Below are positions 1 through 64,000 of a DNA stretch of 64,000 nt, in pieces; position 1 is the first letter of the stretch; each line of letters begins with the position of its first letter. The position numbers were made by a program, and so were the translations under genes. The stretch spans positions 203,256 through 267,255 of the forward strand of contig NZ_OCPC01000006.1 of the NCBI RefSeq assembly GCF_900220985.1, written 5' to 3'. The notes beneath the pieces were generated by a model that worked only from the letters and a program-made list of their open reading frames with translations, was not told the origin of the DNA and did no database searches. Source of the DNA: Parahoeflea halophila (GTDB taxonomy: Bacteria > Pseudomonadota > Alphaproteobacteria > Rhizobiales > Rhizobiaceae).

Positions 1-561
1 GCAGCAGTAGGCGACATCACCGATGCGAAAGCCCAGCGACCGGATCGATCCATGCGCCTGGTCGAGCGGTTGCACCTCGACCGCCCCGCCCTCGCCCGTG
101 ATCGTGATCGGCTTGTCCAGTGAATTGATCAGCACCGGCGTTGTGATCGGCGGATAGTTGCTGCCTGCAGGTGTTTCCAGGCAATAGCCGAAGCCGGCGC
201 GGATCCGTGCCATGGTTTCAGGATCGGCGTGGATCGGGATCTGCCTGCGCTGCGTCAGCGCAAAGCCGCGCAGATCGTCGATGCCGTGCACGTGATCGGC
301 ATGCGAATGAGTGTAGAGCACCGCATCGATGCTTCGAACCTTGCTGGCGATCATCTGCTCGCGGAAATCCGGCCCGGTATCGACCACGATCGTGGTTTCA
401 CCGCCATCGGCGCTGAATTGGCGGATCAGGAAGGCCGCCCGGGTGCGCCGGTTCTTAGGGTTGTCCGGATCGCAGGCGCCCCAGTCGCCATTGACCCGCG
501 GCACGCCCGGAGACGAGGCGCAACCGAGAATTGTGAATTGGCGGCGTACCGGTACCGTCAC
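1..561 (-). CDS. MBL-fold metallo-hydrolase (PhnP-like), partial at window edge
   Basis: Reading the minus strand from a GTG at 561 gives 187 open codons running off the left edge, so the C-terminus is missing. The protein carries the metallo-beta-lactamase metal motif THSHADHVHGID and, before it, the strand ending VVDTGPDF typical of PhnP/RomA-like phosphodiesterases. These bind two metal ions and hydrolyse phosphodiesters (for example cyclic ribose phosphates), but the substrate here cannot be read. The GTG overlaps the TGA stop of the upstream TatD gene, so the two are translationally coupled. The same pair follows metG in many rhizobia. The family call is firm; the exact reaction is inference. 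Confidence 0.85.
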   Translation of the reverse strand, partial: MTVPVRRQFTILGCASSPGVPRVNGDWGACDPDNPKNRRTRAAFLIRQFSADGGETTIVVDTGPDFREQMIASKVRSIDAVLYTHSHADHVHGIDDLRGFALTQRRQIPIHADPETMARIRAGFGYCLETPAGSNYPPITTPVLINSLDKPITITGEGGAVEVQPLDQAHGSIRSLGFRIGDVAYCC

Positions 562-1349
562 AGCTTAGGCATCGTCGAGAAACAACGGAAGGCGTTCTCG
601 GTTGTGATCCGGGCGATCTCCTCATAGGACACGCCTTTGACTTCGGCCAAAACTTCCGCGGTGTTGACCACATAGGATGGCTCGTTGCGCTTGCCGCGCC
701 AGCGCTTGGGCGCCAGATATGGCGCATCGGTCTCAACCAGCAGCCGGTCCATCGGCACGCTCTTGGCGATGTCCCGCAGTTCCGTTGATTTCGGAAAGGT
801 CAGGATGCCTGAAAACGAGACATAGCCCCCAAGCGCCACGCCGGTATCGGCCAGTGCCTGCCCGGAGGAAAAGCAATGCAGAATGAAGGGAAAGGCCCCC
901 TTCCCCGTTTCCTCGGTCAGGATTTGAGCCATGTCGTCGTCGGCGCTGCGGCTGTGGATGACCAGCGGCAGCTGCGTGCGGCGGGCAGCCTCGATGTGAC
1001 GCCTGAGTCCGGTCTTCTGGTCCTCCGGTTTCTGCGTTTCGTAGAAATAGTCGAGCCCGGCCTCACCGATCGCCACCACCTTCTCATGCGCCTCGGCCAG
1101 CGCCACCAGCTGGTCTGCCGTTACGTCCAGCTCTTCATCGGCATTGTTCGGATGGGTGCCGACGGAGCAGAACACGCTTGGATAGCGCTCGGTCAGCGCC
1201 AGCAACGTGTCGAGCTTCCTGACACGGGTCGAAATCGTCACAATCTGCTTTACGCCGGAAGCGTGGGCGCGCTCCACAAGCTCGTCGCGTTCCGCGTCGA
1301 AATCGGCAAAATCGAGGTGGCAATGGCTGTCAATCAGCATTGGTCTCAT
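558..1349 (-). CDS. tatD: TatD family metal-dependent hydrolase
   Basis: A 263-residue TIM-barrel amidohydrolase-like protein of normal TatD length. The N-terminal metal-binding motif DSHCHLDF lies at about residues 7-14. Later metal ligands are visible as [21 protein letters not shown] and the C-terminal [10 protein letters not shown]. TatD proteins are 3'-5' DNA exonucleases or deoxyribonucleases linked to DNA repair, although many members are uncharacterised. The ATG overlaps the stop of metG by four bases and its own stop overlaps the next gene, so it sits inside the metG operon. An internal ATG three codons downstream (MLIDSHCH) is an equally plausible start. Confidence 0.9.
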
Positions 1350-2890
1350 GCCTCTTCCGGCGCAACGTAGCGCGGGAAGATCGGGGCAGGCTTGTCGATC
1401 GGCGTGCCTGCCTGCAACCGGCCTGCTTCGCCCAGGGCCTTGAAATCGCGTTTGTTGGCGGGAGCCGCTACCAGATCGAGCAGCCTACCCGCCGATTCCG
1501 GCATGAAGGGCTGCAAAAGGATCGAGATCTGCCGCACCGTTTCCGCGGTAACGTAGAGCACTGTTTCCATCCGCGCCGGATCGGTCTTCTTCAGCGCCCA
1601 AGGCTCGTTGTTGGCAAAATAGCGGTCGCCATCGGCAACCACGTCGATGATCGAGGCAAGCGCCTTGTGGATCTGGAAATTCGCCATGTCGGTGCGCACG
1701 CTCTCGATCACCGTGTCGATGGTGGTCAGCAGAGCCTTGTCCTCATCGGTCAGCACACCGCATTCAGGCATCCTGCCGTCGCAGTTCTTGTTGATCATCG
1801 ACAGCGAACGGCTGGCGAGATTGCCGATGCCGTTGGCAAGATCGGAATTGATCCTGGTGGCGATGCTCTCGGGGCTGTAGCTGCCATCCTGACCGAACGG
1901 CACTTCACGCATGAAGAAGTAGCGCACCTGGTCGAGCCCATAGGCTTCGATCAGCGCGAACGGATCGACGACGTTGCCGATGGATTTCGACATCTTCTCG
2001 CCCTTGACCAGCAGGAAGCCGTGGGCGAACACCTTTTCCGGCAGCGCGAGCCCGGCTGACATCAGGAATGCTGGCCAGTAGACGGCGTGGAAGCGGACGA
2101 TATCCTTGCCGATCATGTGGATTGCGGGCCAGTGGTTCCACCGGTCGGAAGCTTCGTCAGGGAAGCCGGCGGCGGTGATGTAATTGGTCAGCGCGTCCAC
2201 CCAGACATACATGACGTGCTTTTCATCGCCGGGAACCGGCACGCCCCAGTCGAAGGTCGTGCGCGAGATCGACAGGTCTCTCAGACCGGATTTGACGAAG
2301 CTCGCAACCTCGTTGCGCCGTTCGCTCGGAGCCACGAAATCCGGATTGGTCTCGTAGAGTTCCAGCAGCTTTTCGCCATAGGCCGAAAGCTTGAAGTAAT
2401 AGCTCTCTTCCTCCACCCATTCGACCGGAGAGCCAAGCGGTTCACGCCGCACGCCGTCTTCGCCGACTGTGGTTTCCGCCTCGTCGAAATAGGCTTCCTG
2501 GCGAACCGAATACCAGCCGCCGTAATTGCCCAGATAGATGTCGCCATTGGCTTCCATCCGCTTCCACAATTCCTGCACCGCGCGCTTGTGGCGCTCTTCG
2601 GTGGTGCGGATGAAATCATCATTGGAGCAGTTGAGCTGGGAGAGCATGTCGCGGAACACGGCGGAGTTCTTGTCGGCGAGCTCGATCGGCTTGACACCTT
2701 CCTTCTCTGCCGTCTGCTGCATCTTCTGGCCGTGCTCGTCGGTGCCCGACAGGAAGAAGACGTCCTTGCCGTCAAGCCGCTGAAACCGCGCCAGCACATC
2801 CGTCGCAATTGCCGTATAGGCGTGACCGATATGCGGCACCCCGTTGGGATAGAAGATCGGTGTGGTGATGTAATAACGCTCGGTGCTCAT
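1346..2890 (-). CDS. metG: methionyl-tRNA synthetase
   Basis: A 514-residue class I aminoacyl-tRNA synthetase that charges tRNA-Met in the cytoplasm. The HIGH motif is at residues 20-23 (VPHIGHAY) and the KMSKS loop at about 298-302 ([10 protein letters not shown]). The C-terminal part is the anticodon-binding helical domain. The length fits the short bacterial form without the C-terminal EMAP-like dimerisation domain. It is followed with overlap by tatD and preceded by a 236-base gap after holB. The start is the only ATG just ahead of the conserved [12 protein letters not shown] opening. Confidence 0.97.
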
Positions 2891-3126
2891 GTTTGCCTTC
2901 GAATTCCATGTCCGGGTCTGGATCGACAGATCGGTCTATACGCGCTGTGGTCATAGGCGATCAAGCCGCCGGATGCCATAGGATGGCATGCCTTTCCGGC
3001 GTAAAGCGTCGCGGCGCAACCCGCCGGAGCGCCGTACCTTAAGATGGACACGCACCGGTCGCTCCGCCAGTCGATGAAACGCATGTAGGTTCTCACCCAA
3101 CTCGAACCAAGCGAGTGCGGCGTGCG

Positions 3127-4146
3127 TTACCCGAAGAATATCGAAAACACGTGCAGCACGGTCTGCTTGCGATCAAGATTAAAGGCTGCCGCCGTGGCGA
3201 AATGGTCAGACAACGTGACCGACATTCGTGCCAGCCGGTCGGCCTCCGCCAGGTCTCCGGCAGCGCCCGCCTCCCGTGCCATCTGCTGCACGCGGTCGAC
3301 GGCGAAACCGGTGAAGAAGTCATAGGCCACGTCGCGATCGCGCGCGGCCAGCGTTTCGGCAAGCTTGTAGATCGGTTCGCGGTTGTCGAGGCTGCCGCGT
3401 TCGAGAATGTCGACAAAGGCTTCGGCGATCTCGACGCCACCGTAGTTCCGCAACAACAGCGCGCGAGAAACACTGCCTTCGCTCAGCCGGATGATTGCAT
3501 CGGTTTCACCCGGTGCTGCTCCCAGATGTCCGAGCGCACGGTTGAGGTCCGGGGCAGACAGTGGATTGAGTTTCAGTGACAGGCAGCGCGAGCGAATGGT
3601 CGGAAGCAGCCGGCCCGGCGTATGCGACAGCACCAGGAACAGCGACCGTTTCGGCGGTTCCTCGAGGATTTTCAGGATGGCGTTGGCGGCATTGCGGTTG
3701 AGATCGTCGGCCGGATCGATGATCGCCACCCGCCAGTTGCCGGTGCCCGAGGTCTGGCCGAAGAACTTGCCCGCCCGGCGCACCTCGTCCACGGTGATGA
3801 CGGATTTCGCCTTGCCGGTCTTCTCATCCACCGGCCGTGCCAGATGCAGCACACTGTGTGAGGCGCCGGATGAAATCTGGCGCCCGACGGGAACGTCGAG
3901 ATCCGGATCGGAAATCTGATCAGGCGCCTTCAGCGGGTCGGGATGGGTCAGCACGTGATGGGCAAAGCGGTAGGCCAGCGTGGCCTTGCCAATTCCTTCT
4001 GCACCCTCGATCAGAATGGCGTGATGCATGCGGCCGGATCGATAGGCTGTGGCCAGGAATTCCTGCTGCAAATCATGGCCATAAAGCACCGTGTTGCGCT
4101 CTGGTGGAATGGCACCTTCGAGCAAGCCTGGCTGCTCTCCACTCAT
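3127..4146 (-). CDS. holB: DNA polymerase III subunit delta' (clamp loader)
   Basis: A 339-residue AAA+ clamp-loader subunit. Visible features are the nucleotide-loop motif GAEGIGKAT at residues 48-56, the Walker B-like stretch around [10 protein letters not shown], the helix [11 protein letters not shown] and the sensor region [18 protein letters not shown]. These are the standard landmarks of the delta'/gamma family. In the holoenzyme delta' helps load the beta sliding clamp. The ATG overlaps the stop of tmk by four bases, the usual tmk-holB coupling. The degenerate P-loop (A in place of the usual S/T after GK) fits a subunit that does not hydrolyse ATP, which is inference. Confidence 0.95.
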
Positions 4147-4823
4147 GCCTTTTGGCCCTTCACAGCTTCGTCTGCTGCTCCCTCATGCAGGATTGGATCG
4201 ACTGCGGCGAGAACAGCGAGTGCCACCAGATCTTCGGCCTTGTTGGCATCGATGAGCTTGCATCGCTCAGGCTCCGTGCGTGTCAGGTCGATAAAGGCTT
4301 CGCGCCGCTTCTCGTGGGTGGACACTTCTTCCTTCTCGAACCGGTCGGGGGCTGCATCCTTGCCTTCGCGCGCCTTGGCCCGTCCCAATCCGACCGATGC
4401 GGGCAGGTCGAACACCAGCGTCAGATCCGGGATCATGCCGTTAACGGCTATGCGTTCGAGATGCTCGATGAATTGCGGCTCAAGATTGCCGGTCACCCCC
4501 TGGTAGACCCGGCTCGAGTCCATGAACCTGTCGCACAGAACGATTGTTCCCTCGGCAACTGCGGGGCGGATCACCTGCTCAATATGGTCGCTGCGCGCTG
4601 CCGCAAACAGCATGGCTTCCATGCGCACGCCGAATTCTTCCGCAGCACCTGACAGAAGCACGTGCCGCACCGCTTCGGCACCGAGAGAGCCGCCGGGTTC
4701 ACGCGTGACCAGCACATCGTGTCCCCGGCGCCTGAGAACATCGGCCAGACGGCTGATCTGAGTCGACTTGCCGACCCCTTCTCCGCCTTCAAAGGTTATG
4801 AACAGACCTGCACTTTTCGTCAC
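4143..4823 (-). CDS. tmk: thymidylate kinase
   Basis: A 226-residue dTMP kinase that phosphorylates dTMP to dTDP. It shows the P-loop GGEGVGKST at residues 13-21, the DRF motif in [14 protein letters not shown] that positions the substrate, and the lid region rich in basic residues near [19 protein letters not shown]. Length and order match bacterial Tmk. It lies upstream of holB with a four-base overlap and downstream of the D,D-carboxypeptidase gene after about 120 bases. Confidence 0.96.
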
Positions 4824-4946
4824 GTGTCATTTTCCCTGTCGCCGCAGGCTTGATCGCGCACGGAACATGTTGATGAGGTCACCGGAAGTTACCGGTTCGC
4901 CATTGTCTAAAGCAATTCAATCCGGAAATGAACGCTGGCAGGGCCG

Positions 4947-6104
4947 TTACAGCCAGAATTGCGCAAGTTCAATCAGCGCATCGAGCGCCTGGGTGTGCAA
5001 TGGCCCCTTGTCCACGGCCTCCATTGCATAAAGTGGCTGCTCCTGGGACAGCGTATCGCCGATATAAACCTTGAGAACGCCGACCTGGGCGCCCGCCTCA
5101 ATCGGCGCACGCAGCGGCCAGCGGTAGGTGATTCGCGCAGCCAGCCGGTCCGGATTGGTGATTGGCAGCAGAATATCGACCGCGCCTTTGGCCTTTACAA
5201 TTGCACTCTCCCCACCGCCATACACGCTGACCTCGCCGATGGTTTCACCCTCGGCAAACAATGTCTTGCGTTCGAACGCGCGAATGCCCCATTCGAGCAT
5301 CTTGCGCGATTCCTCGGCCCGTTCCCGCTCGGTCGCCATGCCGCTCATCGCCAGAAACAGCCGTCGACCATCGCGCTTGATCGACGAGACGATGGCGTAG
5401 CCTGACTCCTCGGTAAAACCGGTCTTCAGCCCGTCCACGCCGATACCGAGCCCCAAAAGCGGGTTGCGATTGCGTTGCCTGATGTTGTTCCAGGTGAATT
5501 CCGGTTGCGAGTAATATTTGTAGAACTCCGGATAGGTGGACTGGATGTGCCGGGCCAGCGTAACCAGATCCTTCATCGTCACCTTGGAATCAGGATGCGG
5601 CAGTCCGTTGGAATTCCCGAACACCGAGGTGGTCAGGCCGATCTCGCGGGCGCGCTCGGTCATCAGCCTGGCAAAATTCTCCTCCGAGCCCGCCATACCC
5701 TCGGCAATGATGATGCAGCCGTCATTGGCCGACTGAACGATCACGCCCTGGATCAGGTCTTCCAGCCGGATCGATGATTTCAGCTCGGCAAACATCGTCG
5801 AGGTGCGCGATATCGCACCCCCGGTACGCCAGGCATTCTCCGACACCTGGAACGTGTCGTCCAGCGTCAAGCGGCCGCTGCGGATGGCGTTGAACACGAC
5901 TTCCATCGTCATCAGCTTGGCCAGCGATGCGGGCGGCACAGTCTCGTCTTCATTCTTGGCGAACAGCACCGTGCCGGTATCGGCATCGATCAGATAGGCC
6001 TGTTTGGCGCGCGTCTCGAAAAGTTGCGCCAATACCGGCGACACCGAGCCGCCAACCAGCAGCACCAAGACGAAAAACAGGCGGGCGAAAACCGACCGGG
6101 TCAT
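4947..6104 (-). CDS. D-alanyl-D-alanine carboxypeptidase (PBP5/6, DacF type)
   Basis: A serine-type penicillin-binding protein, peptidase family S11, that trims the terminal D-Ala from peptidoglycan pentapeptides in the periplasm. With the start at 6104 it is 385 residues. It has an N-terminal signal segment (MTRSVFARLFFVLVLLVGG), the catalytic SLAK at about 60-63 (PPASLAKLMT), the SAN motif in VQSANDG and the KTG motif in GLKTGFTEE. The C-terminal domain ends in an amphipathic segment, EALIELAQFW-like, of the sort that anchors PBP5. Translation could also start at 6116 (MDGPM). It is transcribed toward tmk after rlpA. Confidence 0.94.
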   Translation of the reverse strand: MTRSVFARLFFVLVLLVGGSVSPVLAQLFETRAKQAYLIDADTGTVLFAKNEDETVPPASLAKLMTMEVVFNAIRSGRLTLDDTFQVSENAWRTGGAISRTSTMFAELKSSIRLEDLIQGVIVQSANDGCIIIAEGMAGSEENFARLMTERAREIGLTTSVFGNSNGLPHPDSKVTMKDLVTLARHIQSTYPEFYKYYSQPEFTWNNIRQRNRNPLLGLGIGVDGLKTGFTEESGYAIVSSIKRDGRRLFLAMSGMATERERAEESRKMLEWGIRAFERKTLFAEGETIGEVSVYGGGESAIVKAKGAVDILLPITNPDRLAARITYRWPLRAPIEAGAQVGVLKVYIGDTLSQEQPLYAMEAVDKGPLHTQALDALIELAQFWL

Positions 6105-6262
6105 AGGGCCATCCATCAACGAAGAAATTGGGATATTTCACCAGACTAGCAACCAGGCCACGCCGGATCAATGCTTTAAAGCACTCCGGCAGCCCAGGCC
6201 GCTCGTCAGTCCGCAGGTTGAAATGATCTGATTTGCGTGAACCTGCAGTAGCGTCCCGGGCT

Positions 6263-7267
6263 TCAGCGCTGTTCGGAGGCTGCGCCCAGCAGGCGGTCGA
6301 ACGGAGTTTTCTCCACGACCAGGCGGGCTCCCCAGAAGGCCATGCCGACATCCTGCATTCGTGCCCCGGAATTGGCGGCGATCGGCATTCCGAAAGTCGG
6401 TCTTTCGGGAAGCACCGGTCCCACGTCGGGAAGCGCGAATCCAGCTGGAATGTCCAGCGCAGAAGACGTAAGGCCAGCGACCGTACCTGCCTGTAGCGCG
6501 GATACCGGGGCCGAGGCGAGAACCGCAGGCGGCGCGATCGATGCCTGTGCGGAACCGACGCCCGGAAGCGCTGTATCGACAGCGTTCATTGCCATCATGA
6601 CACCGGTGGCGATCACACCGCCGGCCGGTTCACTGGACCCGCCGGGTCGGTAGCTCGCCATGAGGTAGCGCGTGTCATCGCCTTCGACAGGCGCCCGGCC
6701 GACATATTCAACGCGGACAGCTGCAACGCCTTCCTGTTTCATGTCGAGCAGTTCCGCAGCCTTGTTCGAAAGGTCGATGATGCGCCCATGGGCAAACGGT
6801 CCGCGATCATTGACGCGGACAATCACGGTGTTGCCGTTCTTCTTGTTGGTCACCCGGGCATAGCTTGGCAGCGGAAATGTCGGATGCGCCGCAGAGAGGT
6901 GGAACTGGTCGTAGATCTCGCCATTTGCCGTCAGCCGGCCGTGGAAATTGGGACCGTACCAGGAAGCCAGTCCGGCCTTGTCGTAGTTCGGCTCTTCCTT
7001 GGGCGTGTACCACTTGCCACGTACCCGGTAGGGCTTTCCGACCATCGCCCGCCCGCCGCCCTTCTCGGGCCGCTTGGCCGTGGTGATCCGCGGGCTTGCG
7101 GCTACACCATATTCGGAGACGGAGAATTTAGATTTGGTGTTGATGTGCGACGGTGAGGATTTGCTTTTCGAGCTGGATGACGAACTGCATCCGGCGAGCC
7201 CAAGTGCAAGCAACGCCACGATTCCCACGCCGGCCGCTGAACGCAACCCTGCCCCGGTTCGATCCAT
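6263..7267 (-). CDS. rlpA: septal ring lytic transglycosylase RlpA family lipoprotein
   Basis: A secreted lipoprotein with a double-psi beta-barrel domain. From the ATG at 7267 the signal is MDRTGAGLRSAAG followed by a hydrophobic run and the lipobox LAGC, with the acylated Cys near residue 26. The RlpA core is clear: KAGLASWYGPNFHGRLTANG, AAHPTFPLPSYARVTN and VRVNDRGPFAHGRIIDLS, including the catalytic Asp in NDRGP. RlpA cleaves naked glycan strands at the septum. The C-terminal 130 residues are low complexity, and no SPOR domain is recognisable, unlike E. coli RlpA. ATG 7312 and TTG 7339 are in-frame alternatives, but they would put 15 to 24 residues ahead of the signal. Confidence 0.9.
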   Translation of the reverse strand: MDRTGAGLRSAAGVGIVALLALGLAGCSSSSSSKSKSSPSHINTKSKFSVSEYGVAASPRITTAKRPEKGGGRAMVGKPYRVRGKWYTPKEEPNYDKAGLASWYGPNFHGRLTANGEIYDQFHLSAAHPTFPLPSYARVTNKKNGNTVIVRVNDRGPFAHGRIIDLSNKAAELLDMKQEGVAAVRVEYVGRAPVEGDDTRYLMASYRPGGSSEPAGGVIATGVMMAMNAVDTALPGVGSAQASIAPPAVLASAPVSALQAGTVAGLTSSALDIPAGFALPDVGPVLPERPTFGMPIAANSGARMQDVGMAFWGARLVVEKTPFDRLLGAASEQR

Positions 7268-7471
7268 CAATCTGTGTCCCACACCGCTACCCGATATTCT
7301 GGCGGTCGCCATTATGGCCTGGCAGTCAGTCCCCTGCAAAGCCGTCCCCTTCGATCAAAGCGTCTTATGTCCTAATCGAAGGTTTAACTCGCCGGGCAAC
7401 ATGGCAAAATTGCGATCAGCGACCCGGCGAAACGGCTTATTGAGGCCAGCGTGGTAAACTATTGATGAATC

Positions 7472-7867
7472 TCAGCCCTCAATTCTGGCCTTGCCGCTAC
7501 GGCCGTCATCGCGAACCCAATTGAGCGAGTTCTCGCCCGTTTTCCGGATCTGAAAGCATGTGGTCTTTCCGTCGTACCAGGTTGGCCACTGCTGGCACAG
7601 GTTTTCACCCTTCACCCACCAGCGCCCGCTTTCCTTAGGGGCGAAGAACTTGCCAAGTCCCAGTGCCGTGCCGTCGCCGGTCACCACGCCAGAGCGCTTG
7701 TAGTTGAGCGGAAACTCGCCGCCGAATGGTGTTGCCAGATACACGCGCTTGCCGTTGACGAACTGTTTGAGCTCGCCACCTGTGAGTTGTTCGGCATTTG
7801 CAGAAACCGGGGCAAGTAAAAGCGCAAGTGCCGACAGGGCACCGAACAGTGATGTTTTAGCGTGCAT
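7472..7867 (-). CDS. small secreted protein of unknown function
   Basis: I do not recognise a named family. The protein is 131 residues from an ATG at 7867 that has a good ribosome-binding site (GGAG seven bases upstream). It opens with a classical signal peptide (MHAKTSLFGALSALALLLAP, cleaved after SANA). The mature part is about 105 residues with several aromatic residues and two cysteines (LCQQWPTW and TTCFQIRK) that could form a disulfide. The pattern GRWWVKGENLCQQW...CFQIRK resembles small periplasmic proteins common in rhizobia. It stands alone, with gaps of about 200 bases or more on both sides. Confidence 0.7.
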   Translation of the reverse strand: MHAKTSLFGALSALALLLAPVSANAEQLTGGELKQFVNGKRVYLATPFGGEFPLNYKRSGVVTGDGTALGLGKFFAPKESGRWWVKGENLCQQWPTWYDGKTTCFQIRKTGENSLNWVRDDGRSGKARIEG

Positions 7868-8347
7868 TGTTGATCTCCGGAACAGTGTACATATCAACCG
7901 ATACGCTTCACCAGTTCAATTGGTTTCATTCCAGTGCAAAAAAACCTCTGTGACGTGCCTTGCCCGAGCCGGTGGATCGCTGGAAAACTGCTGCGGTCAT
8001 GCTGGCTTTTTCAAATCAGCGCAACAACATCCGTGCTAGACCTCGTCGCCAGCGAAGCCGAATAGCACTGAAACCAACGCTGCTTCCCATCACCGCAAAG
8101 CTGATAATGGGGGTGCTCGCAACCTGACACTGGCTCATCGCCTTGATCCGCGCCATGAACTCGACCGGTTGTCTGGTTCGGGGCGCCGTGCAAACCGGAA
8201 AAAGCGGGCACCGATTTCGATAGAGATTGACTGGAGTTCTATGGAAGCTGTAGAAGCGCCTCCGAAGGACGATTGGTAGCAGGATGGACGCAGGCGGCTG
8301 AAACCGCGCGTTTGTTTGTCCCGAATGCTTCAACATATCAATGTCTT
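7868..8347. other. 480-base gene-poor stretch before tRNA-Ser
   Basis: No open frame here has a recognisable family motif or a convincing ribosome-binding site. The bases next to 7868 hold the promoter and leader of the small secreted protein on the minus strand. The part before 8348 must hold the tRNA-Ser promoter, but I see no clear -35/-10 pair. Together with the pseudogene downstream, the stretch looks like decayed or non-coding DNA. Confidence 0.4.
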
Positions 8348-8437
8348 GGAGGGGTGGCCGAGCGGTTTAAGGCACCGGTCTTGAAAACCGGCGTGCGGGA
8401 GACCGTACCGTGGGTTCGAATCCCACCCCCTCCGCCA
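8348..8437 (+). tRNA. tRNA-Ser (anticodon UGA)
   Basis: A class II tRNA of 90 bases with encoded CCA. The acceptor arm pairs GGAGGGG at the 5' end with CCCCTCC before discriminator G. The anticodon stem CCGGT/ACCGG encloses the loop CTTGAAA, giving anticodon TGA. A long variable arm (GCGGGAGACCGT region) and the T-loop GGTTCGAATCC are present, as expected for serine. It reads UCA and, by wobble, other UCN codons. Confidence 0.97.
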
Positions 8438-8686
8438 CTTGCCCTTGAGAAAACTTTCTGCTGGCTCGCCCACGGCCGTATTTTATCCATCAGATGCAAG
8501 GGTTTTGCAGCAGGGGCGGCAGTGCCGGACCGATCAGGTCAGCGTGAACTCGACGACTACAAGATCTCCGAACTCGTCTGCAAGAAGACCAAAGTCCGTG
8601 TCACAGCCATCGTCTCCGGCAACGACGAGGCCTGGCGAGGAACTGCGCCCTCCGCCGTGGACGCTGACGTCAACCGGGTCGATCGC

Positions 8687-9370
8687 TTAGCGGTGCGCGG
8701 ACAGCATCTCTTCGATCAGCAGCACCAGCCGGGCAGTGGTGGCCAGAAACAGCAAGTATACGCTGAGCAGCTTGCTGCCCTCCTCCGGCACATCCTTCCA
8801 GACAAAGGAGCTTGCAACGATGCTGTCAACCGCGGTGTGAATGACAAAGAACCCGAAGCCGATGGCGAGCAGCGTTGCAAAGGTTTTAGAGCGGAGGACT
8901 TCACGGCGGAACAGGCCGGCCACCGCCAGCACGACAAAGCCATAGGCAATCACGATGATGTCGTTCCAGTTGCGAAAACTCTCCAGCCCGCCCAGGCTGC
9001 TTGTATCGAGCATTGTCCCGCCGCGTTCATGAAAACCCAGCTGCTCGTCAATCGACAGGAAAACGCAGCCCGCGGCCAGCAGCTACCAGAAAAGTGCCCC
9101 GTAATCGAAGGTCCTGGCACGCAGATAAAACACCAGCACCGCGCTCACCCCGGCCATGGCCATGCAGATGGCCGAGAGTGCCGTGTTGATGCCCTCCTCC
9201 GAGAACTGAAAGGTCGGATCGTCGGCGGGCGACAGATAGACTCAGGCGAAGATGCGCAAAACGACTGAGACCGATGACAGACTCGCGAACCAGATGAACA
9301 GCCTGGGAAGCTCTTCTTCCGGCGACTGATGGCGGCCATGATCCCAGCCTGCAAAATCTGAAGTACCCAT
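8687..9370 (-). pseudogene. multi-pass membrane protein gene with two in-frame stop codons
   Basis: From ATG 9370 the minus strand reads as one 228-codon frame to a stop at 8687, interrupted by TGA at 9242-9244 (codon 43) and TAG at 9083-9085 (codon 96). Both sides of each stop read as sensible membrane-protein sequence with no frame shift: a helix before the first stop (LFIWFASLSSVSVVL), a helix between the stops (INTALSAICMAMAG), and after the second FLSIDEQLGFHER, then two more helices. The short SIDE...HE motif is common in uncharacterised bacterial membrane proteins. The last 108 codons (from 9013) form an intact frame that gene callers may list as a protein. I read the whole as a recently inactivated gene; a sequencing error at both points is the alternative. 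Confidence 0.75.
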
Positions 9371-10134
9371 AAGCGCAATCTCTCTTTCAACAAAGCGCCC
9401 TCCCCCTGGCGGCCGGATTTTCCGGCGGGCGTGCCTGAGTACGGCCAGCGGGGATGGTGCGTCGTGTCAAAAAACACAGCTTCCGGGAACAAGCGTCCGC
9501 ATTCACCCACTATGGTTAGCGGCCGACGGATCATGATCTCGTCATCTCGGCCGATATCCAAACCGGGGAAGACAAGCGGCCTTGTAAGACATCACCCCTG
9601 ATGCAATAAAGTTTCCATGCAAAAGATTGTCATGACCGGGAGTTTTTAATTGACCTTTACCTACCTTCGACCGCATCTCGGGCTCGTGGTGTTGTACAAT
9701 TAAATTTTTATTCAAAGTTGCTGTATCGGATTGAGGCTTTGCGACTAATTGTTGCCTCCACAAGCCAGAAGTTTCCTGTCTTTATCATCGTCGAACGCTG
9801 CCGGCATCGGGCCGTCTCAGCATGTATGCTTTGCCTGCCGTAGCAGCATCGCGGTTCATTCGCGCGCAACCCATGGTGGATGAGCATGATGTGTGTGCCG
9901 ATGTTGTCGCCCACCGTGCCGACGACATTCGAGAGCAGCCACAGCGCCGAAGGCCGGAGACATTCAGGGGAAGCTCTTGTCGCTCTCTCGCATCGGCGAC
10001 ATGAGCGTGCTGACCGCCTGAACATCCAGTGGCCGCAACCCTGTGGCGTGATGGAAATCGGGCTTTGAAGTATGCTAGCTTCGATTCATGATCCTGGAAC
10101 AAGACCCGTGCCAAGCTGACGAGGCCAGCCGGTA
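9371..10134. other. 764-base stretch without a supported gene
   Basis: Several frames of 60 to 140 codons are open on both strands, but none shows a known motif, a signal sequence or a good ribosome-binding site. An AT-rich patch around 9690-9715 is unlike the rest of the window. The last 100 to 200 bases probably carry the promoter of coxC. I see no inverted repeats suggesting an insertion sequence. Confidence 0.35.
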
Positions 10135-11331
10135 ATGGTGTCTCATCACAACCTCTATCTGATCGCGCTTTCGATCCTTGTTGCCATTCAGGCCAGCTAT
10201 GTCGGCCTGAATCTGGCGCTGCGCATTCCCGGCGCCTTCGCGCTCAACCGCCGGCTGCTGATCGCCGCCTCGGCGATCACCCTGGCGGTCGGCATCTGGG
10301 GCATGCATTTTATCGGCATGTTGTCGATGGGCACGGCGGCAGAGGTCGACTACCTGGTGCTGCCCACTCTGTTGTCGTTCCTGCTGTGTGTGCTGGTGAC
10401 CGGTGTGGCCATCTTTCTGGCGAGCCTGCGCTCACCGCATCTGCTTGCAATCGCCGCGGCAGTGATGGGCATCGGCATCACCACCATGCATTATGTCGGC
10501 ATGATCGCGCTGCATTCGAGCGCGCGGATCAGCTACGATCCGGTCTATGTCATCGTCAGCTTCTTCATTGCCGTCACCGCTTCCGGCATGGCCCTCTGGC
10601 TGGCGTTTTCGGCCGACCGGCGGCCACCGCTGTTCCTCTGTGCGGTGTTTCTCGGCTGCGCGGTGTCCGGCATGCATTACACGGCGATGGAAGGCACCAG
10701 CTTCGATTTCGCACTGGCTTCACCGCTGACGTCGACCTCCTTCATCTCCAGCGACACCCTGGCCCTGATCGTCAGCATCGTCGCCTTTGCCGTCTCCGGC
10801 ATCTTCATGCTGACGCTGGTCCCCAAACAGAGACGGCTGGACCCGGACGAGACCGGGCACGGCAGTGAAGATGAGCGCGCAGATAAGATCAGTGCACGCA
10901 CGATTGACGGCGGCACCCCGGACAATACGTCCGCCGGCGTGAAAGCGGCTATTCAGGCGGAATCGCGTTCGACCATCCTTCTGCCCATCGAAAAGAACGG
11001 AAACCGCTTTCATATCGCGGCCAGCGAAGTTGTGTCCGTGCATGCCAACGCCCATTACACCTACATCTTCAATGGCCGCGACGACCTGTTCTGCTCGCTC
11101 TCCATAAGCGAGATCTTCGAGCGCCTGCCCAAGCCACCATTCTACCGCACCCACCGCAGCTACATCGTCAATCTGGATCGTGTCGGACGGGTGAAGAAAT
11201 CGGGCGACGCGGCCATTGCCGAACTCGATTCCCCGGTACGCCGGACCGTGCCGATAAGCCGCGCCCGTGTGGGCGAGCTCCGGCAGGAACTTGTAAGCTA
11301 TCAGGCGCTCCAGAACCCGGGTGCCGCCTGA
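10135..11331 (+). CDS. coxC: MHYT-domain membrane sensor fused to LytTR DNA-binding domain (CoxC-like)
   Basis: A 398-residue protein with two parts. Residues 1 to about 225 hold seven predicted membrane helices with the MHYT-domain signatures MHFIGM, MHYVGM and MHYTAM; this domain is proposed to bind copper and sense a small gas or redox signal. After a polar linker, residues about 275-390 form a LytTR DNA-binding domain (NRFHIAASEVVSVHANAHYTYI and FYRTHRSYIVNLDRV). The same fusion defines CoxC/CoxH of the Oligotropha cox cluster. It lies 199 bases upstream of coxM on the same strand, so it is the likely membrane-bound regulator of the operon. CO as the signal is inference. Confidence 0.88.
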   Translation: MVSHHNLYLIALSILVAIQASYVGLNLALRIPGAFALNRRLLIAASAITLAVGIWGMHFIGMLSMGTAAEVDYLVLPTLLSFLLCVLVTGVAIFLASLRSPHLLAIAAAVMGIGITTMHYVGMIALHSSARISYDPVYVIVSFFIAVTASGMALWLAFSADRRPPLFLCAVFLGCAVSGMHYTAMEGTSFDFALASPLTSTSFISSDTLALIVSIVAFAVSGIFMLTLVPKQRRLDPDETGHGSEDERADKISARTIDGGTPDNTSAGVKAAIQAESRSTILLPIEKNGNRFHIAASEVVSVHANAHYTYIFNGRDDLFCSLSISEIFERLPKPPFYRTHRSYIVNLDRVGRVKKSGDAAIAELDSPVRRTVPISRARVGELRQELVSYQALQNPGAA

Positions 11332-11357
11332 AATTTATGTCAGCCGTGTTGACGCAG

Positions 11358-11383
11358 TTCGTGCGAGCAGCACGTATTTCGTG
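11358..11383 (+). promoter_or_regulatory. possible LytTR-type operator upstream of coxM
   Basis: Two identical hexamers TTCGTG occur at 11358-11363 and 11378-11383, 20 bp apart on the same face of the helix. A related TTGACG lies at 11349-11354. LytTR proteins usually bind direct repeats of about 9 bp spaced by about two helical turns, and the CO-responsive LytTR regulator RcoM is known to use TTnnnG-type repeats. The site lies between coxC and coxM. The assignment to CoxC is inference from spacing and position only. Confidence 0.35.
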
Positions 11384-11530
11384 AAAATAAGCAGTCATCG
11401 CACCGCCAGGCTGTTTCGCTTCGATCCAATTGCCGTTCTTCTATGGTCAGCCGAGACCGCTCAATACAATGTCCTTTGCGACAGGCCGCTTGACCGGACT
11501 TTCATTCGGCGTGGTTTGGGAGGAGACTAA

Positions 11531-12397
11531 ATGATACCTGGCGCATTCGATTATCATCGACCTGCAACCGTGGAAGATGCTGTGGGCCTGCTTGCAAAGC
11601 TTGGCGAAGAAGCAAATATTCTTGCCGGCGGACACAGCCTGATCCCGCTCATGAAGACGCGGCTTGCTTCACCCGAACATCTGGTCGACATTTCAGGCAT
11701 TGGAGATCTCAAGGGGATTGCCGTTCGGGGCGAGGAGATCGTCATCGGCGCCATGACCACGCAATTCGAGCTGATCACATCGCACGACCTGGAAAAGCAC
11801 CTGCCTGTCATTGCCGAAACCTCGCGGCTGATCGCCGATCCGCAAATCCGCTACAAGGGAACTTTTGGAGGCAATGTCGCCAATGGCGATCCGGGCAATG
11901 ACATGCCCGCGCTGATGATGTGCCTCGGGGCGACCTATGCGGTCACCGGCCCGGGTGGCAGCCGCGATATCGCCGCCCGTGACTTCTATCAAGGCGCCTA
12001 TTTCACATCCCTCGAGCATGGCGATATCCTGACCGAGGTCCGCATCCCGATCCCGCCCGCAGATCACGGCTATGCCTATGAGAAGCTCAAGCGCAAGGTC
12101 GGCGACTATGCCACCGCTGCTGCAGCCGTCGCCATCACCATGGCCGATGGCAAATGCACCAGCGCCTCGATCGGGCTGACCAACGTCTCGGAAACGCCGC
12201 TCTGGGCGTCCGCGGCCGCCGAGCTGCTGGTCGGCACCAACCTCGACAAGGCATCGGTCGATGCCGCGGTAGCGGCCGCCGAAGCCATCACCGAGCCGGC
12301 CACCGACATGCGCGGGCCTTCCGAATACCGGACCAAGATGGCGGGCGTCATGATGCGGCGCGCACTCGAACGGGCGCAGTCGCGGGCCAAGGGTTGA
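11531..12397 (+). CDS. coxM: aerobic carbon monoxide dehydrogenase, medium FAD subunit
   Basis: A 288-residue flavoprotein subunit, the same length as CoxM of Oligotropha. It carries both FAD-binding motifs of the family: AGGHS at residues 32-36 and TFGGN (canonical TIGGN) near residue 111. The CO dehydrogenase flavoprotein C-terminal domain follows. Electrons from CO oxidation pass from the molybdenum site through the CoxS clusters to this FAD and then to the quinone pool. The start has a strong ribosome-binding site (GGAGG upstream of ATG 11531). It is first in a tight series, with 11 bases to coxS. Confidence 0.96.
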
Positions 12398-12408
12398 GGG
12401 GAACACCA

Positions 12409-12909
12409 ATGACGAAATCGCAAATTGAACTGACCATCAACGGAAAGAAGGTCGAGGCGCTCGTGGAGCCTCGCACCTTGCTGATCCACTTCCTGCGCGA
12501 ACAGCAAGATCTCACCGGCGCCCATATCGGCTGTGACACTGGGCATTGCGGCGCCTGCACAGTCGAGATGGACGACATGTCGGTGAAAAGCTGCATGACC
12601 TTCGCGGTCCAGGCCAATGGCGCCGAGATCACCACCATCGAAGGAATGGCCAATCCCGACGGGACACTGAGCGCGCTGCAGGAAGGCTTCCGCATGATGC
12701 ACGGCCTGCAATGCGGATATTGCACGCCGGGAATGATCCTGCGGGCGCACCGCCTGCTGCAAGAAAACCCGACCCCGACCGAAGATGAAATCCGCAATGG
12801 CATCGCCGGCAATCTTTGCCGCTGCACCGGTTACGTCAACATCGTCAAGGCGATTCAGTATGCCGCAGCCAAGATCAACGGAACCCCGTATCAGGAGGCC
12901 GCAGAATGA
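12409..12909 (+). CDS. coxS: aerobic carbon monoxide dehydrogenase, small [2Fe-2S] subunit
   Basis: A 166-residue iron-sulfur subunit carrying two [2Fe-2S] clusters. The plant-ferredoxin-type ligands are Cys42, Cys47, Cys50 and Cys62 ([10 protein letters not shown]...SC). The C-terminal cluster ligands are Cys102, Cys105, Cys137 and Cys139 (QCGYC and LCRC). All eight positions match the numbering of the Oligotropha enzyme. ATG 12409 lies 12 bases after the coxM stop with a GGGGAA ribosome-binding site; longer upstream frames are antiphase read-through of coxM. The stop overlaps the coxL start. Confidence 0.97.
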
Positions 12910-15335
12910 ACGACCAGACCAAGATTGATCAGGATCGCGCCGAACGGACCGAAAAACTCCAGGGCATGGGCTGCAAGCGCAAACGGGTCGAAGACATCCG
13001 CTTCACGCAAGGCAAGGGCAGTTATGTCGATGATCTGAAACTGCCGGGTATGCTGTTTGGCGATTTCGTCCGCTCTCCTCACGCTCACGCACGCATCAAG
13101 AGCATCGACACCAGCCGCGCCAAGGCGCTGCCGGGCGTGGTCGCCGTGCTCACTGCTGCCGACCTGAAGCCGCTGGGCCTGCATTACATGCCGACGCTCG
13201 CCGGCGACGTGCAGGCGGTGCTCGCCGAGGAAAAGGTACTGTTTCAGAACCAGGAAGTGGCCTTCGTCATCGCCGAGGACCGCTACATCGCATCCGATGC
13301 CACCGAACTGGTGGACGTCGATTACGAGGCCCTGCCCTGCATCGTCGATCCGTTCAGATCAATGGACGAGGATGCGCCAATCCTGCGCGAGGATATTCAG
13401 GACAAGATGGAAGGAGCCCACGGCCCGCGCAAACATCCCAACCACATCTTCGAATGGCAGATCGGCGACAAGGACGCCACGGACAAGGTTTTTGCCGAAG
13501 CCGACGTGACCATCAAGGAAATGCTGGTCGATCACCGCACCCATCCCTCACCGCTGGAAACCTGCCAGTCGGTGGCCTCCTTCGACAAGGTCAAAGGCGA
13601 GTTGACGCTGTGGGGCACCTTCCAGGCGCCGCATGTGATCCGAACTGTCGTTTCGCTGATTTCCGGTCTGCCCGAACACAAGATTCACGTCATCGCCCCC
13701 GATATCGGCGGCGGCTTCGGCAACAAGGTCGGCGCCTATGCCGGCTATGTCTGTTCGGTAGTCGGCTCGATCGTGCTCGGCGTTCCGGTCAAATGGGTCG
13801 AGGACCGGATGGAAAATCTCTCCACCACGTCATTTGCCCGCGATTACCACATGACCACCGAGCTTGCCGCCACCAAGGATGGCAAGATCCAGGGTATGCG
13901 GGTGCACGTTCTGGCCGATCATGGCGCTTTCGACGCCTGCGCCGATCCATCCAAATGGCCGGCCGGTTTCATGAATATCTGCACCGGATCCTATGACATC
14001 CCCACCGCACACCTGGTCGTAGACGGTGTTTACACCAACAAGGCGTCGGGCGGTGTGGCCTATCGCTGCTCGTTCCGCGTCACCGAAGCGGTGTTTGCTA
14101 TCGAGCGCGCTGTGGAACTGCTGGCAGAAAAGCTCGGCATGGACGCAGCGGAACTGCGCATCAAGAACTTTATCAAGCCCGAGCAATTCCCCTACAAATC
14201 GGCCCTTGGCTGGGAATATGACAGCGGCGACTATCACACTGCCATGAAGAAGGCGATGGACACCGTCGGCTACAAGGAGCTGCGCGCGGAGCAGGCAAAG
14301 AAACGCGAAGCCTTCAAGCGTGGCGAAACGCGAGAAATCATGGGCATCGGCATCTCTTTCTTCACCGAGATCGTCGGCGCGGGACCCTCGAAGAACTGCG
14401 ACATTCTCGGTGTCGCCATGTTCGACTCGGCCGAAATCCGCATCCACCCCACCGGTTCGGTCATTGCCCGCATGGGCACAAAGAGCCAGGGCCAGGGTCA
14501 CGAGACCACCTACGCCCAGATCATCGCCACCGAAATCGGCATACCTGCCGACGACATCATGATCGAAGAAGGCAACACCGACACCGCGCCCTACGGCCTC
14601 GGCACCTATGGCTCGCGTTCGACCCCGGTGGCGGGTGCCGCGACCGCCGTGTCGGCACGCAAGATCAAGGCGAAGGCGCAGATGATCGCCGCCCACATGC
14701 TGGAAGTGCATGAAGGTGATCTCGAGTGGGATGTCGACCGCTTCCGGGTCAAGGGTCTGCCGGAAAAGTTCAAGACCATGAAGGAAATCGCCTGGGCGTC
14801 CTACAATGCTCCGCCACCGAACATGGAGCCGGGATTGGAGGCGGTGAACTACTACGAGCCGCCGAACATGACCTACCCTTTCGGCGCCTATTTCTGCGTC
14901 ATGGACATCGACGTGGACACCGGTGTCGCCAAGACCCGGCGCTTCTATGCGCTGGATGACTGCGGTACCCGTATCAACCCGATGGTCATAGAGGGCCAGG
15001 TGCATGGCGGCCTTACCGAAGCCTTCGCCTGCGCCATGGGCCAGGAGATCCGTTATGACGAGCACGGCAACGTCATGGGCGCGTCCTTCATGGATTTCTT
15101 CCTGCCCACTGCCGTGGAAACACCGCACTGGGAAACCGATCATACGGTGACCCCCTCGCCGCACCATCCCATCGGTGCCAAAGGTGTGGGCGAAAGCCCG
15201 CATGTCGGCGGCGTACCCTGCTTCTCCAACGCGGTGAACGACGCCTACGCGTTCCTCGGCGCCGGACACATCCAGATGCCGCATGATGCGTGGCGGCTCT
15301 GGCAGGTTGGCGAGAAACTGGGTCTGCACGCGTAA
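12906..15335 (+). CDS. coxL: aerobic carbon monoxide dehydrogenase form I, large molybdopterin subunit
   Basis: The catalytic subunit, 809 residues, binding Mo-molybdopterin cytosine dinucleotide and the Mo-Cu centre that oxidises CO to CO2. The active-site loop reads AYRCSFR, the signature of form I (true CO dehydrogenase) rather than the form II loop AYRGAGR. The Cys codon at 14067-14069 is residue 388 and the Glu in [10 protein letters not shown] (codon at 15192) is residue 763, the numbers reported for the Cu ligand and catalytic base in Oligotropha CoxL. The start is ATG 12906, overlapping the coxS stop and preceded by AGGAGG; frames starting earlier at 12816 merely extend back through coxS. 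Confidence 0.98.
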
Positions 15336-15351
15336 GGTCGGGGACTGTCCG

Positions 15352-16227
15352 GTGAATATCCCTCAGGAAAAAGTCGCCACAGAGCTCGCTGCGGTCGGGT
15401 ACATCCCCGATCGCGACCTGGCGACGGCGCTGTGGTTGATGGACAGCCTCAAGCGTCCGTTGTTGCTTGAAGGCGAGGCTGGCGTCGGCAAAACCGAGGT
15501 AGCGCGTGCTCTAGCACAGTTTCACGACACCAAGCTGATCCGGCTACAATGCTACGAGGGGCTGGATCAGAGTGCAGCGCTTTACGAGTGGAACTATCAG
15601 CGGCAGTTGCTCGCCATCAAGGCGCGCGACGGCACCGACGCCTCTGCGGTCGAAGAACATGTTTTCAGCGAGACCTATCTGCTGGAACGGCCGCTCCTGT
15701 CAGCGATCCGGCAGGACAAGCCGCCGGTGCTGCTCATCGACGAGGTCGACCGGGCGGACGAGGAATTCGAGGCGTTCCTGCTCGAACTGCTGTCGGACTT
15801 CCAGGTCTCGATCCCGGAGCTGGGGACAATCACGGCGACCACGATCCCCCGTGTCATTCTGACTTCGAACGGCACCCGCGAACTTAGCGACGCGCTCCGC
15901 CGACGCTGTCTCTATCACTATGTCGATTATCCCGATGTCGATCGCGAAGCCCGGATCATCCTGTCGCGCTTGCCCGGCATCGACACCGATCTGGCGCTTC
16001 AGATCGCCAATATGGTGAGCCTGATCCGCAAGGAAGACCTGCGCAAGTCGCCGGGCGTCGCTGAAACCCTCGACTGGGCCGCAACGCTTGCCGGGCTGAA
16101 CATCCGTCACCTCCACGATGAGCCGGAAGCGGTGTTCGAGACGCTGATGTGCCTGATCAAGACGGCAGAGGACAAATCCCGCATGACCCGTGAGGTCAGC
16201 GATCGTCTTCTGGGCAAGGTGGCCTGA
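15352..16227 (+). CDS. coxD: MoxR-type AAA+ ATPase, CO dehydrogenase maturation factor
   Basis: A 291-residue AAA+ ATPase starting at a GTG 17 bases after the coxL stop (VNIPQEKVATEL). It has the Walker A motif GEAGVGKTE at about residues 42-50, the Walker B stretch VLLIDEVDRAD and the sensor TSNGTRELSDALRRRC with the arginine finger region. CoxD in Oligotropha is a membrane-associated AAA+ chaperone needed to insert sulfur and copper into the Mo centre. An in-frame ATG at 15283 exists but lies within coxL. It couples to the VWA protein CoxE downstream, the usual MoxR-VWA pairing. Confidence 0.93.
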   Translation: MNIPQEKVATELAAVGYIPDRDLATALWLMDSLKRPLLLEGEAGVGKTEVARALAQFHDTKLIRLQCYEGLDQSAALYEWNYQRQLLAIKARDGTDASAVEEHVFSETYLLERPLLSAIRQDKPPVLLIDEVDRADEEFEAFLLELLSDFQVSIPELGTITATTIPRVILTSNGTRELSDALRRRCLYHYVDYPDVDREARIILSRLPGIDTDLALQIANMVSLIRKEDLRKSPGVAETLDWAATLAGLNIRHLHDEPEAVFETLMCLIKTAEDKSRMTREVSDRLLGKVA

Positions 16228-16228
16228 G

Positions 16229-17416
16229 ATGAACCTGGCTGAGACGACGGCAAATCCGGTCGGTGCGGGCGCCATGACAAAGCTCAACGGCTTTGCCCAG
16301 ATCCTGCGCGACAACGGTTTTATCCTCGGCCTGGCCGAAACCCGCGATGCGCTGAAAGTTGTGGCAAGCGGCGGGGCGGCCCGCCCCTCGCGTCTGCGGC
16401 CGGCGCTGAGATCCCTGTTCTGCAGCCGCCAATCGGACTGGCAGAAATTCGACGAGCTGTTTGATGCCTGGTGGCTGCAGCGCGGCATGAAATCGGCAAC
16501 CCGGGTTTCAGGTGTACCGCAAACCCCACCGCCGGGTCTGCAGACAGAGACGGCAGGCCGCCGCAGCTCCGGCGAAAGCGATCAGGCCGACCACGTCGAG
16601 CGTGGCGAAGGCAGCGAGGTTTCGGAAGCCGGGCAGTCCAGGCGCGAAGGCGCCTCCCGCACCGAACTCTTGTCAAAGACAGACTTCAGGCATCTCACCA
16701 ATCCTGAGGATCTGGCAGAAGCACACCGGCTCGCCGAACATCTGGCCAAGAGCATGCGTGCGCGGCTGACACGCCGGATGCATGCGCGGCGAACCGGTCA
16801 GAGGCTGGATCTGCGCCGGACGATCCACAAGAGCATCGCCCATGGCGGCACGCCCCTGGACTTGGTCTGGCGAAAGCGCAAGGACAAGCCGCTGCGGCTG
16901 GTCATGCTGCTCGACGCATCTGGATCCATGAGCCTTTATTCCGCTGTGTTCCTGCGTTTCATGCATGGCGTGCTCGACAGTTTTCGCGAGGCCGAGGCCT
17001 TTATCTTTCACACCCGCCTGATTCACATCTCGCCGGCGCTGAAGGAGCGGAACCCGCAACGCGCTGTAGAGCGCATGTCCTTGCTGGCGCAGGGCACAGG
17101 CGGCGGTACAAGGATCGGTGAGAGCCTGGCGACCTTCAATCGTTGGCACGCCCGGCGCTGCATTCATTCGCGTACCTGTGTGATGATCGTGTCCGATGGT
17201 TACGATACCGGAGCGGCCGAAGACCTGGGCGCCGAGATGCAGGCGTTGCGCCGCCGCTGCCGCCGCATCGCCTGGCTCAATCCGATGATCGGCTGGCAAG
17301 GCTATGCACCCGAAGCTCAGGGGATGAAGGCAGCCCTTCCCCATGTCGATCTGTTTGCTCCGGCCCATAATCTTGAAAGCCTCAAATCCCTAGAACCCTA
17401 TCTGGCGAGGATATGA
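16229..17416 (+). CDS. coxE: CoxE family von Willebrand factor A protein
   Basis: A 395-residue protein starting one base after the coxD stop. The C-terminal half is a VWA domain with the metal-ion-dependent adhesion motif DASGS (MLLDASGSMSLYS, about residues 228-232) and a later threonine region TGGGTRIGES. The N-terminal half is the CoxE-specific helical region, followed by a charged low-complexity linker around residues 95-150. VWA proteins of this type work with MoxR ATPases such as CoxD as a metal-centre maturation machine. The frame could open further upstream at 16190, but that part overlaps coxD. Confidence 0.92.
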   Translation: MNLAETTANPVGAGAMTKLNGFAQILRDNGFILGLAETRDALKVVASGGAARPSRLRPALRSLFCSRQSDWQKFDELFDAWWLQRGMKSATRVSGVPQTPPPGLQTETAGRRSSGESDQADHVERGEGSEVSEAGQSRREGASRTELLSKTDFRHLTNPEDLAEAHRLAEHLAKSMRARLTRRMHARRTGQRLDLRRTIHKSIAHGGTPLDLVWRKRKDKPLRLVMLLDASGSMSLYSAVFLRFMHGVLDSFREAEAFIFHTRLIHISPALKERNPQRAVERMSLLAQGTGGGTRIGESLATFNRWHARRCIHSRTCVMIVSDGYDTGAAEDLGAEMQALRRRCRRIAWLNPMIGWQGYAPEAQGMKAALPHVDLFAPAHNLESLKSLEPYLARI

Positions 17417-18237
17417 TCATGCCGCACCAGTCCGACATTCTGGATCTGATGAATGATTACAAAGCCAGGGGCGAAGCTTTCGCGCTGGCGACTGTCGTGA
17501 GAACCGTGTCCGTCACCGCAGCCAAGGCCGGCGCCAAGGCGGTGATCCTGGCCGACGGTACCATCACGGACGGCTGGATCGGTGGTGGCTGCGCCCGCGG
17601 GGCCGTACTCAAGGCGGCGCGGGAAGCGCTTTCTGACGGTCAGTCGCGGCTTGTCAGCATCCAGCCTGAAGACCAGCTGAGTGAACACCAGGTCAAGCCC
17701 GGAGAGTTGCGTGAAGGGGTTCTCTACGCGAGCAACCATTGCCCCAGCCAGGGAACGATGGATGTATTCGTGGAGCCGGTCTTGCCAAGGCCAAGCCTTC
17801 TCATTTGCGGCGCATCACCCGTCGCTGTCGCGCTTGCCGATCTGGCCCGGCGCATGGGGTTCTTCATCACCGTTTGCGCCCCGGCAGCGGATCACGAAAG
17901 CTTCGGCGAAACCGACCGCCTGATCGACGGCTACGAACTGCCCGCTGGTGCTGGCGAGCGCGATTATGTGGTGATCGCCACGCAGGGGCGCGGTGACAGC
18001 GCGGCACTCAAGGCCGCGGTGCGGGTGCCCGCAAAATATCTGGCTTTTGTCGGCTCTAGGAAAAAGGCAGCCGCCCTGAAGGCTGATCTGGAGCAATCCG
18101 GAACCCCATCGGCGCAAATTGCTGCCATTCACGCTCCGGCCGGCCTCGACATTGGTGCCATCACCCCCGACGAAATCGCCTTTTCGATCGTCGCGGAAAT
18201 GATCGAGATCCGACGTCGTGGCCAACGCACCCTCTAA
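17413..18237 (+). CDS. coxF: XdhC/CoxF family maturation protein
   Basis: A 274-residue protein whose ATG overlaps the coxE stop (ATGA). The N-terminal XdhC/CoxI domain shows AKAGAKAVILADGTITDGWIGGGC with the conserved GGGC motif. The C-terminal Rossmann-like domain begins with LLICGASPVAVALADLARRMGF. XdhC-family proteins bind and protect the molybdenum cofactor and help its sulfuration before insertion into xanthine dehydrogenase-type enzymes. The same role in CO dehydrogenase is inferred from position. Confidence 0.92.
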   Translation: MIMPHQSDILDLMNDYKARGEAFALATVVRTVSVTAAKAGAKAVILADGTITDGWIGGGCARGAVLKAAREALSDGQSRLVSIQPEDQLSEHQVKPGELREGVLYASNHCPSQGTMDVFVEPVLPRPSLLICGASPVAVALADLARRMGFFITVCAPAADHESFGETDRLIDGYELPAGAGERDYVVIATQGRGDSAALKAAVRVPAKYLAFVGSRKKAAALKADLEQSGTPSAQIAAIHAPAGLDIGAITPDEIAFSIVAEMIEIRRRGQRTL

Positions 18238-18277
18238 GCCGCATTCAGGCCCCAACCAGGCAAAAGGACACAGCAAG

Positions 18278-18796
18278 ATGGAAATGAATGGTTCACAGCG
18301 CATCGAAGCGCCTCGCGAAGTTGTCTATGCAGCCCTGAATAACGACGACGTATTGCGCAAATGCATTCCCGGCTGCGAGTCTATCGAGAAGGTCTCCGAG
18401 ACCGAAATGAATGCCAAGGTCACGCTGCGGGTCGGACCGGTCAAGGCGAAATTCGACGGAAAGGTGACGCTGTCGGACCTCGATCCGCCCAATGGCTACA
18501 CCATCAGCGGCGAAGGCTCCGGCGGCATGGTGGGGTTTGCCAAGGGCGGCGCCAAGGTGGACCTAGTGCCCGATGGCGAGGCGACCATACTCAACTACAC
18601 GGTGGCGGCAGAGATCGGCGGCAAGATTGCCCAGCTCGGCAGCCGCCTGATCGATGGCACGGCGAAGAAACTGGCCGGCGAGTTCTTTTCCCGGTTCAGC
18701 GAGATCGTCGGTCCGCAGCCGCAGCCGGTTGATCTGCCCACCGAAGATGCGAATGCTGGCAAGGGCTGGTTCGGCCGACTACGCAGTTCCTCGTGA
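18278..18796 (+). CDS. coxG: CoxG family SRPBCC accessory protein
   Basis: A 172-residue member of the CO dehydrogenase subunit G family, a START/SRPBCC fold with a hydrophobic pocket. Recognisable parts are MNGSQRIEAPREVVYAALND-like opening, the CIPGCESIEKV segment and GSGGMVGFAKGGAKVDL. CoxG is not part of the core enzyme. In mycobacteria it has been proposed to deliver quinone to the enzyme or tether it at the membrane. No C-terminal membrane helix is visible here. The ATG at 18278, preceded by AAAGGA, is preferred over the in-frame ATG 18218 that overlaps coxF. Confidence 0.92.
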   Translation: MEMNGSQRIEAPREVVYAALNNDDVLRKCIPGCESIEKVSETEMNAKVTLRVGPVKAKFDGKVTLSDLDPPNGYTISGEGSGGMVGFAKGGAKVDLVPDGEATILNYTVAAEIGGKIAQLGSRLIDGTAKKLAGEFFSRFSEIVGPQPQPVDLPTEDANAGKGWFGRLRSSS

Positions 18797-18886
18797 CAAG
18801 GTGCATCCGCGCGGTGCCATCCATGTTTTCACTGGCCTGCCCTCGGCTTGCGCCTGAAAGCAGTCAGTCTGGCGGAAAGGGTATCG

Positions 18887-19492
18887 ATGTATGACACCGC
18901 AGCGATCGTTCTGGCTGCCGGCCTGTCGCGCCGGATGGGGGATATCAACAAACTGCTGATCGAAATCGATGGCATGCCGATGATCCGCAGAACCGTGGCT
19001 GCCTGTGCCGCGGTCTGCGACGCACCGGTGACGGTCGTCACCGGCCATCAGTCTGAAAACATCGAGCGGGTGCTCGAGGGGCTTGTAGTCGGCTTCACCC
19101 ACAATCCGGGCTTTGCCGATGGGCAGCAGGGCTCGGTAGCTGTGGGTCTGCGGTCTGCGCCGGAAGCCCGCACGACGCTAATTGTGCTGGGAGATCAACC
19201 GCTTCTGGATGGCCCGGCGCTGGAACAGCTGCTCGCCGCACACCACGCCGGTGATGAAAGCCGGATCACCCTGCCGGTGAACGGCGATGAACGCGGCAAT
19301 CCGCTGCTGATCCCGCTGCCGCTGAAACGGTCCCTGATGGCTGACAAGAAAAATCCCGGATGCCGCAAGTTCACCCGCGAACACCCTGACAAGGTCAATC
19401 TGGTTGCGCTTGCGGATCCGGCCTATTTCACCGACCTAGATACGCTCGAGGATCTGCAATCCTACCGGGCCGGGTCGGGACGATCGAAATAA
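18887..19492 (+). CDS. MobA-like molybdenum cofactor nucleotidyltransferase (MocA type)
   Basis: A 201-residue nucleotidyltransferase starting at ATG 18887 with GGAAAGGG upstream. The nucleotide-binding signature is AAIVLAAGLSRRMGDINKLL, and the LGDQPLLD motif supplies the metal-binding Asp. Proteins of this kind transfer CMP (MocA) or GMP (MobA) to molybdopterin. Because CO dehydrogenase uses the cytosine dinucleotide form and this gene closes the cox cluster 90 bases after coxG, a CTP:molybdopterin cytidylyltransferase is the best reading. Nucleotide specificity cannot be settled from the sequence alone. Confidence 0.85.
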   Translation: MYDTAAIVLAAGLSRRMGDINKLLIEIDGMPMIRRTVAACAAVCDAPVTVVTGHQSENIERVLEGLVVGFTHNPGFADGQQGSVAVGLRSAPEARTTLIVLGDQPLLDGPALEQLLAAHHAGDESRITLPVNGDERGNPLLIPLPLKRSLMADKKNPGCRKFTREHPDKVNLVALADPAYFTDLDTLEDLQSYRAGSGRSK

Positions 19493-19765
19493 GGAAACGG
19501 GATGCAAGAACCCGGTACCGTCGAGCTCGTAGCGCTGCCGCCGCTTTGGGAGATTCCGGTGCTTGACCGAAATGCCTTGCCTGGACACAGGAACAGTCTT
19601 CGGCTCAACACTGCGCTTCCAGGGTAATAGCTTCCTCCCCGGCCATGTGGTTTGTCTCACCTGGCAGGACGTCAACACTGCGCTGGCCGGAGCGTCGTGA
19701 GAGAACATGTCGCCGGACGCAGGTAACGAAAATGACTTCGGTGCAACACATCATCCCCGCGGACT
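19493..19765. other. stretch after the cox cluster without a supported gene
   Basis: A 42-codon frame (19572-19700, +) reads plausibly but has no ribosome-binding site or family match. Otherwise nothing is visible before the EAL remnant. The cox operon probably ends here, but I see no strong hairpin-plus-T terminator. Confidence 0.35.
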
Positions 19766-20050
19766 TTGAAATATTGCTGCCGAGGTGGTCAGCGGATTTG
19801 CTACACTCTCGTGGACATTGGCGAGCATGTACTCGGACCGCGAGGACTTACCGGATACTATAATGCAGTGGCCGGCATTGAATCCGCGGAGCAGGCAGCC
19901 CGGCTGCTTGAGATCGGTTGCCTGCTGGGACAGGGCTATCGTTACTTCCGCCCGGTTGACGGCGACACCATCGCCGAACTGTTGCGCGCTTCGACTGGTA
20001 CCGCCGCAAAGCGGTCGATCCTCTCCGGCTCTAATCGCTACACCACCTGA
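19766..20050 (+). pseudogene. C-terminal remnant of an EAL-domain (c-di-GMP phosphodiesterase) gene
   Basis: The frame contains AGIESAEQAARLLEIGC, then LLGQGYRYFRPVD and DTIAELLRA. This aligns in order with the last third of EAL domains (consensus AEGIEt.eq...L...GC...QGY.f.RPm...e...ll). The catalytic ExL motif and all upstream parts of the domain are absent, the conserved Glu of AEGIE is missing, and the frame has no sensible start. It is therefore a decayed fragment. The region is 274 bases downstream of the cox cluster. A short expressed protein is possible but unlikely. Confidence 0.6.
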
Positions 20051-20111
20051 ACCGAACCGGTTCTGACGGAGGTGACAGGTCAACGGACTCATTTGCACCC
20101 GCTGACGCGGG

Positions 20112-20732
20112 TCACGGAAAGGTGACAGCCGCATCGCCCGGCTGCCATTGCGGATACTTCATCATGACATGGGCAAACCGCTCGGACGCCAGAAACCGCT
20201 TAAGCCAGCCCTGCAGCTTCGGCCACGGCTGGGCGTCAAACCAGTCCTTGTCGACAAAGGCGAACTGGCGGACGAACGGAAGGATGGCAAAATCCGCGAG
20301 CGATGCCTTCTCGAAGATCCATTCGCCCATTGCGGCATCAAGCTCAGCGAGGAAATCCGCGGCGATATCCCGCTGGCTGGCTGCGTCGACGCCCGGATAG
20401 CGATTGGCGTATTTGGTCCGGTCGAGCGCATGCTTGAACGGTCCATCCGTCCGGGCAATCCAGTCAAACCCGGCCTCCGGCATGTTCAGCCATCCCTCCG
20501 GATCGTTTTGCTTCAAGGCCCAGATCATCACATCAAGGCTTTCGTCAAGGACGCCGTCCGAGGTCACCAGACACGGCACGGTCGCGCTTGGCGAGGCTTC
20601 CAGAAACGCCATGGGTTTGTCACGCAGCACGACTTCCCGCAATTCGACGTCAAGGCCTGCCGATGCAAGCGCCAGACGCGCCCGTATTGCATAGGGACAT
20701 CTGCGGAAGGAATAGAAAACAGGCTTTGTCAT
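20112..20732 (-). CDS. glutathione S-transferase family protein
   Basis: A 206-residue GST. The thioredoxin-like N-terminal domain shows the CPYAIRARLAL motif with Cys at residue 13, as in omega/beta-like and glutaredoxin-2-like GSTs, and the cis-Pro segment ATVPCLVTSDG followed by DESLDVMIWAL. The helical C-terminal domain follows (SLADFAILPFVRQFA). The substrate is unknown. It stands alone, convergent with the cox side, with 284 non-coding bases upstream. Confidence 0.9.
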   Translation of the reverse strand: MTKPVFYSFRRCPYAIRARLALASAGLDVELREVVLRDKPMAFLEASPSATVPCLVTSDGVLDESLDVMIWALKQNDPEGWLNMPEAGFDWIARTDGPFKHALDRTKYANRYPGVDAASQRDIAADFLAELDAAMGEWIFEKASLADFAILPFVRQFAFVDKDWFDAQPWPKLQGWLKRFLASERFAHVMMKYPQWQPGDAAVTFP

Positions 20733-21016
20733 AGCCGTGCTGTAGCAAAGTCTCGCCTTGATTCAAACGGAGCACCTCGACAGAACGCGGAACTGTGTGT
20801 TGACAGTGAGCTCGCAGCAGAGGTGACGACGATTGATCCGGACCAGAAGATCCCGTTGCTCGAACACATCCATCGGCAGGCAAAAAGCTCTATTTCCTGA
20901 TCACTCGCAGAAATGTGAGGATCACCGCGCTGACAACCCGGCTGCGCGGTCTGGTTCATGCCGCAACGAACTGGCCTGCCGGCCGGCTTGATCGCGGCGC
21001 GGATCGGCCGCTTCGT

Positions 21017-23134
21017 TCAATCGTTCTCAATGAAGACGCTGACGCTTGCCGCACGGCCTTCGGCGTCCATCACCGTGAGGGTTGAAGCCCCCGGGCTGTC
21101 TGGTGTCCAGTTGAGCACCCGCCGGCGTGTGGGCTTCGGCAGCGCATAGCCGTTGGCGATCAACCGGTAAGGCCCTGCCCCGTCCTGCAGCTTGATCACC
21201 AGCGGCATCAGCGGTCCCGACCCGCCGGAGCCGAGCACCACGCGCGCACCCTGCGGCGGGTAGACGATGCGCGGCGGCAGCGACCCATCCGCGGCGGCTG
21301 CAGTTGATGGTTCTGTGCGTGGCCTGAATTTTCTCAGCGCGTAGGGCAAAGCTGCGCGGGCCTGCACTGCAACACCGGCCGGTGGCGATGCAAGATCGAC
21401 CCGGTCGATCCCGGCCCGGGCAAACGCCTCGAACAGCAGCGGTGCAGCGGTGTCGATGCCGGAAAGGCCTGGAACCGGCGCGGCGTCCGGTCGCCCGACC
21501 CAGATCCCGAGCACGTGGCGGCCATCAAACCCGATCGCCCAGGCATCGCGGTAGCCGTAGGACGTTCCCGTCTTGTAGGCGATCGCCAGGCGCGGCACGC
21601 CCTGCGGCGGGTTGACGCCCGCAAGGATATCGGCCACCTGCCAGCTGGCACCCGCCGCCAACACCGGCTGGTCCAGGTAAGCACTCAGACCCGGTTCGGA
21701 ACCGTCATGCAGCCTGCGCGCCATGCCCTCGTTGACGAAGGCGGTATAGAGCTGCACCAGCCCGCGCAGGCTGATACCGGCTCCGCCAAGCCCGATGGCC
21801 AGCCCCGGCGCGCCGCCGGGTGGCAGGTCCAGCTCAGACCCGCCGCGCCGCATTCGCGAGAGCAGACGTTGCGGCCCGACCGCCTCCAGCAACCGAACCG
21901 CAGGCACGTTGAGCGACAGGGCAAGCGCCTCGCGTATGCTTACCTCACCCATGTATCCCCGGTCGAAATTGCGTGGTCGGTAGCCGGAAAAATCCGCCGG
22001 CGCATCGTCGATCAGTGTATCGGCGGCAATCAGCGCGTCCTCGAAAGCCAGCCCATAGATGAACGGCTTCAGCGCCGAGCCCGGCGACCGGGCGGCGCGG
22101 CTCATGTCGACCGCTCCGGCGCGAGAGGCGTCGAGATATCCGGTGGAGCCGACGCTGGCAAGGATCTCACCCGTGCGGCCATCGGCAAGCAGCATGGCGA
22201 GGGACTGTTTCGGACCGAGACGGCCGGCACTTTCAGTCGCAAGCTGCTCCAGCCGCTGCTGGACGTGGGCATCAAGGGTCAGCCGGATGGTTGTTGCCTC
22301 AGGCTGCGCCTGCATCGCGGCATCCGCCGTATGGGCGGCCAGGTCCGGCATCGCCAGTCGCTGACCCGGCAGTCTTGCGGTTGAAGCGCGTGCAATCTCG
22401 TTTTGCGGGATCAGGCCGGCGTCAGCCATTCGCCCAAGCACCCGGTTGCGCGCCTCAACTGCCGTTGCATGATGCCGGTCGGGTCGCCTCGCCTCGGGTG
22501 ACTGTGGCAGGGCCACAAGCAGTGCCGATTGCGACAGAGAGAGTTTCTTCGGCTCGCGCCCGAACCAGGCCAAGCTCGCTGCGCGCACTCCCTCCAGATT
22601 GCCACCATAGGGCGCCAGCATCAGGTAGCGCGCCAGAATCTCATCCTTGCTCAGGCGGCGTTCGATCTGCAGCGCCCGCGCCATCTGCCTCAGCTTGGCG
22701 GTGATCGACCGCTCGCTGCGCGGTTCGATCAATCGCGCCAGCTGCATGGTGATGGTCGATGCGCCCGAGACGATCCGTCCGCCATTGAGTGCAAGCTGCA
22801 TCGTGGCACGGCTGACCGCCAGCAGGTCGACGCCGAAATGGGAGCGGAAGCGACGGTCCTCATAGGCGATCAGCATCCTGATATAATCCGGATCGACGGC
22901 ATCCAGCGTTACAGGCAGCCGCCAAATGCCTGATTGCGTGGTGTAGGCACGCAACAGTGTCCCGTCCCGGGCAATGACGTCACGGGAGACATCGGTCGCG
23001 GTGTCGAGCGGTGGCGGGTAGGCCTTGTCGAGCCGGTCGAGCGTGAACCAGGCCGCAACGATGATCACCAAGCAGCCTACAAGGCTCCCCGCAGCCAGCC
23101 GCCACCGATGCCTGATGCTGCGCAGAACCATCAT
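21017..23134 (-). CDS. pbpC: penicillin-binding protein 1C
   Basis: A 705-residue bifunctional peptidoglycan synthase. A membrane anchor covers residues 13-30. The glycosyltransferase-51 domain has YEDRRFRSHFGVD near residue 91 and ASTITMQLARL. The transpeptidase domain has the SxxK motif in SPGSALKPF and KTGTSYGYRDAW. The C-terminal BiPBP_C domain (RIVYPPQGARVVL onward) ends the protein, as in PBP1C. The ATG overlaps the stop of the alpha-2-macroglobulin gene upstream, the conserved yfhM-pbpC arrangement, suggesting joint action in the periplasm on damaged or attacked cell wall. Confidence 0.96.
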   Translation of the reverse strand: MMVLRSIRHRWRLAAGSLVGCLVIIVAAWFTLDRLDKAYPPPLDTATDVSRDVIARDGTLLRAYTTQSGIWRLPVTLDAVDPDYIRMLIAYEDRRFRSHFGVDLLAVSRATMQLALNGGRIVSGASTITMQLARLIEPRSERSITAKLRQMARALQIERRLSKDEILARYLMLAPYGGNLEGVRAASLAWFGREPKKLSLSQSALLVALPQSPEARRPDRHHATAVEARNRVLGRMADAGLIPQNEIARASTARLPGQRLAMPDLAAHTADAAMQAQPEATTIRLTLDAHVQQRLEQLATESAGRLGPKQSLAMLLADGRTGEILASVGSTGYLDASRAGAVDMSRAARSPGSALKPFIYGLAFEDALIAADTLIDDAPADFSGYRPRNFDRGYMGEVSIREALALSLNVPAVRLLEAVGPQRLLSRMRRGGSELDLPPGGAPGLAIGLGGAGISLRGLVQLYTAFVNEGMARRLHDGSEPGLSAYLDQPVLAAGASWQVADILAGVNPPQGVPRLAIAYKTGTSYGYRDAWAIGFDGRHVLGIWVGRPDAAPVPGLSGIDTAAPLLFEAFARAGIDRVDLASPPAGVAVQARAALPYALRKFRPRTEPSTAAAADGSLPPRIVYPPQGARVVLGSGGSGPLMPLVIKLQDGAGPYRLIANGYALPKPTRRRVLNWTPDSPGASTLTVMDAEGRAASVSVFIEND

Positions 23135-26100
23135 GGGCTGCTAAGCACCTCCATGAACCCGGTCGCCGTACGGGCTGCCAGCTCGGGCCGGTACATGTCC
23201 TCCACCACTGCCGCCGGATGGGTGTAGATCCCGGGCGTCACCGCGCGCACCACATAGGCTGCCACGAAATCGCGGTTGGATGTGCTGCGCCGGTCGAATG
23301 CCGCCATGAAGCGGTCTGAACGGAACTCGGCGTGACTTGCGGAGATCTCACCCAGCCAGGGGAAGTTGCCAAGCTCGGCGCTTCCGACAAGCCGCGGATT
23401 GTCGATCACGACCCCGGCCGGCAGCAGGTCGGTGACGACCACGCGCGAAGTCCAGGCATTGATTTCGCGCATCTGCAGCACCACCAGGAAGCGCTCGTTC
23501 TGCCGAACCGATGAGATCGAGGCCGGCTGGCCATCCAGCGTGTAATAGCTGCGGTTGATCTCGAACCCGTTGCCACCGGCACTGAGCGGCTGCACCGGCG
23601 CCGCTATCGTGGTCACCACCGCGTCGACCGGATCGGATCCCTGATTGACGATGGTTAGCGGCTTGTCCCGGATCTCCTCGCCGCTGAGCCGGGCCTCATA
23701 GGCACCGGCAAAGGCGCGACCGTTGACATTGACCGAGATGGACTTGTTGCCGGCGGCCAGCGCCCGGGCCGCCAGCACCATCCATGCGTCTTCCTGGGTA
23801 CTGGTCGATTGCCGCGCGATTTTCGCATTTCCGACAAAGCGGATCAGCTCGGGCACGATGCCCGGCCTCGGGGTCGATTCCGCTGCCAGCGCCAGCATCG
23901 CCGCGCCATCGCGCAGGGCTGAGCCATAGTCGTCGCGTCCGCCGATCAGCATCGCCGTCGAGCGCGCATGGTTGAACGCCGAACGGAAGCTTTCCGCTGC
24001 CCGTTGCGGATCGCCATAAAGCGACAGCGCCGCCCCGATCTGGGCTCGCGCCAGCGGTTGGGCGAAGGCGTCGATCTGGCTGTCGGAGTAATAGCGCAGA
24101 TCGGTTGCCGCAGCCTTGCGGTTGCGCGCCAGAACGTAGAGCGCATAGGCAATCGAGCTGCCCTCAGAGCTCACATCCGTTGTATAGGCGAGTGCGTTCT
24201 GCAGATTGTCGAGCGCCAGCCGGCTCGCCACCGGCGGAACCGAAAAGCCCTTCTCCATGGCACGGGTCAGGAAATCCGTGACATAGGCATCAAGCCAGAG
24301 ATCACCCGTTCCTGGCCCCCAGAGGCCGAAACTGCCTGATGCTGACTGGTAGGCCACGAGCCGTGTGATGGCATCATCGATGCGTTTGGCGATCGCTGTA
24401 TCGTTGCTGCCCTGCGCGTCTCCGAGTTCGCTCAGATAGAGCAGCGGCAGCGCCCGGCTGGTGGTCTGTTCCGCGCAGCCATAGGGATAGCGGTCAAGCG
24501 CCATCAGCAGTGATGCCACATCGAAGGCCGCGTTGCGGGTGACGCCAACGGTCACCGAAGCGCCGTCAAGCAGGCTGGCGGCGAGCAACTCGCCGTCGAT
24601 GCGCAAGGTGCCGCCGCCAGCTGCGAGACTGATGACGCGCCTGGTGGTGACCGGCATTGCACCGGGGCGCACCAAGATGCTTTCCTCGCGGTCGAGCGGC
24701 AATCCATCCGGACTGGTAAGCGCAATGGTCAAAGTGTCCAAACCGGTGCGGTGGCCCTCAAGCGGCAGGACCAGGCTGCTGCGCGCTCCCGGCGCCAGAT
24801 TGACCGTCTGGCGCAACCCGCTGCCGGCCTGCACCCGGCCCTGAGAGGTGAACAACTCGACCGAATAGTCTCCGGCGGGGCCGTCAGTGTTGGCCAGTTC
24901 GACAAGAACCTGTGACCGGTCGCCGGGGGCGAGAAATTGCGGCAGGCTGGCGCTGATGACAACGGGATCGCGAACCACCACGTTGCGGGTCGCGTGCCCC
25001 AGTGCCGTCGCACTCCAGGCCACGACATTGACGCGGACGGTTCCGTTGAATTGCGGCATGTCGAAAGTGACGCTTGCCGTCCCGTCGGGGCCGACTTTGA
25101 CAGGACCTTCAAAGAATGCAACCAGCTTCTCCCGTGGCGGGCTGCCTTCCGAACGCATCATCGCACCGTCGCCGCCCGAGCGGATCCGCCCGGTTACGCC
25201 GGCCGAGCCGTCGATGAGGCGGCCGTAGAGATCTCGGATCTCCAGTCCAAGTGCGCGCTGACCGAAATACCAGGTTTCCGGATCGGCGACTTCGTGGCGG
25301 GTCAGGTTGAGAATACCGACATCGACTGCCGAGACGCTGACATAGGCGGGCTCACCCGGTTCGACGCCGGCAACCCTCACCGGGATTGTAAACGCGCCGC
25401 GCGGCGTGGTCTGCTCGGGCAGGTCGAGGCTTACCGAGAGTTTGCGCTCTTCCGGATCGACCGCCAGCCATTTGACGCCGATTGCCCGCATCGGCATCCG
25501 CGATTGCGCGTCGCCCGGACGGAAGAGCGTGGCGGTGACATAGGCCCCGGCACCCCAATCGTTCGTGACCGGCAGCTCAATGGTGGTGCCGGCTTCTTCC
25601 ACCGTCGCGGTGAGAGTCTTGATCAAGCGCTCCGAGCCGACCGTGATCAGCGCCTCGCCGGCAAAGCGCGGCGAAATCCGCAACTGCGCGATATCGCCGA
25701 TCCTGTAGCTGTCCTTGTCGAGTGCGATCTCCAGCCCGTCGGGAGTTTCGATCGACTTGCTTTCCACATGCCAGCCGGCATCAAACAGCACGCTGGTCTC
25801 GGTACCGTCGGCTGCAACGACATCGAGCCGGTAGCGGCCCCAATCGACATTCGCCGAGACGGTCGCGGGCGTGTCATTTGCGATATCGATCGTACCGTCG
25901 GCAATTTCCGTGGTGAAATCGACAACCTCGTAATTCCAGGAATTGCCCTGTCGGTACCACTGGTAGTTCCGTTCCACTTTTACCAGCGACCAGGAGACAC
26001 CCGGCATCGCTATGCGCGCACCCTCCGCATCGACACCGATTACCTGGAACCCGGCCTCGCTGTTCTCCGGCACCTGGCCGTCCTCGAACAGCGGCTTGAT

Positions 26101-28578
26101 GCCGATCCGCGCGCCCTTCGTTGCGACCTTCAAATCCAGCGCGCGTTCGACAGCGCGGCCACCGCCCTCTGCGGCACGGATTGTCACTGTGGCCGTCAGG
26201 AACTGCGTGGTATCCGGCAACGCCGCCACATCAACCTTAACCATTGCCCTGCCCGCTTGATCGAGCACCGGCAGACCATCGAGCGAAATCCGGGAATTCT
26301 CGAACTCTTCGTCGGCAAGCCCGAACTCGAAGCCGTCATACCCGCCGAATGTGCGGGTTCGGCTCAGAACCAGGTCGCCTTCCAATGCCAGCCCGCCCGC
26401 AGGTGCGCCGTAGAGATAGCGGCCGGTGACCGCAATCTCCGTGGGAGCGTCCGGACTGACCACGCCGTCCCCGGCATCCAGATCGATCTCGATGCGGTCA
26501 GGCTGAAAATCCTCGACCAGGAAGGTCACTTCCGCCACTGCGGGCCGCTTCGGGTCGGTATGCAGCGCCGCCCGCCAGGCGCCCTGCATCGCATTGTCCG
26601 GCAGACCGAGCGCCAGGGCGTGGCCACCAAGCGCGGCCCCGTCCGAGATCAGCCGCCGGTCTTCGACGCCGTCCGGCCGTTGCAGGATCAGTGTCAGCGG
26701 CAGGTTGGCAAGTGCTTCCGCCTTTGCGTCACGGGCAAGCGCCGACAGATGAACCGTCTCGCCGGCCCGGTAGATGCCGCGTTCGCTCCACGCCATGACG
26801 TCGACGCCACCGCCCGAGGCCCGGCCCGCAACGCCGCGATCGGATAGATCGAATCCTGCCCGTGTGAGATCGAGAAAGACAAAATCCCCATCCGGCCCCT
26901 TGGCCAGGAGCGCCGCCGGCGCCAGGCTTGCCTGGCCGCGGATCAGGCCTGGCTGAAACGTTGCGCGCCCGTCGCCATCCGTCACCGCTTCACCCAGCAC
27001 CTCGTTGTTGCGCGCAAGCAGGGTCAGCGACACAGCGCCGAGAGGTTTCGCCGTATCGAGGGAACGCAAAAATACCGAGAGCCCGTCCTCGCCGGCAAAG
27101 GTGGTCACCCCGATGTCGGTTATCACGAACCATTGGGTGGCGCGGGATTCCCAGCTCTCGCTCTTGTCGCCAAGCGGCGTCGCGGTCAGCACGTAAACAC
27201 CTGGCTGGCGTTCCGGCAGCACGGTGTCGATTGGGATGCTGGTGGTCACCTCGCGATTCTGTTCATTGGCAATTTCAACCGCGCCGTCCCACACGGAGGC
27301 TCCAAGATCCTCCAGAATGTAGTCGATGGAGTAGCTGTTGAGCTGTCTGAGAAAGTCCTGCCGGGTGAGGATCTGTGACAGCGCCCGGTCCCCCACCCGG
27401 AACAGTTTCAGTTCCGCCGACGGTGCGTTGATGGTCACCAGCGGGATGCCAAGCCTCGACTTTGCCGGCAGCACGAAATTGGAGCCGGTAAACCGCGCCG
27501 AAGGCGCCCGGTCCCGGACATAGAGCGACAATTCGACGGGAGCCTCAAGCACTTCACCAACCGAGGACGGCAGCCCCTGCCGCAATACCAGCCGGTAGCG
27601 CTCGCCGTGGGCGAGACCGTTGACGCAGATCTGCCTTGTGTCGGTGTCGATTGCGGCATCACGTGCACCATCGATGCTGACGAATCCCGAGTAGTCCTGG
27701 CCCTTGATCAGGTCTTCGGAAAACTGGACGCAGATCCGCGGCGTTGCGCTGTCGGCATCCAGCGTGTTGTCGACCACGCGAAATCCGCGTGTGGCGCGGA
27801 GTTCGTCATAGGCGGCGCGGAGGGCGGGCACTTCCCTCAGCGCAAGACCTGCCTTGTAGGCCGACAGGGCCGGCCGCCAGTTCTCAACGCCAGCAAAAGC
27901 TTCGGCCAGCGCGGCCAGCGCATCGGCACGCTCGGTCGTTGTGCGGGACATCTGGTAGGCGTTGATCGCGGATGACAGCGAGACCGACAGGAGGCTTCGA
28001 CGGAGATTGGGGTCTTGTGGTGTGTAGGCCTGTGCCGTTCGTGATAGCTCGGACCAGAGATCGCTGCGGTCCGGGCTGGCTGCGACCGCGATGGCAAAAT
28101 TCCGCACTGCGCCTTCCATGTCGCCAGCGGCAAGCGACTCCTCAGCAAACCGGGTCAGGCTCGCAACGCCCCTGCCACTGCTCGCATACCGCGTCAGGGT
28201 GCGCTCACGGTAGGCACGGGCCTCGTCGAGAAGCGATGCGGAGACAAAACTCAGGTCTGGCGCGGCACCCAGATCGGGTTCGCCAGTGTTGACCACCCTG
28301 CCCGCGACTGCACCGTCAAATTGGTTGATGCGCTCATAGTCTGATTTGAGGAAGCACCAGCCCGCCTTGATGTTGTAGGTAAACGCCCGGCACTGCGCAT
28401 CGTCCAGGCACGCAGCCTTGCATTGATCCAGATCGACATCCTGAACCGTGCGCAGGTCGAACCCGAAATAGTCCGCGTTGATCGTCGTCTCGATCCGCCG
28501 CGACCCGTCCTGTGCCAGGACCGCGCTCGCCATGAAAAGCACTATAAGAAAAGCCAGGAAACGATTGAATTCAGACAT
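23131..28578 (-). CDS. alpha-2-macroglobulin family protein with N-terminal PAN domain
   Basis: A 1815-residue secreted protein. The start is ATG 28578, with GGGAGG upstream and a signal peptide (MSEFNRFLAFLIVLFMAS then AVLAQ). Residues about 25-95 form a PAN/Apple-like domain with paired cysteines (DQCKAACLDDAQCRAFTYN and GWCFLK). Macroglobulin repeats follow, then the thioester motif CAEQ at residues 1368-1371 (YPYGCAEQTTSRALP) and the receptor-like C-terminal domain. Bacterial alpha-2-macroglobulins trap host or rival proteases. There is no lipobox, so it is periplasmic or anchored by other means. It is coupled to pbpC. Confidence 0.95.
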   Translation of the reverse strand: MSEFNRFLAFLIVLFMASAVLAQDGSRRIETTINADYFGFDLRTVQDVDLDQCKAACLDDAQCRAFTYNIKAGWCFLKSDYERINQFDGAVAGRVVNTGEPDLGAAPDLSFVSASLLDEARAYRERTLTRYASSGRGVASLTRFAEESLAAGDMEGAVRNFAIAVAASPDRSDLWSELSRTAQAYTPQDPNLRRSLLSVSLSSAINAYQMSRTTTERADALAALAEAFAGVENWRPALSAYKAGLALREVPALRAAYDELRATRGFRVVDNTLDADSATPRICVQFSEDLIKGQDYSGFVSIDGARDAAIDTDTRQICVNGLAHGERYRLVLRQGLPSSVGEVLEAPVELSLYVRDRAPSARFTGSNFVLPAKSRLGIPLVTINAPSAELKLFRVGDRALSQILTRQDFLRQLNSYSIDYILEDLGASVWDGAVEIANEQNREVTTSIPIDTVLPERQPGVYVLTATPLGDKSESWESRATQWFVITDIGVTTFAGEDGLSVFLRSLDTAKPLGAVSLTLLARNNEVLGEAVTDGDGRATFQPGLIRGQASLAPAALLAKGPDGDFVFLDLTRAGFDLSDRGVAGRASGGGVDVMAWSERGIYRAGETVHLSALARDAKAEALANLPLTLILQRPDGVEDRRLISDGAALGGHALALGLPDNAMQGAWRAALHTDPKRPAVAEVTFLVEDFQPDRIEIDLDAGDGVVSPDAPTEIAVTGRYLYGAPAGGLALEGDLVLSRTRTFGGYDGFEFGLADEEFENSRISLDGLPVLDQAGRAMVKVDVAALPDTTQFLTATVTIRAAEGGGRAVERALDLKVATKGARIGIKPLFEDGQVPENSEAGFQVIGVDAEGARIAMPGVSWSLVKVERNYQWYRQGNSWNYEVVDFTTEIADGTIDIANDTPATVSANVDWGRYRLDVVAADGTETSVLFDAGWHVESKSIETPDGLEIALDKDSYRIGDIAQLRISPRFAGEALITVGSERLIKTLTATVEEAGTTIELPVTNDWGAGAYVTATLFRPGDAQSRMPMRAIGVKWLAVDPEERKLSVSLDLPEQTTPRGAFTIPVRVAGVEPGEPAYVSVSAVDVGILNLTRHEVADPETWYFGQRALGLEIRDLYGRLIDGSAGVTGRIRSGGDGAMMRSEGSPPREKLVAFFEGPVKVGPDGTASVTFDMPQFNGTVRVNVVAWSATALGHATRNVVVRDPVVISASLPQFLAPGDRSQVLVELANTDGPAGDYSVELFTSQGRVQAGSGLRQTVNLAPGARSSLVLPLEGHRTGLDTLTIALTSPDGLPLDREESILVRPGAMPVTTRRVISLAAGGGTLRIDGELLAASLLDGASVTVGVTRNAAFDVASLLMALDRYPYGCAEQTTSRALPLLYLSELGDAQGSNDTAIAKRIDDAITRLVAYQSASGSFGLWGPGTGDLWLDAYVTDFLTRAMEKGFSVPPVASRLALDNLQNALAYTTDVSSEGSSIAYALYVLARNRKAAATDLRYYSDSQIDAFAQPLARAQIGAALSLYGDPQRAAESFRSAFNHARSTAMLIGGRDDYGSALRDGAAMLALAAESTPRPGIVPELIRFVGNAKIARQSTSTQEDAWMVLAARALAAGNKSISVNVNGRAFAGAYEARLSGEEIRDKPLTIVNQGSDPVDAVVTTIAAPVQPLSAGGNGFEINRSYYTLDGQPASISSVRQNERFLVVLQMREINAWTSRVVVTDLLPAGVVIDNPRLVGSAELGNFPWLGEISASHAEFRSDRFMAAFDRRSTSNRDFVAAYVVRAVTPGIYTHPAAVVEDMYRPELAARTATGFMEVLSSP

Positions 28579-28921
28579 CAAAACCTCCCGCGCCCGATTC
28601 CGGATCAGGCATGTCGCAACATCGAATGCCGCCTCCCATGGCCCTCGACAAGCCTCACCGCGGGACTGATGTCGGTAGCTAGAGTAGGACCGGAGTGGCT
28701 GCGGGAGCAAGTGCTTTCCGGTGCTGCCGGACAAACCGCTCCGGATTGTTGCAATGCACAGGACAAATGCGGTATGGAGAATATGTGCTCCGGAAATGTG
28801 TAACTCTCGCACAACAATGCCAGGTTCCCCGGCATTGGAGTTTCCAGCGCCACCGGCGTTGCACTTCCCGAATGCACATGCGCATTATGTTGGTTATCCA
28901 TTCTATCGAGCACGCACCGAA
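28579..28921. promoter_or_regulatory. divergent intergenic region between alpha-2-macroglobulin and ArsR-type regulator genes
   Basis: This 343-base stretch must hold both divergent promoters. A near-palindrome with arms AATGC and GCATT lies at 28871-28886, 36 bases before the regulator start. It is the only symmetric element close enough to serve as an autoregulatory operator. No -35/-10 pair stands out, and no further gene is supported. Confidence 0.35.
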
Positions 28922-29281
28922 ATGACATTGCCTCGCATCAAGTCCGACATGAGCCCGGAAGAAATGAATCTCCTGCTTGTCCAGGCGCGCAAGGCCAGCG
29001 ACCTGCTGAAATCTCTCAGCCACGAAACCCGGCTGATGATTTTGTGCATTCTGTCGGAAGGCGAGAAATCGGTGTCTGAACTCGAGGAAATCCTGGCCAT
29101 GCCGCAGGCCGCTGTTTCGCAGCAATTGGCGCGGCTTCGCCTGGATGGCCTCGTCGACACCAGGCGCGAGGGACGGATGATCTACTACTCTATCCTCAAT
29201 CAGGAAGTCTCGTCCGTCATCGGCACGCTCTACTCGCTGTTTTGCGCACCGGTGCGCGATGGTGCCGATCGGACCGGCTGA
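28922..29281 (+). CDS. ArsR/SmtB family regulator, BigR/SqrR-like persulfide sensor
   Basis: A 119-residue winged-helix repressor. The recognition region is VSELEEILAMPQAAVSQQLA, followed by the wing LVDTRREGRMIYYSI. Metal-binding ELCV(C)-type motifs are absent. Instead Cys42 (RLMILCIL) and Cys108 (YSLFC) stand at the positions of the redox pair of BigR and SqrR, which sense persulfides and repress sulfide-detoxification genes. No such genes lie nearby; the adjacent divergent gene encodes the alpha-2-macroglobulin. The ATG at 28922 was chosen because the upstream frame extension is not conserved-looking; ATG 28949 is an alternative. Confidence 0.88.
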   Translation: MTLPRIKSDMSPEEMNLLLVQARKASDLLKSLSHETRLMILCILSEGEKSVSELEEILAMPQAAVSQQLARLRLDGLVDTRREGRMIYYSILNQEVSSVIGTLYSLFCAPVRDGADRTG

Positions 29282-29358
29282 CGAGCCTCGCCGCCGATGC
29301 ATGTCGCGTTCAAATGAATTCATTTGAGCGAAAACGAAGATGCATCATTTAAAAGCGT

Positions 29359-29401
29359 TACAGCGCCGCTCCCCACGTCCGCTCGGACGCGCGGCGCTGT
29401 A
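29359..29401. repeat. long nested palindrome in the intergenic region after the ArsR gene
   Basis: Outer arms TACAGCGCCGC (29359-29369) and GCGGCGCTGTA (29391-29401) are perfect inverted repeats of 11 bp. Inside them CGTCCG and CGGACG form a second 6-bp stem with a 2-base loop. The element lies 77 bases after the regulator stop without a T-run. It resembles palindromic repeats dispersed between rhizobial genes more than a simple terminator. No second copy is seen in this window. Confidence 0.55.
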
Positions 29402-29501
29402 GACGTTCTCCAGCTGCCAGACAGAATTTCATGGATTACGCTAGTCCGTAACATTGCATTTGGACATGCGATACCAAGGCGTGGTCGGTCGTCAAACAGG
29501 A

Positions 29502-29533
29502 AAGAAGCCGGTCAGGTGCCTGACCAGCTTCTT
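29502..29533 (-). terminator. rho-independent-type terminator of hemA
   Basis: Arms AAGAAGCCGGTCAG and CTGACCAGCTTCTT pair over 14 positions with one mismatch around the loop GTGC. On the minus strand the stem ends in CTTCTTTCC and then CTGTTTG. It lies about 40 bases after the hemA stop. Confidence 0.7.
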
Positions 29534-29574
29534 CTATTTTGGTGTTTGCCGGAATGGGCCGCCTGTTCGGAGTT

Positions 29575-30792
29575 CTACGCCACCGCCCGTGCCAGGGCGC
29601 ATTGCGACCACAATTCGCTCAGCGCACCGGCAAGATGCTGTATATCGGCATCCGAATGCATCGGCGTCGGCGTGATCCGAAGACGCTCGGTCTTTACCGG
29701 CACTGTCGGATAGTTGATCGGCTGCACATAGATCCCGTAATTGTCCATCAGCACATCCGAAATCCATTTGCACTTGGATGCATTGCCAACCATCACCGGA
29801 ACGATGTGGCTCGGGTTCTCCATGTGCGGAATGCCATGGGAATCGAGAGCGCGACGCACCTTCGCAACCGCATCCTGGTGCCGGCGACGCTCGAGCTGGC
29901 TGGCCTTGAGATGGCGGATCGATGCTGCAGCTCCCGCGGCCAACGCCGGCGGCAGGGCCGTGGTAAAGATGAAGCCCGAGGCAAAGCTGCGCACGAAATC
30001 GCACAGATGGCGCGAACCGGTGATATAGCCGCCCATCACCCCGAACGCCTTGCCCAGCGTACCTTCGATCACCGTCAGCCGGTGCATGAGGCCTTCACGC
30101 TCGGCAATACCGCCGCCGCGCGGGCCGTACATGCCGACGGCATGAACTTCGTCGAGATAGGTCATGGCGCCAAATTCATCGGCTACGTCGCAAAGCGCTG
30201 CGATCGGTGCCACGTCGCCATCCATGGAATAGACGCTTTCGAATGCCACCATTTTCGGCGCCGCCGGATCGTCGAGCGCCATCAGACGGCGCAGGTCTTC
30301 CGGATCATTGTGCTTGAAGACCCGTTTTTCGCAGCGCGAGTGGCGAATGCCCTCGATCATCGAGGCATGGTTGAGCGCGTCCGAATAGACGATGATTCCC
30401 GGGATCTTGGCCGCCAGAGTGCCGAGCGCCGCCCAGTTGGAAACATAGCCCGATGTGAAAATCAGGGCGCTTTCCTTGCCGTGCAGATCGGCGAGCTCTT
30501 CTTCGAGAAGGACGTGATAATGATTCGTACCCGAGATGTTGCGGGTTCCGCCAGCACCGGCGCCGCAGCGCTCGATCGCTTCCTTCATGGCATTGGTGAC
30601 GAGCGGATTCTGGCCCATGCCGAGATAGTCATTCGAGCACCAGACCGTCACGCCCTGGGTGGAACCGTCCGCACGATACCGCGTCGCCCGCGGAAATCCG
30701 CCAGCGTGACGTTCGATATCTGCAAACACCCGGTAATTCCCCGCTTCGTGCAGGCCACCAAGCTTTTCCTCGAAGAACGCTTCAAAATCCAT
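29575..30792 (-). CDS. hemA: 5-aminolevulinate synthase
   Basis: A 405-residue PLP enzyme condensing glycine with succinyl-CoA to 5-aminolevulinate, the first step of heme synthesis by the C4 pathway of alphaproteobacteria. Clear motifs are [45 protein letters not shown] and the PLP-lysine region [14 protein letters not shown], where the lysine is residue 248 as in the Rhodobacter enzymes. The start is ATG 30792 with AGGACT upstream and the conserved MDFEAFF opening; the frame continues upstream to 30876 without sense. It is monocistronic, with its own terminator. Confidence 0.97.
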
Positions 30793-30980
30793 TGCATTAG
30801 TCCTATGTGTCACTTCCAACATGCGAAACATCGCCGCTTCCGTCAACCCGAATTCGGAGTGTTGGAAGGCAGTCATATGGTCGCATGGGCCGCGAAAGGA
30901 AATCCTTGTCCTATGTCAAATCGTTCGCAAAACCTGTTTGGAGGCTCCATTTTTTTCCAAGCGGCGTCGAAAAATGCCCC

Positions 30981-32357
30981 TCAAAGATAGGTCGAGCGTT
31001 CCAGCGGCGTGATTTCATTGTCGAACGCCTTGAGCTCTTCGCGCTTGATCTCGGCAAAGATCCGGCGCAGTTCCGGGCCGAAAAGTCGGCGGATGAAATC
31101 AGAGCGCTCAAAATCCTCGATCGCGTCATCCATGTCGTCGGAGAGCTGCGGCAACGGCACATTATAGGCGTTGCCTTCCACCGGTGGCGGCGGCAGCTTG
31201 CCGTTTTCCAGCCCTTCCAGCATGCCGCCCAACACGCCCGCGAGTACAAAGTAAGGATTGGCATCCGCACCCGACATCCGGTGTTCAAGCCGCCGGGCCT
31301 TGTCATCGGACGCCGGTACCCGCACCACGACCGAGCGGTTGTTGCGGCCCCAGGCAATCCGGGTCGGGGCGTAAGAGCCCGGTTGCAGGCGACGGTATCC
31401 GTTGAACCCCGGGATATAGAGAAGCAGTGTGTCCTTCAGCGTCTGCAGCAGGCCGGCGGCTGCGTGTTGCAGTCTCATGTCGCCCGCTTCGCCCGCAAAG
31501 ATGTTGTTGCCGTCCTTGTCGAGAATGCTGGCATGGACATGCATGCCATTGCCCGGCCATTCCAGAAACGGTTTGGCCATGAATGTGGCACGCAGCCCGT
31601 GCTTGTGTGCCGATTCGGTGATCAGTCGGCGCAACAGCACCGTGTCGTCGGCCGCCGCCATCGCATCGTCGCGGTGTTTGAGATTGACCTCGAACTGCCC
31701 GGGCGCGGCTTCCTTGATGATGGTGTCGATCGGCAGTCCCTGCGCGATTGCCGCAGCACGAATTTCGGCAAACAGCTCGCTCTGGCCACGCAGTTCCGAC
31801 AGCGAATACATCTGCTGCTGCTCTGGGCCCGGACCAAGATCCTTGCCCATGCGCCCGGAACGCTGGAACACGTTTGGGTCGACCAGGTAGAACTCGAGTT
31901 CGAACGCTGTGACCGGCCGCAGCCCCTTCTCGGCAAACCGGTCCATCAGCTTCTTGAGGACATTGCGCGGATCGTATTCGCACGGCTCGCCGGCCTCGGT
32001 GTACATTGACATCAGCACCTGAGCTGAAGGCCGCGGCGACCAGGGCGCGACATTGATCCGGCCCGGAATGGCGCGGCAATAACCGTCGGTGTCGCCGGTG
32101 TCGATGTGAATGCCGGTGGATTCCACCTCCCTTCCCCAGATGTCCAGTCCGAAGATCGACAGCGGCATGTTGATGCCGGGATAACCTGCCTTCGCCAGAG
32201 CCTCGGTCGGGCCCCATTTGCCGCGCATGACGCCGTTGATGTCTGGAATCAGGAAATCGACCGATTCAATGTCTGGGTGTTCGGCCAGGAAGCGCTCGGC
32301 TTCTTCATTGCTTGGAAGGCTGTTGTCTGGATTTTCCGTACAGGCGCTCTCGCGCAT
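30981..32357 (-). CDS. glutamine synthetase family protein (probable gamma-glutamylputrescine synthetase)
   Basis: A 458-residue member of the glutamine synthetase fold. It has the beta-grasp N-terminal domain (SVDFLIPDINGVMRGKW) and catalytic-domain motifs EFYLVDP, the NGMHVHAS histidine region and the RRLEHRMSGADANPYF ATP/glutamate region. Sequence style and length resemble PuuA, which ligates glutamate to putrescine, rather than the type I nitrogen-assimilation enzyme, whose adenylylation-site tyrosine loop is missing. It diverges from a class III aminotransferase across 148 bases, which supports polyamine use. ATG 32357 was chosen; the frame extends to 32444. Confidence 0.85.
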   Translation of the reverse strand: MRESACTENPDNSLPSNEEAERFLAEHPDIESVDFLIPDINGVMRGKWGPTEALAKAGYPGINMPLSIFGLDIWGREVESTGIHIDTGDTDGYCRAIPGRINVAPWSPRPSAQVLMSMYTEAGEPCEYDPRNVLKKLMDRFAEKGLRPVTAFELEFYLVDPNVFQRSGRMGKDLGPGPEQQQMYSLSELRGQSELFAEIRAAAIAQGLPIDTIIKEAAPGQFEVNLKHRDDAMAAADDTVLLRRLITESAHKHGLRATFMAKPFLEWPGNGMHVHASILDKDGNNIFAGEAGDMRLQHAAAGLLQTLKDTLLLYIPGFNGYRRLQPGSYAPTRIAWGRNNRSVVVRVPASDDKARRLEHRMSGADANPYFVLAGVLGGMLEGLENGKLPPPPVEGNAYNVPLPQLSDDMDDAIEDFERSDFIRRLFGPELRRIFAEIKREELKAFDNEITPLERSTYL

Positions 32358-32505
32358 GATATCACCATGCCCTTTCAGGACTATCTGTTGCCGCACAAAG
32401 CGGATATTGCGACGCTTGTCCGCACCCGAGTTTTGTGCACACACTCAATCAAAGGTCAAACCGATTTCATCGCGGCCTCTGTTAAAATCAATCAGGAATG
32501 AAACC

Positions 32506-33894
32506 ATGCGCGTCAACGTGTCCTCCCACGATCTGAAGGTCTTAGACCACAAGCACCATCTTCACCCGTTTACCGATCATGGCGCGCTTGGCGTCGACGA
32601 ACGGCGGGTGATTGCCAAGGCTGACGGGGTGTGGCTGTGGGACTCCGACGGCAATCGCATTCTGGACGGCATGGCAGGCCTGTGGTGCGTCAATGCCGGT
32701 CATGGTCGTCAAGAGATCGTCGAGGCGGTTCGTGCGCAGATGAGCGAGCTGTCCTATTACAACACCTTCTTCAAGACCTCGCATCCGCCGGTAATCGAAC
32801 TGTCGGAGATGCTGGCCGGTCTGACGCCGGATCATATCAATATGGTAATGTATGGCAGCTCCGGGTCGGATGCCAATGACACGATTCTGCGTTTGGTCCG
32901 GACCTACTGGGCACTGCAGGGACAGCCGGACAAGAAGGTGGTGATCAGCCGCAAGAACGCCTATCACGGCTCGACCATGGCCGGCGCTTCGCTCGGTGGC
33001 ATGGGCCCCATGCATTCCCAGGGCGGTCTGCCGATCCCCGGCATCCACCACATCGACCAGCCCTACTGGTTTGGTGAAGGCATGATGACCGACATGAACG
33101 AGGACGAGTTCGGTCTCTGGGCCGCCCGTGAGCTTGAGCGTGCGATTGAGGAGATCGGCGAGGAAAACGTCGCCGCCTTCATCGCCGAGCCGATCCAGGG
33201 CGCCGGCGGCGTCATTGTGCCGCCCTCCACTTACTGGCCGGAGGTCAAGCGCATTCTCGAAAGCCGCAACATCCTGTTCATCGCCGACGAAGTCATCTGT
33301 GGATTCGGCCGTACCGGCGAGTGGTTCGGCTCGGGTTACTATGACCTGAAGCCCGACCTGATGACGATCGCCAAGGGCCTGACCTCCGGCTATCTGCCCT
33401 TGGGCGGGGTGCTGGTCTCGGACGAGATCGCCGAGGTCCTGCACCGGGAAAACGTCGAGTTTTTCCACGGCTATACCTATGCCAGCCATCCCGCCTGCTG
33501 CGCTGCAGCCATCGCCAATCTCACCATCCTCAAGCGCGAGGGCCTGGTGGAACGGGTTCGCGATCAGATCGGCCCCTATTTCCAGAAGCAGTGGAAAGCG
33601 CTTGAATCCCATCCGATGGTCGGTCAGGCCCGCATGGTCGGCCTGTTCGGCGCGCTGGAACTGGTACCTGACGAAAACGACCTCAAGAAGCGTTTTGCCA
33701 ACGAGGGCAAGGTCGGCACGATTACCCGCGATCATTCCTTTTCCAACGGGCTGGTGATGCGCGCAGTCCGCGATTCAATGATCATCTCGCCGCCGCTCAG
33801 CATCAGTGAGGAAGAGGTTGACCTGTTGATCGCTTCGACCAGAAAGACGCTTGATGACGCCTGGAATGATGTCCGCAAGCAGGGTCTGGCGTGA
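32506..33894 (+). CDS. class III aminotransferase (probable putrescine/omega-amino acid:pyruvate transaminase)
   Basis: A 462-residue PLP-dependent enzyme of the ornithine/omega aminotransferase class. The PLP lysine is residue 290 (MTIAKGLTSGYLPLGG). The aspartate in FIADEVICGFGRTGEWFG and the glycine-serine pocket MYGSSGSDANDT are present. Close-looking relatives include SpuC (putrescine:pyruvate) and beta-alanine:pyruvate transaminases; which amine is used cannot be read directly. The ATG at 32506 has AGGA eight bases upstream. It faces away from the PuuA-like gene and ends before a strong hairpin. Confidence 0.9.
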   Translation: MRVNVSSHDLKVLDHKHHLHPFTDHGALGVDERRVIAKADGVWLWDSDGNRILDGMAGLWCVNAGHGRQEIVEAVRAQMSELSYYNTFFKTSHPPVIELSEMLAGLTPDHINMVMYGSSGSDANDTILRLVRTYWALQGQPDKKVVISRKNAYHGSTMAGASLGGMGPMHSQGGLPIPGIHHIDQPYWFGEGMMTDMNEDEFGLWAARELERAIEEIGEENVAAFIAEPIQGAGGVIVPPSTYWPEVKRILESRNILFIADEVICGFGRTGEWFGSGYYDLKPDLMTIAKGLTSGYLPLGGVLVSDEIAEVLHRENVEFFHGYTYASHPACCAAAIANLTILKREGLVERVRDQIGPYFQKQWKALESHPMVGQARMVGLFGALELVPDENDLKKRFANEGKVGTITRDHSFSNGLVMRAVRDSMIISPPLSISEEEVDLLIASTRKTLDDAWNDVRKQGLA

Positions 33895-33933
33895 TCCCGC
33901 TGGCAGCCGGACTTAACCTTTACGCTTAAGCTT

Positions 33934-33960
33934 AACGCCGGGTTATCAGACCCGGCGTTT
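33934..33960 (+). terminator. terminator after the aminotransferase gene
   Basis: Perfect 10-bp stem AACGCCGGGT / ACCCGGCGTT with the 6-base loop TATCAG, followed by TGCATTT. It lies 39 bases after the aminotransferase stop and before the acyltransferase, which therefore likely has its own promoter. Confidence 0.8.
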
Positions 33961-33999
33961 GCATTTGCGCTATGGTCGGGCTCTCTCAAGGAGATCACG

Positions 34000-35124
34000 A
34001 TGCGAGAAGATCAACCGACATCTCTCGAAGATCAGAATGGTTCACGCAACGGGCTGCTCGATCTGCTGCGCTTCTCCACTGCGCTGATGCTGGCGTTCTA
34101 TCATTTTCTCTATCGCGGCGCGCTGGATGGCGGCTATCTTGATCATGCCTTCGGTTCGGCAGGCATTGCTGTTTCGTTGGGCTATCTCGGCGTCAACCTG
34201 TTCTTCATGATCTCCGGATTCGTCATCATCTGGTCGGCTTCGGGCCGTGACTGGTACGGCTTCTCCGTTGGCAGGCTGGCGCGGCTCTATCCCGCGCACC
34301 TTGTTGCCATGACCATTACCTTCCTCGTTATGCTTTGGTGGGCGCAGCCACCCTACCAAACCGGCATTTCCCAGTGGCTGGCCAACCTGACCATGCTGGC
34401 GCCGTTGTTCGGAACCGATTTCATGGATGGAGCCTACTGGTCAATTGTCATCGAGATCATCTTTTACGGCTGGGTGGCCATCGGGCTGTTTTCAGGCTTC
34501 ATCCCGCGCCACACCGATGCTGCGGTGGCGATCTGGATGCTGCTGGTGATGATCAACAATACAATGCTCGGATCCCGCCCGGTGGAACTCCTTTTTCTCA
34601 CCGAATACGGCAGCTATTTCGCATTCGGCGCCATGACCTGGCGCATCTCGTCGCAAGGTACGAGCAACCTGCGCCTTCTGGTGGCGGCGCTTGCCCTGCT
34701 GATGACCTTTCATGCCGCCGAAGTGCAGCGGCTCGATGTCATCTTCCGTCTCGGTGAAGCCTCAAGCGCGCCGCTCGTGGCACTGGCAAACGCCGGAATT
34801 ATCGGTCTGTTCCTGCTTGCCGCCGGACTGGGCCGCCATATCAAGGCAGGTCCCTGGGTGCTTGCGCTCGGAGGCATCAGCTACCCGTTTTACCTGATCC
34901 ATCAGAATGCCGGATACATTCTGATCAATGTCACGGCACCGGCGATCGGCAAATGGAATGCGGTTGCACTGGCTCTTGTCCTCACCATTGCAACAAGTTG
35001 GTGGATTTATGCGCGGATTGAACCTGTGGGACGCGCCATCATTCGCAGGCTGTTTTCGCCGGTTGCCAGCTATCTGCCCCGCACCTTCAACCGATACCCC
35101 GCGCCAGCCGAACAATGGCGATAA
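34000..35124 (+). CDS. acyltransferase 3 family membrane protein (OafA/YrhL type)
   Basis: A 374-residue integral membrane acyltransferase with about ten helices. Family marks are the opening LLDLLRFSTALMLAFYHF, with the conserved R and H, GVNLFFMISGFVIIWSASGR, and YWSIVIEIIFYGW. Members O-acetylate or succinylate surface sugars, periplasmic glucans or Nod factors using cytoplasmic acyl-CoA; the acceptor here is unknown. Start ATG 34000 has AAGGAG upstream. It converges on the BMP transporter operon across a shared hairpin. Confidence 0.88.
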   Translation: MREDQPTSLEDQNGSRNGLLDLLRFSTALMLAFYHFLYRGALDGGYLDHAFGSAGIAVSLGYLGVNLFFMISGFVIIWSASGRDWYGFSVGRLARLYPAHLVAMTITFLVMLWWAQPPYQTGISQWLANLTMLAPLFGTDFMDGAYWSIVIEIIFYGWVAIGLFSGFIPRHTDAAVAIWMLLVMINNTMLGSRPVELLFLTEYGSYFAFGAMTWRISSQGTSNLRLLVAALALLMTFHAAEVQRLDVIFRLGEASSAPLVALANAGIIGLFLLAAGLGRHIKAGPWVLALGGISYPFYLIHQNAGYILINVTAPAIGKWNAVALALVLTIATSWWIYARIEPVGRAIIRRLFSPVASYLPRTFNRYPAPAEQWR

Positions 35125-35144
35125 GACGTGGGGAATAACGAGAA

Positions 35145-35167
35145 GGGGCGGCCGATGTAGCCGCCCC
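35145..35167 (-). terminator. terminator between acyltransferase and BMP transporter genes
   Basis: Stem GGGGCGGC (35145-35152) / GCCGCCCC (35160-35167), 8 bp, loop CGATGTA. On the minus strand it is followed by TTCTCGTTATT, so it mainly serves the binding-protein gene, but it may act in both directions. Confidence 0.7.
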
Positions 35168-35198
35168 CGCCTCTGTCTGGGTCTCGGTATCGCGCCGC

Positions 35199-36278
35199 TT
35201 ACTGCGGCAGCTGGTCGTCGATGCCCTTGACGTAGAAGTTTAGGCCAGCCAGCTCGCCGTCTTCGGCGACTTCACCATCCGCCAGCCACTCGGTGCCGTC
35301 CTGCTTCATGATCGGGCCGGTGAACGGGTGAAGCTCGCCCGAGGTAATCTTGGCTTCGGTTTCTTCAGCCATGGCTTTCACATCGTCGGGCATGTTGGTG
35401 TAAGGCGCCATCACGACGTGGCCTTCGGCCATGCCGTCCCATGTCCGCGACTGTTCCCAGGTGCCTTCAAGCACGGCTTTGATGCGCTCGTAATAGTACG
35501 GGCCCCAATCGTCGATGATTGCCGTCAGCTGGGTTTCCGGACCGAACGCAATCATGTCGGAAGCCTGGCCGAATGCATGCGCACCGCGCTCGGCGGCAAC
35601 CTGCATCGGAGCGGTGGAATCGGTGTGCTGGGTCAGGATATCGACCCCGCCGTCGAGCAGCACCTTGGCGGCATCGGCTTCCTTGCCGGGATCGAACCAG
35701 GTGTTGACCCACACGACCTTGAGCTTGAAATCCGGGTCGATCGACTGGGCGCCGAGCATGAACGAGTTGATGCCCTGAACCACTTCCGGAATCGGGAACG
35801 AGGCAATATAGCCTGCCGAGCCGGTTTCCGACATCTTCGCAGCGATCTGGCCGATCACGTAACGCCCCTGGAAGAACTTCGAATCATAGGTTGCAACGTT
35901 CGGGTGCTCGGTCTTGTAGCCGGTGGCGTGCTCGAACTTCACATCCGGGAAATCCTTGGCGACCTTGTTGGTCGGGTCCATGTAGCCGAAGGATGTGGTG
36001 AAGATGATGTTGCAGCCGGAACGGGCAAACCGCTCGATGGCGCGCTCGGAGTCGGCACCTTCCGGCACGCTTTCGAGATAGGCGGTTTCAAGCTTGTCGC
36101 CGAGTTTTTCTTCGGCGTATTTGCGGCCCTGGTCGTGCTGATAGGACCAGCCGAAGTCGCCCACGGGACCGACATAGACGAAGCAGGCCTTGACCTTGTC
36201 CATGCCCGCGGCCTGTGCCGGAGCGGCGATGCCGGCGAGCGCAGTGGCCGCGGCAAGGGAAAGAAGTGTTTTTTTCAT
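35199..36278 (-). CDS. BMP family ABC transporter substrate-binding protein
   Basis: A 359-residue periplasmic binding protein of the BmpA/PnrA family, which binds purine nucleosides. The signal peptide is MKKTLLSLAAATALAGIAAP with cleavage after AQA. The mature start ACFVYVGPVGDFGWSYQHDQGRK carries the family's Gly/Asp/Trp pattern, and IIFTTSFGYMD and GASQ-like GQASDM positions follow. The ATG at 36278 has AGGGTGA upstream; the open frame to 36614 overlaps the permease gene and is ignored. Gene order on the minus strand is ATPase, permease, permease, binding protein, one operon of four. Confidence 0.93.
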   Translation of the reverse strand: MKKTLLSLAAATALAGIAAPAQAAGMDKVKACFVYVGPVGDFGWSYQHDQGRKYAEEKLGDKLETAYLESVPEGADSERAIERFARSGCNIIFTTSFGYMDPTNKVAKDFPDVKFEHATGYKTEHPNVATYDSKFFQGRYVIGQIAAKMSETGSAGYIASFPIPEVVQGINSFMLGAQSIDPDFKLKVVWVNTWFDPGKEADAAKVLLDGGVDILTQHTDSTAPMQVAAERGAHAFGQASDMIAFGPETQLTAIIDDWGPYYYERIKAVLEGTWEQSRTWDGMAEGHVVMAPYTNMPDDVKAMAEETEAKITSGELHPFTGPIMKQDGTEWLADGEVAEDGELAGLNFYVKGIDDQLPQ

Positions 36279-36328
36279 TGGGTTCACCCTGTCTGGTTGG
36301 TTGTTGACATCATGCCGGTGGCTTTTGA

Positions 36329-37249
36329 CTACCTTTCCGGCACAAAAGGTTTGCCGAGCGAGGCCGGCGTGTTGATCAGCGTCATCCTGCGATTTAACGA
36401 TATGATAACCAGTACCGCAATCGTGGCGAGGTAGGGAAGAGCCGAAAGGAACTGCGACGGGATTCCGATCCCGCGCGATTGCGCAAACAGCTGCCCGATC
36501 GACACGGCTCCGAACAGATAGGCGCCGACCAGTGCCCGCCCCGGTCGCCAGGAAGCGAACACGACCAGGGCCAGCGCGATCCAGCCGCGCCCGGCTGTCA
36601 TGTTCTCCACCCATTGCGGCGTGTAGACGATGGAAAGGTGCGCGCCGGCAAGCCCCGCGCAGGCACCGCCGAACATAACCGCCAGATAGCGGGTCCGAAC
36701 CACGTTTACACCCAGCGCATGGGCCGAGGTATGACTGTCGCCGATGGCCCTGAGCCTCAGGCCCGCACGGCTTCTGAACAAAAACCAGTTCACGCCGATC
36801 ACCGCGATGATCGAGATGTAGAAGATGGGATCCTGCGCAAACAGCAACCGCCCGAAAAAGGGGATGTCTGAGAGGAACGGGATCTCAATGGCTGCCAGCT
36901 TCAGGCCGGGAAGCCCGATGAATGCCTCCCCGATCATGCCCGAAAGACCGAGCCCCAGAATGGTCAGGGCAAGCCCGGTAGCCACTTGGTTGGCTACCAG
37001 TGTTAGCGTCAGAAAGCCGAACAGAAGTGAAAACAGTATGCCCGCCAGCAGCCCGCCGAGAGCGCCGAGCCCTGCAGAGCCGGTCAATTGTGCAATCGCG
37101 AAAGCCGCAACCGCACCCATGATCATCATGCCTTCGACACCCAGATTGAGAACGCCGGAACGTTCCACCACCAGTTCGCCGATTGCAGCCAGCAGCAGTG
37201 GCGTGGCCGCGGTCATGATTGTCAGAATAATAGCCTGTGTCATGTCCAT
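36329..37249 (-). CDS. ABC transporter permease (BMP/nucleoside type)
   Basis: A 306-residue inner-membrane permease of the BPD_transp_2 family, with about eight to nine hydrophobic helices and the conserved VVERSGVLNLGVEGMMIMGA segment near the N-terminus. Its start overlaps the stop of the other permease by one base (TGATG). It forms a heterodimer with that permease to import the solute bound by the BMP protein; a nucleoside substrate is inferred from the family. Confidence 0.92.
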   Translation of the reverse strand: MDMTQAIILTIMTAATPLLLAAIGELVVERSGVLNLGVEGMMIMGAVAAFAIAQLTGSAGLGALGGLLAGILFSLLFGFLTLTLVANQVATGLALTILGLGLSGMIGEAFIGLPGLKLAAIEIPFLSDIPFFGRLLFAQDPIFYISIIAVIGVNWFLFRSRAGLRLRAIGDSHTSAHALGVNVVRTRYLAVMFGGACAGLAGAHLSIVYTPQWVENMTAGRGWIALALVVFASWRPGRALVGAYLFGAVSIGQLFAQSRGIGIPSQFLSALPYLATIAVLVIISLNRRMTLINTPASLGKPFVPER

Positions 37250-38334
37250 CAGGCAGCACTCCCCTTGCGCGCCGCTCCAAAGACCAGCCGGATACGGTAA
37301 TGAATCAGCGTGTCGCAGCCGAGCACGAAGAACAGCAGCAGCCCCTGGAACAGCCGCGTGACCTTGTCGGTGATACCGATCGATATCTGCGCCGCCTCCC
37401 CGCCCAGATAGGTCAGTGCCAGGATGAGGCCCGCCGCAACGATGCCGAGCGGGTTGAGCCGGCCGAGGAACGCCACGATGATGGCGGTGAAGCCGTAGCC
37501 CGGAGAGATCACCGGACGCAGCTGTCCGATGGCGCCGGAGACTTCAGAGATGCCGGCAAGTCCGGCCATCGCCCCGGAAAGCAGGAACGCGAAATAGACC
37601 ATCTTCTTGTCGGAAAACCCGGCAAATCGCCCTGCCCGCGCCGACTGGCCAAGCACGCTGATCTCGAAGCCCTTGAGCATCCGACGCATAACGAACCACA
37701 GCACGATTGCCGCGATCAGCGCAAACCCGAAGCCCCAATGGGTCTTGCCGGTCTCGATGATCCGCGGCAGCACCGCATTGTCCGCGAAATTGCGGGTCTC
37801 GGGAAAATTGAAGCCTTCCGGGTTCCGCCACGGCCCGCGCACCGTCCAGTCAAGCAGCAATTGAGCAATATAGACCAGCATCAGGCTGCTCAGAATCTCA
37901 TTGGTGTTAAGCCGTGCCTTGAGGAACGCCGGTATGGCCGCATAAAGCGCCCCGCCGATCATCCCCGAAATTATCATCAGCGGCAGCATCAACGGCGACT
38001 CCCAGCCGTGAAACACAACTGGCAGGATCGATCCGGCCATCGCCCCGATGATGAACTGCCCTTCGGCGCCGATGTTCCAGTTGTTCGAACGGAAGCAGAC
38101 CGACAGCCCGACAGCGATCAGGATCAACGGTGCCGCCTTGATCGCCAGTTCATGCAGGGACCAGACCTCGGTCAGCGGCTCGATGAAGAAGCTGTAGAGT
38201 GCAGAGACCGGATCCTTGCCGAGCGAGACAAACAGGATGACGCCTGCGATCAGGGTCAGACCAAGCGCAATGAACGGCGACAGGATCGAAAACAGCGACG
38301 AAATATTCTCGCGCTTTTTCAGTTCAATGCGCAT
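37249..38334 (-). CDS. ABC transporter permease (BMP/nucleoside type)
   Basis: A 361-residue inner-membrane permease, also BPD_transp_2 family, with the characteristic SVCFRSNNWNIGAEGQFIIGA motif after the third helix. The ATG at 38334 (MRIELKKRENISSLF) overlaps the stop of the ATPase gene by 11 bases; the frame extends to 38370 within that gene. It pairs with the shorter permease that follows. Confidence 0.92.
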   Translation of the reverse strand: MRIELKKRENISSLFSILSPFIALGLTLIAGVILFVSLGKDPVSALYSFFIEPLTEVWSLHELAIKAAPLILIAVGLSVCFRSNNWNIGAEGQFIIGAMAGSILPVVFHGWESPLMLPLMIISGMIGGALYAAIPAFLKARLNTNEILSSLMLVYIAQLLLDWTVRGPWRNPEGFNFPETRNFADNAVLPRIIETGKTHWGFGFALIAAIVLWFVMRRMLKGFEISVLGQSARAGRFAGFSDKKMVYFAFLLSGAMAGLAGISEVSGAIGQLRPVISPGYGFTAIIVAFLGRLNPLGIVAAGLILALTYLGGEAAQISIGITDKVTRLFQGLLLFFVLGCDTLIHYRIRLVFGAARKGSAA

Positions 38335-39898
38335 GGGCAGCCTCCACTTCGGCCTGTCCCGAACCGTCATGAAACCCGCCCATCAGAAGTCCTATGCGTT
38401 CGCGTGTCATTGTCGAAACCGGTTCGGCCACCGACAGCTGGCCTTCATTGATCACCGCTATGCGGCTTGCGATTTCAAAGACTTCATCAAGATCCTGACT
38501 GATCACTACAACCGCCGACCCGGCCTTGGCCAGATCGATGAGGGCCTGGCGGATGCGGCTTGCGGCGCCCGCGTCCACGCCCCAGGTCGGCTGGTTGACC
38601 ACCAGCACCATCGGCTTTCGGTCGAGCTCCCGCCCGACAATGAATTTCTGCAGATTGCCGCCCGACAGCGAGCCGGCGGCTGGGTCGTCACCCGATTTGC
38701 GCACGTCCATGATCTCGCAGATCCGTTTACAGGCTTTTGCCACCGCGTCCGTATTGATCAGCCCCAGCGGCCCGCCGGAGAGAAACGTTGCACGGTCGGA
38801 GCTGTGCCGCGACAGCACCAGATTGGCCGTCAGCGGCATTTCGCTTACCGCCGCATGGCCGTGCCTTTCTTCGGGAACGAACCCGCATCCAAGCAGTCGC
38901 CGCTCGGTGATCCCCATGCGGCCGACCGGTTTGCCGCGAATAAGGATCGCCTCGGCGTCAGCAACCTTGTCTTCGCCCGATAACACATCGAACAATTCGC
39001 TTTGACCGTTGCCGGCGACACCGGCTATGGCCACCACCTCGCCGGCGCGGACCGCCAGATCGATATCCTTGAGCGCCACCGCGAACGGCGTCCGTGACGG
39101 GGCGCTGAGCTTCTTGATTTCAACCAGCATGTCACCGGGTTCGCCGAGACCGGCACCGGAGATTTCCGCCACTTCGCCGCCGACCATCATCCGCGCCAGC
39201 GACGACGGTGTTTCCTGCCGCGGATCACAGGCACCGGTGACCCTGCCATGCCGCAATACGGTGGCGCGGTCGCAAATGCGCTGCACTTCCTCGAGACGAT
39301 GGCTGATATAGAGAACCGAGCGGCCTTCGGCCTTGAGCTTGGCCAGTGTTTCAAACAGCTTGTCGGCTTCCTGTGGCGTCAGCACCGAGGTCGGTTCGTC
39401 AAGAATGATCAGTTCCGGATTTTGCAACAGCGACCGGACAATTTCGATGCGCTGCCGTTCGCCGACGGAAAGATCGGCGACATGGGCCGAGGGATCCAGC
39501 GGCAGGCCATATTCGAGCGAAAGCCGGCGGGCTTCTTCGGAAATCCGGTCGATCGCGACATTCCCATCAAGCGCCAGCGCGATGTTCTCCGCCACGGTCA
39601 GTGCTTCGAACAACGAAAAATGCTGGAACACCATGCCCACACCGGTGGCGCGCGCTTCGCCGGGACTGCCGATGCTCACCGGCTTGCCCTTCCACAGGAT
39701 CTCGCCGCCGCTCGGATCCAGAACGCCGAACAGCATCTTGACCAGCGTCGACTTGCCCGCCCCGTTTTCCCCCAGGAGTGCGTGAATTTCGCCCGGAGCA
39801 ATTGCGAGGTCGATACCATCGCAGGCTCTCAGGCTTCCGAAAATCTTGGTTAGCCCTCTTGTTTCCAAAAGCGGCGTTTCGGTGTTTTTGTTTTGCAC
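38324..39898 (-). CDS. ABC transporter ATP-binding protein with two ABC domains (BMP/nucleoside type)
   Basis: A 524-residue double ATPase. Domain 1 has Walker A GENGAGKST, signature LSVGERQRIEIV and Walker B LIILDEPTSVLT. Domain 2 has a Walker A-like GVAGNGQSELF lacking the usual GKS, signature LSGGNLQKF and MVLVVNQPTWGVDAGA. The degenerate second site is normal for sugar and nucleoside importers of this class. First gene of the four-gene import operon. Confidence 0.94.
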   Translation of the reverse strand: MQNKNTETPLLETRGLTKIFGSLRACDGIDLAIAPGEIHALLGENGAGKSTLVKMLFGVLDPSGGEILWKGKPVSIGSPGEARATGVGMVFQHFSLFEALTVAENIALALDGNVAIDRISEEARRLSLEYGLPLDPSAHVADLSVGERQRIEIVRSLLQNPELIILDEPTSVLTPQEADKLFETLAKLKAEGRSVLYISHRLEEVQRICDRATVLRHGRVTGACDPRQETPSSLARMMVGGEVAEISGAGLGEPGDMLVEIKKLSAPSRTPFAVALKDIDLAVRAGEVVAIAGVAGNGQSELFDVLSGEDKVADAEAILIRGKPVGRMGITERRLLGCGFVPEERHGHAAVSEMPLTANLVLSRHSSDRATFLSGGPLGLINTDAVAKACKRICEIMDVRKSGDDPAAGSLSGGNLQKFIVGRELDRKPMVLVVNQPTWGVDAGAASRIRQALIDLAKAGSAVVVISQDLDEVFEIASRIAVINEGQLSVAEPVSTMTRERIGLLMGGFHDGSGQAEVEAAHAH

Positions 39899-40199
39899 GT
39901 CACCCCCTGAATTCCCCCGACCCCGGAATCGCCTAGATTTGCGGCATTTTTGACCGAAGCGTAAGAAACAAGCTTCACCATATGCCTGCGAAATTCAAGT
40001 GCTCTGACTTTGGCAATAATGTCGAGTTTTCAACATGAAACGCAACAATTGTGCGTTGCACAAGTCCGTTGGATCAGAAAACAGCAAGCAATTTCAACGT
40101 CCCAAAAATTGGACCCTTCGAAAACAACGTTGACTGAGCCGCTTTCTCAAAAATATCTTGATAGTGCTTTCGATCCCGTCAGTGCAATGGCTGCCTGTC
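39899..40199. promoter_or_regulatory. intergenic region upstream of the BMP transporter operon
   Basis: No gene is supported in these 301 bases. They must contain the promoter of the transporter operon (minus strand). An inverted repeat with arms AACGCA and TGCGTT around a central ACAATTG lies at 40039-40057 and could be an operator, although it is about 140 bases from the start codon. The region is clearly more AT-rich than its neighbours. Confidence 0.3.
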
Positions 40200-41174
40200 T
40201 TAAGGCAGCAAAACAGTGGTGCCGGTGGTCCTGCGTCCTTCCAGATCCTCGTGCGCCTGCGCCGCCTCGGCGAGCGGATAGCGCTGATTGATCTCGATGT
40301 TCACGACCCCGCGCGAGACTACGTCAAACAGGGCGTCTGCCGACGCGACCAGTTCCGGTCGGCTGGCGATGTAGGTGAACAGCGTCGGCCGCGTTGCAAA
40401 CAGCGACCCCTTCTGCGCAAGGATGCCGATGTTGAAGGGCTCGATCGGGCCGGAGGACTGGCCGAAACTGGCCCACAGGCCCCGCGGCTTGAGACAATCG
40501 AGCGAGCCGGGAAACGTGTCCTTGCCAACAGAATCATAGACCACGTCGGCGCCCTTGCCGCCGGTGATCTCCTTAACGCGGGAGACAAAGTCCTCGGTCC
40601 GGTAATTGATCACATGGTCGTAGCCATGGGCAGCAGCCAGTTCGGCTTTCTCCGGCGAACCGACCGTTCCGATCACGATGGCGCCAAGCGCCTTGGCCCA
40701 TTGGCCGACGATGAGTCCGACACCACCGGCTGCGGCGTGATAGAGGATCGTGTCGCCGGGTTTGACCTCATAGGTGCGCCTGAGCAGGTACTCCGCCGTC
40801 ATGCCCTTGAGCATCATGCCAGCAGCAACATCCAATGCGATACCGTCGGGCACCTTGACCAACTTGTCTGCGGTGATCAGCCGTTCCTCGGCATAGGCGC
40901 CGATGGGACCAGCATAGGCGATCCGGTCGCCTTGCTTGAACAGGCTCACCCCCTCGCCCACCGCGGTCACCACGCCCGCAGCTTCGTTGCCGGGCACCAG
41001 CGGCAACCCGTTTGGCGCCGGATAGAGCCCGGTGCGGAAATAGACATCGATGAAATTCAGGCCAACCGCTTCCTGCCGCAGCTTTACTTCACCGGGTCCG
41101 GGTTCACCCACCTCATGGTCGCGCCACTCCAGTGCTTCCGGGCCACCATGCTGTGAAACAAGGATCGCTTTCAT
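40200..41174 (-). CDS. quinone oxidoreductase, zinc-independent MDR family
   Basis: A 324-residue NADPH:quinone reductase (QOR type). N-terminal GroES-like domain with VGLNFIDVYFRTGLYP and PLVPGNEAAGVV, followed by the Rossmann domain LYHAAAGGVGLIVGQWAKALGA that binds NADPH. The catalytic-zinc cysteine is absent, as in quinone reductases. ATG 41174 has GGAG upstream. It ends the pcs side of a minus-strand group and lies 54 bases after pcs. Confidence 0.92.
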   Translation of the reverse strand: MKAILVSQHGGPEALEWRDHEVGEPGPGEVKLRQEAVGLNFIDVYFRTGLYPAPNGLPLVPGNEAAGVVTAVGEGVSLFKQGDRIAYAGPIGAYAEERLITADKLVKVPDGIALDVAAGMMLKGMTAEYLLRRTYEVKPGDTILYHAAAGGVGLIVGQWAKALGAIVIGTVGSPEKAELAAAHGYDHVINYRTEDFVSRVKEITGGKGADVVYDSVGKDTFPGSLDCLKPRGLWASFGQSSGPIEPFNIGILAQKGSLFATRPTLFTYIASRPELVASADALFDVVSRGVVNIEINQRYPLAEAAQAHEDLEGRRTTGTTVLLP

Positions 41175-41227
41175 ATCGAAATACTCCAACCTGACGAGAA
41201 CCGCACGGATGGCGGTGTCGAACACAG

Positions 41228-41965
41228 TTACTCGGTTGTGCGCCGCCCGATGGCGGGAAACAGCTGCATGATCCCGCCGATGACAAACAGGTAGCCACTG
41301 GTCAGCATAACTGCCCACATCAGCCATTCCGGGCTGTCAAACCGCAACAGCAGCGCGAAAGCCGACAACACCGACCAGATCCCGAACATGGTCAGGTTCA
41401 GCCAGCGGAGACGCACGACCCGGACCGGGTGCAGAAAGTTGATGGGCAGAAACGTCATGAACACCGCCGCCAGGACAATGGCGAAGGCGACCGCCTCCGA
41501 CGCGTTGACGACAAACAGTGTGTAGACCAGCATGTTCCAGGCGACCGGAAAGCCCAGGAAGAAGTTCTCGTCGGTCTTCATTCCCATGTCCGCATAATAG
41601 ATTGCGCTCGAGACAACGATCAGCCCGGCGGCAACGAATGACAGCGGCTCTCCGATCATGCCGCTCTGGTAGAGCGCGAAGGCCGGAATCAGCACGTAGG
41701 TGACATAGTCGATCACATTGTCGAGCATTACCCCGGACCAGTTCGGCAGCACCTCCTTGACCTTGAGTTTGCGTGCGATCGGCCCGTCGATGCCATCGAT
41801 CAGCATGGCGACGGCCAACCACCACCACATGTCGACAAACCGACTCTCTGCCGCCGCCACCAGCGCCAGAAACGCCATGAAGGAACCGCTGGCGGTCAGG
41901 ATGTGAACCGAAAACGCCCGGATTTCCGCATAGGGAACGCGGCGATATTTGAATGGAAGCTTCAT
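41228..41965 (-). CDS. pcs: phosphatidylcholine synthase
   Basis: A 245-residue membrane enzyme that condenses CDP-diacylglycerol with choline to form phosphatidylcholine, the pathway first described in Sinorhizobium. The opening KYRRVPYAEIRAFSVHILTA and the CDP-alcohol phosphotransferase motif DGIDGPIAR...SG...LDNVID are diagnostic. ATG 41965 (MKLPFKYRRV) has GGGAGG upstream and gives the usual length; a longer frame from 42061 adds a proline-rich segment overlapping the DUF1326 gene. Confidence 0.95.
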   Translation of the reverse strand: MKLPFKYRRVPYAEIRAFSVHILTASGSFMAFLALVAAAESRFVDMWWWLAVAMLIDGIDGPIARKLKVKEVLPNWSGVMLDNVIDYVTYVLIPAFALYQSGMIGEPLSFVAAGLIVVSSAIYYADMGMKTDENFFLGFPVAWNMLVYTLFVVNASEAVAFAIVLAAVFMTFLPINFLHPVRVVRLRWLNLTMFGIWSVLSAFALLLRFDSPEWLMWAVMLTSGYLFVIGGIMQLFPAIGRRTTE

Positions 41966-41990
41966 GCCGCCTGCGCCTCCCAGCGCACTT

Positions 41991-42608
41991 TCAGTTGGGG
42001 CCGCTCCAGTCGAGGGCACAGATTTCGGCTGAGCGGCCGGCAAAGTTCCAGTTGCGGCCAAAGGCGCGCATCTTCGACTTTTCCGACTTGGCCACGATGA
42101 TATCGGACGCGATCCAGTATTCCGAGTTGGAAATCACGGTGTCTTCGCCGTGGATCTTGCCCGGGATCGGCGCGACCACACCATCGATGATCTTGGGAAT
42201 CTTGAAGATGCGTTTCTTGTCTTCGACCTCGTAGCTGATGGGCTCCTGCTGCACACCCAAGAAGTTGCCCACCAGGATCGAGAGCAGCGAGGTGGTGCCG
42301 CCGGCCTTGCCGGTGAAGATCCTGGTAAAGGCCTTGGTGGCATAGATCGAAGCGCGCTTGTCGACAAACAGGCCTGCCGTCCAGTTGCCGCGGCTCATAT
42401 AGCCCGGGATTTCCATGATCAGCCCGAGATTGAGCCCCGAGAGATCGGTGTCGCCGTAATAGCCATGGTCGACTCTGAATCCAGCCCAGGTCTGGCAATA
42501 GCCTTCGGTCGGAGGATGCTGGCCGAGCGACAGCACGCAGGGACAAAAGACCGTGCAGTTGCAGGACAGCACCAATTCGCCCTTCAAGGCCCACTCGACA
42601 TCAGCCAT
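41991..42608 (-). CDS. DUF1326 domain-containing protein
   Basis: A 205-residue cytoplasmic protein of a family without known function. The N-terminus has the cysteine cluster LSCNCTVFCPCVLSLG (residues about 15-30), plus later cysteines in EGYCQTW and EICALD, suggesting metal or redox chemistry. It has no signal peptide or membrane helix. It follows a DUF2182 membrane protein by 37 bases, and this pair recurs across proteobacteria, so the two probably act together. The function is unknown. Confidence 0.85.
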   Translation of the reverse strand: MADVEWALKGELVLSCNCTVFCPCVLSLGQHPPTEGYCQTWAGFRVDHGYYGDTDLSGLNLGLIMEIPGYMSRGNWTAGLFVDKRASIYATKAFTRIFTGKAGGTTSLLSILVGNFLGVQQEPISYEVEDKKRIFKIPKIIDGVVAPIPGKIHGEDTVISNSEYWIASDIIVAKSEKSKMRAFGRNWNFAGRSAEICALDWSGPN

Positions 42609-42645
42609 TCACATCATCTCCCTCAAGCCCTGTTGCTGGCTTTTG

Positions 42646-43578
42646 TTATGTCAGAGCGCTCCAAATCAGCGCTGCTCCCCAGGCACTTAGTATCGCGCCG
42701 CCGGCATGCGTTGTCACCCGTCCTGCTCCGGTTTTCTCCAGAAATGTGAACAGGGTGAGTGCCGCCATCCAGACCACATTCATGCTGCCGACTGCAAGCA
42801 TCATCAGCATCAGGGCCCAGCAGCAACCCAGGCACCAGACGCCCTGTTCCATGCCCAGCCGGAAAACGCCGGCCACGGAGGTTTTCCAGCGCGCAAACAG
42901 TGTGGTGAAGGGATTGCGGCACTTGGTCAGGCAGGCCTGTTTCAAAGACGAAAACTGGTAAAGACCGGCCCCGATGAGGATGAGCCCGGCGAACACGCCT
43001 TTGACCGGACTGGTAGCCGACTTTCCGCTAATCTCGGCGATACCCATCTGCACGAGCGTGAAACCCGCGGCAGCCAGCGCCCAGACGCTGAGATAGCCGG
43101 CTGTCAGAACCGCGGGATGGATCACTGGCTCGCCACGTGCGGCAGCTGTATCGGCGATCTCGGCATAGGTGCGAATCATCGGCGCGGCCGTCGGCAGCAT
43201 CATCGCCGCCGACATCGCAAACCACATCAGGAACAGTGCGATGGCAAGCGCAGGAAGGGAGCTACCGGAAAGCAGCAATCCCGCATCCGCCGACAGGCAC
43301 AGGTCTGCAATGGCGGCTGCGAAAGAACCGTGATCCACGGGAAGAAAGCGCGAAATCAGAGACATGCCGGGCCCGAGCGGACGCGCCGTGCCCTGCAGGT
43401 CAACAAGCGAGCCCGCCATCGATGCCAGGAACCACCAGGCCAGTCCGGCGGTTAGAAGCACCATGGCGAGCACAGGCCACAGCGGCCGGTGTGCCAGTCC
43501 TGCAATCACGCGCCCGGCGCGGTCCAGCCGATCAACCCGGCCGCCGAGCGGATCTGTGTTTGCCCTCGGGCTGAACAT
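42646..43578 (-). CDS. DUF2182 domain-containing integral membrane protein
   Basis: A membrane protein of about 310 residues with seven or so helices. The family mark is FRLGMEQGVWCLGCCWALMLMM near the C-terminus; its Cys pair and the conserved MWFAMSAAMMLPTAAPMI helix are often called a predicted metal-binding site. The start is uncertain: ATG 43578 leaves room for a divergent promoter, while ATG 43590 or GTG 43653 would also work. It lies next to DUF1326 with the same orientation. Confidence 0.85.
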   Translation of the reverse strand: MFSPRANTDPLGGRVDRLDRAGRVIAGLAHRPLWPVLAMVLLTAGLAWWFLASMAGSLVDLQGTARPLGPGMSLISRFLPVDHGSFAAAIADLCLSADAGLLLSGSSLPALAIALFLMWFAMSAAMMLPTAAPMIRTYAEIADTAAARGEPVIHPAVLTAGYLSVWALAAAGFTLVQMGIAEISGKSATSPVKGVFAGLILIGAGLYQFSSLKQACLTKCRNPFTTLFARWKTSVAGVFRLGMEQGVWCLGCCWALMLMMLAVGSMNVVWMAALTLFTFLEKTGAGRVTTHAGGAILSAWGAALIWSALT

Positions 43579-43670
43579 GCGCCAAATCATCCCATGGAGT
43601 TCGTTGGTCAGCCGATGTAAAGGATGGACCGGTCCAAAGGCAATTGGTTCCACAGTGAAAGGGCAAAGAT

Positions 43671-44867
43671 TTGCGCAAGCAGTACGACATCGCGGTCATC
43701 GGTGGTGGCCTGGCCGGATCCGTAACAGCCCTTGCGGCGGCCGCCGAAGGCTGGCATGTCGCCTTCATCGCGCCTGAGCCGCCCCGGCAGGACGGGCGCA
43801 CCACGGCGCTGTTGTCGGAATCGATCGATCTGTTGGCCCGGCTACGCGTCTGGGAAGATATCCGCCCGGTCTCGGCTCCCCTGCGCACCATGCGCATTCT
43901 CGACGGCACAACGCGGCTGTTTCGCGCGCCGCCGGTTTCCTTCCGGTCGAGCGAAATCGATCTCGATGCCTTTGGCTACAACATTCCCAATCAACCGCTG
44001 TTTGACGTGCTTCAGTCAGCAACCCGCGTCTCTGGCCTGATCGACCGGTTTGAAAGCCCGCTGCTCGACGCCGAGCAATCCGGCGATCAGGTGAGTCTTG
44101 AGCTCGACGACGGCACCGATGTATCGGCGCTAGCAGCCCTTGCAGCGGATGGCCGAGGCTCGAAAATGCGCGACGCCATCGGCATAAAGATCAAGACCTG
44201 GTCCTATCCGCAGACGGCTCTGGTGCTCAACTTTTCGCACAGCATCGCCCACGCCGATACCTCGACCGAATTCCACACCGAGCGCGGTCCCTTCACCCAG
44301 GTGCCGCTACCGGGCAAGCGCTCAAGCCTGGTCTGGGCAGTGAAGCCGGAAGAGGCTGATGGGATCCTCGCCCTGCCCCGCGAAGAGCTCAATTACGAGG
44401 TGGAATCGCGGATGCGTTCGATTCTGGGGAAAGTCGAGGTCGAAGGCGATGTCCAGGCCTGGCCGCTTTCGGGCCTGATTGCCGAGAGCTTTGGCAAGGG
44501 GCGGACCATGCTGGTGGGCGAAACCGGTCACGCCTTTCCGCCGATCGGCGCGCAGGGCCTCAATCTTGGCCTGCGAGACATCATGCAGGCTATACAGGCA
44601 ATCCTCGATTCCGGCGGGCCGCAAAACGCGTCACAGGCCGTTGAGGCATTCAACCGCCGGCGCCGGGGAGACGTCACCAGCCGTACGGCAGGCGTCGACC
44701 TTCTCAACCGTACATTGCTGAGTTCGTTCCTTCCGGTTCAGGCATTGCGCGCCGGTGGATTGGCGGCTTTGTCGGCGATTCCCCCGCTCAGGCTTCTGGC
44801 GATGCGGGAGGGCATGACGCCGGGTTGGCGCAAGGCCCGGCCCGGTCAGGCAAGGTCCAGCTTCTGA
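43671..44867 (+). CDS. UbiH/UbiF/COQ6 family FAD-dependent hydroxylase
   Basis: A 398-residue flavin monooxygenase of the ubiquinone-ring hydroxylase group. It has the FAD dinucleotide motif VIGGGLAGSV near residue 10, the mid-chain DG motif (LAADGRGSKMRDAIG) and the second FAD motif MLVGETGHAFPPIGAQGLNLG. Translation must begin at TTG 43671, because a stop codon lies four codons upstream and the motif starts within ten residues; AAGGG lies upstream. It probably hydroxylates a ubiquinone precursor. Which ring position cannot be read. Confidence 0.88.
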   Translation: MRKQYDIAVIGGGLAGSVTALAAAAEGWHVAFIAPEPPRQDGRTTALLSESIDLLARLRVWEDIRPVSAPLRTMRILDGTTRLFRAPPVSFRSSEIDLDAFGYNIPNQPLFDVLQSATRVSGLIDRFESPLLDAEQSGDQVSLELDDGTDVSALAALAADGRGSKMRDAIGIKIKTWSYPQTALVLNFSHSIAHADTSTEFHTERGPFTQVPLPGKRSSLVWAVKPEEADGILALPREELNYEVESRMRSILGKVEVEGDVQAWPLSGLIAESFGKGRTMLVGETGHAFPPIGAQGLNLGLRDIMQAIQAILDSGGPQNASQAVEAFNRRRRGDVTSRTAGVDLLNRTLLSSFLPVQALRAGGLAALSAIPPLRLLAMREGMTPGWRKARPGQARSSF

Positions 44868-44950
44868 CAATACAATCAAAACCTTTCGCAAGGTCTTGAA
44901 TGCAATATAAGAATTAACTATTTTAGCTGCCTGTGTTTCATGCTTGGCAG

Positions 44951-45916
44951 TCACCCGGGAAACAGGTCCGGCGGCAATGTGCCGCTGGTGATCAGCCACA
45001 ACAGTGCGGACACGGAACCGACGCTGCACACCGTGGTCACAAGAACCGTAGCCGAGGCGCGCTCAACCCAGGTTGTATATTGCTGGGCGATGACGAACAC
45101 ATTGGTCGCGGTCGGCAGCGACGCCAGCAACACCGCAGTGTAGACCCAGACGGGTTCGAAATCACCCATCAGGCTGAGCCCGAGATACATCATCACCGGA
45201 TGCGCGATCAGCTTCATCGGGACGATGAAACCCAGTTCCACCGGCACCCGCTTGAGCGGTCTCAGCGCCAGTGTGACGCCCATCGCAAACAGCGCGCAGG
45301 GGGCCGCCGCCTGCGCCAGGTAATCGATCAACCGTCCGACCGGCAGTGGCGGAACGAACTCGACCCAGGCGGCAGCGACGCCCACTGCCGTGGCAAGAAT
45401 GAACGGATGAAATGCGATCTTGCGGGCTACCCCGAGTGCCAGCGCGCCCGGGCTGCGATGATCACCGCCGGCGAGTGCCATCATCATCGGCGCAATGGTG
45501 AAGTGCATGATGTTTTCGAAACAGAAGATCAGCGCCACCGGCACCGCAGCGGGCTCTCCGAAGGCCAGAATGGCGATGCCTGGCCCCATATAGCCGATAT
45601 TGCCGTAGGCACCTGCCAGTCCCTGCACGGTGGCTTCGCCGATTGCCGCACGGCGGATCAGGATGCTAGCGGCAAACACAAGCGCAAACACCGTGTAGGT
45701 CACCACCATGCTGGTCAGCACATAGTCCCAGCGCGCAAGCTGTTCGATCGGGGTCCGCGACAGAAGCTTGAAAAACAGCGCCGGCAGCGACACATAGATG
45801 ATGAAGGTGTTGAGCCACCCCATCGCCTCCTGTGGCTGTTTGGTAATGCGTGCCGCAATGTAGCCCAGCAGGATCAGGCCGAAGAACGGCAGCACAAGAC
45901 CCGTTATTTCAGCCAT
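44951..45916 (-). CDS. AEC (auxin efflux carrier) family transporter
   Basis: A 321-residue membrane transporter with about ten helices. The family-typical opening LPFFGLILLGYIAARI and AYGNIGYMGPGIAI with the NxGxxGxP-like centre are visible. Bacterial members export or import small organic acids such as malate or malonate; substrate unknown here. It converges on the UbiH-type gene. Confidence 0.87.
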   Translation of the reverse strand: MAEITGLVLPFFGLILLGYIAARITKQPQEAMGWLNTFIIYVSLPALFFKLLSRTPIEQLARWDYVLTSMVVTYTVFALVFAASILIRRAAIGEATVQGLAGAYGNIGYMGPGIAILAFGEPAAVPVALIFCFENIMHFTIAPMMMALAGGDHRSPGALALGVARKIAFHPFILATAVGVAAAWVEFVPPLPVGRLIDYLAQAAAPCALFAMGVTLALRPLKRVPVELGFIVPMKLIAHPVMMYLGLSLMGDFEPVWVYTAVLLASLPTATNVFVIAQQYTTWVERASATVLVTTVCSVGSVSALLWLITSGTLPPDLFPG

Positions 45917-46001
45917 GCTTGATCCTTGCGACCCCGGTTAATACAATGACTTCTCCCTTGCAGGGGGTAGGTTCCCGGCGCATCGGCGTCAAGCTCAAAC
46001 A

Positions 46002-46029
46002 GTTGAACTTCTGGTCAAAGGTCCCATGT
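46002..46029 (+). promoter_or_regulatory. sigma-32-type heat-shock promoter of hspQ
   Basis: A -35-like GTTGAAC at 46002-46008 and a -10-like TCCCATGT at 46022-46029 are separated by 13 bases. These match CTTGAAA and CCCCATNT at five of seven and all but one of the specified positions. The predicted start of transcription is about 15 to 17 bases before the hspQ ATG, leaving a short leader with the AAAGGA ribosome-binding site. Confidence 0.65.
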
Positions 46030-46051
46030 AAAAGGCCAAAGGAACAAAGAC

Positions 46052-46381
46052 ATGCAGCTAAGACAAGCCAAATTTAGCATCGGACAAATCGTCAAGCACC
46101 GCATTTTCCCATTCCGTGGCGTGATCTTCGATGTCGATCCGGTCTATGCCAACACCGAGGAGTGGTGGAATGCGATTCCCGAACCGGTTCGCCCGAACAA
46201 GGACCAGCCGTTCTATCACCTGCTCGCGGAGAACGACGAGACCGAATACGTGGCCTATGTGTCCGAACAGAACCTGCTGATCGACGACAGCGACAATCCG
46301 GTCCGCCATCCGCAGCTCAAGGAGTTTTTCGAGGCGCAGGTGGACGGTGTCTACAAGCCAAAGGAACGCGTGAGCCACTGA
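46052..46381 (+). CDS. hspQ: heat shock protein HspQ
   Basis: A 109-residue HspQ/YccV family protein. Conserved parts are FSIGQIVKHRIFPFRGVIFDVDP, EEWWNAIP and DQPFYHLLAENDETEYVAYV. In enterobacteria HspQ binds hemimethylated DNA in vitro, promotes degradation of mutant DnaA and acts as a Lon protease specificity enhancer. It sits behind a heat-shock-type promoter and before a strong shared terminator, so it is a single-gene unit. Confidence 0.95.
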   Translation: MQLRQAKFSIGQIVKHRIFPFRGVIFDVDPVYANTEEWWNAIPEPVRPNKDQPFYHLLAENDETEYVAYVSEQNLLIDDSDNPVRHPQLKEFFEAQVDGVYKPKERVSH

Positions 46382-46418
46382 TCGTTCGATCACCGGCCGT
46401 TGACCCCGGGAAATGAAG

Positions 46419-46452
46419 AAGGCCCGGATGCGACAACGCATCCGGGCCTTTT
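46419..46452. terminator. bidirectional terminator between hspQ and ialB
   Basis: Perfect 14-bp stem AAGGCCCGGATGCG (46419-46432) / CGCATCCGGGCCTT (46437-46450) with loop ACAA, followed by TT on the plus strand and by CTTC on the minus strand. It serves both convergent genes. Confidence 0.92.
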
Positions 46453-46475
46453 CGATGCATGATGACCAGGTGCGG

Positions 46476-47084
46476 TCAGTTCTTCTTCGCGGCAGCCTGA
46501 GCGTCTTCGAGCTTCTTGCGGGCTTCCTCGGCCTTCTTGGCCATTTCTTCCTGCAGCAGACGCTGGCGCTCCTGAAGTTCGGACTGGGCAATCGGGTCGC
46601 CGTCAAAGGCCTGGGTGAAGCCTTCGAGCGAAATCTTCAGCGGGTTCGGGGTGCGCTGGAAGTTGACCGATGTCAGAACCAGTTCGCCGCCCTTCTTGAA
46701 GGAGTTGATCATGGCATCGGTCAGCAGCGTCTCGGCAACGCAGGTTTCAGGCATGCAGATAGCATATTCCAGACGCTGGGCCTGGCCGCCATCGACCTGC
46801 AGATTGATGCCGGGCTGGATCAGGCGCGCGGTGGGAACGGTCACCTGCATCAGCTGACGGTTCACCTTGCCGGTCACGGTGATCAGGCCAACGGCAGTCA
46901 GCAACTGGCCGGTCGGTGCAGTGACCAGGTTCTGCACGATGCACACGTCATTGTCTTCCTGCTTGGTGCAGGTCTTGTACCAGCCCTGGTTGGCACCCTG
47001 GGCAGAAGCGGTTGCAGGCATGAAAGCAGCGGCGACGCCAACCGACATGACAGCTGCAGAAAGGGACTTGGTGATGGCGTTCAT
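46476..47084 (-). CDS. invasion-associated locus B (IalB) family protein
   Basis: A 202-residue secreted protein. Signal peptide MNAITKSLSAAVMSVGVAAAF with cleavage after ASA. The IalB domain follows with four cysteines (WYKTC, NDVCIVQ, YAICMPETC) and the MQVTVPTARLIQPGINLQVD segment. The last 35 residues form a charged coiled coil (LLQEEMAKKAEEARKKLEDA) ending in lysine/asparagine. The family is named after Bartonella erythrocyte invasion but is widespread in free-living rhizobia, where the role is unknown. Confidence 0.9.
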   Translation of the reverse strand: MNAITKSLSAAVMSVGVAAAFMPATASAQGANQGWYKTCTKQEDNDVCIVQNLVTAPTGQLLTAVGLITVTGKVNRQLMQVTVPTARLIQPGINLQVDGGQAQRLEYAICMPETCVAETLLTDAMINSFKKGGELVLTSVNFQRTPNPLKISLEGFTQAFDGDPIAQSELQERQRLLQEEMAKKAEEARKKLEDAQAAAKKN

Positions 47085-47382
47085 TTGGTTTCAGTACTCC
47101 TCATAGGCGGCCATTGGGCTGCGTAGGTTCGCGCGGTCACCGCGCCCTCGTGTCTATGCCGCGCCTTCTCGATTGGAAATGCGGCGACAGCAAGGCTTGT
47201 TTCGGCTCCCTGTTACCGTGTGAAAGCTTGAATATCCAGCCCGGCAGCCGTATTGGGCCAAAAAAAACGTGCCCTGCTCCCTCAGCGGTGGCCTGAGTGA
47301 GGCCCCCCGTATATTCTTCTGACGGGATTCGTTGGTGGTCAATTCCGCATCCTGGCCGCCCGTTACGCGTTAAGGAGCGAGA
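47085..47382. other. 298-base intergenic region between ialB and the YejA-like gene
   Basis: It holds the divergent promoters of ialB and the binding-protein gene. A small hairpin GGCCT/AGGCC lies at 47290-47304. No gene is supported. Confidence 0.35.
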
Positions 47383-49206
47383 ATGAGACAATTGCTGCGA
47401 ACACTTGCCATGCTTGCGGCCGCGCTGTTGGGGGGCGGCATCATAGCCCATGCGGAACCGCTCCATGGCATAGCCATGCACGGCGAACCGGCGCTGCCAG
47501 CCGATTTTACGCACCTGCCCTATGTCAATCCGGACGCGCCGAAGGGCGGCAAGGTCACCTATGGGGTAGTGGGGTCGTTTGACAGCGTGCGTCCCTTCAT
47601 AGTCAAGAGCATGCGCACCACCGCGCGGGGTCTCGCCGATCCGGTGTTCGGCAATCTCGTCTACGAGCCGCTGATGCAACGCTCGCAGGACGAGCCCTTC
47701 ACCCTTTACGGATTGCTAGCAGAGACCGTCGAATGGGACGATGAGCGCAGCTTCATCCAGTACAACATCAATCCCGCAGCGCGCTGGTCCGATGGTCAAC
47801 CGGTCACTGCCGACGACGTCATCTTCACCATGGAACTGTTCAAGGAGAAAGGACGTCCGCCCTACAGCACCCGGCTCAATCGCGTCGAGAAAATGGAAAA
47901 ACTCGGCCCGCTTTCGGTCCGCTTTACCTTCAACGACAGCTCCAACCGTGAGTTTCCGCTGATCCTGTCGCTGACCCCGGTACTGCCCAAACATGCCACC
48001 GACGCCGACAATTTCGATCAATCGACGCTTGAGCCGGGTATCGGTTCGGGCCCCTACCTGGTCAGCGACGTCAAGCCCGGCGAGCGCATCACCTACACCA
48101 GAAATCCGGACTACTGGGCCAGGGACCTGCCGATAAAACGGGGCATCGACAACTACGACGAGATCGCTGTCGAATACTTTCTCTCGGAAACGGCCCAGTT
48201 CGAGGCGTTCAAGAAGGGCGTGTTCGACATCTATCCCGACGGCAGTGCCACCAATTGGACGCGCGGCTATGATTTCCCAGCCGTCAACTCCGGCGAGATC
48301 GTACGCAAGGAATATGAGAGCAAGATCCCCTCGGGCATGTACGGCTTCGTCTTCAACACCCGCAAAGCGCTGTTTGAAGATCTCCGCGTCCGCCAGGCGC
48401 TGACCTTGTTGTTTGATTTCGAATGGGCCAATCGCAGTCTTTATGACAATACCTATACCCGCACCCGTTCGTTCTGGGACGGCTCGGAGCTTTCAAGCTA
48501 CGGCAAACCTGCCGATGAGCGGGAACGCGAGATCTTGGCGCCCTTCCCCGAAGCCGTCCTGCCGGAGATCATGGATGGCACCTGGACGCTGCTCGTCACG
48601 GATGGTTCGGGCCGCGACCGCAAGGTGCAGCGCGCGGCGCTGACCCTTCTGCAGGAAGCCGGTTACCGGATCGAGAACGGCAGATTGCTGGATGCCAATA
48701 ACCGGCCCTTCACCTTTGACCTGATGACCCAGAATGAAGGCCAGGAAAAACTTGCCATCGCCTTCCAGAGATCGCTGGCAGCGCTTGGCATTGAAATGTC
48801 CATTCGCACGGTCGATGACGCCCAGTACCAGCAGCGCTCGCAGACCTTCGACTACGATATGATCATGAAATCCTTCTCTTCCTCGCTGTCGCCCGGTGCG
48901 GAACAGATCAACCGCTGGGGATCGGCCTCGCGCGACCAGCAGGGTTCGTTCAATTTCTCAGGTGCTGCCAGCCCAGCGCTCGATGCCGCTATTGACGCTC
49001 TGCTCAATGCCCGGACGGCCGAGGACTTCCGCTCCGCAGTGCGCGCCTATGACCGCGTGTTGCTGTCCGGCCACTATGTCATTCCGGCCTTCCATCTCGG
49101 CAAGTCCTGGGTGGCCCACCGCAGCCGAATTGCGGAACCTGAAGGCGAAGCCCCGCTCTACGGCTATTATCTGCCGGCCTGGTGGGACAAGACGGCAGCA
49201 CCCTGA
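47383..49206 (+). CDS. extracellular solute-binding protein family 5 (YejA-like)
   Basis: A 607-residue periplasmic binding protein of the oligopeptide/microcin C type. Signal peptide MRQLLRTLAMLAAALLGGG, cleaved after AHA. The YejA-type opening GIAMHGEPALPADFTHLPYVNPDAPKGG is followed by the family 5 motif NPAARWSDGQPVTADDVIFT. The usual partners yejB, yejE and yejF do not follow; the next gene is a DsbA-family protein 37 bases on. They may be elsewhere, or this protein may share another transporter. Confidence 0.92.
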   Translation: MRQLLRTLAMLAAALLGGGIIAHAEPLHGIAMHGEPALPADFTHLPYVNPDAPKGGKVTYGVVGSFDSVRPFIVKSMRTTARGLADPVFGNLVYEPLMQRSQDEPFTLYGLLAETVEWDDERSFIQYNINPAARWSDGQPVTADDVIFTMELFKEKGRPPYSTRLNRVEKMEKLGPLSVRFTFNDSSNREFPLILSLTPVLPKHATDADNFDQSTLEPGIGSGPYLVSDVKPGERITYTRNPDYWARDLPIKRGIDNYDEIAVEYFLSETAQFEAFKKGVFDIYPDGSATNWTRGYDFPAVNSGEIVRKEYESKIPSGMYGFVFNTRKALFEDLRVRQALTLLFDFEWANRSLYDNTYTRTRSFWDGSELSSYGKPADEREREILAPFPEAVLPEIMDGTWTLLVTDGSGRDRKVQRAALTLLQEAGYRIENGRLLDANNRPFTFDLMTQNEGQEKLAIAFQRSLAALGIEMSIRTVDDAQYQQRSQTFDYDMIMKSFSSSLSPGAEQINRWGSASRDQQGSFNFSGAASPALDAAIDALLNARTAEDFRSAVRAYDRVLLSGHYVIPAFHLGKSWVAHRSRIAEPEGEAPLYGYYLPAWWDKTAAP

Positions 49207-49243
49207 CTGCACGACGCAATGAAAACACCCGAAAGGTGACGCC

Positions 49244-49936
49244 ATGACCGCTCCCTCCCTGACCATCGACGTCGTCTCCGATGTCATGTGCCCCTGGTGC
49301 TACATCGGCAAGCGCCGGCTTGAAGCAGCCCTCGATGACGTTCGCGCCGAAATGGATGTCGAGGTGCGCTGGCGGCCCTACCAACTTGACCCGACACTGC
49401 CAAAGGAAGGCAAGGACCGGCAGCAATATCTGGAGGAGAAATTTGGCGGTGCCGCAGGCGCTGAACAGGCCTATGCCGCCATTCGGGCTGCCGGCGCCGA
49501 GGAAGAGATCCCCTTCGCCTTCGACAAGATCGAAGTTTCGGCCAACACGCTCGACGCTCACAGGCTGATCCGCTGGGCCGGCATGCTCGGATTGACCGCC
49601 CAGCAGGAGGTCGTGGAACTGCTGTTCAAGGCCTATTTTGAAGAAGGCAGGAATATTGGCGATGATGCGGTGCTGAAGGATATTGCCGAACAGGCGGGCC
49701 TTGAAATGCCCGTCATTGAGCGCCTGCTGGCAGGCGACGCAGACCGTGACACCGTGTCCGCCGAGATAGATCAGGCCAGGCAGATGGGCGTGACCGGCGT
49801 GCCCTGTTTCATCATCGACATGCAATATGCCGTTGTCGGAGCTCAGTCCGGCGAAGCCCTTGCCGATGCGATGCGCAAGGTGGTGCAGGAAAAGAACAGG
49901 CAGGCCGCCGCCGACGACGACAAGTTGCAGTCATAG
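49244..49936 (+). CDS. DsbA family oxidoreductase (FrnE-like)
   Basis: A 230-residue thioredoxin-fold protein with the redox motif CPWC (DVMCPWCYIGKRRLEAAL) near residue 16 and the cis-Pro loop GVTGVPCFIID at about 185. There is no signal peptide, so it is cytoplasmic. FrnE-like proteins act as disulfide isomerases or polyketide-related oxidoreductases; the substrate is unknown. It probably shares transcription with the upstream binding-protein gene. Confidence 0.92.
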   Translation: MTAPSLTIDVVSDVMCPWCYIGKRRLEAALDDVRAEMDVEVRWRPYQLDPTLPKEGKDRQQYLEEKFGGAAGAEQAYAAIRAAGAEEEIPFAFDKIEVSANTLDAHRLIRWAGMLGLTAQQEVVELLFKAYFEEGRNIGDDAVLKDIAEQAGLEMPVIERLLAGDADRDTVSAEIDQARQMGVTGVPCFIIDMQYAVVGAQSGEALADAMRKVVQEKNRQAAADDDKLQS

Positions 49937-50235
49937 TCTCCACGACGAGGCCCCGCCGTCCCCTGAACCCCGCGGGCGGAAACGACATTCGTTGCCAGCG
50001 GGACGAGCCCGAAGACAAGTCGACACGAACCTTGTACCCACGAGTGCCGCGGCACTGCGCCATGCGGTAACTGCACGAGCATGAGCATGGTCGACACGGT
50101 GATTGTGCCCGTGGGTGCGAACCCGGTTCACCTCTGGCACAAGACCTGGATTCACAACCGCACTCAGGACGCGCCTGGACGCGTCCGAAACTGCGGCAAG
50201 GCTTCGAGGCCGGAACCTGCTACCTCATGCTCCGG
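49937..50235. other. 299-base intergenic region with no supported gene
   Basis: It separates the DsbA-family gene from the convergent metallophosphoesterase gene. Open frames on both strands lack starts and motifs, and I see no clean terminator hairpin. Confidence 0.3.
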
Positions 50236-51354
50236 TCAGCCCTTCCGCCGCAGGGTAATGCGGGTCAGTTCCGCCGGTCGCCCCAGCCGCAGCGCAAAGC
50301 CCGGCCAGAGCGCCGTGCCGTTGTTGACGTAAAGCTGCATCGGCCCGACCTGGTAAAGCCCGGAAACGAAACCATTGTTGGGGCGCGCCATAAGCCGGTC
50401 CATGCCGCGGATCATTCCGCCGTGGGTGTGACCGGAGAGTTGCAGCGCCACACCGGCTGCCGCGGCGTGCCGCGCCTGCATCGGCTGATGGTCAAGCAGG
50501 ATTACCGGCGCCTCGCCCGGTGCATTCCGGAGAGCCACCCCAAGATCCGGGGCGTCGAATCCGTTGCGTCTGGCCGAACGATCGGGAATTCCGGCCACCA
50601 CCAGCTTGGCATCACCACGCTCGATGACAGCGTGGCTGTTGCTGAGCATTCGCATGCCCATGGCCTCGAAATGCATCAGGAATGCTTGCGCGTCGAAAAA
50701 ATACTCGTGGTTTCCGGAAATGGCCAGGATCCCGTCACGCGCGCGGAGCCCCCGCAACGGTTCGACATCATCTCGCCGGTGCTCGAGACTGCCATCGATG
50801 AAGTCACCGGTAATGACAATCAGATCAGACTCAAGCGCGTTGGTTCTTTCTACCATCGCTGCAGTCCAGGCCGCAGGAAACAGCCGGCTGATATGCAGAT
50901 CCGTCAGTTGCACGATCCTGTACCCGTCAAAGGCCGCATCAAGCCGCGGAATGGCGATCTCGATATCCTTGAGCGGCGGAACGATGATCGCCCGGCTGAC
51001 CCCGAACGCCGACAGCGCCAGCGCCAGAAGTGCCGCTGCGTAGCGAAGTTCCGTGAAGTCGGGAAACGCTCCGATAAACGGCAGGACTACGAGCGAAACC
51101 ACATCGATTGCCAGCAGGAACAGTGCCAGAAACAGGATCGCGCCAAACAACGCGTTGAATGCAACCACCAGCGGTCTCGGGAACTCTGGCGAAAATACCG
51201 ATCCGGACGAGAGCCGGCTGAAATAGTGATACTGCGAGGCGATCAGCAGGACCAGCGCAAGCAGCGCCTTCAGCGCCCACGGCCAGGGCAGCGGCAGAAT
51301 GAAGCGAACAAACACGATCAGCCACAAAATCCCGGTGACAAGTTTGAACATCAC
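50236..51354 (-). CDS. membrane-bound metallophosphoesterase (YkuE-like)
   Basis: A 372-residue protein with four or so N-terminal membrane helices (residues 1-120) and a C-terminal calcineurin-like phosphoesterase domain. All metal motifs are present: QLTDLHISRLF, VITGDFIDG, SGNHEYFF, LDHQP and LSGHTHGGM. Members hydrolyse phosphodiesters or phospholipid head groups such as UDP-diacylglucosamine, but the substrate here is unknown. It lies downstream of mfd on the same strand, with an 80-base gap. Confidence 0.92.
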   Translation of the reverse strand: MMFKLVTGILWLIVFVRFILPLPWPWALKALLALVLLIASQYHYFSRLSSGSVFSPEFPRPLVVAFNALFGAILFLALFLLAIDVVSLVVLPFIGAFPDFTELRYAAALLALALSAFGVSRAIIVPPLKDIEIAIPRLDAAFDGYRIVQLTDLHISRLFPAAWTAAMVERTNALESDLIVITGDFIDGSLEHRRDDVEPLRGLRARDGILAISGNHEYFFDAQAFLMHFEAMGMRMLSNSHAVIERGDAKLVVAGIPDRSARRNGFDAPDLGVALRNAPGEAPVILLDHQPMQARHAAAAGVALQLSGHTHGGMIRGMDRLMARPNNGFVSGLYQVGPMQLYVNNGTALWPGFALRLGRPAELTRITLRRKG

Positions 51355-51433
51355 ATGCGCCCCTGTTGATGCGGAACTTGCAACGCGGCGAATTTCGCGG
51401 ACGCCGTCGATGGCCTGGAGCGCCGTGCACGCG

Positions 51434-54400
51434 TCATCCGGTCTTGCCTGCCAGCTCGGCCAGGTGGGTCATTACCACGGCGGCGCCGTTGAGACGCTTT
51501 TCCGGTGTCGGCAGATCGCGGATGAAGACCACGCTCTGATCGGCCCGGATCTTGGCGAGATTGCCCTGTTTCGAAATGTGCCCAACCAGCCCCGCCGGAT
51601 TGGGGAACTCCTTGTTGCGGAACTGAACCACCACGCCTTTCGGACCTGCATCGAGTTTCTCGACATTGGCCTTGCGGCACAGCGCCTTGATGAAGACGAT
51701 CTTGAGCAGGTGTTGCACCTCGATCGGCAGTGGTCCGAACCGGTCGATCATTTCCGCACCGAAGCCGTCGATATCGGCCACGTCGACGATTTCGCCGAGG
51801 CGGCGGTAGAGACCCAGCCGCAGATGCAGATCCGGGACATAATCTTCGGGGATCATCACCGGGGTGCCGACGGTGATCTGCGGCGACCATCCGGTGTCCA
51901 CCACTTCGTCCTCGCCGCGAACCTCGGCCACGGCCTCTTCGAGCATGTGCTGGTAAAGCTCGAAACCGACCTCCTTGATGTGGCCGGATTGCTCTTCGCC
52001 CAGCAGATTGCCGGCACCGCGAATGTCGAGATCGTGGCTCGCAAGCTGGAAGCCGGCGCCAAGCGTGTCGAGTGACTGCAACACCTTGAGCCGCTTGTCG
52101 GCGGTGGTGGTCAGCATCTTGTTGACCGGCAGCGTGAACAGCGCAAAGGCGCGGACCTTGGAACGGCCGACGCGGCCGCGCAGCTGATAGAGCTGGGCCA
52201 GGCCGAACATGTCGGCCCGGTGCACGATCAGCGTGTTGGCTGTGGGCACGTCGAGACCCGATTCGACGATCGTCGTCGACAACAGCACGTCATACTGCCC
52301 GTCGTAAAACGCGTTCATGATGTCGTCGAGTTCCCCGGCCCCCATCTGACCATGCGCCACCGCGAACTTGAGCTCCGGCACGCTGTCGCGCAGGTAGGCC
52401 GCGACCTCTTCGAGATCCGCCAGCCGCGGACAGACATAGAAACTTTGGCCACCACGGTAATGCTCGCGCATGAGGGTTTCGCGCACGGTTACCGGGTCAA
52501 ACGGCGAGATGAAGGTGCGCACCGCCATCCGGTCGACCGGTGGCGTGGTGATCAGCGAGAGTTCGCGTACGCCCGTCATTGCCAGCTGAAGCGTGCGTGG
52601 GATCGGCGTCGCCGACAGTGTCAGCACGTGCACGTCGCTCTTGAGTTCCTTCAGCCGCTCCTTGTGCTTGACCCCGAAATGCTGCTCCTCGTCGATGATC
52701 AGCAGGCCCAGATTGGCAAACTTGATCGAAGATCCGAGCAGCGCGTGGGTGCCGACAACAATGTCGATCTTGCCCGAGGTGAGCTCCGCCTTGGTCAGCG
52801 CCAATTCCTTTGCCCCGACCAGGCGCGAGGCCTGGGCGATGCGCACCGGATAGCCGCGCAGCCGCTCGGTAAAGGTCTTGAAATGCTGCCGCGCCAGCAG
52901 CGTCGTCGGCACGACGACGGCCACTTGTACACCGTTCATGGCGGCAATGAAGGCCGCCCTCAGTGCCACCTCGGTCTTGCCGAAGCCGACATCGCCGCAG
53001 ACCAGCCGGTCCATCGGCTGACCGGCCGCCAGATCGTCGCGTACCCGCTCGATCGCAGCCAACTGGTCTTCGGTCTCGTCATAGGGGAAGCGCGCCGAGA
53101 ACTCGTCGTAGAGCCCTTCCGGCGCTGCCAGCGTCGGCGCAGAGCGCATGTGCCGCTCGGCGGCCACCCGGATCAGGCCTTCGGCCATGTCCAGAAGCCG
53201 CTTCTTCAGCTTGGCCTTGCGCGATTGCCAGGCAACTCCGCCCAGACGATCGAGTTGCACATCGGCGCTGTCCGAACCGTAGCGGGTCAGGAGCTCGATG
53301 TTCTCGACCGGCAGGAACAGCTTGGCATCGCCGGCATAATGCAGCTCCAGGCAGGCATGCGGAGCACCTGCGGCCTCGATGGTGCGCAGGCCGACGAACT
53401 GGCCGATGCCGTGTTCGGCATGGACAACGTAATTGCCCTCGTCCAGGCCTGAAACTTCCGAAATATAGTCAGCGCCGCGGCGCTTGCGCTTGGCCCGGCG
53501 CACCAGCCGGTCACCGAGCACATCCTGCTCGCCGATGACGACCAGATCGTCGATCTCGTAACCGCCTTCAATGGCGAGAACGGCGGCTGCCGCCTCGCCC
53601 GGCTTGAGCCTGTCGAGTTCGGCATGGCTGTTGATCCGCACCACGCGCTTGAGGCCATGCTCGTCGGTGACCTGCAACAGCCGGTCGAGCGAGCCTTCAG
53701 TCCAGGCCGTTATGAGCACCTTGCGGCCTTCACTGCGCTTGATCCCGACATGGTCGACCAGCTTCTCGAACAGGTTGGCACGGCTGCCGTCTTCGGATTT
53801 GTCGGCTTCCGCATCTGCCGCCCATCGTGGCCCCGTTCGCGTCGGCAGGTCGATCACACGCCGGGCAGAGTTTTCCGGCTCGTGGAACGGGGTCAGCCGG
53901 ATGGCGTTCAGGGCTTCGAGCATGGCCACCAGGCCCGGCGCATCGAGATAGAGCAGGTTCGGATCGATGGCCTTGTAAGGCGTGGCCTGGACGCCGCGGC
54001 CCTTCTCGATTGTCTGCGCCGCCTGGCGTGCCTCGTAATGGTCCTCGATCTGGGCCCGGCGTTCGCTGGCGGCTTCTGGCAGCATGTGATCGCTGCAGAT
54101 GCGGAATCCCTCGAGATAATCGAACACCGTCTGCATCTCGTCATGAAACAGCGGCAGCCAGTGCTCCATGCCCGGATAGCGCCGGCCTTCGCTGATGGCG
54201 ACATAGAGTGCATCGTCGCGGGTCGCAGCGCCGAACATCGAGAGGTAGTTCTTGCGGAACCGGCTGATGGTCTCGGGTTCGAGCGTCACTTCGCTCATGG
54301 CGTTGAGCGCCAGTTCTCTGGCCTTGCTTGTGGTGCGCTGTGAGGCAGGATCGAAATGCCGAACACTCTCAAGCGTATCACCGAAGAAATCCAGCCGAAC

Positions 54401-54949
54401 CGGTTCTTCCGAGCCGGGCACGAACACATCGAGAATCCCGCCGCGCACGGCGTATTCGCCGACTTCGCGCACCGTGTCCACCCGCTCGAAGCCGTTCTTG
54501 GCTAGGCGGTGCGACAGGTCCTCCATTTTCAGGTGGTTGCCGGCCCGGGCCGTGAAGCCGAGTTCGGCCACCACCGATTTTGCCGGAACCCGCTGCAGCA
54601 TGGCGTTGACGGTAACAAGCAGGATCGCCGGATGCGGATTGCTCGAAAATTGCGCCAAGGCTGACAGCGCTTCCAGCCGCCGGGCGGAGATATCTGCACC
54701 CGGTGAAACCCGGTCATACGGCAAACAGTCCCATCCCGGTAGCGTCAGAACCGGGATGTCGGGGGCGAAGAAGGCCAGGTTCTGTTCGAGATCCGCCATT
54801 CGCTGGCCGTCGGAAATGATATGCGCCAGCGGGCCCTCAGTGCGCGCCAGTTCGGCCAGCGCCAGGGCTTCCATGCCCTGCGGTACACCGGACAGGGTGA
54901 TCGGGGTTTTGGCTCCGGCGATCTGTGCGGCCGGGATAACGGGTTTCAT
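51434..54949 (-). CDS. mfd: transcription-repair coupling factor
   Basis: An 1171-residue ATP-dependent DNA translocase that removes stalled RNA polymerase and recruits UvrA. In order: the UvrB-like N-terminal module, the RNA polymerase interaction domain (ISEVSGLDEGNYVVHAEHGIG), the RecG-like helicase with Walker A GDVGFGKTEVAL and the DEEQHFGVKHKE box, motif III LSATPIPRTLQLA, motif VI QLRGRVGRSK and the C-terminal TRCF domain. Its ATG overlaps the sdhE stop by four bases. Confidence 0.97.
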   Translation of the reverse strand: MKPVIPAAQIAGAKTPITLSGVPQGMEALALAELARTEGPLAHIISDGQRMADLEQNLAFFAPDIPVLTLPGWDCLPYDRVSPGADISARRLEALSALAQFSSNPHPAILLVTVNAMLQRVPAKSVVAELGFTARAGNHLKMEDLSHRLAKNGFERVDTVREVGEYAVRGGILDVFVPGSEEPVRLDFFGDTLESVRHFDPASQRTTSKARELALNAMSEVTLEPETISRFRKNYLSMFGAATRDDALYVAISEGRRYPGMEHWLPLFHDEMQTVFDYLEGFRICSDHMLPEAASERRAQIEDHYEARQAAQTIEKGRGVQATPYKAIDPNLLYLDAPGLVAMLEALNAIRLTPFHEPENSARRVIDLPTRTGPRWAADAEADKSEDGSRANLFEKLVDHVGIKRSEGRKVLITAWTEGSLDRLLQVTDEHGLKRVVRINSHAELDRLKPGEAAAAVLAIEGGYEIDDLVVIGEQDVLGDRLVRRAKRKRRGADYISEVSGLDEGNYVVHAEHGIGQFVGLRTIEAAGAPHACLELHYAGDAKLFLPVENIELLTRYGSDSADVQLDRLGGVAWQSRKAKLKKRLLDMAEGLIRVAAERHMRSAPTLAAPEGLYDEFSARFPYDETEDQLAAIERVRDDLAAGQPMDRLVCGDVGFGKTEVALRAAFIAAMNGVQVAVVVPTTLLARQHFKTFTERLRGYPVRIAQASRLVGAKELALTKAELTSGKIDIVVGTHALLGSSIKFANLGLLIIDEEQHFGVKHKERLKELKSDVHVLTLSATPIPRTLQLAMTGVRELSLITTPPVDRMAVRTFISPFDPVTVRETLMREHYRGGQSFYVCPRLADLEEVAAYLRDSVPELKFAVAHGQMGAGELDDIMNAFYDGQYDVLLSTTIVESGLDVPTANTLIVHRADMFGLAQLYQLRGRVGRSKVRAFALFTLPVNKMLTTTADKRLKVLQSLDTLGAGFQLASHDLDIRGAGNLLGEEQSGHIKEVGFELYQHMLEEAVAEVRGEDEVVDTGWSPQITVGTPVMIPEDYVPDLHLRLGLYRRLGEIVDVADIDGFGAEMIDRFGPLPIEVQHLLKIVFIKALCRKANVEKLDAGPKGVVVQFRNKEFPNPAGLVGHISKQGNLAKIRADQSVVFIRDLPTPEKRLNGAAVVMTHLAELAGKTG

Positions 54950-55266
54950 TGCTCGGCGGCCTGCCCTTTGGGTGTGGGTTCGGGCTCGAAATCGGGCACA
55001 TAGCTGCGCATCCGGTCAAACAGCGCCGTGCGGAACCGCTCCGGGGTTTCTGCCTCGCCGGTGACCCAGCGCAGGATATCGCCGTCGTCCTCGGCCATCA
55101 GCAATTCCAGCTCGTCCAGTTCGGCATCGTTGAGGCTGCCGATCTCTGCATCGGCAAAACCGCCGATAACCAGATCCATCTCGCGAATCCCGCGGCGCCA
55201 CGCGCGCACGAGAATACGGCGGCGGCGCGGATCCAGGTCGGCGCTTGAACGTGTTGTACCGGTCAT
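54946..55266 (-). CDS. sdhE: FAD assembly factor SdhE
   Basis: A 106-residue YgfY/Sdh5 family protein that promotes covalent flavinylation of succinate dehydrogenase. The RGxxEMD motif is present as RRGIREMDLVIGGFAD, with LELLMAEDDGDILRWV after it. ATG 55266 has AAAAGG upstream; the frame extends to 55314. The C-terminal proline/glutamate tail is longer than in E. coli. It is coupled to mfd and divergent from recG across 93 bases, an order common in rhizobia. Confidence 0.93.
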   Translation of the reverse strand: MTGTTRSSADLDPRRRRILVRAWRRGIREMDLVIGGFADAEIGSLNDAELDELELLMAEDDGDILRWVTGEAETPERFRTALFDRMRSYVPDFEPEPTPKGQAAEQ

Positions 55267-55359
55267 GATCAGCCTTTTTCGGTTGGACGGTTTCCATATC
55301 CTGTCATCGGGCAAATGTCAGCCTTGCCTTTGGCTCAAAATTGCCGTTCATCTCAATCC

Positions 55360-57477
55360 ATGCGACCTCTCCAACTCGATCCCCTGTTCAGGACCGTGGA
55401 AAGCCTGCCCGGAATCGGCCCCAAACTGGCCGAAGCCCTGGCGCGGATAACCGGACGCGAAGGGCCCGAAGATACCCGCGCGCTCGATCTTCTGCTGTTG
55501 CCGCCGCACGGACTGATCGACCGGACCCTGCGCAAGGGCATCACCGAGACGCCTGAATCCACCATTGCCACGCTCAAGGTCCGCGTCGACCGCCACCAGG
55601 CTTCACCGCCCGGACGCCGGAACGTGCCCTACCGGGTTTTTGTGCATGATGACACAGGCGAACTGGCGCTCACCTTCTTTCACTCCAAGCCGGCCTGGCT
55701 GGAAAAGATCCTGCCGGTCGGCGAGACCGTCCTGGTCAGCGGCAAGGTCGAATGGTTCAACGGACGTCCCTCGATGGTTCATCCCGACCACATAGTCGCG
55801 GAAGCCGATGCTGCAAGTTTTCCGCTGGTCGAGCCGGTCTACCCGCTGACCGCAGGCCTGTCGCCCAAGATCCTCCGGCGTTCGCTCGAGTCAGCGCTCG
55901 AGCTGCTGCCTGAGCTGCCGGAATGGGCCGACCCGCATCTGGTCGCGAAAAACAGCTTTCCCGGGTTCGCGGACGCTGTGCGCGAGCTGCACCATCCAGA
56001 AGCCGCACTCGACATCGAGCCGCAAACGCCGGCGCGGCGCAGGCTGGCCTATGACGAACTTCTTGCCGGTCAGCTGTCCCTCGCTCTGGTGCGCCAGACG
56101 CTGCGCAAGCTGCCGGGGCATCCGGTGGTCGCTGACGGCAAACTGCGCAAGGCCATTCTTGGCTCCCTGCCCTTCTCTCTGACCGGTAGCCAGTCTACCG
56201 CCGTGGCGGAAATCCTCACAGACATGGCCGGGTCGGATCGCATGCTGCGGCTGCTGCAGGGCGATGTCGGCTCCGGCAAGACCGCCGTCGCGATGCTTGC
56301 CATGGCCGATGCGGTCGAGGCCGGTGGTCAGGCCGTGCTGATGGCACCGACCGAAATCCTCGCCCGCCAGCACTACGCCACGATCAGCAAGATGGCCGAG
56401 GCGGCGGGTATCGAAGTCGCGGTGTTGACCGCCCGCGCTAAGGGCCGCGAGCGGACCGAGTTGCTGGAGCGAATCGCCAATGGCAAGGTGCAGGTGGTGA
56501 TCGGCACGCATGCGCTGTTTCAGGACGCGGTCATCTACCACAACCTCACCCTGGCCGTGGTCGACGAGCAGCACCGTTTTGGTGTCCACCAGCGGCTGCG
56601 GCTGACCGCCAAGGGCACCGCGCCGCACATGCTGGTGATGACGGCAACGCCGATCCCGCGCACACTGGTGCTGGCAGCGTTCGGCGACATGGACGTCTCC
56701 AAACTTACCGAGAAGCCTGCCGGCCGGCAGCCGATTGCCACCGTCACCATCCCCGACGAACGCCTGGGAGAGATCGTCGAACGTCTCAAGAGTGCGCTTC
56801 TCGACGGCAAGAAAGCCTACTGGATCTGTCCGCTTGTCGAGGATTCCGATCAGAGCGAGCTGATGTCGGTCGAAAGCCGGCATGCAAGCCTGGCAAAAGC
56901 CTTTGGCAAGGAGCTGGCGCCGCTTGTCTCACTGGTTCACGGCCGCATGACGTCGGATGAAAAAGACCAGGCGATGCGAGACTTCAAGAACGGCGTAAGC
57001 CGGCTGCTGGTGGCGACGACGGTGGTCGAAGTCGGCGTCGATGTTCCCGACGCCACCATCATGGTGATCGAACATGCAGAGCGCTTCGGCCTGGCGCAAT
57101 TGCACCAGTTGCGCGGGCGCGTCGGACGCGGTTCGGGCGCCTCGAGCTGCATCCTGCTCTACTACGGCCCCCTCGGCGAAACGGCGGGCGCCCGGCTTGC
57201 GGTTCTGCGCGAAAGCGAGGACGGGTTCCGTATAGCCGAAGAGGATCTGAAGCTGCGGGGCGAGGGCGAGGTTCTGGGAACACGCCAATCCGGCCTCCCG
57301 GGCTTCCGGCTTGCCAATCTCAGCGCCCACGCCGATTTGCTGGAGATCGCCCGCCGCGATGCCCGCAATGTGCTCGACGCCGATCCGGGTTTGAGTTCGC
57401 AGCGTGGCGAGGCCTTGAGAATGCTGCTCTACCTGATGCGGCGGGACGAGGCGATCCGGTTCCTCAGGGCCGGTTGA
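55360..57477 (+). CDS. recG: ATP-dependent DNA helicase RecG
   Basis: A 705-residue branch-migration helicase. The wedge/OB domain includes VFVHDDTGELALTFFH and SGKVEWFNGRPSMVHPDH. The helicase core has Walker A GDVGSGKTAVAM, DEQHRFG box (VVDEQHRFGVHQRL), TATPIPRTLVLA and LHQLRGRVGRG. ATG 55360 (MRPLQLDPLF) gives normal length; the frame extends to 55315. It regresses stalled replication forks. The stop is three bases from the convergent DUF502 gene. Confidence 0.97.
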   Translation: MRPLQLDPLFRTVESLPGIGPKLAEALARITGREGPEDTRALDLLLLPPHGLIDRTLRKGITETPESTIATLKVRVDRHQASPPGRRNVPYRVFVHDDTGELALTFFHSKPAWLEKILPVGETVLVSGKVEWFNGRPSMVHPDHIVAEADAASFPLVEPVYPLTAGLSPKILRRSLESALELLPELPEWADPHLVAKNSFPGFADAVRELHHPEAALDIEPQTPARRRLAYDELLAGQLSLALVRQTLRKLPGHPVVADGKLRKAILGSLPFSLTGSQSTAVAEILTDMAGSDRMLRLLQGDVGSGKTAVAMLAMADAVEAGGQAVLMAPTEILARQHYATISKMAEAAGIEVAVLTARAKGRERTELLERIANGKVQVVIGTHALFQDAVIYHNLTLAVVDEQHRFGVHQRLRLTAKGTAPHMLVMTATPIPRTLVLAAFGDMDVSKLTEKPAGRQPIATVTIPDERLGEIVERLKSALLDGKKAYWICPLVEDSDQSELMSVESRHASLAKAFGKELAPLVSLVHGRMTSDEKDQAMRDFKNGVSRLLVATTVVEVGVDVPDATIMVIEHAERFGLAQLHQLRGRVGRGSGASSCILLYYGPLGETAGARLAVLRESEDGFRIAEEDLKLRGEGEVLGTRQSGLPGFRLANLSAHADLLEIARRDARNVLDADPGLSSQRGEALRMLLYLMRRDEAIRFLRAG

Positions 57478-57480
57478 ACC

Positions 57481-58173
57481 TCACTCCGTCTCCGGAATTG
57501 CCTTCGTCTTGGATTTCGACTGTGCCGGGAGCTTTCTCGGGTAATCGGGAGAGACCAGACCGGCCGATATCACCATCTTGGCGGCTTCCTCGACGCTCAT
57601 ATCCAGAATGATCACATCCTTGCGTGGAACAAAGAGCAGAAAGCCGGATGTCGGGTTCGGGGTCGTAGGCAGAAACACGGAGATCGACTCATCTTCCGGC
57701 AACCGTGCATTGACCTCGCCCCTGGTGTCGGTGGCAATAAAGACGATCGACCACAGCCCGCGCCGTGGATACTCGATCAGCGCTGCCTGTTTGAACGACC
57801 CGCTTTGTTCGGCCAGCACGGTCTGGAAGATCTGTTTCAGGCCCTTGTACAGGCTGCGCACCAGCGGCATCCGGTCAAGCAGCGATTCACCAAAACCGAT
57901 GATCGAGCGGCCCACCAGATTGGCGGTCAGAAAGCCGATCATGGTGATCAGGAACAACGCGGTCAGCAGGCCAAACCCGGGAACCGCGAACGGGAGGTAA
58001 TTGTCCGGATTGTAGACCTGCGGAATATAGGGTTTTACCCAGCCGTCGACCAAGCCGATGAAGGTCCAGGTGAGATAGGCGGTAATCGCCAGCGGCGCCA
58101 CGATGATCAGGCCGGTAAGAAAGTAGTTTCTCAACCGTCGGCTAGCGCCGAGCCGTTTCAGCTTCTCGCTCAT
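57481..58173 (-). CDS. DUF502 domain-containing membrane protein
   Basis: A 230-residue protein with two N-terminal membrane helices (LIIVAPLAITAYLTWTFIG and a second near FGLLTALFLITMIGF) and a soluble C-terminal domain. It has the family segments GFGESLLDRMPLVRSLYKGLKQI and FLPTTPNPTSGFLLFVPRKDV. The function is unknown; the plant homologues are called COV proteins. It is tightly convergent with recG. Confidence 0.9.
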   Translation of the reverse strand: MSEKLKRLGASRRLRNYFLTGLIIVAPLAITAYLTWTFIGLVDGWVKPYIPQVYNPDNYLPFAVPGFGLLTALFLITMIGFLTANLVGRSIIGFGESLLDRMPLVRSLYKGLKQIFQTVLAEQSGSFKQAALIEYPRRGLWSIVFIATDTRGEVNARLPEDESISVFLPTTPNPTSGFLLFVPRKDVIILDMSVEEAAKMVISAGLVSPDYPRKLPAQSKSKTKAIPETE

Positions 58174-58273
58174 TCTTCACCTTGCGTTATGGCAGACAGG
58201 ACACAGCGTCATGCGCCCCCTCAATATAGGGAGCGCATGCCTGCAAAGACAAGGACTTCGCCGGAAGCTTCGG

Positions 58274-60100
58274 CTATTCGACGGTTACCGACTTGGCCAG
58301 GTTGCGTGGCTGGTCGACATCGGTGCCCATGAACACTGCCGTGTGATAGGCGATCAGCTGCACCGGCAGCGCATAGAGCATCGGCGCCACGATCTCGTTG
58401 ACCGCAGGCACGACGATCGTCGCCATCGTCTCCAGCGTCGTTGCGGCAGCCCCTCTTTCGTCGGTGATCAGGATGATCTGTCCGCCGCGCGCGGCCACTT
58501 CCTGCATGTTCGACACGGTTTTTTCGAAATGCCGGTCGTGCGGTGCGATGACGATCACCGGCATGTTTTCGTCAATCAGCGCAATCGGGCCGTGCTTGAG
58601 TTCGCCCGCGGCATAGCCTTCGGCATGGATATAGGAGATTTCCTTGAGCTTGAGCGCACCCTCGAGCGCCAGCGGGAAACTGGTGCCGCGGCCGAGGTAA
58701 AGCACGTCCTTGAACCGCGACAGCTCCCGCGACAGGGATTCGACCTGCGGCTGGATCGCGTTCAGAACTTCGTTAAACAGCCGTGGCGCCTCGACCAGAG
58801 CCTGTACCATCGCCGTTTCATCTTCTTTCGACAACGTCCCCCGCGCCCGTCCGGCAATCATCGCCAGCGCTGCCAGCACCGACAGCTGACAGGTGAAAGC
58901 CTTGGTCGAGGCCACGCCGATTTCCGGGCCGGCGAGGGTCGGAAACACCGCATTGGACTCACGTGCAATGGTCGATTCGCGTACATTGACCACCGCACCG
59001 ATGGTCAGCTGGTTGTCCTTGCAGTAGCGCAGCGACGCCAGCGTGTCGGCGGTTTCGCCAGACTGGGAGATGAACAGCGCCGCCATCTTGCCCGGCAGCG
59101 GCATCTCCCGGTAGCGAAACTCGGAGGCAACGTCGATTTCCACCGGCAGGCGGGCAAAGCGTTCAAACCAGTACTTGCCGATCAGGCCGGCATAATAGGC
59201 CGTGCCGCAGGCCGACATCGCCAGCCGGTCGAGAGCGGCGAAGTCGATCTGCGCGGCATCGAGCTTCACGCGCCCTTCAGCAAAGTCGATATAGTGGCTC
59301 AGCGTATGCGAAACCACTTCCGGCTGCTCGTAGATTTCCTTTTCCATGAAATGGCGGTGATTGCCCTTGTCGACGACATAGGCCGCACCTTGCGATTTCT
59401 GTTTTTTGCGTTCCACCAGCGTTCCGGACTGGTCGTAGATCTCCAGCGTGCCGCGGGTGATCACGGCCCAGTCACCATCATCGAGATAGGTGATCTCGTC
59501 GGTGAAAGGCGCCAGCGCGATGGCGTCGGATCCGAGGAACATTTCACCCTCGCCATGGCCCACCGCCAGCGGCGGCCCGGAGCGCGCGCCAAGAATCATG
59601 TCCGGCTGGTCTTCGAACAGGACGGCAAGTGCATAGGCGCCTTCGAGCCGGCTCAGCACCTTTTGCATGGCCGCGCGCGGCGCCAGGCCCTCGCTGCGGT
59701 AGGCTGCCAGGAGCTGCGCCACCACTTCCGTGTCGGTCTGGCTGTAAAACGTTGCGCCCTTGCCGGTCAGCTCGGCACGCAGCGGCGCGAAGTTCTCGAT
59801 GATGCCGTTATGGACGACCGCGACACCATGGCAGAAATGGGGATGCGCGTTGCTTTCGGTCGGCGCACCGTGGGTCGCCCAGCGCGTATGGCCGATGCCA
59901 ACTTGTCCAGCAAGCGGCTCCTGCCCCAGCTTGTGGTCCAGATTGGCAAGCTTGCCTTCGGCCCGGCGGCGGTCGAGACGGCCGTCATGCACGGTGGCGA
60001 CACCTGCAGAATCATAGCCGCGATACTCGAGCCGCTTGAGCGCATCCACCAGCAGAGGCGCCACTTCGCCCCTACCAACTATCCCGACTATACCGCACAT
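58274..60100 (-). CDS. glmS: glutamine-fructose-6-phosphate aminotransferase (isomerizing)
   Basis: A 608-residue enzyme making glucosamine-6-phosphate from fructose-6-phosphate and glutamine, the first step to UDP-GlcNAc. The N-terminal nucleophile Cys2 opens MCGIVGIVGRGEV, and the glutaminase motifs GHTRWATHG and HNGIIENF follow. Two SIS sugar-isomerase domains (SACGTAYYAGL and SQSGETADTLASL) fill the C-terminal half, ending in the conserved PRNLAKSVTVE. It lies 111 bases downstream of glmU, so the two steps of the pathway are probably co-transcribed. Confidence 0.98.
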   Translation of the reverse strand: MCGIVGIVGRGEVAPLLVDALKRLEYRGYDSAGVATVHDGRLDRRRAEGKLANLDHKLGQEPLAGQVGIGHTRWATHGAPTESNAHPHFCHGVAVVHNGIIENFAPLRAELTGKGATFYSQTDTEVVAQLLAAYRSEGLAPRAAMQKVLSRLEGAYALAVLFEDQPDMILGARSGPPLAVGHGEGEMFLGSDAIALAPFTDEITYLDDGDWAVITRGTLEIYDQSGTLVERKKQKSQGAAYVVDKGNHRHFMEKEIYEQPEVVSHTLSHYIDFAEGRVKLDAAQIDFAALDRLAMSACGTAYYAGLIGKYWFERFARLPVEIDVASEFRYREMPLPGKMAALFISQSGETADTLASLRYCKDNQLTIGAVVNVRESTIARESNAVFPTLAGPEIGVASTKAFTCQLSVLAALAMIAGRARGTLSKEDETAMVQALVEAPRLFNEVLNAIQPQVESLSRELSRFKDVLYLGRGTSFPLALEGALKLKEISYIHAEGYAAGELKHGPIALIDENMPVIVIAPHDRHFEKTVSNMQEVAARGGQIILITDERGAAATTLETMATIVVPAVNEIVAPMLYALPVQLIAYHTAVFMGTDVDQPRNLAKSVTVE

Positions 60101-60211
60101 GCGCTTCTCCTGGGTAATGTGTTGGCACAGCTCTTACCCAGCAATGCGGGAATTAACCAGTGCCGCAATGTAATCTGCCTGCTCAATTTGCGTGACACGG
60201 CGTAACTGAAA

Positions 60212-61591
60212 CTAGGTGTCCGGTTCCGTTACGGCCTTTTTCTTCAGCGCCTTGATCGCGGCGATCTTGTCTCTCAGTCGCTGCGCCCGCCCCGGCTTGG
60301 TCTCCTGGCGTGCCCGTGCGATCGCCAGCGCGTCGTCCGGCACATCCATGGTCACCACGCTTCCGGAGCCGACATAGGCGCCTTCGCCAATCCTGACCGG
60401 AGCAACCAGCGACGAATTCGAGCCGATGAACGCGCCGCTGCCGATTTCGGTCAGGTGCTTGTTCTGGCCGTCATAGTTGCACGTGATCGTGCCAGCGCCG
60501 ATATTCGCATCGGCACCGACGACCGCGTCGCCGATATAGCTCAAATGATTGACCTTGGCGCCATCGCCGACCCTGGCCTTCTTGATTTCGCAAAAATTTC
60601 CGACCTTTGCCCTTTCGCCCAGTTCGGTGCCCGGACGCAGTCTTGCGAAGGGCCCGATTACGGCGTTTGCACCGATATCGGCCCCTTCGAGATGGCTGAA
60701 GCCGTGGATCAACGCGCCTGCGCCAACCCTGACGCCGGGCCCGAACCAGACATTGGGTTCGATCAGAACGTCACTGCCGAGCACTGTATCGTGCGACAGG
60801 AACACGCTTGCCGGATCGACCATGCTGACGCCCGAGAGCATCGCCGCCTGCCGTGCCCGGGACTGCCAGACCTGCTCGATTTCGGCCAGTTCTGCGCGGG
60901 TGTTGCAGCCCATCATGTCTTCTTCAGGCGCTTCGATGGCGACGCATTTCAGCCCTTCGGCCCGGGCAATCTCGACGATGTCGGTGAGATAATATTCGCC
61001 CTTCGCATTATCGTTGCCGATAGCTTCGAGCAGATCGATTGCCTTGGCCCCGGAAAAAGTGATGATGCCGCCATTGCAGAAATCGACTTCGAGCTCCTCG
61101 ACCGAGGCGTCCTTGTGTTCGCGGATCGCCACCAATTCACCTTCCCGCTCGAGCAGCCGCCCGTAACCGGTCGGATCCTGGGCGCGGAAACCGAGCACCA
61201 CGACATCTGCACCCTTCTGCCGCTCGGAGGTAGCGGCAGCCAGGCTATTCGGATCGATCAGAGGTGCATCGCCGTAAAGCACCACCACGTCATCATAGCC
61301 TTCCGCAATCACGTCCCGTGCCATCAGCACGGCATGGCCGGTGCCTTTGCGTTCGGTCTGCTCCACCGGCGTGACCGGCACGGCAATCCCGGCGCTCGCG
61401 GCCTTGGTGACCTGCTCCGCGTTACGTCCTACCACGAGCGCGATCTTTGTCACCCCGGCCGCCGCCGCGGCCCGTGTCACATGAGAAATCAGCGGCAGAT
61501 TTCCAACCGGATGCAGCACCTTGGATTTGGACGATTTCATCCGTGTCGCGTCACCCGCAGCAAGCACGACCGCCAGACATGTCCGCGCCAT
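60212..61591 (-). CDS. glmU: bifunctional UDP-GlcNAc pyrophosphorylase / glucosamine-1-P acetyltransferase
   Basis: A 459-residue enzyme. The N-terminal uridyltransferase domain begins [20 protein letters not shown], the rhizobial form of the LAAGxGTRM loop. The C-terminal left-handed beta-helix (hexapeptide repeats such as [20 protein letters not shown]) carries the acetyltransferase with the [11 protein letters not shown] region. It acetylates glucosamine-1-phosphate and couples it to UTP. It is divergent from the DMT transporter gene. Confidence 0.97.
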
Positions 61592-61701
61592 TCCATCACC
61601 TCAATCATCGAATCGCTTGTTTACCCGCCCACGACGCTATAGCACCGGAACTTAAATCAGATCCCTTCAAGCAAACATTGCCCCGATTTGGAAGCCCCCC
61701 G

Positions 61702-62643
61702 ATGACTGCCTCAACGACAACCGATGCCGCGCCTGACGCGAATCCTTCGCTTGCGCGCTTCGTACCGCTGTTCGTCATGTTGCTTACGCCGCTGTTCTTC
61801 TCGTCCAACCTTGTCTTCGGCCGTTCGACGATTCCCGAGGTTGCTCCGTTCACGCTGGCTTTCCTGCGCTGGACTGCTGCGTGCCTGCTGCTGTCGCCCT
61901 TCCTGTGGATGGCGCGCACGCGTGTTCGCGCCTATGTCGTCACTTCGCCGGTTCATTGGCTGGTGCTTGGTTTTCTCGGCATGTGGATTTGTGGCGCCGG
62001 GGTCTATTACGCTCTGCAGTTCACCACCGCCACCAATGGCACACTGATCTACACCACCTCGCCGCTGATGGTGATCATCCTCGAACGCCTGTTTTTCGGC
62101 CGTCCGACCAGCGGGCGCGAAATTGCCGGCATCGTTGTCGGCTTCCTCGGTGTGGCAATCATCGTGCTTAAGGGCGACCTGAACGTGCTGACGACGATGT
62201 CTTTCAACCTCGGCGACCTGATGTTTATCGCCGCGGCCCTCTCATGGGCCGGCTATTCGGTGCTGCTCAAGGGGCACCGTACCGATGGGCTGCCGGTTTC
62301 GGCGCTGTTTGCCATCGTCACGCTCTCGGGTGCGCTGCTGCTGGCGCCGTTTGCGTTGTGGGAGTATCTCACCGGCGCGATGATGCCGCAAACCTGGAGC
62401 GCCTGGGGCGGCATTGCCGGCATCGTCGTGTTCTCGTCCCTGCTGGCGTTTTCCGGCTATCAGTACGGCGTCGCCCGGTTGGGCGCTTCGACGGCAAGCG
62501 TCTTCATGTATCTGTTGCCGCCCTATGGCGTCGGCCTAGCCGTACTGGTGCTGGGGGAACCTTTTGAAACCCACCACGCCATCGGCATCTGCACCGTGCT
62601 GGCCGGACTAGTCCTGGCGACGGCTCCGCGCAAAAAGCGCTGA
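61702..62643 (+). CDS. DMT family transporter (EamA domains)
   Basis: A 313-residue drug/metabolite transporter with ten predicted helices and two EamA repeats. Typical parts are NLVFGRSTIPEVAPFTLAFLRW in repeat 1 and ALSWAGYSVLLKGH and YLLPPYGVGLAVLVLGE in repeat 2. The substrate is unknown. ATG 61702 follows GGAAG; the frame extends into the divergent glmU leader and was not used. It is convergent with ccdA. Confidence 0.9.
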   Translation: MTASTTTDAAPDANPSLARFVPLFVMLLTPLFFSSNLVFGRSTIPEVAPFTLAFLRWTAACLLLSPFLWMARTRVRAYVVTSPVHWLVLGFLGMWICGAGVYYALQFTTATNGTLIYTTSPLMVIILERLFFGRPTSGREIAGIVVGFLGVAIIVLKGDLNVLTTMSFNLGDLMFIAAALSWAGYSVLLKGHRTDGLPVSALFAIVTLSGALLLAPFALWEYLTGAMMPQTWSAWGGIAGIVVFSSLLAFSGYQYGVARLGASTASVFMYLLPPYGVGLAVLVLGEPFETHHAIGICTVLAGLVLATAPRKKR

Positions 62644-62671
62644 AGGCGATTGCCGGCAAGCAGCTGTTAGT

Positions 62672-63421
62672 TCAGCCGATCATGCCCAGAGCAGGAAAGG
62701 TCTCGAGCAGCCAGTACGCCATGGTTGCCATGCCGCCGGTCAGAAACAGGATCCCGGTCAGCACCAGAAGTGCTCCGGTGACCTTCTCGATCGTACCGAG
62801 ATACCTGCGGAATTTCTGCGAAAACCGCATGAACCGCTCGGAGAACAACCCAGCAATCCAGAATGGCACCGCAAGCCCGAGCGAGTATGCTGCCAGCAAC
62901 AGCGCCCCGTCGCCCACGGTTTCCTTTCCGGCCGCAACCCCAAGCACCGCGCCGAGTACCGGACCGATGCAGGGCGTCCAGCCAAAGGCAAACGCCAGCC
63001 CCATCACATAGGCGCCCGACAGCGTGGCCGGCTTGCCGCCACCGGCAAACCGCGCTTCTCGGGCCAGCAGCCCAATACGAAAAACGCCGAGAAAGTGCAG
63101 GCCCATCAGGATGATGACGATGCCGCCGAGCTTGGCCAAAAGATCCATGTGCTGACGCAGCGCCACCCCGATGCTCGACGCCCCCGCGCCAAGCGCCACG
63201 AACACGGTGGCAAAGCCCAGGGTAAAGAAGACTGAGGCAAAAAACACCGCCCGCCGCGTGTCCCTGGCCCGGGCCTCGGCTCCGCTGCCGCGGAAATCCT
63301 CGACCGATACCCCGGCCATGTAACACAGATAAGGCGGCACCAGCGGCAGCACGCAGGGCGACAGGAAGGACAAGGCTCCCGCGAAAATGACGGTGAGCAG
63401 CGAAATGTCGGCAATCATCAC
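62672..63421 (-). CDS. ccdA: cytochrome c biogenesis protein CcdA
   Basis: A 249-residue membrane protein with six helices that passes reducing equivalents from cytoplasmic thioredoxin to the periplasm for cytochrome c maturation. The two redox cysteines are seen in LSPCVLPLVPPYLCYMAG and FGWTPCIGPVLGAVLG. No thioredoxin-like partner gene lies next to it in the window. Confidence 0.95.
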   Translation of the reverse strand: MMIADISLLTVIFAGALSFLSPCVLPLVPPYLCYMAGVSVEDFRGSGAEARARDTRRAVFFASVFFTLGFATVFVALGAGASSIGVALRQHMDLLAKLGGIVIILMGLHFLGVFRIGLLAREARFAGGGKPATLSGAYVMGLAFAFGWTPCIGPVLGAVLGVAAGKETVGDGALLLAAYSLGLAVPFWIAGLFSERFMRFSQKFRRYLGTIEKVTGALLVLTGILFLTGGMATMAYWLLETFPALGMIG

Positions 63422-63753
63422 GAGATCAGGAATCCTCTGTCACACGGACTGGATGGCGCGAACGGGCGCTTGCGGCGGCGAGGCCTCTCTCTACCCGCCC
63501 ATCCGTCAAATCGCCAGTCACGTTTTGGAGCGCACCGCGTGACCCCTCGCCCGACGCATCCGGATATGGCGCGGTACGCATGGCACTGGTATGTACTGTA
63601 AAACAGGCCGCCGGAGTGCCTTTCGACGGCAAGCCGCAAGCACTGCGAAAAAACAGCTTGATGCAGCTGTTTTTGCGGTTGACCATGGACAGATGCCTGC
63701 CTATGTTCCGCGCCATTCGGGCCGACGCCGCAAGCGTCCGGCCCGCTATGTGA
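63422..63753. other. 332-base gap between ccdA and tRNA-Lys with no supported gene
   Basis: Open frames on both strands lack recognisable motifs. The stretch holds the ccdA promoter (minus strand) and the tRNA-Lys promoter (plus strand); neither stands out. Confidence 0.35.
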
Positions 63754-63829
63754 GAGAGCGTAGCTCAGCTGGTAGAGCAACTGACTTTTAATCAGTAGGT
63801 CCAGGGTTCGAACCCCTGCGCTCTCACCA
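63754..63829 (+). tRNA. tRNA-Lys (anticodon UUU)
   Basis: A 76-base tRNA with encoded CCA. Acceptor arms GAGAGCG and CGCTCTC pair fully. The D-loop AGCTGGTAGAGC, the anticodon stem CTGAC/ATCAG region with loop CTTTTAA (anticodon TTT) and the T-loop GGTTCGAACCC are standard. A 6-base A-run follows the CCA. Confidence 0.98.
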
Positions 63830-63893
63830 AAAAACATAAGAAAATCAAGAATTTACCATCCGTCCCATGTGGCATGCCGTCGGGCGAGCGGCG

Positions 63894-63978
63894 CAATGCA
63901 CGAACAATGCACGGAACATTTTAGGCGGTGCACTCGTTGGTGCGCCGGCCGCAATCGCAATGCACGCGCCAATGCACG
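63894..63978 (+). repeat. four direct copies of CAATGCACG downstream of tRNA-Lys
   Basis: Exact copies of the 9-mer CAATGCACG lie at 63894-63902, 63905-63913, 63958-63966 and 63970-63978. They form two pairs, with centre spacings of 11 and 12 bp, the pairs 64 bp apart. A 9-bp word occurring four times in 85 bases is far above chance. Paired short repeats beside a tRNA gene resemble arm-type binding sites of a tyrosine integrase at an attachment site. The integrase gene, if any, would lie beyond the window. Confidence 0.7.
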
Positions 63979-64000
63979 TAAAAAACCCGGCACTATGGCC

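Follow-up and report, generated by a model that had tools for sequence, protein, structure and literature searches.

The window, a 64-kb stretch of DNA (G000:C13:203256-267255, where G000 is the genome itself in a 15-contig assembly), closes shortly after an intact tRNA-Lys (TTT) gene, which ARAGORN placed on the plus strand at 63754..63829; the next 31 kb of the contig were analyzed as well. Four exact copies of CAATGCACG follow the tRNA within 85 bp, all on the plus strand and arranged as two direct pairs. The sites of the first pair (63894..63902 and 63905..63913) lie at +65 and +76 from the tRNA end, with starts 11 bp apart, and those of the second (63958..63966 and 63970..63978) at +129 and +141, with starts 12 bp apart. 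This is the arrangement that the original prediction had described, and both the tRNA search and our motif search reproduce it. On both strands of the window CAATGCACG occurs six times, against 1.19 expected from shuffling, and none of 100 shuffles reached six; four of the six matches fall inside the 85 bp. When the whole assembly was searched for CAATGCACG-NN-CAATGCACG with up to three mismatches, seven matches were found, the perfect site described here and six with three mismatches; a reversed-pattern control gave one. No other site in the assembly matches the first pair with two mismatches or fewer. The window shuffles, the assembly-wide pair search and the comparison with relatives described below together rule out a chance origin of the repeats.

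The 3′ half of the tRNA is present twice. A 45-bp core that begins at tRNA position 32, where the anticodon loop (CTTTTAA) starts, and runs to the CCA (63785..63829, plus strand) recurs as a perfect copy at G000:C13:288200-288244, which corresponds to 84945-84989 in window numbering and lies outside it. The two copies are 100% identical and 21,160 bp apart, the neighboring bases diverge beyond the core, and ARAGORN found a whole tRNA at the left copy alone. We therefore designate the two copies attL and attR and place between them an element of 21,160 bp, one core counted. Its left end lies inside the window (63830..64000), which stops 171 bp into the element, and its remainder occupies G000:C13:267256-288199. 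Two expectations raised from the sequence of the window are thus borne out: a second copy of the tRNA-Lys 3′ end does lie to the right, and what begins at the tRNA and runs rightward is a phage-like element of 21 kb. In IMG/VR the element is recorded as a viral contig of 20,740 bp (IMGVR_UViG_2740891889_000003).

The tRNA and its left flank were found in all 18 genomes of the genus, this one included, and the left 2.67 kb of the element had no match in the corresponding loci of the 17 genus-mates. The nearest of these, G399, has a left flank 84% identical to ours and lacks the element at tRNA-Lys; its tRNA end is followed by 13 bp and then by homology to sequence 1.2 kb beyond our attR (83% over 1.49 kb). 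The unoccupied site is thus not base-exact, as synteny restarts 1.2 kb past attR rather than at attR, and the two genomes differ by this additional 1.2 kb besides the element. The right flank was matched in one of the 17 genus-mates' loci, which extend some 1.5 kb or less past the tRNA. The approximately 1.2 kb between attR and the resumed synteny (L007:5991-7203) holds a 248-aa frame that by eye has the appearance of a DUF421/YetF protein.

A tyrosine integrase gene, encoding 406 aa from the aligned ATG, is located on the minus strand just inside the attR end (C13:286806-288026). The original prediction had anticipated an integrase within several kb of the repeats; the gene exists, but at the opposite end of the element, with 20.9 kb between its start and the end of the tRNA. 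The protein carries PF00589 (6.9e-23), the arm-binding domain PF13356 (Arm-DNA-bind_3, 9.8e-18) and PF22022 (7.5e-8), and six residues that we take to be catalytic (R250, K277, H343, R346, H369 and Y381) are shared without exception by the 13 integrases aligned, this one and those of 12 relatives. A search against the genome contigs gave one distant match (24% identity, Rhizobium skierniewicense). Directly upstream of the integrase ATG, the leader contains CAATGCACG as an inverted pair, CCGTGCATTG...CAATGCACGG. There are accordingly four copies of the motif at attL and two at attR, and a scan of 23 kb starting at window position 63000 showed none elsewhere. A TTGACA about 21 nt before the inverted pair was read by eye as the int promoter; a consensus promoter scan did not list it, returning another weak site at no more than chance level.

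To place these repeats in a wider context, we compared them with the ends of related elements. The integrase type was found in 15 of 394 genomes of the bacterial family, ours included (E 1e-60), and a search of the order with a sister integrase (from G052) added one of 387 genomes at 1e-90; among 80 viral-contig integrases, the analysis took in our own copy alone. Twelve of the 15 other genomes, those in which an intact tRNA-Lys was located, entered the comparison, in which the 200 bp after the tRNA were set against the sequence upstream of the integrase; G265, G353 and G372 were excluded because other tRNA fragments lie at their integrases. In five of the 12 (G264 and four others) the pairing of tRNA with integrase is an assignment of ours, since the two ends are on different contigs. 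For each element we determined the best direct pair of 8-mers downstream of the tRNA, testing offsets of 10-12 and starts of 30-119 nt, and compared it with 300 single-base shuffles, which do not preserve dinucleotides. In all 13 elements the best pair had 11-bp spacing and started 60-67 nt downstream of the tRNA. It was equaled by at most one of the 300 shuffles in eight elements; taken singly, the pairs of G050 (127/300), G607 (128/300), G025 (24/300), G368 (22/300) and G301 (19/300) are weak.

The motif itself varies with integrase lineage, taking the forms GGGTTCC, GGGTACC, ATTCTGTACG and CAATGCACG; in G050, GGGTACC/GGTACCC stands where others have GGGTTCC/GGAACCC. In nine of the 13 elements, no more than three of 300 shuffles equaled the longest word common to the two ends, that of the tRNA and that of the integrase; the result was weaker in G048 (88/300), G123 (28/300), G122 (16/300) and G193 (16/300); the word of G050 is tRNA-like rather than the arm word. 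Our element shares the 12-nt CAATGCACGGAA between its ends, against a non-cognate maximum of 9, and G264 shares 11 nt against 10. Specificity for the cognate end shows clearly only in our element and slightly in G264, because within the GGGTTCC lineages the word that non-cognate ends have in common frequently equals or exceeds the cognate one in length (in G122, up to 18 non-cognate against 9 cognate). G264 is nearest by integrase (46%) and has ATTCTGTACG at +67 and +78, an 11-bp spacing, after an intact tRNA-Lys, with a similar third copy further in and a ATTCTGTACG palindrome at its integrase leader; ATTCTGTACG thus takes the place of CAATGCACG at both ends. The two elements have TGNACG within the motif in common, as well as the inverted-pair leader. 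The tRNA-side site of G264 was selected from 16 places, two exact (both in the leader palindrome) and 14 with one mismatch, against five for a reversed-pattern control; tRNAs were looked for at 10 of the 14, and tRNA-Lys was present at one.

Based on these results, the CAATGCACG repeats are most likely arm-type sites of the integrase at one end of the element, a reading that draws on sequence comparison. The suggestion of tyrosine-integrase arm sites in the original prediction is thereby strengthened, with the sites still putative, by the common layout and the lineage-specific motifs of the relatives. We also considered that the repeats bind another protein of the element, such as an AlpA-like excisionase, a repressor or a replication initiator. 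A gene for an AlpA/excisionase-like helix-turn-helix (HTH) protein (phrog_66, E 2.9e-4) does lie 0.4-0.7 kb from the repeats, and inverted repeats at a promoter are typical of operators; however, the repeats are present at both ends, the tRNA-side pair stays at much the same distance from the core in the relatives, the motif changes between integrase lineages, and it is the integrase that has an arm-DNA-binding domain. We consider binding by another protein very unlikely. Read as integrase arm sites, the repeats have a layout that is retained while the motif differs between lineages, which would help to decode integrase arm specificity, and the locus offers a complete att system open to testing: a core, two sets of arm sites, an integrase and a candidate directionality factor.

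Two further features of the relatives were observed in passing. Several of them (loci L185, L184, L186 and L188) have a second inverted tRNA-like word, CTACTGA or ACCTACTGA, roughly 40 nt past the 3′ end of tRNA-Lys and ahead of the arm pair; by eye it is absent from our element and from G264. Furthermore, the int leaders of sister integrases (L010, L012, L013, L011, L022, L015, L017, L020, L021 and L177) copy sequence of the target tRNA's anticodon stem and variable loop about 1-40 nt upstream of the ATG. The copy in L010 is ATCAGTAGGTCCA, and such leader copies are inverted relative to the tRNA fragment upstream; L020, which has another tRNA target, carries TCATGGGGTC, resembling its own target. 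Ten of 16 leaders beat 95% of shuffles, the others being ours and those of G264, G265, G025, G052 and G248. Against covariation of leader and target, another tRNA type gives G368, G122 and G248 a score that is one or two higher, and for G372 it gives an equal score. These tRNA-like leaders may be core-type operators, or a conserved ribosome-binding site.

The cargo of the element was analyzed as 21 listed proteins, 20 of them scanned with Pfam, with PHROGs scans alongside. Inward from attR, the integrase is followed by an HTH protein (phrog_6401, 1.4e-4), a primase (phrog_510; DUF7146 and Toprim), a DUF3987/helicase-like protein (phrog_2373), a 257-aa protein with no PHROGs match and two proteins of 204 and 188 aa with no match. 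Next in order are a head-closure-like protein (phrog_82, E 0.0048; its Pfam match to Phage_attach, E 0.0016, is below cut-off), TerS (phrog_57), TerL of the gpA type, a portal of the lambda type, an adaptor whose C-terminal domain is gpW-like (L006:8501-9133, minus strand) and three small proteins. Beyond these lie a 741-aa tape measure (TIGR01760, 7.2e-33; phrog_28, 3e-50), a 430-aa protein (phrog_5990; L006:3654-4946, minus strand), two frames on the other strand of 112 and 209 aa (the latter phrog_33791), the AlpA/excisionase-like HTH near attL, whose phrog_66 assignment is weak and whose Pfam HTH_17 match is below cut-off, and last a 128-aa frame. The gene for the 430-aa protein sits in a stretch of 41% G+C and its product has a weak HslV-peptidase match (E 0.03); a shorter frame near the tRNA in G052 (L207:1136-1993) shows local similarity to it (33% over 63 aa). 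For a reading as a defense island, a PADLOC scan of nine proteins gave two weak matches, a primase stretch (RTasDnaG-like, 7.6e-7) and mad1 for a small HTH protein (0.0079). An ICE or integrative mobilizable element was rejected, as the Pfam scan of 20 of the 21 proteins returned no relaxase or conjugation genes. Neither a capsid, protease, tail tube or baseplate protein nor a lysis gene was recognized among the 21 proteins by these scans.

Could the element be a complete temperate phage in which the genes for capsid and tail have diverged too far for recognition? The structural region does contain proteins of 204, 188, 130, 108 and 88 aa without a convincing family match. Yet no unassigned protein there has the usual size of a major capsid protein, the 257-aa protein without a PHROGs match being followed in size by others of at most 204 aa, 21 kb is small for a tailed phage, and the matches of TerL (805 phage records) and of the tape measure (43 records) were all below 60% identity. 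We regard a complete phage as highly improbable.

The relatives bear on the nature of this cargo. Of the relatives at tRNA-Lys with both ends on one contig, those measured have elements of 11.6 kb (G048), 16.8 kb (G123), 10.6 kb (G052), 18.0 kb (G050), 19.0 kb (G193) and 10.5 kb (G607). Family scans covered selected proteins of five relatives, G123, G050, G048, G193 and G264, and left out G052, G607 and G248. Among the proteins scanned, G123 has TerL, adaptor, capsid and portal; G050 has TerL, neck, adaptor, major tail protein, a capsid-protease fusion and a tape measure; and G048 and G193 each have a capsid-protease fusion and a tape measure. G264 encodes a primase-like protein of 1381 aa, TerS, TerL and a 1061-aa tape measure, and neither capsid nor portal was recognized among its seven proteins scanned. 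Its element appears to be split over contigs (C38:1-20700 and C4:93449-98447), and a frame near its integrase resembles by eye a DNA methyltransferase. In the 394 family genomes the tape measure found five others at 1e-30: G269 (L066) has tape measure, TerS, TerL (43%) and a weak portal match and looks by its reading frames like a fuller prophage, and in the same comparison the other four have the tape measure alone in common with our element. Because the cargo lacks a recognized capsid and the relatives are small, four of them with capsid genes, a phage satellite is suggested rather than a complete prophage.

The principal competing explanation is a cryptic prophage in decay, in which an ancestral phage at tRNA-Lys, once complete, has shed the genes for its capsid, its protease and most of its tail by deletion and is now immobile. 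It would account for a terminase, portal and tape measure that persist where major capsid, protease and tail tube were not recognized. The adaptor is also consistent with it: its first 110 or so residues form an extension that is not covered in the two relatives found at 1e-6 among the 394 family genomes (frames of 95 and 111 aa). Also in line with decay, a helper search in the genome gave no second gpA terminase and no PF03864 capsid to serve the lambda-type portal; it did find two HK97-type capsid loci elsewhere. On the other hand, both att sites are present in full, as is the integrase frame, and G264 likewise combines TerS, TerL and tape measure with no recognized capsid or portal (seven proteins scanned). 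Moreover, capsid genes are retained in four other relatives of comparable size, alongside a tape measure in three, a pattern resembling a stable satellite lifestyle. This gene content of the relatives favors satellites over a one-off decayed prophage, as far as sequence can tell; decay nonetheless has an appreciable, if minority, share of our belief. Of the two HK97-type loci, one (L214; G000:C2:213000-232999) has neighbors that by eye resemble an integrase, a terminase and a 900-aa tape measure, and this cluster is possibly a second small phage-like element, another satellite. The neighborhood of the other (L213; G000:C6:255000-274999) resembles by eye a gene transfer agent cluster.

Taken together, we are highly confident in a model in which the 21,160-bp element integrated at tRNA-Lys, has CAATGCACG as integrase arm-type sites and carries phage-satellite cargo. 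We propose that the element used tRNA-Lys(TTT) as attB and that strand exchange by its own integrase most likely takes place within the 7-nt anticodon loop, a crossover position suggested by the sequence. Integration would have restored the tRNA at attL and left the displaced 3′ half as attR. By comparison with relatives, the putative arm sites comprise the two direct CAATGCACG pairs on the attL side and, on the side of attR, the inverted pair of the integrase leader; once the element is circular, these sites would lie on either side of the core in attP and serve to build the intasome. While the element is integrated, binding of integrase to the leader pair would repress int, by analogy with KplE1. 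The AlpA/excisionase-like HTH protein near attL is a candidate directionality factor that may act with the integrase in excision. The cargo is best read as that of a phage satellite, whose dependence on a helper is suggested by the genes it lacks: it would package itself with its own terminase and portal and borrow the missing virion parts. The element thus points to a lineage of tRNA-Lys satellites in this bacterial family with tape-measure genes beside packaging or capsid genes and no full tail.

A bolder joint reading, which we offer as speculation and think unlikely to hold in full, is that the tRNA-Lys satellites of the family swap virion modules on one conserved chassis of integrase and arm sites, form hybrid particles and use a tRNA-like leader operator. 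If so, some members, ours included, would carry terminase, portal and tape measure with no capsid; the satellite would set packaging and tail length, and the helper would give capsid and tail tube. Integrases of the sister lineages could then use the sequence of their own att target as an operator.

With respect to known systems, the element is ordinary in kind and unusually well resolved. Capsid-forming PICIs (cfPICIs) are described as making their own capsids (PMC11389934). Like them, our element has its own integrase, a weak AlpA-like HTH protein, primase, terminase, portal and adaptor (PMC11389934, the gene list being partly from PMC10448857), and the relatives G123, G050, G048 and G193 carry capsid genes. 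The integrase, AlpA-like regulator and primase are all present, the AlpA assignment being weak; of the complete head module, TerS, TerL, portal and adaptor were found; and where a cfPICI has no tail genes, ours has a tape measure. Because it has a tape measure and no recognized major capsid or protease, unlike the cfPICIs of PMC11389934, we do not class it as one. Putative satellites that encode tape measure and capsid genes and are flanked by att sites have also been described (PMC10448857). Ours similarly encodes a tape measure without most tail genes between att sites, but those satellites lack terminase and alpA, whereas ours has terminase, portal and an AlpA-like gene and no recognized capsid. 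The matches listed from openly accessible literature, judged by titles and the beginnings of abstracts, included no satellite that has a terminase, a portal and a tape measure while lacking a capsid.

The attachment region has closer precedents. In the KplE1 prophage the att region overlaps the intS promoter and int is negatively autoregulated (PMC2951348). Our putative arm sites likewise lie at the integrase promoter region beside a tRNA fragment, which predicts negative autoregulation; unlike those of KplE1, our two sites, as read from the sequence, form a tight inverted repeat at the leader. Mycobacteriophage Boilgate is integrated at tRNA-Lys-TTT with a common core of 43 bp that has five differences (PMC10865867). 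As in such tRNA islands of the lambda/P4 type, our core contains the tRNA-Lys 3′ half, here 45 identical bp. The two also have in common an integrase with an N-terminal arm-binding domain, putative arm sites flanking the core and a functional tRNA at attL, and they differ in the arm motif, in the element itself, in the position of our integrase at the attR end and in the satellite-like cargo that our element carries.
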